24,832 nucleotides of DNA from a virus. Both the position numbers and the translations under genes were made by a program. The notes below the pieces were generated by a model. It saw only the letters and a list, made by a program, of their open reading frames with translations. It was not told where the DNA came from and searched no databases. Shown one piece after another: positions 1 through 24,832 of the stretch. Within the stretch, counting starts at the first letter, position 1, and each line of letters begins with the position of its first letter. The DNA lies in IMG/VR virus record IMGVR_UViG_3300032516_000191, positions 1 to 24,832 of that record; one strand, written 5' to 3'.

Positions 1-1200
1 GCCGGAATCAAAGGCAAGCCAACGAAAGTGCTGTCTGTTTTGCGCTCGTCAGGTCAGCCGCCCACTACCTTGCTGGCCGGAGCGCAGATCAACTCCGACG
101 GAGCCAATACACCGAACCTTGAGTTTATCTGCCAAGAACTGTATTGCTATGGAATGTTCTGCAACATTGGCGCAGTGGCCACAACAGCAAATATACTGTT
201 CGGGAATGGGGCCGCAACGGATTTTTTACAGACTTTCGAGAAGTGCAAATTCAATCTGAGATCAACGAATACAAATGTCTGTTTCATAAAGATCGGGCAA
301 TCGGCCACGAACAATGCTCCCGGTTTGTTCCGCTTCGTCAACACGGATTTCAAATTCGCCGATTCTTTTAACAGCTTATCCGTTTTTCAGGCCGGGGTGG
401 AGTGGACTGGTGGATCAATTATGTCTGGCAGTACTACGCCGACAGTTCTATTTCGAGATGAGACTGCCAATGGCCGCACGGCAACTATCAACGTATCTGG
501 GGTTAACCTGTCGAACCTTAGCTCGACTGTTAATTTGATTGGCGTCGGTTCGCGGCGCACGCTTGCGTCGATTCGAGATTGCAAACTGCCAGCGTCATGG
601 ACCGGCAGTCTGGTTAGTGGAACCATGTTTCAATCCGATTCTGTCGTCATGGATAATTCCGATGCGGCGAACACGAACTACCGCAAATGGCTTGAATCGT
701 TTTTCGGTTCGCTCAAGCACGAGACGACGATTGTGCGCACAGGCGGCGCAACTGACGGGACCACACCCCTTGCGTGGAAGATGGCGACCAACGCAAACGC
801 TGCTACACCCTCTGGTGTTCTTCTTTCAACCGAACGGGCGCAGTGGAACGAGCTTACAGGTAGCGCCAAGACCTTGACGGTTGAAATCGTCCACGATTCG
901 CAGGGCGCTGGTACAGGAGGACGCTTCCGTGATGATGAAATTTGGCTTGAGGTAATGGCGCTCGACACGGCGAGCTTCCCACTTGGTGGTTGGGTGTCCG
1001 ACAAGGCGTCCTCCCCGATGACGCCGCTCGATCAAACTGATAGCGCGGTAGCGTGGACGACAACGGGCCTCACCTCCCCGCTGAAGCAGGCGTTATCCGT
1101 GACCGTCACGCCGCAGGTTAAAGGCCACTTCATCTACCGGGTTGCGATGGCCTCACCCGGAAAAATTTGTTACGTTGACGCAATGATGACGGTGACGTAA
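1..1200 (+). CDS. Phage virion protein, probable beta-helix, 5' end outside window
   Basis: The reading frame is open from base 1, and the GTG at 28 has no ribosome site before it, so I treat the gene as cut by the left edge rather than starting at 28. The visible part is 399 codons. The first two thirds is rich in Asn, Ser, Thr and small hydrophobics with short alternating strands (for example FRFVNTDFKF, TINVSGVNLSNL), which looks like a parallel beta-helix of the kind used in phage tail fibres and spikes. The last ~130 residues (from TTIVRTGGATDG on) look like a separate beta-sandwich-type domain ending in KICYVDAMMTVT. No catalytic motif is recognised. It is followed without a gap by the repeat protein (TAATG junction at 1198-1202), so the two are probably co-translated. 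Phage structural role is inferred from context and composition; exact function unknown. Confidence 0.7.
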   Translation, partial: AGIKGKPTKVLSVLRSSGQPPTTLLAGAQINSDGANTPNLEFICQELYCYGMFCNIGAVATTANILFGNGAATDFLQTFEKCKFNLRSTNTNVCFIKIGQSATNNAPGLFRFVNTDFKFADSFNSLSVFQAGVEWTGGSIMSGSTTPTVLFRDETANGRTATINVSGVNLSNLSSTVNLIGVGSRRTLASIRDCKLPASWTGSLVSGTMFQSDSVVMDNSDAANTNYRKWLESFFGSLKHETTIVRTGGATDGTTPLAWKMATNANAATPSGVLLSTERAQWNELTGSAKTLTVEIVHDSQGAGTGGRFRDDEIWLEVMALDTASFPLGGWVSDKASSPMTPLDQTDSAVAWTTTGLTSPLKQALSVTVTPQVKGHFIYRVAMASPGKICYVDAMMTVT

Positions 1201-2441
1201 TGGCTACTCGTCAAGTCCAGATTCCGGGCGGGCTTGGCTATGACGAAACCGGAACGCAGCAAGGGCAAATACCCGGTGGTAGTGGATATGATGATACTGC
1301 GTCTGTAGTTGGTAATGTAACACTTGCGGGAATTGCGACTACCGCTTCTGGTGACACGCTTGTACCCGCGCTTGCCGTCACCCTCACTACCCAGTTAGCG
1401 ACAGTTTCGCAAGATACTCTTGCGGCTGGTGTAGGTGCGTCACTTACTACGCAGCTTGCCACTGCGTCGTCCGGTACGCTGGTGCCGTCGATTTCCGTTA
1501 CGTTGACGGGGCTGCAGGTGACGGCGCAGCAGCAGGCGCTTATTCCGGCGCTGGCAATCACCCTCACTACGCAGCTTGCCACTATGTCAGGTGGCACACT
1601 TGTACCCGCGCTTGCCATTACCCTAACGGGACAGCAGGCAACTGCTTCTGGTGGCACGATTCAAGTTCCGGTTACCCTAACGGGATTACAGACAACCGCT
1701 TCTGGGGGCACGCTTGTACCTGCGCTTGCCGTCACACTTACCACCCAGTTAGCGACAGTTTCGCAAGGTACTCTTGCGGCTGGTGTAGGAGCGTCACTCA
1801 CTACGCAGTTCGCCACTGCGTCAGGTGGCACGCTTGTACCCGCGCTTGCCGTTACCCTAACGGGACAGCAGGCAACTGCTTCTGGTGGCACGATTCAGGT
1901 TGGAGTTATCCTAACAGGGTTACAGGCAACTGCTTCTGGTGGCACGCTTGTACCCGCGCTTGCCGTTACCCCCACTACGCAGCTCGCCACAGTATCAAGA
2001 GGGGTGCTAGTTCCAGAGATTGCGCGGACGCTTACTACACTGCTGGCGACAACTTCGCGCGGGACTCTAACACCCCTAATCTCCATTCCTCTGACTGGGC
2101 AGCTTGTCACGGTATCAGGCGGCATTTTCCCATTCAACGATAAAACCGTCCCGCTGGTAGGCCAGCAAGTCACGGCTGCGGGCGGCGTACTTGTTCCGTC
2201 CCTCGCTGTCACCCTGACCACGCGGCTCGCCACAACCACTACTGGTGTGTTAATACCAGTAATTACGGTAGTGCTTACTGGGCAGGTAGCGATCGGGCAA
2301 CAGGGCACGCTTCTGCCCCCGCCCGGTACAGGCATAGGTGTTAACGATCTGTGGGTATTTAAGCAGGTTGAAGAACTTCTGGTGCGGACTACTAATGACC
2401 CACTCGTCGTACATACCGAAATTGAAGAACTGATCGCATAA
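1200..2441 (+). CDS. Repeat protein of seventeen ~20-residue units, phage virion associated
   Basis: This 413-residue protein is almost wholly repetitive. After a 39-residue head containing two Gly-rich motifs (QIPGGLGYDET, QIPGGSGYDDT), residues 40-378 divide into 17 units with the pattern VTLTGxxATASGGTLVPALA. Fifteen units are about 20 residues; units 6 and 10 have 18. Two flavours occur, LTGxQATASGG and LTTQLATVS. A 35-residue tail follows, with predicted helix (LWVFKQVEELL, EIEELIA). The regular Thr/Ser/Gly/Val pattern suggests a beta-solenoid or fibre. Similar LTGxxATASxGTL repeats are known to me from uncharacterised phage and metagenomic proteins; their function is not established. 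The start overlaps the preceding stop by one base (TAATG). The 1320-residue protein downstream carries the same repeat and a similar helical tail, so both may attach to the same virion part. Function inferred only. Confidence 0.8.
   Translation: MATRQVQIPGGLGYDETGTQQGQIPGGSGYDDTASVVGNVTLAGIATTASGDTLVPALAVTLTTQLATVSQDTLAAGVGASLTTQLATASSGTLVPSISVTLTGLQVTAQQQALIPALAITLTTQLATMSGGTLVPALAITLTGQQATASGGTIQVPVTLTGLQTTASGGTLVPALAVTLTTQLATVSQGTLAAGVGASLTTQFATASGGTLVPALAVTLTGQQATASGGTIQVGVILTGLQATASGGTLVPALAVTPTTQLATVSRGVLVPEIARTLTTLLATTSRGTLTPLISIPLTGQLVTVSGGIFPFNDKTVPLVGQQVTAAGGVLVPSLAVTLTTRLATTTTGVLIPVITVVLTGQVAIGQQGTLLPPPGTGIGVNDLWVFKQVEELLVRTTNDPLVVHTEIEELIA
1317..2333 (+). repeat. 17-unit tandem repeat, 60-nt period
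   Basis: In-frame tandem array coding residues 40-378 of the 413-residue protein. Most units are 60 nt, with two of 54 nt and two slightly longer near the end. Copies differ in age: bases 1581-1663 and 1815-1897, offset by 234 nt, match at 79 of 83 positions by eye. A second pair around 1391 and 1745, offset by 354 nt, is also close. Units near the 3' end are more divergent. This pattern points to recent duplication or gene conversion in the middle of the array. Confidence 0.9.
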
Positions 2442-2450
2442 GGAAACGAA

Positions 2451-3662
2451 ATGGCAAACTATGTCCAGCAATATCGTTCGACTGATGCAAACTCACCTGT
2501 GCTTTCCGGTACGGCTGGGTCACTGATCGCGCTGCTCGATGCGTGTCTGGTGAATGGCTACACCACGGCCTCGGTTACGTCGATTACAGAAGCCAGTACT
2601 ACCTACACCGTGATAATCGCGGTGGCGAACACTACGCTCGTTACTGGGGACAACGTGACCATTTCCGGGGCCAGTCCTGCTGGTGCCAATGGCACGTGGA
2701 AGATCACGGTTACGGATTCGACGCACTTCACCTATGTCGGACCCGGAGGGCTGGGTACGATCACCGGCACGATCCTGTACAAGAAGGCAGGTGCGCAGTG
2801 GACGAAGCCATTTACTGCGGCGAATCGCGCAGCGTTCTTGACAGGCGGCTCGGCTCCGTACACGAACATGTACATGCGTGTTGAGGAGGATGGGAATTCC
2901 GCAGGTGGACAGAAAGAAGCGGTGGTCACGGGCTTCGAAACAATGAGCGATGTGAATACAGGCGGTGCTCAATTTCCGACAAGCGCACAGGTTGCTATTA
3001 GTGGTACGGCAACGAAGGCTGGTGTGTTCTGGCGTAAGAGTACGACAGCGGATGCAACTGCACGCCCGTGGACGATTTTTGCGGATAATCGTTTTGTCTA
3101 TCTGCTCACTAATTCGGAAGCTTCACTTATTCTAGGGCGTTGTTGGCAAGCATTCGGTAGCTTCGAGTCGTACAAGACCAGCGATGCATACAACGTGTGC
3201 ATTTCTGGACCCTCAATTCCAGCCACTGCAACAGCGGCGATCTCGTCGAGTGGATTGATGGAGGTTGCTACTTGGAATGGTGGCTTAATAGGGGCGGGTT
3301 TTTATGTGGCGCGTACTTATGCGCAAACAGGGGGTTCTGTGCCGGTTAATTCCGTAACTGGTAATGCGCAAGCTTCAACTCTAGGAGGTACGGTAGGGTG
3401 GGGGATGCCATTTCCGAATGGACCTGACAGTGGTTTATGGGTAACACCGGTATTGGTTGCTGAATTTCCTACTTCAATTATGCATGTACGCGGGCGGTTA
3501 CCGGGGTTGTATTCCCACATGCATACAGGCATACCTGCGAATGAGTATGACACTGTGACTGGTGTTGTTGGTCTTTCTGGTGTCACTCTTACTGCTGTGC
3601 AGGCAATTACTACATCGGGTACTAACGCGATCAGTCTTGTCGATACATTTGGTCCGTGGTAA
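2451..3662 (+). CDS. Phage tail-type structural protein with FCCH-like insert
   Basis: A 403-residue protein starting at ATG 2451 after AAGGAAA. Its N-terminus (STDANSPVLSGTAGSLIALL) resembles a conserved start seen in hypothetical virion proteins of tailed phages. Residues ~44-108 (TYTVIIAVANTTLVTGDNV, then NGTWKITVTDSTHFTYV and TGTI) resemble the small all-beta domain annotated as E1-FCCH-like in many phage structural proteins. This segment interrupts what in relatives reads as a continuous N-terminal domain: it splits LLDACLVNGY from the later AGAQWTKPFTAANRAAF. The remaining ~290 residues are Gly/Ser/Thr-rich beta-type sequence with no recognised motif and no signal peptide or membrane segment. 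It lies between the repeat protein and a small regulatory-domain-like protein in the same transcription direction. Virion association is inferred from context and family resemblance; exact role unknown. Confidence 0.72.
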   Translation: MANYVQQYRSTDANSPVLSGTAGSLIALLDACLVNGYTTASVTSITEASTTYTVIIAVANTTLVTGDNVTISGASPAGANGTWKITVTDSTHFTYVGPGGLGTITGTILYKKAGAQWTKPFTAANRAAFLTGGSAPYTNMYMRVEEDGNSAGGQKEAVVTGFETMSDVNTGGAQFPTSAQVAISGTATKAGVFWRKSTTADATARPWTIFADNRFVYLLTNSEASLILGRCWQAFGSFESYKTSDAYNVCISGPSIPATATAAISSSGLMEVATWNGGLIGAGFYVARTYAQTGGSVPVNSVTGNAQASTLGGTVGWGMPFPNGPDSGLWVTPVLVAEFPTSIMHVRGRLPGLYSHMHTGIPANEYDTVTGVVGLSGVTLTAVQAITTSGTNAISLVDTFGPW

Positions 3663-3665
3663 ATC

Positions 3666-4070
3666 ATGGCGAATGTCACTCCCGGTAGACTTTGGCCGCA
3701 GTTTGGGCCAGTGCCTCTACATACTTCGCATGGTGTGTCTGGTGCTGGCCCGAAGCGGTTGAGTAAACCTTACCAGACTGCGCATGGTGTGGATGGAGTA
3801 GGACATCGTGCGTACGGTGGTTTGATTTGGGCTGCTACCAGTGGTGGTAAGAAGATTAGTGGGCGCACTTACTTTACTGGTGTACCTGCGAGTCGTCGGG
3901 TACTGCTCATCAAAGAGGGTCCACCTTCGTTCATCATCGGTGAGTTCGTTACGGAGGCGTATACGGGGAACTTCAATTTCATTGGTCTTGCCCCCGGTAA
4001 GTATATTGTGCTTGATCTTGATACTGCTAAACAGGGGATGATCTTCGATTTGGTGGTTGCAGGGCCGTGA
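3666..4070 (+). CDS. Small phage protein with carboxypeptidase-regulatory-like beta-sandwich
   Basis: A 134-residue protein beginning three bases after the previous stop. Residues ~1-55 contain Pro/Gly/His-rich sequence (TPGRLWPQFGP, then two similar stretches YQTAHGVDGVG and LHTSHGVSGAG). From residue ~62 it reads like a transthyretin/carboxypeptidase-regulatory-like fold: GRTYFTGVPASRRVLLI, then GEFVTEAYTGNFNFIGLAPG, then KYIVLDLDTAKQG. That order (strand, VPASRRV, xTGxFxFxGLxPGxY, FDLVV) is typical of small Ig-like domains added to phage tail and fibre proteins. No enzyme residues are seen. Its TGA overlaps the GTG start of the next, giant gene by four bases (GTGA), so the two are probably translationally coupled and may form part of the same structure. 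The role is inferred. Confidence 0.75.
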   Translation: MANVTPGRLWPQFGPVPLHTSHGVSGAGPKRLSKPYQTAHGVDGVGHRAYGGLIWAATSGGKKISGRTYFTGVPASRRVLLIKEGPPSFIIGEFVTEAYTGNFNFIGLAPGKYIVLDLDTAKQGMIFDLVVAGP

Positions 4071-7000
4071 GTTATACCCCGCCTGTTTATAACGCCGTCA
4101 ACTTCGACGACGTAAGCGGGACGTACACTCCTCCAGCGTATAACGCTGTCAATTTTGATGGTTCTGATCCCGGCAGCGTAATTCTTGCTGGGCAGACAAC
4201 GACCGTATCAAGCGGTACGTTGTTTCCGTCAATTGCAATAACTCCCGCAGGTATAGCAGCTACCGCATCTCCCGGTACGCTTGGGATTACGGTTGCGGTC
4301 GTACTGACCGGACTGCAAGCGTCCGCTGCGGTCGGCATACTTAGTGCTACCGTTAATGGTAATGCTACGGTTCCTTTAGTTGGATCGTCGGTAACTGCTT
4401 CTGGTGGCGTACTTGTACCTGCGCTTGCCGTCACCCTTACCACTCAGTTTGTAACAGTTTCTGGTGGTTTAATTTTCCCAACATTACAAGGTCTGCAGGT
4501 TGCAGTATCGGGGGGTACGTTAGTTCCTGTCATCACGCGTGCGTTGGTCGGACAGGCAGCGACGGTTACACAAGGCGTGTTATTCGGCGGGGTTAACGGT
4601 GATCTTGTCAGCATCGCTGCTGTAATAGCATACGGACCCTTAGTCCCAACTATTACGTTCGCGTTGACAGGTCTATCGGCGGCTGCTTCGGGGGGCACGC
4701 TTGTACCGACTGTTGCACCTGCTTTTGTTGGACTGCAGGCGACTGCTTCGGGTGGTGCGGTAGGTACGATAACGTACTTGACCGGTATAGCAGCAACAGT
4801 TTCTGGCGGTACGTTGGCAACGGATCGTCGATACGCTAATCCGATTATCTGGTCGTCATCTTCACACTTCAGTCTGAGTCGGTTTAATAATTCAACTGAC
4901 TCAAAGGATCGTACAGTTTATGGTTCGGTTGTTGGGCCGTTTGTTGGTATTGCTTCGTATGATGGCACTACCACGGGGTATCGCAAGGAAGGTAAGTGGT
5001 ATGTCGAATTTGTTGATCGTTATGGTAGTCCTGCATGGTATGCCGGGATTATAGACAGTTTCCGTGTGGTAAGTGGTGCGCATCTTGGTTTGCGTACTGC
5101 AGGTGGCGATGACCTAACGACGTGGGCGTTTGGGTTGTTGCCGTCAACTATTGTTACTACGCATGATGGCACCTCAACCGCGCAGGGTTCACATACAAGC
5201 GTAGCTGGCGATGTGGTCATGATGGCTATTGACCTAGATGCTGGCTTGGTTTGGTTTGGTCTTAATGGTACGTGGCTTGGTGGTGGGAATCCGTTTACAG
5301 GAGCGAATCCAACTTACACAGGTGTATCTAGTACGCATCCGATGACGCCCGCATCGTCTATCGGTAACGCGACATCTACGTTGAATGGGGTGTACATCCG
5401 TGCCGCATTGGATGCTATGACGTACACCATCCCCGGTGGCTTCCAGCCGTGGGAGACCAGCAATCTTAACAATACGAAAGCATTAACCGGGTTGTCAGCG
5501 ACAGTTTCTGGTGGTTTGGTTGGTGCATTCGAAGGTGTTGGCGTTCTTACGACGCTTGTTGCAACTGCTTCTGGCGGTACCCTAACCCCATTGATTCAGA
5601 TCACGGGAGTGCTTGTCGGTCAGTCGATGACTATACGGCAAGGGCCATTCGCAGTGATCTCTGCTGGTGCGAACAAGTCAGTACAACTTTACGGTCTCGC
5701 AGTTACCACATCAGTTGGTGTGTTTACTCCTACGGTTATTGTTGGTGCTACGGGAGCTGTCACTACCACACCTGCTGTTGTGCAAAGTACCTTTACTGGT
5801 GGTGGTGACGCATTTCCTCCAGCAGAAGCGTTTACGTGGGCGACAAAGAATAATTTTATTTCGTATGACGGGATGTTGCTTGGTGCGGGGGATACCGGGT
5901 ATCTCGATGTTTCTGCGAATTGGGCTGTGAAACGTGCGTTTGGCTATTCACTCGACCAGACGACACGCGGCAAGACATGGGGCCACACACCTTGGAGTAC
6001 TTCTACTTGGGATGCGCCGGGTGATGTTAACAGGTTCAACGCTTTCTTTGGTGGTATCGGGGATCATTTCGTAGCAGGCCAAGTCTACGATTTTTCGGGT
6101 CCTTCGTGGGGGCATGGTGGACAGTTTTCTGTTGACCTTGACGGTAACTTGGCATTTGTGCACATGCGAGGGTATGGGCTTGTTGCGGGGAGAAAAAATA
6201 CTACACCTGATTTAGTTTACTACCTGCAAGTTTCCGATCTGACACAAGTTGTGTGGCGACGCGATAACTTCGCGCTTGACGCCGCGCACGAGTTGTTGAT
6301 GGGTGTGTATGGGCACACCGCGAAGAATACGTTGGTGTTCTATCCATCGTTGAGTGGAACTGATTGGGTGCCGACTGTTCGACGGTGGGATGGAACTACG
6401 CTAAGTACAGCAACTCAACTTACTGGGTTTACTGGTAATGCTGCCTGTGACGCGGCCCACAAGTGTCTATGTGTGACTCGTGCGGGTTACGGTGACACGA
6501 TCTACGTCAGCTATTACAGCAGTACTGGGCATGTCGGCTTGATTGTGATGGACGCGGTGACGTTAAGTGTGACATCCCATGTGCTTACTGCCACAGTAGC
6601 AACTGGTAGTGTTTTTACCATACTCAGTTTTGGTGGGTTTGATCTTGCATCAGAACCGCCAACACGTTCGCTTGCTGAAGTTGTTTATCTAAATAGCGGC
6701 ACAAGCGTTACGCAGTTCTTGCTCAACCAACAGTTTGTCAGACTATCGTGGACGAGCGGCACTGCTACTACGCCCACGCAAACTCTCAAGACAGGACCAT
6801 CCTCATCTTATTTGGTTGGAGGTTGGGAGACGTTAGAAACGAAAGGTGAAGAAGTTGTTCATGTTCTTTATGAACGCACTGTTGTTTCGACTAACTACAA
6901 CAGTGGCACCGGAAGATACGACTACCTCCAAGACTTCAAAGTATTCGCAAACGATGCTACAGGAACAGGTAGTTCATGGACTGACAAGGGTGTGGTATGG

Positions 7001-8029
7001 AGTTGGACTGAATCATTCACTCTTAACCAACTTGATTACAAGGAAGCGATTTGGTTTTCCGGGTATGGCGGGGGGTTGCAATCTGTTCTGTATTCCGTTC
7101 CCCTACTTGCTGTAGGTAAGGGCGACAGTGAGACGCAGGCAAAACTTGCTTGGTTTGATTATTGGGCCAAGCAAGCACCATACATGTCGGTCAAGGCTAC
7201 AGGACGTGTTGGCCGTGTTTCCATTACCATCATCCCCGGCGTAGTTCTTGTAGGGTTACAAGCGACTGTTTCACCCGGCACGCTTACACCAAATATCGCT
7301 GTCACGCTGACGGGACTGTCTGCGACTGCTACAGGTGGCACCATCGCTGGCGTAATTCCGGTGGATGCCACGGTGCCGCTATTTGGGCTGTCGATGGCAG
7401 CGACGAGAGGTTCGCTTGTAGCGGGGGTGGGGGTTACCCTAACTGGTATAGCAGCGTCTGCAGTAGGCAGTACACTTATTCCGACCAACTCGCCTGCGCT
7501 TGTCAGCAATTCGTTAACGACTTCGAGGGGTACGCTGTTGCCGACGATTGCGGTTGCATTGATCGGGCTGCAGGCATCTGCGCAAGGTGGCGCGTTGGCG
7601 GTGACCTGTGGGGTCAACCTGACCGGACAATCACTCGCAGCCACTTCTGGTGTGATCGTACCAACACTGAGTGTGCGTCTGATCGGTGCACAGCTCCAGA
7701 CCGGCTACGGCATCTTCATCCCGCTCAATTCACCCTTGTTGACGGGAGCGGTCATGGCTGCGCTCGAAGGCAGCTTGCAGGTGGTCATGACGGTGCCGCT
7801 AGTCGGGCGACAGGCATCATTGGTTTCAGGAACCCTTGGTTTCTTATATGACTGTAATGTCTTTCCTCTCGGAGTCTACGCGCTCGGCGTGGTCAGCCCC
7901 GAACCGACATTGACCAACGTGCCGCCCATAGGGGAAAACCTGCAATTGTGGGCACGTGCAGAGGTGGAAAAACTTTTCGCGCAAGAGTCGTTTGGCGAAC
8001 TGTTCAACGATGTCGAACCCCCGGAGTAG
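4067..8029 (+). CDS. Giant multidomain virion protein: solenoid repeats interrupted by SPRY and a large unknown domain
   Basis: A 1320-residue protein starting at GTG 4067, four bases inside the preceding gene. Order of parts: residues 3-31, two copies of a TPPxYNAVNFD motif; ~39-250, about eleven repeats of the LTGLxATxSGGTLVPxxA type also found in the 413-residue protein; ~258-462, a SPRY-like domain (GKWYVEFVDR, the IDLDAGLVWFGLNGTW core, then GGFQPW); ~470-575, five more repeats; ~576-1050, an unrecognised ~480-residue domain rich in Trp, Tyr, Gly and Asp, possibly a propeller; ~1055-1255, ten more repeats; and a helical, acidic tail (LWARAEVEKLF to the end). SPRY domains bind proteins or glycans in other systems, so a receptor-binding or fibre role is plausible but not shown. 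No signal peptide, membrane segment or catalytic motif is seen. Confidence 0.78.
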   Translation: MSYTPPVYNAVNFDDVSGTYTPPAYNAVNFDGSDPGSVILAGQTTTVSSGTLFPSIAITPAGIAATASPGTLGITVAVVLTGLQASAAVGILSATVNGNATVPLVGSSVTASGGVLVPALAVTLTTQFVTVSGGLIFPTLQGLQVAVSGGTLVPVITRALVGQAATVTQGVLFGGVNGDLVSIAAVIAYGPLVPTITFALTGLSAAASGGTLVPTVAPAFVGLQATASGGAVGTITYLTGIAATVSGGTLATDRRYANPIIWSSSSHFSLSRFNNSTDSKDRTVYGSVVGPFVGIASYDGTTTGYRKEGKWYVEFVDRYGSPAWYAGIIDSFRVVSGAHLGLRTAGGDDLTTWAFGLLPSTIVTTHDGTSTAQGSHTSVAGDVVMMAIDLDAGLVWFGLNGTWLGGGNPFTGANPTYTGVSSTHPMTPASSIGNATSTLNGVYIRAALDAMTYTIPGGFQPWETSNLNNTKALTGLSATVSGGLVGAFEGVGVLTTLVATASGGTLTPLIQITGVLVGQSMTIRQGPFAVISAGANKSVQLYGLAVTTSVGVFTPTVIVGATGAVTTTPAVVQSTFTGGGDAFPPAEAFTWATKNNFISYDGMLLGAGDTGYLDVSANWAVKRAFGYSLDQTTRGKTWGHTPWSTSTWDAPGDVNRFNAFFGGIGDHFVAGQVYDFSGPSWGHGGQFSVDLDGNLAFVHMRGYGLVAGRKNTTPDLVYYLQVSDLTQVVWRRDNFALDAAHELLMGVYGHTAKNTLVFYPSLSGTDWVPTVRRWDGTTLSTATQLTGFTGNAACDAAHKCLCVTRAGYGDTIYVSYYSSTGHVGLIVMDAVTLSVTSHVLTATVATGSVFTILSFGGFDLASEPPTRSLAEVVYLNSGTSVTQFLLNQQFVRLSWTSGTATTPTQTLKTGPSSSYLVGGWETLETKGEEVVHVLYERTVVSTNYNSGTGRYDYLQDFKVFANDATGTGSSWTDKGVVWSWTESFTLNQLDYKEAIWFSGYGGGLQSVLYSVPLLAVGKGDSETQAKLAWFDYWAKQAPYMSVKATGRVGRVSITIIPGVVLVGLQATVSPGTLTPNIAVTLTGLSATATGGTIAGVIPVDATVPLFGLSMAATRGSLVAGVGVTLTGIAASAVGSTLIPTNSPALVSNSLTTSRGTLLPTIAVALIGLQASAQGGALAVTCGVNLTGQSLAATSGVIVPTLSVRLIGAQLQTGYGIFIPLNSPLLTGAVMAALEGSLQVVMTVPLVGRQASLVSGTLGFLYDCNVFPLGVYALGVVSPEPTLTNVPPIGENLQLWARAEVEKLFAQESFGELFNDVEPPE
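4181..4816 (+). repeat. First solenoid repeat block of the 1320-residue protein
   Basis: About eleven in-frame repeats (residues ~39-250) of the same consensus as the array at 1317-2333, but more diverged and less regular, with some units shortened or extended. Bases 4394-4461 match bases 1695-1762 of the upstream repeat gene at 58 of 68 positions by eye, so the two genes share ancestry at the DNA level. Boundaries are approximate. Confidence 0.75.
5475..5790 (+). repeat. Second, short solenoid repeat block
   Basis: About five in-frame degenerate repeats (ALTGLSATVSGG, VLTTLVATASGGTLTP, VLVGQSMTIRQG, VQLYGLAVTTSVGVFTP and one weaker copy) between the SPRY-like domain and the ~480-residue unknown domain. 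Boundaries are approximate. Confidence 0.65.
7229..7832 (+). repeat. Third solenoid repeat block
   Basis: About ten in-frame repeats (residues ~1055-1255), beginning VVLVGLQATVSPGTLTP and ending VPLVGRQASLVSGTLG, just before the helical C-terminal tail. Units are mostly 20 residues. They are more divergent from each other than those at 1317-2333. Confidence 0.7.
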
Positions 8030-8069
8030 ACCTTGCGCAATCTTTGGGGTAGACTGCCGCGCATAACCC

Positions 8070-8075
8070 AAGAGG
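8070..8075 (+). promoter_or_regulatory. Shine-Dalgarno that selects ATG 8082
   Basis: AAGAGG lies directly against an ATG at 8076 but six bases before the in-frame ATG at 8082. Only 8082 has normal spacing, so the shorter start (MSRPWREPRL) is preferred. The 52-base gap before it (8030-8081) shows no other clear signal. Confidence 0.7.
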
Positions 8076-8081
8076 ATGCTC

Positions 8082-9332
8082 ATGAGTAGACCGTGGCGCG
8101 AGCCGAGGCTAACTCCTGACGAGAAGGATGGTTCCGGCAAATTTTCGAAGTTCGCCGGGCTGGTTAATACAAGGTCGCGTAAAGACCTTGGACTTGACGC
8201 CCTTTACGTCGGTGACAATGTTCTGATCTCAGACACCAATAAGGTCAGACGCCGTGACGGGTATTCTCTCTACCGCGCAGGTAATTTCCAAACCGCGTTC
8301 GGTCTCGGTAACAATCTCTATGTGGTCGATGCGGGCGTGCTGCAGCAGCTCACATCACCTACTGATGTAATCACACTTGCTTCAGGCTTGACCGGAGTTG
8401 ACTACGGCTGGGGTGAACTCAATGGCGACGCATACTACGCGAACGGGATCGAGGCGGGGATTGTTCGAGGTAATACACACACGCCGTGGCGGCTTACTGT
8501 CCCTACGATCACGTCGCTTGCTGTTGTCACAGAAGGCACGCTGCCATCCACGACCCTCAACATGGGCCGCGACTACGCTTCTGCGAAGTGGCGCTTTTGC
8601 GCAACGTACGAAACGGCTGACGGGCGTGAGACTGCGCCTTCGGATATTTTCGAAATCCAGTCGTCGCCTGTCACGGCTCTTTTCAAGGCCACAATTCCTC
8701 CTGCCTACGCTCGAACAAATATCTACGCCTCGGAACCGGATGGTGTGGTGTTCCGGCTGGCAACGCAAACAACGTCTGATACAGCTACGTTCAATCCGCT
8801 TATAGCACGCCGCGAGCTGACAACGCTGGGCACCAGTAGCTTGCCCACAAGCGTGTACATGTTCGACTTCTTCCAAGGTCGCTGTTACGCGGCTGAGTAT
8901 ATCCCGCAGGTAGACATCTCTATTGTGTGGGTCAGCAAGTCGCTGGCCTACCATCTCTACGATCAGGCGAACGACTTCATCATGCTGCCGGGTAAGGTCG
9001 GTGTGCTGGTGTGGTGTAATGAAGGAATGATCGTCGGCACGTCACAGAAGATTTACCAGATTAAAGACAGCGGCGAACTGAACTTATTGGTGAACTACGG
9101 GGTGGTACCCGGCTTGCCCGGCGACACGGACGCGGAGAGTGTGGCGTACTTCTGGACGCAGCGCGGTATCTGCAAGGCGATGCCGTTCGAGAACTTATCC
9201 GAGAAGGATGTAAGCATGCCGCCCGGCTTGCGTGCAGCCTCGAAGATGATCTACCTGAACGGGATGCAGCAATTTGTAACTGTCACCCAAGGGGGTGGCG
9301 AACCATTCAACGCAAGAACTGAAAGGACCTAA
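8082..9332 (+). CDS. Conserved phage virion protein (MSRPWREPRLTP family)
   Basis: A 416-residue protein; start chosen at ATG 8082 from the AAGAGG spacing. The N-terminus (SRPWREPRLTPDEKDGSGKF, then KFAGLVNTRSRKDLGLDALY, NVLISDTNKVRRRDGYSLYR) matches a conserved pattern I recall from hypothetical structural proteins of tailed phages. The middle has repeated short beta strands with aromatic and Asp turns (YGWGELNGDAYYANGIEAGI, DYASAKWRFCATYETADGRE), suggesting a beta-propeller or beta-sandwich array. No enzymatic motif is visible. In related phages this type of gene lies with tail or head-tail genes, and a similar C-terminal kind of domain occurs in the protein at 13194-14327. I assign it to the virion but do not assign a specific position in the particle. 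Confidence 0.7.
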   Translation: MSRPWREPRLTPDEKDGSGKFSKFAGLVNTRSRKDLGLDALYVGDNVLISDTNKVRRRDGYSLYRAGNFQTAFGLGNNLYVVDAGVLQQLTSPTDVITLASGLTGVDYGWGELNGDAYYANGIEAGIVRGNTHTPWRLTVPTITSLAVVTEGTLPSTTLNMGRDYASAKWRFCATYETADGRETAPSDIFEIQSSPVTALFKATIPPAYARTNIYASEPDGVVFRLATQTTSDTATFNPLIARRELTTLGTSSLPTSVYMFDFFQGRCYAAEYIPQVDISIVWVSKSLAYHLYDQANDFIMLPGKVGVLVWCNEGMIVGTSQKIYQIKDSGELNLLVNYGVVPGLPGDTDAESVAYFWTQRGICKAMPFENLSEKDVSMPPGLRAASKMIYLNGMQQFVTVTQGGGEPFNARTERT

Positions 9333-9334
9333 TC

Positions 9335-9784
9335 ATGACTGTTCGTCTCTCCACTGGAATACGCAATGCAATGCTGGATGGTGGTACTGGCAAAGGTGTC
9401 AAGGGTTCGCTTGCTGCTGGTTTTATGGCGATCTTGACTGGCTCGCAGCCCGCCACGGCGGATGCTGCTGCCACGGGTACACTGCTGGGCACGGTCTCCG
9501 TCAACGGCGCTGGCACTGGCACCACGTTCGATGCTGCGGTTGCGGGGGTGCTATCCAAAGCGGCAGCGGAAGTGTGGCGCTTCACGGGCCTCGCTGCTGG
9601 AATCGCGGGCTGGTTCCGCTGCTACCCGGCAGGCGACACAATCACTAACATCTCCACAACGGCCACACGGATCGACGGTGCCACCGGCTCCAGTGGTGCG
9701 GATGTGAACCTTACCAACCTGAATATCGCGGTCAGTCAAGTGAACACAGTCGATACGTTCACGATCACACTGCCCACTGCGTAA
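9335..9784 (+). CDS. Small phage virion-associated protein, paralogue 1
   Basis: A 149-residue protein with ATG at 9335, two bases after the previous stop, and a GAAAGGACC ribosome site inside the end of the upstream gene. The sequence is Gly/Ala/Thr-rich with no hydrophobic segment or catalytic residue. Conserved-looking elements, in order, are VRLSTGIRNAML, ILTGSQPATADAAATGTLL, TTFDAAVAGVLSKAAAEVW, AGWFRCYPAGD, ATRIDGATGSSGADVNL and a C-terminal VDTFTITLP. These elements recur in hypothetical proteins of tailed phages, usually among virion genes. It is followed 11 bases later by a paralogue with the same order of elements, so this is one half of a tandem pair. Role in the particle is not known. 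Confidence 0.72.
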   Translation: MTVRLSTGIRNAMLDGGTGKGVKGSLAAGFMAILTGSQPATADAAATGTLLGTVSVNGAGTGTTFDAAVAGVLSKAAAEVWRFTGLAAGIAGWFRCYPAGDTITNISTTATRIDGATGSSGADVNLTNLNIAVSQVNTVDTFTITLPTA

Positions 9785-9795
9785 GGGGTTGAGTC

Positions 9796-10239
9796 ATGAC
9801 GATCAAAGTCAGTACGGGGTTGCGAAACAAGTTGATGGATACCAATCCATTCAAGACTATTTTCAACCTCGGCTTCATCAAGATTTATAATGGTACCGAA
9901 CCCGTTGATGCTGACGCGGTGATCTCGGGACCGACACTGATTCTGACGATCTCCAACAACAGCACGGGTACTGGCATTACATGGGAAGCAGCGGCAGTAG
10001 CGGGGGCGTGCTTGAAGAAAGCATCGGAGACGTGGAGCGGAGTTGCAAGCGCCACGTTGACGGCGAATTTCTTCCGGTTGGTTGCGGCGGGGGATGATGC
10101 TACCGCGTCTACTACGCAGGCGCGTGTACAGGGGGCGGTTGGTACTGCAGGCGCGGACCTGAATATGACTACCACTTCGTTGGTTAACACAACAACCTAT
10201 CCGGTAGACTCCTTCTCCGTCTCAGTCCCAACGTATTGA
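9796..10239 (+). CDS. Small phage virion-associated protein, paralogue 2
   Basis: A 147-residue protein colinear along its whole length with its upstream neighbour: IKVSTGLRNKLM for VRLSTGIRNAML, IYNGTEPVDADAVISG for ILTGSQPATADAAATG, CLKKASETWSG for VLSKAAAEVWR, ARVQGAVGTAGADLNM for TRIDGATGSSGADVNL, and VDSFSVSVP for VDTFTITLP. The DNA of the two genes has drifted, so the duplication is old. ATG 9796 follows GGGGTTGAGTC. The gene ends at TGA 10237-10239, just before a strong AGGAGG and the hairpin that precedes the next gene. Tandem copies can provide heteromeric subunits or independently varying variants; neither is shown here. Confidence 0.72.
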   Translation: MTIKVSTGLRNKLMDTNPFKTIFNLGFIKIYNGTEPVDADAVISGPTLILTISNNSTGTGITWEAAAVAGACLKKASETWSGVASATLTANFFRLVAAGDDATASTTQARVQGAVGTAGADLNMTTTSLVNTTTYPVDSFSVSVPTY

Positions 10240-10251
10240 CATGTCCGTGCG

Positions 10252-10257
10252 AGGAGG
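10252..10257 (+). promoter_or_regulatory. Strong Shine-Dalgarno separated from its start by a hairpin
   Basis: AGGAGG lies 32 bases before ATG 10290, too far for direct use. The stem-loop at 10260-10280 lies between them; if folded, only about 11 bases would separate ribosome site and start. An in-frame TTG at 10272 is a weaker alternative start. Confidence 0.5.
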
Positions 10258-10259
10258 GG

Positions 10260-10288
10260 GCCGGGCGAAACTTGCCCGGCTCTTTTTT
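10260..10288 (+). terminator. Rho-independent terminator-like hairpin inside the virion operon
   Basis: A perfect 7-bp GC stem, GCCGGGC (10260-10266) with GCCCGGC (10274-10280), a 7-base loop GAAACTT, then TCTTTTTT. It lies after the paralogue pair and one base before ATG 10290. It could stop or thin out transcription into the 962-residue gene, act as a translation-spacing hairpin, or both. No promoter is seen between it and the next gene. Confidence 0.8.
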
Positions 10289-10289
10289 C

Positions 10290-13178
10290 ATGAGCAACAG
10301 CTACAAATGGGATCGTAAGGAGAGAGAAGGCGCTGACTACCAGCGCGAGACGTTCACGCGTGTGCATGACCAGAATAAAAAAGAGTATGACCTGCAAAAA
10401 GATCGTAATGATTTATGGAATACGGGAGCGCGAAAACTACCAAGTACACGTCCGCTTCGTTTCTTCGAGACCATTACTGATCCAGCATTAGGTGTCTTTG
10501 CCAGCAACGCACGAGAGCAAGCACGTCATGCGTACCGTACACTTGGGTTACGCTCATGGCACCATCACTACACTATTGACATCGCGGATGTGACCATCGA
10601 CTTGCGCGGTCGGTCGGTGTTCATCAAGATCATCCCTCTCGATCAGTTCGAGTTTGAGTTCATGACAAGTGGCTATCCTGTCGTGACACAAGCTGTAGCG
10701 CAGGATGGTGTTGGCTTTCTCGCGTATCGGGGACTCTGTATTGGTGTTTCGGTTTCCGCGCTACACGGAGTTGTAACAGCACGCTCTCGGGTACGACTAA
10801 GGCGGCGTACGGCTGTGAGTCGTGCTGGTGATGACATATCACAGATCGGGCGCGGTTACATGGTCGGGATGCTTAGTGAACCAGTTGTATTGCCCGACGC
10901 ACGCATCGCATTTAGTCGCTGGCGTTACCCTCGCAATTTGTTTGAATCGTGGGCACCGCACCATGGACACACAGGCGTGCACTGGCGCGACACGCAGCGG
11001 GCTGAGAACAACAACCCCAACCTAGTTGTGCCGCAGCCTAATCCCGGTGGACTGCTACAACATTCATTGCGTGATGCTGGTATTGATGTGCCGTATGAGG
11101 ACAATACATCACGAGACGTACTTCGTGCTGCGTATATTCGTGGTGTTGCAGATTGGCCGCGTGCTGATGGCTTGCAGAAAGTAACTGACAATACATACGG
11201 CACACATGAATTTGCCATCTATGTTGACGCGTTCAACGTGTTCAACATATTCCCTACTGCTGCAATCGGGCCGCTCATACCGGGGAACCCGTACGGGCAG
11301 AATGTAGATGAGTTATACGTACAGCGTAAAACATTGACGTTTGGTGGGTGGGTGTATCGCCCCACTACAAAATTGAAAGATTATTTTTCAGTTATCCCAC
11401 CCAGCATAACCACTGCCGATCAGGCGTTGATGGACTTCCCCGAAATCGACTGGAAGTTCAACCATCTCGGGACCAAAGCCGCTGCCGTGGTGTACGAACG
11501 TGAGGACTTTACCAATGACACAACATACTGGGCGGCAGAGCAGGGTCCTACTCCGTTCACTGGCACCGACTTCACCAATCTTACACAGACGATGGGGGTC
11601 GGCAGCAGACACAATCTTGGTAAGTCTGTTGGGTATAACGAGACACGACACTTCGTTGCGACAGGGATTCTCGAAGTTACTATCTCGATAACAATTACCG
11701 GTCCTAATCTGGAGGACTACAACGCAACCGTTAATGTTGTGGAAAAACGTCGCCCTACCACTGCCACCCGGTGTGCGCTTGCCGTGGGGTACGTGTGGCA
11801 TGACTGTTTTACCAATAACAAAGATGCAGCAGGGAATCGAATTAAGTTAGCTTCAGCAGGTGATTTTGTAACTCTTGATGTCGAACGCTGGGGAAGTGGT
11901 GCGCAGTTCCCTGCATCATACGGACAGGATGAAGAGTCGTACGCACTCTCACGCAGAGCAAACATATTGTCCCTGCGCAATGTAGATACCGATCAGGAAT
12001 ATCTAAGCCTGAAATCAGCTCAAGTATTAGGCGTGGACTTCAACACGCTGTCCTTTGCGTTCATGGCAAACATCCTGTCGGAAAAGAATCACGGTGTATA
12101 CCCAACCAAGGCAGGGTATACGCCAGCGAACCCTACGACAAAACAGGACATGTACCGTTACGACTTCGCGGTGATGATCGTGCACAGCGGGTTAATTAAG
12201 GATTTCATTTTTCCTGAAACGATGGAGCCACAACGACGAGACGCAATCATCGCCAAGTATGCGGAGAGTGGTAGAACGTACGTAAATGCGAAGGCGCTGG
12301 AGACTCCAGCATGGATGTACGTACCCCTGCAGGGGTCTACTGGAATGGACGGGTGGAGCGATACCGGCATCAATAACTATCGCCGGTGGTGGGCATACAA
12401 CAACGGCTACAAGACGCTAAGTACGGGTGCGTACGATGCAAATATTGAAGGAAAGATATTCGGACTGTGGGGGCAGGAGATGGGTGACGACAACCACATG
12501 TTCGTCTGCACCAGTCCGCGTTGGGGGTGGAGCTGCTACAGCAGCGTAATTTGTAGCCACATGATGATGAACGCTGGTCATACGTTCTACGCACATCCGA
12601 ACGGAACGTGGACGTTCTACAGTGATTCATTCATCTACGATAACCAGATGATTCAACCGTCAGGTGGGTTAGCCCTGATCGTTAACACTATCGACTCGTA
12701 CGACCCTACAAAGTTGGAGCATGTAATCTTCGACAAGATTCACTTCGAAATGCGTCTTGCTTCGGGTGGCGCGCTCGGGAAAGCGGATCATTCTTTCGTG
12801 GGTCTGTATAATAAAGCAGTACGCTCGGCACTCGCAGCGCAAAAACTGGAAGAAAACATATTCCCCATCGAACGTGCCAACCAGATCGCTACCTTCACAA
12901 CAGAAGCGGTAGATTGGGGAACACCTATTAACGGCCTGACATATCTGAAAGTAGTTGCAACATGGGGGAGTAAGGTATGGCGGTACACTGAACATGGTGT
13001 ACAAGGTGGTACCTACTACAACGTGTTGTTGCCAGTCCAAGGCGGGTTGATCGGCTTGAACTTTGATTATGCAAATTGGGAAGAATCAGTTACTACCGAA
13101 TTACAAACTCCTTCGTACTCGACAGAACTACTACATATCCGGTTTTGTGATCCTATCGTGCTGTCCAAGGTACGATAA
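10290..13178 (+). CDS. Large orphan phage protein, likely virion component
   Basis: A 962-residue protein from ATG 10290 (MSNSYKWDRKEREG). A TTG at 10236 would overlap the previous stop, but its extra 18 residues are encoded by the terminator hairpin and read as non-protein-like, so I reject it. The N-terminal ~70 residues are charged and helical. The rest is mixed alpha/beta with many aromatic residues and no low-complexity repeat. Recognisable local patterns include a Cys/Trp/Met-rich stretch (RWGWSCYSSVICSHMMMNAG) near residue ~760 and NGTWTFYSDSFIYDNQMIQP just after it. I do not recognise the family. Position between virion genes, same strand, and size suggest a tail, fibre or baseplate component. 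No signal peptide, membrane helix, nuclease, lysin or ATPase motif is evident. Confidence 0.7.
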   Translation: MSNSYKWDRKEREGADYQRETFTRVHDQNKKEYDLQKDRNDLWNTGARKLPSTRPLRFFETITDPALGVFASNAREQARHAYRTLGLRSWHHHYTIDIADVTIDLRGRSVFIKIIPLDQFEFEFMTSGYPVVTQAVAQDGVGFLAYRGLCIGVSVSALHGVVTARSRVRLRRRTAVSRAGDDISQIGRGYMVGMLSEPVVLPDARIAFSRWRYPRNLFESWAPHHGHTGVHWRDTQRAENNNPNLVVPQPNPGGLLQHSLRDAGIDVPYEDNTSRDVLRAAYIRGVADWPRADGLQKVTDNTYGTHEFAIYVDAFNVFNIFPTAAIGPLIPGNPYGQNVDELYVQRKTLTFGGWVYRPTTKLKDYFSVIPPSITTADQALMDFPEIDWKFNHLGTKAAAVVYEREDFTNDTTYWAAEQGPTPFTGTDFTNLTQTMGVGSRHNLGKSVGYNETRHFVATGILEVTISITITGPNLEDYNATVNVVEKRRPTTATRCALAVGYVWHDCFTNNKDAAGNRIKLASAGDFVTLDVERWGSGAQFPASYGQDEESYALSRRANILSLRNVDTDQEYLSLKSAQVLGVDFNTLSFAFMANILSEKNHGVYPTKAGYTPANPTTKQDMYRYDFAVMIVHSGLIKDFIFPETMEPQRRDAIIAKYAESGRTYVNAKALETPAWMYVPLQGSTGMDGWSDTGINNYRRWWAYNNGYKTLSTGAYDANIEGKIFGLWGQEMGDDNHMFVCTSPRWGWSCYSSVICSHMMMNAGHTFYAHPNGTWTFYSDSFIYDNQMIQPSGGLALIVNTIDSYDPTKLEHVIFDKIHFEMRLASGGALGKADHSFVGLYNKAVRSALAAQKLEENIFPIERANQIATFTTEAVDWGTPINGLTYLKVVATWGSKVWRYTEHGVQGGTYYNVLLPVQGGLIGLNFDYANWEESVTTELQTPSYSTELLHIRFCDPIVLSKVR

Positions 13179-13193
13179 CCTAACGAGGTTGAC

Positions 13194-14327
13194 ATGCCCA
13201 TAACCGCAAACATTATCCTGCCAGCACTCAGTGCGCTAGGATCATCTGGCAAGAAATATGGTGCCAGCGGGAACACTAAGACACCGTTACGTTTGCCGTA
13301 CATGCGGGCGTCGGGTGCGGCGTACTACCATGCTAATGGTGCGTTAGTTATTGGTTCGCAGGTAAGGATCGCGGGGACGATGCTGCTTGGCGAGTTGATG
13401 GGCGGCAACCTCACGCTTGAGTACCTGATCGTTGCAGGCGGAAGTGGTGCGGGAGGTGCGCTCACGCTGGAGCAAGTAACTGCTACTGGGACTGGCACAG
13501 TCACGCCGTGGGCCAACGGTGCTTTGGTGCTGAAACAAGTGTTGATTGCGGGGAGCGGAATAGCAGGAGTTGTAGCTACTGGCAAGTTGACCCTGCCTAA
13601 TGCAACAACCGACATGCGTATCGGTTCGCATGGTGAGCTGGTACTTTCCCCAGCCACCACGGCAGGATCAGTCTCGACGATGGAGGGGACGACCGGAGTA
13701 CTCCGTCTGCCGTTCGCAGTCGTTACTGGTAACATATCAATATTCAGTCTGCCGGGGGGTGGGAACCTCGTCCTTCTCCCCGTCATCGCCGGGCCGTATG
13801 GTATTGGACGGCTCACATTGCCATACCTGATTGTCTCCGGGGGGCAGGCGCTCACCACGACCGACTTCGAAGGATGGCTGATGAACGTGCGCAACAAGGG
13901 GGTCACTCGATTCACCGCCTTCCCCTTCACGCAGTTCGCCACGGTCAACAACAAGACCTATGCCATCGGCAGCGGTGGGCTATACCTGCTGGGTGGTAAC
14001 ACTGACAACGGTAACCCGATTGTGTGGCAGTTCGAGACTGGATTGAGTGACTTCGGCAGGCCGGGACTTAAACATCTCCCGTATCTATACCTAGACGGTA
14101 TAATTGACGGCGAGGTTGAGATTGTGCTGATCGACGACCGGAGACGTGAGTTCGCGTATCACTACGATACTAAGCAACGTGGTGCTGTGCACTTGAAGCA
14201 CCGCCGGAAACTGGGTAATGGTATTCGCACAACCAACGCAGCATTCCGAATCAAAAGCGATACGGGTGCGTACATAGAACTTGACGCACTCGAACCCGAA
14301 GTGACTATCACGCAAAGGAGCATCTAA
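13194..14327 (+). CDS. Phage tail-type protein: GxLxLP repeat region plus conserved C-terminal domain
   Basis: A 377-residue protein; ATG 13194 follows ACGAGGTTGAC. Residues ~45-225 are about nine loose repeats of 17-22 residues, each centred on a GxLxLPxxxxxG motif (GALVIGSQV, GNLTLEYLIVAG, GALTLEQV, GALVLKQVLIAG, GKLTLPNA, GELVLSPA, GVLRLPFAVVTG, GRLTLPYLIVSGG), probably a beta-solenoid. This is a different repeat from the one in the 413- and 1320-residue proteins. From ~225 a conserved phage domain follows: WLMNVRNKGVTRFTAFPF, YAIGSGGLYLLGGNTDNG, TGLSDFGRPGLKHLPYLYL, then KLGNGIRTTNAAFRI and a final AYIELDALEPEVTITQR. That C-terminal order is familiar from uncharacterised tail proteins of tailed phages. 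The stop overlaps the next start by one base (TAATG at 14325-14329), indicating coupled translation. Confidence 0.75.
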   Translation: MPITANIILPALSALGSSGKKYGASGNTKTPLRLPYMRASGAAYYHANGALVIGSQVRIAGTMLLGELMGGNLTLEYLIVAGGSGAGGALTLEQVTATGTGTVTPWANGALVLKQVLIAGSGIAGVVATGKLTLPNATTDMRIGSHGELVLSPATTAGSVSTMEGTTGVLRLPFAVVTGNISIFSLPGGGNLVLLPVIAGPYGIGRLTLPYLIVSGGQALTTTDFEGWLMNVRNKGVTRFTAFPFTQFATVNNKTYAIGSGGLYLLGGNTDNGNPIVWQFETGLSDFGRPGLKHLPYLYLDGIIDGEVEIVLIDDRRREFAYHYDTKQRGAVHLKHRRKLGNGIRTTNAAFRIKSDTGAYIELDALEPEVTITQRSI

Positions 14328-16258
14328 TGGCTGCTATTCTCGACCCCGCAGAAATACTTGAAATACACAAGACATACGCGGACGAGTTCGCCGGTCTTGC
14401 GCAGTCAGGATTGACACAGGCATTTTCTGCGCTATCAGCTAGTGGGTTATTCAACTATCGCCCAGCACAAATTGGCATCAATTTTCCGGTTCTTGGCACG
14501 CCTAAAACGGTAGGGCCGCTGCCGAAAGAGCCAGTGCTGAAGGCGTTACCGAAAGACCCAACACTAACAAGAACTGAAGATATTCCGAATTCATCGTTCG
14601 GTTCCGCACCATTCAACAATCTTGGCGATGTTCCGATATTTAACGCGCCGACAAAACCCGGACAAGGCACGCCGACATTTAACGTAAGCGCACCGAATGA
14701 TCCGGGGCAGATAACACTGCCGAATACACCGTCGTACATTGGGCTACCGGGGCTGACACTCCCCTACTCATCAGTGAACATTCCGCCTGCACCTATTGTA
14801 ACGATGCAGACCTTCGATGGGCGACGCCCGAATGATATTGTTATCCCCGACCCAACAGTTATAATTGGGAAATATACAACTGAGGTGAACGACCATCGCG
14901 CGTTCTTACCGGGTTGGTTGCGTGATAACGCAGACGCGATGATTGCGAAGTACGTGCCTGAGTACACATTGTTGCGTACACAGATCAATAACGCGATCAC
15001 GAACTACACCAATCCAGTTACAGGTGGTGGTGCCGCCATCCCTGCGAACATCGAGGGTGCGATCTACGCACGGCATTCGGATCGCAACAATCTTGAATTT
15101 CAGCGGGCGCTCGACACGGCAATCGACACCATCGGCAAGAGGGGATTCTTCATGCCGAACGGCGCGATGGTCAACGTGCTGAAGCAAGCACGCATGACGA
15201 TGGGTGATGCGCAAGTACGCGGTTCTATTGATATCGCTACTAAGAATTTGGAGTTGGAGCAACAGAACTTCCAGTTCATGTTGAAACTTGGTGAACAACT
15301 TGAAGAGAAGATGATCGAGACGATCACTCAATACATGACGCTTGCCATGCAGATGGATATGCAGGCGATCAGTTCAGCCAAGGAAATTGTGGCTGCGTAT
15401 CTTGGGGCGTATAACCTGCAAGTGATGGTATACAAAGCCCTGTGGGAAGGTTATGTTGCTGACGCGGAAGTTTACAAAGCAAAAATTTCTGCGTTAGAAG
15501 CGGGTATTCGTGTGTACGAAGCGCAGATTAAAGCCGAACTTGCCAAGACAGAAATAAATAAGGCTACTGTGGAGGTGTTGAATGCAGTTGCCACCGTCAA
15601 TCTGGCGCTTGCAAACTCCTACAAAGCGCAGGTGGAAGCTACACTTGCGCCTCTAGAAATTTCGCGTCTACAGGTGGCTGTTTTTGAAGCGCGTGTTCGA
15701 GCCTATGCCGCAGAAGTAGGAGCGTATGAATCAAGATGGAACGCTTACAAATCAGAAGTAGAAGGCGAGATGGGTAAGTTCCAAGCCTATACCGCGCAGG
15801 CCAATGCTTACTCCGCACAGGTTGGTGGATTTAAGGCCGAAGTAGACGCATATTCCGCAGAGGTTAGCGCAGTTGGAGAAGCTAACCGTTCTATCGGTAT
15901 CTCGAACGAATCGAACGTAAAGGTGTATACCGCGCAGACTGATAGCGCAATTAAGCAATTCGAGGCGACGATAGCTTCGTATAGCGCGCAGTCGAACGTG
16001 GTTATCAAACAATCGGAAATCGAAGTCGAATACTGGCGTGCGCGTTCAAATTTGCTGATGGGGGAGTTCAATGCGGCGTTGAACCAGACCTTCGAGTACG
16101 CACGCGAACAGATGAACTTGTTCCGTGGTCAAATGGAAGCGGCGATCTCCGCTGGCAATGGTCTTGCTCATGCAGCGAACGTCGCGGGTGCGCTTGCGGG
16201 TGGCGCGATGTCCGGTCTCACGTCCTTTGCCGGGTCGCTTGTCAACGTAGAGCAATAA
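14327..16258 (+). CDS. Long coiled-coil virion protein
   Basis: A 643-residue protein starting at ATG 14327 in a TAATG overlap. Residues ~45-165 are Pro/Gly-rich and extended (GPLPKEPVLKALPKDP, then TLPNTPSYIGLPGLTLPY). Residues ~290-600 are nearly all helical, rich in Ala, Glu, Lys, Gln and regularly spaced Tyr, with recurring blocks such as KAEVDAYSAEV, QAYTAQANAYSAQV and IASYSAQSNVV; this predicts a long coiled coil. The last ~35 residues are Ala/Gly-rich (AANVAGALAGGAMSGL), which might insert into or pack against a membrane or the tail lumen. The shape resembles tape-measure, ejection or internal virion proteins, but no peptidase or lytic domain is present and the length is modest, so I leave the role open. 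It is the last gene of the + operon, ending 30 bases before a terminator stem. Confidence 0.72.
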   Translation: MAAILDPAEILEIHKTYADEFAGLAQSGLTQAFSALSASGLFNYRPAQIGINFPVLGTPKTVGPLPKEPVLKALPKDPTLTRTEDIPNSSFGSAPFNNLGDVPIFNAPTKPGQGTPTFNVSAPNDPGQITLPNTPSYIGLPGLTLPYSSVNIPPAPIVTMQTFDGRRPNDIVIPDPTVIIGKYTTEVNDHRAFLPGWLRDNADAMIAKYVPEYTLLRTQINNAITNYTNPVTGGGAAIPANIEGAIYARHSDRNNLEFQRALDTAIDTIGKRGFFMPNGAMVNVLKQARMTMGDAQVRGSIDIATKNLELEQQNFQFMLKLGEQLEEKMIETITQYMTLAMQMDMQAISSAKEIVAAYLGAYNLQVMVYKALWEGYVADAEVYKAKISALEAGIRVYEAQIKAELAKTEINKATVEVLNAVATVNLALANSYKAQVEATLAPLEISRLQVAVFEARVRAYAAEVGAYESRWNAYKSEVEGEMGKFQAYTAQANAYSAQVGGFKAEVDAYSAEVSAVGEANRSIGISNESNVKVYTAQTDSAIKQFEATIASYSAQSNVVIKQSEIEVEYWRARSNLLMGEFNAALNQTFEYAREQMNLFRGQMEAAISAGNGLAHAANVAGALAGGAMSGLTSFAGSLVNVEQ

Positions 16259-16288
16259 GCGTACCCTACAGTCTCGGTGTGCTCCTTT

Positions 16289-16326
16289 CCCCCCGGTGGC
16301 TCCCATGCCTACCGGGGGGTCTTTTT
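16289..16326 (+). terminator. Rho-independent terminator ending the virion operon
   Basis: A 9-bp stem CCCCCCGGT (16289-16297) with ACCGGGGGG (16311-16319), a 13-base loop, then TCTTTTT. The T run is only on the + side, so it ends rightward transcription. On the - strand the stem is followed by AAAGG, so it is not a full terminator in that direction. The stop of the convergent DUF3310 gene (16309-16311) lies across the loop and stem edge. Confidence 0.9.
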
Positions 16327-16524
16327 CTCTGTCTCTATCAGCTTGTCTAGGTAGTGACGAGCCTTCTCCAGATCGATGAGGCCACCCTTCTCCCGGTATC
16401 GGCACACGTATTTCACCACGTTGCCGTCAAGAAAACCCAGCCCGTTCGCAATGATGAAGTCCCACGGTTGTATCGCCTTGTTCTTGTAGTGCTCCCCACC
16501 TACCTGCATATTGTTCGCGCTCAT
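16309..16524 (-). CDS. DUF3310 family phage protein
   Basis: A 71-residue protein. I take ATG 16524 as start because it overlaps the primase stop as ATGA; a frame extension to 16572 would overlap the primase by 52 bases and adds a non-conserved head. The sequence has the typical DUF3310 pattern: GGEHYKNKAIQPWDFIIANG, then LDGNVVKYVCRYREKGGLID, then DLEKARHYLDKLIE. DUF3310 proteins (sometimes labelled nucleotide kinase in phage annotations) are small, helical and common in phage replication modules; their biochemical role is not well established. It is the last gene of the - operon, coupled to the primase-helicase. Its final codons run into the terminator of the convergent virion operon. Confidence 0.85.
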   Translation of the reverse strand: MSANNMQVGGEHYKNKAIQPWDFIIANGLGFLDGNVVKYVCRYREKGGLIDLEKARHYLDKLIETEKKTPR

Positions 16525-19412
16525 TTCCCAGTCCTGTTCTTCTGCAGTTGAGGCATCGAGATTTCCCAGCATCGCGTCTGCCCTGTCGCGTATGTGGTAT
16601 CAGCTCCTAGTACCTTGTGACAGTTGGGGCGCAGGAGAATGCCCATCTGTTTGAGTTCCGACTCCAGCTTGCGCATGTTCGCCTTCGTCTCTGCGCAGTA
16701 ATCATTCACTGCCTGCCGCGCTGCGAACACTCTGCCGGTGTCGATCTCGTTCCTGATGAGTAGCGCACCATGTGGCTTGTTGGTGATGTTGTCGATGTTC
16801 GACGCTTGCTGCGGCGAGAGCGTCAGTGTGTTCGAGACACGAGCATTGAGGAACTGGTCGAAGATGTCGGCAGCGGTCGAGGCTGACTGATCGTGAATGA
16901 CGCGCATGCGGCGCACGTGGTTCTTCATGAAATCTTCGTCGAGGCGCGGGTTGTAGGGTGACACGCCCAGCTCGTATGCGATCTCCGCGCCGATCATCAT
17001 CGAGGCAATGGCGGCAGACCAGTACCGTTCTTGGCTCTCCATCGAGACGGCACGATCCAGCTTCTCCATCTCTGCCAACACCCGCGCCTTCACTAACTCG
17101 CGGTTCATAACAACATACCTGATGAAGATGGGGCCTGAGTGGCCGAAGTTGTCGCGTATGCGGCGCTTGAACAGGTCAGCTTTCAGCTTCATCTCTGTGC
17201 TTCGATCCACATTATCGAACTCCACTGAGATCAACCGCATCAGGTGGGGGTCTACATTCTTACCGGATGCCATGACGCGGTTCACGTCGTCGGTGTTCGC
17301 GGACGACTGCACTATCGTCTCCCACGTAACGACCTTGCCATCGTGGACGTTGCCGTGCATGCGTTCCTTCCCCTTGCCCTGCGAGATGTTGAGCATGAAC
17401 TTCTTCATCTCCTCCGGTTCGCGCTCAGTGGTGTCATCCCAAAACATCGGCAAGGAGTGGTTGGTGCCGATGATCGAGTACCACGCATTGACAGTCGATC
17501 CGTCCTGCCCGCCGCTGACTAGCATGGAGTCAGGGTCGCCCCATATTGACGCACCGGCTTCCAGCAGCGTTGTCTTGCCACGCCCGGTATCACCCGATGC
17601 AGTTAACAGTACGCCTTTGTGACCTGTCATGTGGAAGATTGGCGCACCCCATGAGGCGTAGGGGAACATGCGGTAGCTTTCTTTGCCCGGCCCACAGTAG
17701 AACGTCATCGCGTCCATCCACTGCTCCAGCGTACCCTCGGTGTGGATCGCTTCTTTGGTGACCGCCTTCATCGCATTGTTCGGCTGATGTGGAGCTGTTG
17801 AACCATCGCGGAAGTAGATGAGGTTCGGCAGCACGTAACAACTACGCTTCTCATGCCACCCCAATCTGTCGTACACCTTCTCACGGTCGATGGCGCGGGT
17901 GAGCTGTGCTAGGTATGCAGTCATGAATAGTTGTGTGGTCTTGGCTTCGTTGGCGTTCATGTGCATCCCTCGGGTAAGCAGGAACGCATGGAGTTTGCGG
18001 GTGTCACTCAATAGCCCTTGTGGCATCTTGAATTCGAGATCACCCATGCGAGGTAAGGTAGCGACCCACACGCTGCTCTCCTCGACCACATCGTCTATGC
18101 CGGTGTGGCGTAGCACACGCTTTGGGTAGAAGTCGTACGGGCATACCAAGTGCGGCTCCGTCCCGCCTTCACTACGTTCCACCAGCACCGATATGGTTTG
18201 GTGTCCGTGTTTGTCCTGCGTGCGCAGGTAACGCTCGGGTAGGGGTGGCAGCTTGACCGGACCCGCGACTGTCTGCCCTATGGTGATGTCCAGTGGTGGC
18301 GACTCACGGATGATCCGCATGACGGTTGCGGGCGACTTGATCTTCCCCCAGTAGGGACAACCCCCGCACGTCGCCTTGTTCGCTTCGTGAATCTTCACGC
18401 ACGTCGGCGGGCCTTCCGTCATGCTGGCGACCTTGGCTTCCATCTGCGCGAGATCGAACGCAGGGTGGCCGTCGCTGACTGCCAGCAGGGCCGCGCGCTG
18501 CGGCTCACAGAATCGGGCCAGCCCCATTGCGAAGTACCACTGTGGTTCGGACGCCGTAGCTCCCCGGCTGGCTACCTGCTTGCGGAATGCAGGGCAGGCG
18601 AACGTCAGCAGATCGGGGTTCAGCGGGTCGTTGGTGGCACCAAGGTTGCCCTCGATCCCTTCCATAGCTCCCTTGGCAGACGGGAGGTCTTTCCGGTTCC
18701 TCGGAACAACGACTGGTAAGTTGTAATCAAGGATATGCTTGGACAGGATGTCGTCGAGCGCCGACAGGGAATGGCTGGGGGCGCTGGTGATGATCTCCAC
18801 GGGGACGGTGGCACCCCGCTTGAAGTTGATCGTGCCCGGCACCCGCAGCACTCGCGCCGTGTCGCTGATGATGTTGGCATCGTTCAGCAGACCTTCGGCA
18901 ACGACAACAGACTTCAGCTTCTCAGCGACCGGCTTCCACAGATCGGGCGGCACCCCCACATCGAGCATCCAGTACACATGCAGGCCGTACCCACTACTGA
19001 CTATCGTGGGTTTTGGCAGGCCAACTTTGTAGCAGATAGCACGGAGTGCCGCGACTGCTTCTTCCTTCGATTGGTAGTGGTTGGTGTCTTGCTTGATGTC
19101 GATGTCGATGAACAACGAACGTGTCAGCTTTACATTGGCTTGTGATCGCGTCTCGTAGGCTCCGGCCTTCTTTGTCTTGTAGTCGATCTTCTTCGGATTC
19201 CAGACCCTCGTTTTCTCGAAGGTGGAAAGCGCAAAGTAAACATCCTGACACTCCCAAAGCCAATCGACGCACTGTGCGATTGCATCTTCGACGGATGTTA
19301 CGACGCGTTGTATGTACGGGGTGAATTTTGAACCTTCGATTGGAAATGGCCTAGCGATTACAATGTAACCCTCGTCGGCTAACACCGACGTGAGGAAAGT
19401 CCGCGCATCCAT
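16521..19412 (-). CDS. PrimPol-type primase fused to superfamily 3-like helicase
   Basis: A 963-residue replication protein. The N-terminal ~210 residues look like an archaeo-eukaryotic primase/PrimPol domain: catalytic DxD at SLFIDIDIK (D103, D105), the SxH-type motif SSGYGLHVYWML (H145), and TARVLRVPGTINFK (184-198). Residues ~270-365 carry conserved Cys (C273, C302, C338, C349, C352) around TCGGCPYWGKIKSP, a possible zinc or metal site also seen in related phage primases. The C-terminal part is a P-loop helicase: Walker A GDTGRGKTT (607-615), Walker B LPMFWDDTTE (654-663), and a later sensor-like QSSANTDDVN. It should make primers and unwind DNA at the phage fork. Its start overlaps the HTH gene by one base (TAATG), and its stop overlaps DUF3310 by four. 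No DNA polymerase is in the window. Confidence 0.88.
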   Translation of the reverse strand: MDARTFLTSVLADEGYIVIARPFPIEGSKFTPYIQRVVTSVEDAIAQCVDWLWECQDVYFALSTFEKTRVWNPKKIDYKTKKAGAYETRSQANVKLTRSLFIDIDIKQDTNHYQSKEEAVAALRAICYKVGLPKPTIVSSGYGLHVYWMLDVGVPPDLWKPVAEKLKSVVVAEGLLNDANIISDTARVLRVPGTINFKRGATVPVEIITSAPSHSLSALDDILSKHILDYNLPVVVPRNRKDLPSAKGAMEGIEGNLGATNDPLNPDLLTFACPAFRKQVASRGATASEPQWYFAMGLARFCEPQRAALLAVSDGHPAFDLAQMEAKVASMTEGPPTCVKIHEANKATCGGCPYWGKIKSPATVMRIIRESPPLDITIGQTVAGPVKLPPLPERYLRTQDKHGHQTISVLVERSEGGTEPHLVCPYDFYPKRVLRHTGIDDVVEESSVWVATLPRMGDLEFKMPQGLLSDTRKLHAFLLTRGMHMNANEAKTTQLFMTAYLAQLTRAIDREKVYDRLGWHEKRSCYVLPNLIYFRDGSTAPHQPNNAMKAVTKEAIHTEGTLEQWMDAMTFYCGPGKESYRMFPYASWGAPIFHMTGHKGVLLTASGDTGRGKTTLLEAGASIWGDPDSMLVSGGQDGSTVNAWYSIIGTNHSLPMFWDDTTEREPEEMKKFMLNISQGKGKERMHGNVHDGKVVTWETIVQSSANTDDVNRVMASGKNVDPHLMRLISVEFDNVDRSTEMKLKADLFKRRIRDNFGHSGPIFIRYVVMNRELVKARVLAEMEKLDRAVSMESQERYWSAAIASMMIGAEIAYELGVSPYNPRLDEDFMKNHVRRMRVIHDQSASTAADIFDQFLNARVSNTLTLSPQQASNIDNITNKPHGALLIRNEIDTGRVFAARQAVNDYCAETKANMRKLESELKQMGILLRPNCHKVLGADTTYATGQTRCWEISMPQLQKNRTGK

Positions 19413-19747
19413 TAAAGCCCCTGAGATTTGTACTTTGCATAGAGGGCGAGAAAAGAGTTCGTTCGTTCTAGGACAGTGCCGATCAGCGGCGTCATCCCAA
19501 GACGGGCAGCTCGATTCAGAAATTTGATTACGTACTTGACGCGCTCGGTATGCAGAGGCGGCACATTATCTTGGTACATCCAACGATAGATCGTGTCCGG
19601 TGTAAGCTCCAGCAGAATGGCAACAGCAACTGCCGGGACATTACATGTCTGTAGCATTACACCAAGACGCGCTCCGTGGTGGTGTGGCTCACGGGTAATC
19701 CTATCACGCAATATCCCGCGTGAGCGAAGCGACAGTGCTCGGGGCAT
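19412..19747 (-). CDS. Small helix-turn-helix DNA-binding protein
   Basis: A 111-residue protein starting at ATG 19747 with a good AGGAG six bases upstream. Residues ~26-78 look like a helix-turn-helix: ARLGVMLQTCNVPAVAVAIL as first helices, then ELTPDTIYRWMYQDNVPP, where TPDTIYRWM would be the recognition helix, as in Cro/phage-repressor-like folds. The head is basic (RSRGILRDRITREPHHH) and the tail (ALYAKYKSQ) is helical. It may regulate the replication operon or act with the primase at an origin. It lies between the terminator at 19761-19792 and the primase, with a TAATG overlap to the latter, so it is co-translated with the primase. A specific operator is not visible here. Confidence 0.68.
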   Translation of the reverse strand: MPRALSLRSRGILRDRITREPHHHGARLGVMLQTCNVPAVAVAILLELTPDTIYRWMYQDNVPPLHTERVKYVIKFLNRAARLGMTPLIGTVLERTNSFLALYAKYKSQGL

Positions 19748-19753
19748 AGCGGT

Positions 19754-19758
19754 CTCCT
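19754..19758 (-). promoter_or_regulatory. Shine-Dalgarno of the HTH gene, abutting a terminator
   Basis: On the - strand, AGGAG occurs six bases before ATG 19747 and directly follows the T run of the upstream terminator (TTTTTCTT then AGGAG). This supports the 19747 start and places the ribosome site immediately after a transcription stop signal. Confidence 0.8.
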
Positions 19759-19792
19759 AAGAAAAACACAGGGGGCTGGGGTGCCCCCTGTG
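19759..19792 (-). terminator. Rho-independent terminator between the SSB-like gene and the HTH-primase operon
   Basis: A perfect 10-bp stem: on the - strand, CACAGGGGGC and GCCCCCTGTG around a six-base loop (ACCCCA), then TTTTTCTT. It follows the SSB-like stop by 24 bases. No promoter is seen between it and the HTH gene, so expression of HTH-primase-DUF3310 would depend on partial read-through or an antiterminator. Confidence 0.88.
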
Positions 19793-19816
19793 GCGCACAC
19801 TAGAGCTTGTGCTTTC

Positions 19817-20950
19817 TTAGTCCACCCACTCCTCAACCAGATTGTCGAGGCCGTTCCCAGCAGCCTTCTTCTTACCCTTGACAGCGGGCGCGGGTTCATC
19901 TTCCTCGACCGGCGCGGCTTTCTTCTTCGCCTTGACGGCGGGCGCGGGCGCTTCGTCATCTTCCTCGACCGGCGCGGCTTTCTTCTTCGCCTTGACAGCA
20001 GGCGCGGGCGCTTCGTCATCTTCCTCGACCGGCGCGGCCTTCTTCTTTTTGGTGACGGCAGGCGCAGGCGGCGTATCGTCATCGTCGTACACCTCTTCCA
20101 CAGGCGCTGCTTTCGTCTTGGCCTTCACAGCGGGCATCGGATCGGCGTCATCATCATCATCCTTCGGCTTCTCCGCACGTGCAGCAAGCGAAGTCTCGGG
20201 TGCTTTCAGAAGTGCTTGGACAGCGGCATCCTTGAACAGCGGCTTGACAGTAGCCAACTCCTCATCAACCAACCAGCGTGATGCCGCGAACAGGAGCTTC
20301 GGATACGCCACGCGCGAATCGAACCGGACCTTGGTAGCGACATACCCTGTATGCGTCGCGCCGCGTTTCCGCAGCTCGTCCAGATACTGATCCCACGCGT
20401 AGTAGCCTTTGGCCTCGTTCTCCTCGTTGTTCTTGTCCCACATCGAGGTCTGCGCCAGCCGCAGTAGCAGCGGTACCGTATGCTCTGTACCCAAGTTCGA
20501 CAGTGGCACGATGGCGATCCGCTTGAATACTGAACACGCCGTGACTTCCTTGCCTTGTGGCGTGATCTTGCTGCCCTTCACTGACTGCGGGCAGCTCGCA
20601 CATGACTTCGCCTGCGGCTGCTTCACCGATGCATCGGGGTAGTCACCATCAGACGACCAGCATGCCGGGGCCTGCGCCTTGCCTTCTTCGTACGCGCCTT
20701 CGTAGTAGCTACGCGAACGAGCCTTGTTGTGATCGAGCACCACAACATGCACGGTGCTGACTGGCTCATCTTCAGCGTTCATCAGCGGTGTCTCTTCACC
20801 ATCAATGACGGTGCGCCACACCTTGCCTCGGAACGAGAGCTGCGGGACGTTGAGCTTCGGGGCGATATTCTCGACCCCCTCTTCGATAGCCTGCTGGATG
20901 TGTGCCGGGATGTTCTTGCTTTGGTAAAACGATACGATTTGTGTGGTCAT
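19817..20950 (-). CDS. SSB-like phage protein with repetitive acidic/basic tail
   Basis: A 377-residue protein. Residues ~1-250 form the conserved part: LSFRGKVWRTVIDGEETPL, then KAQAPACWSSDGDYPDASVK, then a Cys cluster (C97, C117, C120, C139) in SCASCPQSVKGSKI and EVTACSVFKRIAIVP, likely a zinc ribbon. This pattern is common in hypothetical phage proteins encoded beside replication genes. The C-terminal ~115 residues are low complexity: several near-repeats of KKKAAPVEEDDEAPAPAVKA, ending in a short acidic/hydrophobic tip (NLVEEWVD). An acidic tip is typical of single-stranded DNA-binding proteins, where it recruits partners, so I propose an SSB-like role; this is inference. It begins two bases after the exonuclease stop. 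The fold and DNA binding are not proven by sequence alone. Confidence 0.68.
   Translation of the reverse strand: MTTQIVSFYQSKNIPAHIQQAIEEGVENIAPKLNVPQLSFRGKVWRTVIDGEETPLMNAEDEPVSTVHVVVLDHNKARSRSYYEGAYEEGKAQAPACWSSDGDYPDASVKQPQAKSCASCPQSVKGSKITPQGKEVTACSVFKRIAIVPLSNLGTEHTVPLLLRLAQTSMWDKNNEENEAKGYYAWDQYLDELRKRGATHTGYVATKVRFDSRVAYPKLLFAASRWLVDEELATVKPLFKDAAVQALLKAPETSLAARAEKPKDDDDDADPMPAVKAKTKAAPVEEVYDDDDTPPAPAVTKKKKAAPVEEDDEAPAPAVKAKKKAAPVEEDDEAPAPAVKAKKKAAPVEEDEPAPAVKGKKKAAGNGLDNLVEEWVD
19859..20118 (-). repeat. 60-nt tandem repeats coding the Lys-Ala/Asp-Glu tail
   Basis: Two units (19921-19980 and 19981-20040) are almost identical over exactly 60 bases, with partial, more diverged units on each side. 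They code the 20-residue unit KKKAAPVEEDDEAPAPAVKA. The high DNA identity of the central copies suggests recent slippage or unequal recombination; repeat number may vary between related phages. Confidence 0.88.
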
Positions 20951-20952
20951 GG

Positions 20953-21522
20953 TCAGAGTGCTCCGGTGTGAATGAAGTTGAACAGCTTCTGCAGGTGAAT
21001 CGCTTGAGCTTCGGCGTCGCTTAGTGCATTGTGCGCGAGCGTCGGCTTGACGTACAGTACATCAGGGAATAAAGACTTCAGAGTGCGAAAGCAACGATCA
21101 TGGTAGTAGCCGAATGGTGCGACCCCACCAAACTTGTGGTATGCATTGCGCAGAATCACGTTATCGAACCCGGCACCATTACCCCACGTCGGCAACGACT
21201 CCGTTCCGTACCACGTCCAGAACTTACCTAGCGCGGTTTGGATATCTATCGGGTCCGTGAACAAGGACGCCCGTGCTTCTTCCTTCTGCTCCATCCACCA
21301 CTGCACGGTGCGACCTTCGATGTGGAACTCTTCACACGACAGCGAGTGGAATTCGACGTTGCAATAGAAGTGTACGTAGTCCTTATCGGCAGAATTGTTC
21401 AGCTCGCCCACTGTAGCACGAGGATCGAACTTAACCGCACCGATTGAAATGATTGCTGCATTGTTTTCAGTACTTAGTGTTTCGAGATCAAGCATCACTT
21501 CCATCTTCGAGCTTTCACTCAT
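20953..21522 (-). CDS. DEDDh-type 3'-5' exonuclease (RNase T/Rv2179c-like)
   Basis: A 189-residue protein. The start ATG 21522 lies nine bases after AGGAG; an ATG at 21528 is an alternative, and the longer frame to 21597 lacks support. Exonuclease motifs are visible: Exo I VMLDLETLS (D12, E14), the middle acidic residue in GNGAGFDNVILRNAY (D120), and the final DEDDh motif AHNALSDAEAQA (H164, D169). With R144 in DRCFRTLK, this matches the phage 3'-5' exonuclease group related to Rv2179c and RNase T. It would trim DNA or RNA ends during recombination, repair or nucleotide recycling. It overlaps its upstream neighbour by 8 bases (14 if 21528 is used) and is followed two bases later by the SSB-like gene, an arrangement that fits a recombination/replication operon. 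Confidence 0.85.
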   Translation of the reverse strand: MSESSKMEVMLDLETLSTENNAAIISIGAVKFDPRATVGELNNSADKDYVHFYCNVEFHSLSCEEFHIEGRTVQWWMEQKEEARASLFTDPIDIQTALGKFWTWYGTESLPTWGNGAGFDNVILRNAYHKFGGVAPFGYYHDRCFRTLKSLFPDVLYVKPTLAHNALSDAEAQAIHLQKLFNFIHTGAL

Positions 21523-21931
21523 TGTCATCCTCTCCTTTTTTGGCAAGCACACGCATGCGGTTCTCGCGGAACAGCCTGATGCCCGGTGGAGCCGCACCTT
21601 CGTGATCGCGTTGGTATTCCTTGATTGTTTTCAGCGACGGGCGATTCTCGAAGAACACATACGGATTTTCCTGTGTCTCCAAAAATTCCACGAACGCGTC
21701 ATTGTCACCCACTGACGCATGCACATCTTCGGAGATGTATGTCGTGCCGTACTTCGTCTTGAAACCCTCGACGCCTTGGTCCTGCGCACGACGCAGCAAC
21801 TCCACTTCCACCATCTTCAACTTGCCGTTGAGCGTCGCATCCTCGTCGGTATACTTCGCCTTCAAGGTCTTGCGTGCTGCACGGATGCGGACGAACACCT
21901 GCACTAGCGTGTCGGTATCGGGTGTGCCCAT
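21515..21931 (-). CDS. Conserved hypothetical phage protein of the replication module
   Basis: A 138-residue protein with ATG 21931 preceded by AAAGGAGCATC, a good ribosome site. The first ~50 residues form a charged helix (LVQVFVRIRAARKTLKAKYT, then LKMVEVELLRRAQDQG). A conserved middle follows (VEGFKTKYGTTYISEDVHAS), then DAFVEFLETQENPYVFFENR and a C-terminal PPGIRLFRENRMRVLAKK. I recognise this order from small hypothetical proteins that sit next to nucleases and helicases in phage genomes, but no function is known to me. It starts 42 bases after the helicase gene; that gap has a TATAAAT box with no fitting -35. It overlaps the exonuclease start, so the two are likely coupled. Confidence 0.75.
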   Translation of the reverse strand: MGTPDTDTLVQVFVRIRAARKTLKAKYTDEDATLNGKLKMVEVELLRRAQDQGVEGFKTKYGTTYISEDVHASVGDNDAFVEFLETQENPYVFFENRPSLKTIKEYQRDHEGAAPPGIRLFRENRMRVLAKKGEDDNE

Positions 21932-21973
21932 GATGCTCCTTTCTATTTATAGGTACATGGTACAGGGTCTATT

Positions 21974-23530
21974 TCAGGATTGCAATACCTGCTGGTACAA
22001 GTCGAGAATCGTTTCCTGTGAAACCCGCTTGCCTTCGACTACCTTGTAGATTTGCCACTCTAGGGCATGGCCCCCCATGCGAATGATCGTCATCGGCAGC
22101 TTCTGGCCGGGGCGATTGATCCGCTCCATTACCTGCTGACTGTACTCATTGCTGTAGATCGGCGCGTAGAAGATCAGTCGGTCGGCTTCAGTCAGGTTCA
22201 GCCCATGCGCCATCACCTGTGGATGACACAGCACCACTTGCGGGGATTCCTCGTGCTTGAACCTACGCCAGATTTCGTTGCGTGCCGTCAGCCCCACACC
22301 ACCATTCACAATGTCGCAGGTGTAATGCTTCGACACTTCTTCCTGCAGTGCTTGCACGATGCCCTTGTACGGCACGACCACGATCACCTTGGCCTGCGCT
22401 TCCTCGATGCACTCCAGCAGCACCTTCAGGCGCGGCTTGTGGGGGATGACGACATACTCCTCTGCACTGTCGGGCACCTTCACACACCCACACAGAATCT
22501 GCCGCAGCTTGCCGATCTTGTCGGCAGCGTTCACCGCGTCGATCCGGTGGCCTGCTGCATCTGCCACCATGTACTGATACATCTTGTTGTACGCCGCTTG
22601 CTGTGCAGGTGTCAGTTCGCACGACCGGGACTCATAGGTGACTGGCGGTAGGTCGAGACAGTCTTTCTTCTTGAAGCGTACGGCAGGTTGCAGCACCTCG
22701 AATACCCGGTGTTCTGATCCTGCGCGTGGTCGCCACTTGTACGTGGTGATCTGCTGCATCACCTGCCGCTTCCACGACGTGAAGTAGACCGGCACCTTCA
22801 TCGGGTCGATCAGACGGGCCAGCGCCCACGCATCGGTCGGCGCGTTCGGACATGGCGTGCCGCTCATCAGCCATAGACGCTGCTTGGGCTTGATCGCCTT
22901 CAACAAGTTTGTGTAGCGATCTGTCTCGGAGTTCCGGTACGCTGCTGCCTCGTCCACGAGCATCAGGTTGATGTCCGTGCGCTTGCGCAGCGCAGGCAGA
23001 ATGATTTCTAATCCTTCGTAGTTGATAATGTAGAAGTCTGCATTGGACGCCAGCAGCTCCAGCCGCCTCTCCGCGCTACCGTGCAGTACGACCGCCGACC
23101 GGTGCATGATGAAGTTGAATATCTCATCGCGCCACACACGCTCAAGCGTAGACAGGGGAGCAACGATGAGTGCCTTAGTTACCTCACGTTCTTGCATGAG
23201 GTAGTCCGCAGCCCACAGCGCCGCCGCTGACTTTGCGGTGCCCATCTCACTGAGCACGAATCCTTTGCGGTTAAGCGTCAGGAACTCAGCCGTGACTATC
23301 TGGTGATCGAAGGGTTTGTACTTGCCCGGCCAGTTGTACTTGTACCGGATCGGCGATGGTACCTTGATGCCGAGGTTGTTCAGAATTCTGGTGCTCTGTA
23401 TGTCGTGCGGCACCGCTATGTTGTGCCCCTTCCACTTCACATCCTCAAGCACACCGGGGAAACATCTGCGCAGCAACTGGTCGTTGCGAATGCGCAGGAA
23501 CACACGTTCATGTTGTTGGTCTACGTACAT
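21974..23530 (-). CDS. SNF2-family DEAD/H-type helicase
   Basis: A 518-residue superfamily 2 helicase starting at ATG 23530, five bases after GGAGATAGC. Motifs in order: Walker A as SEMGTAKS (94-101), motif Ia ALIVAPLSTLERVW (~120-133), motif II VDEAAAYRN (192-200), motif III LMSGTPCPN (221-229), and motif V/VI AHGLNLTEADRLIFYAP then QQVMERINRPGQ (465-476). Two motifs are variant: the usual Gly before Lys in Walker A is Ala, and DEAH is DEAA. Both resemble other phage SNF2-like proteins more than cellular remodellers. The first ~70 residues are a small phage-type N-terminal domain. It should translocate on DNA, perhaps with the VRR-NUC nuclease, whose stop lies one base upstream. A role in branch migration or replication restart is inferred. 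Confidence 0.9.
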   Translation of the reverse strand: MYVDQQHERVFLRIRNDQLLRRCFPGVLEDVKWKGHNIAVPHDIQSTRILNNLGIKVPSPIRYKYNWPGKYKPFDHQIVTAEFLTLNRKGFVLSEMGTAKSAAALWAADYLMQEREVTKALIVAPLSTLERVWRDEIFNFIMHRSAVVLHGSAERRLELLASNADFYIINYEGLEIILPALRKRTDINLMLVDEAAAYRNSETDRYTNLLKAIKPKQRLWLMSGTPCPNAPTDAWALARLIDPMKVPVYFTSWKRQVMQQITTYKWRPRAGSEHRVFEVLQPAVRFKKKDCLDLPPVTYESRSCELTPAQQAAYNKMYQYMVADAAGHRIDAVNAADKIGKLRQILCGCVKVPDSAEEYVVIPHKPRLKVLLECIEEAQAKVIVVVPYKGIVQALQEEVSKHYTCDIVNGGVGLTARNEIWRRFKHEESPQVVLCHPQVMAHGLNLTEADRLIFYAPIYSNEYSQQVMERINRPGQKLPMTIIRMGGHALEWQIYKVVEGKRVSQETILDLYQQVLQS

Positions 23531-23531
23531 G

Positions 23532-23855
23532 CTATCTCCGTCTTGACATCTTCAACATCACTCGCTGATGCAACCATGCATCGAACTCGGCAAGCACCAA
23601 CCCATCTATACCGGCGATCCTGAACACCACGCCGTTCGCGGCTTCGGTTGCTGCTGCGGTTATCTCCTGTCGTGGCGTCAGCCTCTTTCCTCGGGCCTTC
23701 GTCTCGACCGTGAAGTATTCCCCGCAGCAGCAACCGATGTAATCCAGCGTGGGTGTGCCCATCCCGTTCTGCACGATCCAGTGCCCGAACACGTGCGGCT
23801 TGTACGCGATCAGGATGTCCTTGACCTTGTTTTTGACTTTGCCTTCAGGAGTCAT
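23532..23855 (-). CDS. VRR-NUC domain nuclease
   Basis: A 107-residue protein. I choose ATG 23855 (MTPEGKVKNKVKDIL) because GAGGA lies five bases upstream and the VRR-NUC head normally begins near TPEGxVK; a GTG at 23870 is an in-frame alternative with no ribosome site. The PD-(D/E)xK nuclease signature is clear: D38 in GTPTLDYIG, E51xK53 in YFTVETKARGKRLTPRQ, and Q63. Phage VRR-NUC proteins can cut branched DNA or act as Holliday-junction-type resolvases, usually as dimers. A run of three Cys (GCCCGEYF) sits on the catalytic strand. The gene ends one base before the SNF2-like helicase start, so the two are likely co-expressed. This pair is common in phage replication modules. Confidence 0.88.
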   Translation of the reverse strand: MTPEGKVKNKVKDILIAYKPHVFGHWIVQNGMGTPTLDYIGCCCGEYFTVETKARGKRLTPRQEITAAATEAANGVVFRIAGIDGLVLAEFDAWLHQRVMLKMSRRR

Positions 23856-23875
23856 AGCCTTCCTCGGCACGATAA

Positions 23876-24112
23876 TCAGCGCGTTGGATTCGCTGCCTCC
23901 AGTTCGGCCAGCGCGGCGTCGCAGTCATCAATGATCGCCAAGCTGCACGCATCGATACACCCATTAAGCCGATAGATAATGCTTCGCAATAGTGTAGCGT
24001 TCGCCTTGACGACCGCGATCAGCGCCAGCCCCTGCTGCGGCGGCACCATCACGCACTTGTCATCGCGCAGGCCCGCCTCGAAGGCGGCACGGAGGTCGGT
24101 GAAGAAGGTCAT
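23876..24112 (-). CDS. Small hypothetical phage protein
   Basis: A 78-residue protein from ATG 24112 (MTFFTDLRAAFEAGLRDD). The longer frame to 24274 would need an N-terminal stretch that is not protein-like. The sequence is mostly helical, with a Cys-containing middle (RSIIYRLNGCIDACSLAIID) and an acidic Ala-rich end. I do not recognise a family. The ATG overlaps the TGA of a possible upstream small ORF (ATGA at 24109-24112). It is followed after 20 bases by the VRR-NUC start. Its place in the operon suggests an accessory role in replication, but there is no direct evidence. Confidence 0.65.
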   Translation of the reverse strand: MTFFTDLRAAFEAGLRDDKCVMVPPQQGLALIAVVKANATLLRSIIYRLNGCIDACSLAIIDDCDAALAELEAANPTR

Positions 24113-24204
24113 GTTTTTCTTATCTTCGGCAGTAAATTGAAGCAGCAACAGAGTTGCACAACTCTGTAAATGGTCCTGTCCTTCTCGAACTCCGCATCGC
24201 GCAC
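24109..24204 (-). CDS. Possible small ORF coupled to the next gene
   Basis: Starting at GTG 24204 there are 31 codons (VRDAEFEKDRTIYRVVQLCC and on to LLPKIRKT) ending in TGA at 24109-24111, which overlaps the next ATG as ATGA, a junction used elsewhere in this operon. The same frame is open for 12 more codons upstream, up to the TGA that ends the neighbouring gene at 24241. No ribosome site precedes GTG 24204. It may be a real small protein, the remains of a longer upstream gene, or chance. Confidence 0.3.
   Translation of the reverse strand: MRDAEFEKDRTIYRVVQLCCCFNLLPKIRKT
24148..24167. repeat. 8-bp inverted repeat in the small intergenic region
   Basis: ACAGAGTT and AACTCTGT are separated by GCAC. 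The palindrome has no T run on either side, so it is not a terminator. It could be an operator or an mRNA hairpin ahead of the 78-residue gene; no function is shown. Confidence 0.55.
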
Positions 24205-24240
24205 TTGCGTGACCGTTTTGTGTCCAGCACCGAATAGTCG

Positions 24241-24504
24241 TCAGGCGCGCATCGTGCCCCACTCTCCAGCCCATCCGTTGTTGATCTTGATGAGGTCGGC
24301 ACGCTCGGCCTCAAGGGCGGCGATGCGCTCGCGCAGTTGGACGAGCGCGGCGGCGGCGTCGTGAATGGCCTGCGAATAGTCCCGCTGCGAGGCAATCGTC
24401 CTGTCCGGCGGATTGAATCCTTGCAGCCGCTCGATCAGCGCGTCCACATCGCTCGTTGGCCTCGCGCCGCCTGCGTCACGCAAAAGTCCGTCGGGGGCGG
24501 TCAT
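24241..24504 (-). CDS. Small coiled-coil phage protein
   Basis: An 87-residue protein with ATG 24504 in an ATGA overlap with the preceding gene. The N-terminal ~30 residues are polar (PDGLLRDAGGARPTSDVDAL), followed by a helical coiled coil (AAAALVQLRERIAALEAERA) and a short end (GWAGEWGTMRA). The ALEAER block is shared with the gene before it. Such small coiled-coil proteins are common in phage early regions, sometimes called Ead/Ea22-like; I make no firm family call. The reading frame stays open for 43 codons after its TGA. Confidence 0.7.
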   Translation of the reverse strand: MTAPDGLLRDAGGARPTSDVDALIERLQGFNPPDRTIASQRDYSQAIHDAAAALVQLRERIAALEAERADLIKINNGWAGEWGTMRA

Positions 24505-24832
24505 GGCTTGCTCCTTGCCGCGTCAATGGCGGCGTCTATCATCGCGTTCAAGGCTTCCGGGTTTATCCAATGCGCGGCAACGAACGCATCCATCTGGTCG
24601 CCGTCAAGTTCGTGTACTGCCCGCCACCGCTCCGCATCCTTCGCCAGCGCATCCCGCTCGGCCTCCAGCGCGGTGATGCGCTCCAGCAGCATATCCCCGG
24701 CTTTTATCGCAGCACGTCGCGCCTCCCGCCAATGATCCCGGTCGGCCTCGGCCACTTCTGCGCGGCGATAAGCGTCAAGACGAACAGCGATATGTCCATC
24801 TATGGCTGCGATCCAGTCGGCATTCTCCGCCT
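24501..24832 (-). CDS. Coiled-coil phage protein, 5' end outside window
   Basis: About 110 codons are visible. A GTG at 24755 could start a shorter 84-residue product, but the frame is open and protein-like to the right edge (NADWIAAIDGHIAVRLDAYR), so I treat it as cut by the edge. The middle is a coiled coil (LLERITALEAERDALAKDAE). The C-terminus has a defined-looking segment (QMDAFVAAHWINPEALNAMI) and ends DAAIDAARSKP. The LLERITALEAERDALAK block resembles LRERIAALEAERADLIK in the next gene, at protein and DNA level, suggesting partial paralogy. Its stop overlaps the next ATG as ATGA. Function unknown; probably an early or replication-region accessory protein. Confidence 0.65.
   Translation of the reverse strand, partial: AENADWIAAIDGHIAVRLDAYRRAEVAEADRDHWREARRAAIKAGDMLLERITALEAERDALAKDAERWRAVHELDGDQMDAFVAAHWINPEALNAMIDAAIDAARSKP

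Follow-up and report, generated by a model that had tools for sequence, protein, structure and literature searches.

The window, a stretch of viral DNA of 24,832 nucleotides (IMG/VR record IMGVR_UViG_3300032516_000191, positions 1-24,832), carries two neighbouring genes, here designated A and B, whose translated protein products (413 and 1320 amino acids, respectively) contain one common 20-residue repeat. The ATG of gene A shares one nucleotide with the upstream stop codon (TAATG), and the stop codon of the gene at 3666-4070 overlaps the GTG start of gene B. The features of both genes, and of the two repeat-free genes between them, are given in Table 1.

Table 1. Features of the repeat locus, with their positions in the window
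Feature	Position	Strand	Basis
Gene A, 413-aa repeat protein	1200..2441	+	ORF, unit profile
A N-terminus, short motif twice: QIPGGLGYDETG / QIPGGSGYDDTA	1200..1316	+	Sequence
A repeat array, 17 units of 20 residues (aa 40-376)	1317..2327	+	Unit profile
A C-terminal tail, predicted helices, kept in the L171 orthologue	2328..2438	+	AlphaFold, alignment
phrog_9998/9600 tail-assembly-like protein, no repeat, between A and B	2451..3662	+	PHROG, 8P match
134-aa protein, no repeat, weakly homologous to 8P_015 (its C-terminal part, by eye)	3666..4070	+	Sequence comparison
Gene B, 1320-aa modular repeat protein, GTG start	4067..8029	+	ORF, unit profile, L171 comparison
B N-terminus, YTPPxYNAVNFD motif duplicated	4067..4177	+	Sequence comparison
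B repeat block 1 (aa 38-255)	4178..4831	+	Unit profile
B SPRY domain (aa 338-432)	5078..5362	+	Pfam PF00622, region scan
B repeat block 2 (aa 471-558)	5477..5740	+	Unit profile
B middle domain, ~500 aa, without family match	5741..7240	+	Family scan, L171 alignment
B repeat block 3 (aa 1059-1262)	7241..7852	+	Unit profile
B C-terminal cap and acidic tail	7853..8026	+	L171 alignment

The repeat unit and the architecture of A and B

The in-register units detected in gene A with an iterated unit profile comprise 82% of the protein, in agreement with an earlier, sequence-only reading which described it as consisting almost wholly of seventeen repeats. The units are spaced 20 residues apart, with exceptions of 18, 18 and 21. 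In gene B, 21 units scoring 18-39 bits are distributed over three blocks, and a single weak unit is located at residue 514. Degenerate stretches at 178, 1203 and 1223 keep the 20-residue register by eye and score below 0, giving a total of ~25 units (21 strong, one weak and three degenerate); the earlier estimate of about twenty-six differs from this only slightly. Shuffled versions of B (200 shuffles) contained a mean of 0.025 units and a maximum of one. The previously proposed consensus VTLTGxxATASGGTLVPALA is correct; the unit can be written VTLTGxxATxSGGTLxPxxx, with positions L3, G5 and G13 strongly conserved. At the protein level, units share on average 48% identity within A and 36% within B, compared with 38% between the two proteins; at the DNA level, the means are 53% for A and 45% for B. 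As a consequence of this divergence at the DNA level, TRF detected no tandem array in the repeat region of A or B. Gene A also contains a recent segmental duplication of ~200 nt (spacing: 234 nt; identity: 87%). The array is rich in Thr, Gly, Ala, Leu and Val, and the 337 residues of the A array include nine charged and three aromatic residues and no cysteine.

The sequence-only reading recognized the repeats in both proteins, but overlooked the SPRY domain and the ~500-residue middle domain of B, as well as the short tandem motifs at the N-termini of A and B. The duplicated motif in A has the general form QIPGGxGYDxT, and the YTPPxYNAVNFD-type motif of B is also found at the N-terminus of the B orthologue of a relative, L171, and, by eye, of 8P_016 of Pseudomonas phage 8P. 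The excised SPRY region scores 28.0 bits against PF00622, above the gathering cut-off of 26.3, and 24.4 bits, below the cut-off, in the context of the whole protein. An IMG/VR search with this region yielded four SPRY proteins without fused repeats, of which that of L165 adjoins a short repeat gene. In L165 (2471-7308), a phrog_644-like gene, a gene for a short repeat protein and a gene for a SPRY-related/DUF7483 protein are separate neighbours, whereas SPRY and repeats are fused in B of the window. No relatives of the B middle domain were found in IMG/VR, and no binding domain could be recognized in A.

The last 40 residues are net acidic in both A (seven acidic, two basic) and B (eight acidic, two basic), and AlphaFold predicts helices in the A tail at residues 381-396 and 401-412 (pLDDT 63-76). 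The description of both proteins as ending in a short helical, acidic tail therefore holds for the acidity of both and, as a prediction, for the helices of A. The A tail aligns with that of its L171 orthologue over 33 ungapped residues (score: 51; 0/2000 shuffles), and the similarity between the A and B tails is marginal (p 0.015-0.017). The tail of A is thus clearly kept in its orthologue, but an anchor common to A and B, as had been proposed, is a weak candidate given the marginal similarity of the two tails.

The virion module and the relative L171

The window genes w2451, w3666, w8076, w13194 and w14327 match 8P_014, 015, 017, 020 and 021, respectively. Gene order is the same in both phages, with B standing at the position of 8P_016 (1332 aa). 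Matches were likewise obtained in phage KPP25 for w8076 (ORF008), w9335/9796 (ORF006), w13194 (ORF005) and w14327 (ORF003), all four KPP25 products carrying the label 'structural protein', which is depositor annotation in AB910393. Furthermore, w9335 (9335-9784) matches chain B of PDB entry 44nx, a 'Structural protein' (E-value: 3e-21), to which KPP25 ORF006 is identical over the 116 residues compared. The homologous neck and tail genes in the same order place the locus in a virion module of the 8P/KPP25 kind of podovirus, and the assignment to a virion cluster in the sequence-only reading is supported by this synteny and by the match to the solved KPP25 protein. KPP25 is a podovirus according to the title of Miyata et al. 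2014, as it appears in the reference list of PMC13340246. As the window is a fragment, the podovirus morphotype of its phage is taken from these relatives. By this context, A and B are presumably present in the virion. A weak match of KPP25 ORF016 to A (E-value: 1.5e-4 in a 13-protein set) was discarded as probably compositional.

Several further genes of the window were characterized. The genes at 9335-9784 and 9796-10239 are tandem paralogues of phrog_3758. The product of 10236-13178 (980 aa), which matches nothing in PHROG or the PDB and nothing significantly in Pfam, is strongly conserved in L171 (E-value: 2e-172). Another repetitive virion-cluster protein is encoded at 13194-14327, with an N-terminal unit of ~20 residues (G-x-L-x-L-P/E) which differs from the LTG repeat; its C-terminal domain matches phrog_26502 (virion structural protein). 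On the minus strand, the gene at 19817-20950 specifies, close to the C-terminus of its product, a tandem repeat of 20 residues (Lys/Ala/Pro/acidic) that has no relation to the LTG unit, the array (19866-20070) consisting of 60-nt units which are ~90% identical.

The A/B pair is present in the same gene order in L171, a distant relative, which is the 33.7-kb contig behind locus L099. Its A protein comprises 283 aa with eight units (17 in the window) and its B protein 1367 aa with 20 units, with repeats at both ends (~25 in the window). The phrog_9998 and 134-aa homologues occur in the window order, as do homologues of w8076 (E-value: 1e-132), w9335 (3e-60) and w10236 (2e-172). The two B proteins are alike at the N-terminus, in a section of the middle domain (33% identity over aa 777-1058 of B) and in a C-terminal stretch, where 254 residues of B (aa 1059-1312) align with the C-terminus of the L171 protein. 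No SPRY match was obtained in the L171 B protein, which harbors a different insert of ~220 residues in its C-terminal repeats. As observed in these two phages, kept ends and middle domain, a varying number of repeats and a swapped insert form the pattern that would be expected if a stalk bore anchors and heads that can be exchanged. That B may bind a receptor is suggested by its SPRY domain and by the inserts, which differ between the relatives. A search through two conserved neighbours recovered the L171 contig and one contig which starts after B, and no third carrier of the A/B pair.

Distribution and gene context of the repeat among phages

A one-unit DNA pattern matched at least 120 loci in IMG/VR; among the matches listed, 118 of 120 are multi-unit proteins by the window repeat profile, 72 of which were retained after removal of near-duplicates. 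This very wide spread in IMG/VR had been overlooked by the sequence-only reading. Unit spacing across the loci is 20, sometimes 21-22, with exceptions of 16-24, and a variant LTT pattern retrieved two true loci only. A two-unit pattern, present in 70 of the 120 viral loci among the matches listed, gave 20 matches across 257 Gb of genome sequence from bacteria and archaea, none of them repeat proteins by profile and several of them TsaD-like. A six-unit profile had no match in a sample of 398 genomes of one bacterial phylum and matched 19/19 carrier virus records, the latter being a control of sensitivity and not a measure of spread, as most of these records built the profile or were picked by the repeat. 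Since neither search recovered repeat proteins in the genomes sampled, the repeat is likely absent from prophages. It is possible, if doubtful, that the LTG repeat is phage-specific, occurs rarely or never in prophages, and serves across unrelated lineages as an interchangeable stalk of adjustable length, connecting lineage-specific virion anchors to exchangeable host-contact domains.

In A, no convincing model from Pfam, PHROG or NCBIfam extends over the array; the families found among 61 relatives and B correspond to non-repeat domains or match in one to a few members. The lack of a family model supports the sequence-only reading, to which the repeat appeared undescribed. An LRR_11 match of A was rejected as far below the cut-off. 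The array gave no sequence match in the PDB, and tblastn searches of INPHARED with A, consensus repeats and the repeats of relatives returned nothing or non-repeat domains only, the array probably being hidden by low-complexity masking. The 303 mostly cyanophage records matched by L071 were rejected as carriers, as the matches listed start in its N-terminal cupredoxin-like part and not in the repeats; five of the records, examined with an HMM, contained no units. No paper was found in a text search of PMC with repeat peptides.

A phrog_644/3758-like gene (~150 aa) is located directly upstream of the repeat gene in 50 of the 72 non-redundant loci, among the matches listed, and 48 of 127 neighbours match phrog_644 independently. 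This ~150-aa gene is a candidate functional partner of the repeat gene. Depending on the phage group, the repeat gene is located in the head or the tail cluster. In L052 the order is terminase - portal - ... - repeat - scaffold - major head, and in L035 the repeat gene is likewise followed by scaffold and major head genes, while it follows the portal gene in L020 and lies near the major head gene in L060 and L033. The C-termini of the repeat proteins vary by lineage, consisting of W-x-x-I/DxQ repeats, TGSNTSY repeats, or an acidic followed by a leucine-rich stretch. The last form, an acidic stretch and a short leucine-rich C-terminus, is found in L012, L030, L033, L035, L045 and L052, e.g. DDEDESEIEWLVLMAL; in its strict form, it occurs in four repeat proteins and 8/2842 open reading frames overall.

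In several contigs, T7-like and other (L052, L035 and L060), the repeat gene adjoins scaffold and major head genes in the head cluster. This would be expected if the proteins decorate the capsid or neck as rods, which would confer stability or a weak, non-specific adhesion and would bind no specific receptor, and the nearly uncharged array and the lack of a recognizable binding domain in A are consistent with this. We consider it unlikely, however, in view of the SPRY domain of B, the location of B in the distal, tail-assembly-like part of the module and the tail genes adjoining the repeat gene in the marine podoviruses HTVC027P and CRP-345. The location of some relatives directly ahead of the scaffold gene, and the acidic, leucine-rich or coiled C-termini of some (L045, L052, L035 and L030), could also point to internal, ejected or scaffold-like assembly proteins, which would not remain exposed on the virion. 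The SPRY domain of B, the absence of a match to an ejection-protein family and a beta-rich repeat unlike helical ejection proteins make such a role very improbable.

Predicted structure, proposed function and comparison with known systems

The AlphaFold2 model of A (26 alignment rows; pLDDT 63; pTM 0.52) contains one strand of ~10 residues per unit, with ten-residue blocks at pLDDT 64-86 between residues 60 and 210, and six registered units (54 rows) were modelled at pLDDT 55 and pTM 0.42. The repeated beta structure proposed in the sequence-only reading is thus seen, at low confidence, as one strand per unit. The structure prediction which that reading had called for gave this regular strand, but the models are of low pLDDT (63 and 55), and Foldseek searches of the PDB yielded no significant match for them. 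The neighbours of the six-unit model are mostly beta-solenoids (E-value: 0.68 or worse), and a beta-solenoid fold of the array is plausible. The best of these non-significant neighbours of the array are ice-binding DUF3494 proteins, tapirin, bactofilin and TPS adhesins, which have no sequence relation to it. An ice-binding role, considered on account of TxT pairs in A and the DUF3494 neighbours, was rejected, as the relatives have VALT and none of the matches is significant.

Phage fibres are usually trimers, and the repeat may form a trimeric beta-fibre resembling a triple beta-helix or spiral, as opposed to a monomeric solenoid. Prediction as a monomer would then be poor by nature, in keeping with models of low confidence despite a registered alignment of 54 rows. 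The adenovirus-type triple beta-spiral has a 15-residue repeat, however, and with a period of 20 in the window and no sequence relative in the PDB, we regard a trimeric fibre as quite unlikely. Weak structure prediction and a composition rich in Thr, Ala, Gly, Leu and Val could also reflect low-complexity drift without specific structure or function. This we find scarcely credible, as the unit length stays at 20 across diverged loci with strong conservation of L3, G5 and G13, synteny of the gene extends to a distant relative, and shuffling of B leaves almost no units.

On balance we lean towards A and B being virion structural proteins of a podovirus-like phage, in which the repeat rod acts as an adjustable spacer or stalk and B carries host-contact domains. 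Most likely, the repeat provides the virus particle with a stiff spacer or stalk. The 20-residue units would stack into an elongated, almost uncharged beta rod, the length of which could be adjusted, with the non-repeat ends providing attachment and a cap. The rod of B would be interrupted by the SPRY domain and the ~500-residue domain, which would be placed at its tip or on its shaft and may contact the host surface, and A would represent a plain rod of the same material. The rod fold, its oligomeric state and the binding of a host surface are what we infer; the literature search found no virion mass spectrometry or proteome of a repeat carrier.

The repeat, present in more than 100 environmental phage genes, is missing from the standard family libraries, as a result of which its carriers remain 'hypothetical'; in routine searches they are probably also masked by low-complexity filters. 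With a unit profile, annotators could recognize these probable virion appendages of environmental phages as a whole class, and the repeat represents a compact target for structure determination, possibly with a new beta fold. It is best read as an undescribed family of a familiar kind, its carrier being a modular virion stalk protein.

Among characterized phages, 8P_016 resembles B in its slot in the syntenic module, its length, its repetitive nature and, by eye, an N-terminal YxPPxxxxVxxD motif, but its repeat is PxGIDaxxFGxPxV, and neither B nor the window repeat profile matches the protein significantly. The SPRY/B30.2 protein of Curvibacter phage PCA1 and gp24 of MMDA13, both with a SPRY-type annotation immediately downstream of a phrog_9998 homologue, recall B; unlike in B, no window-type units were detected in these SPRY regions. 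Tandem LTGxxATxxxGxV-type units like those of the window are found in gp68 of the Pelagibacter phage HTVC027P, gp55 of the Roseobacter phage CRP-345 and WJZ48131.1 of DSL-LC04, each annotated only as 'hypothetical protein'. Their C-terminal tails differ from those of the window proteins, and in HTVC027P and DSL-LC04 the units are interspersed with WG motifs, unlike in the window. Of the three, CRP-345 gp55 alone is significant with the window repeat profile (E-value: 5e-4). All three show the same gene pair as the environmental loci, the repeat gene being located directly downstream of a phrog_644-like gene (~145 aa) and near coat and tail genes.
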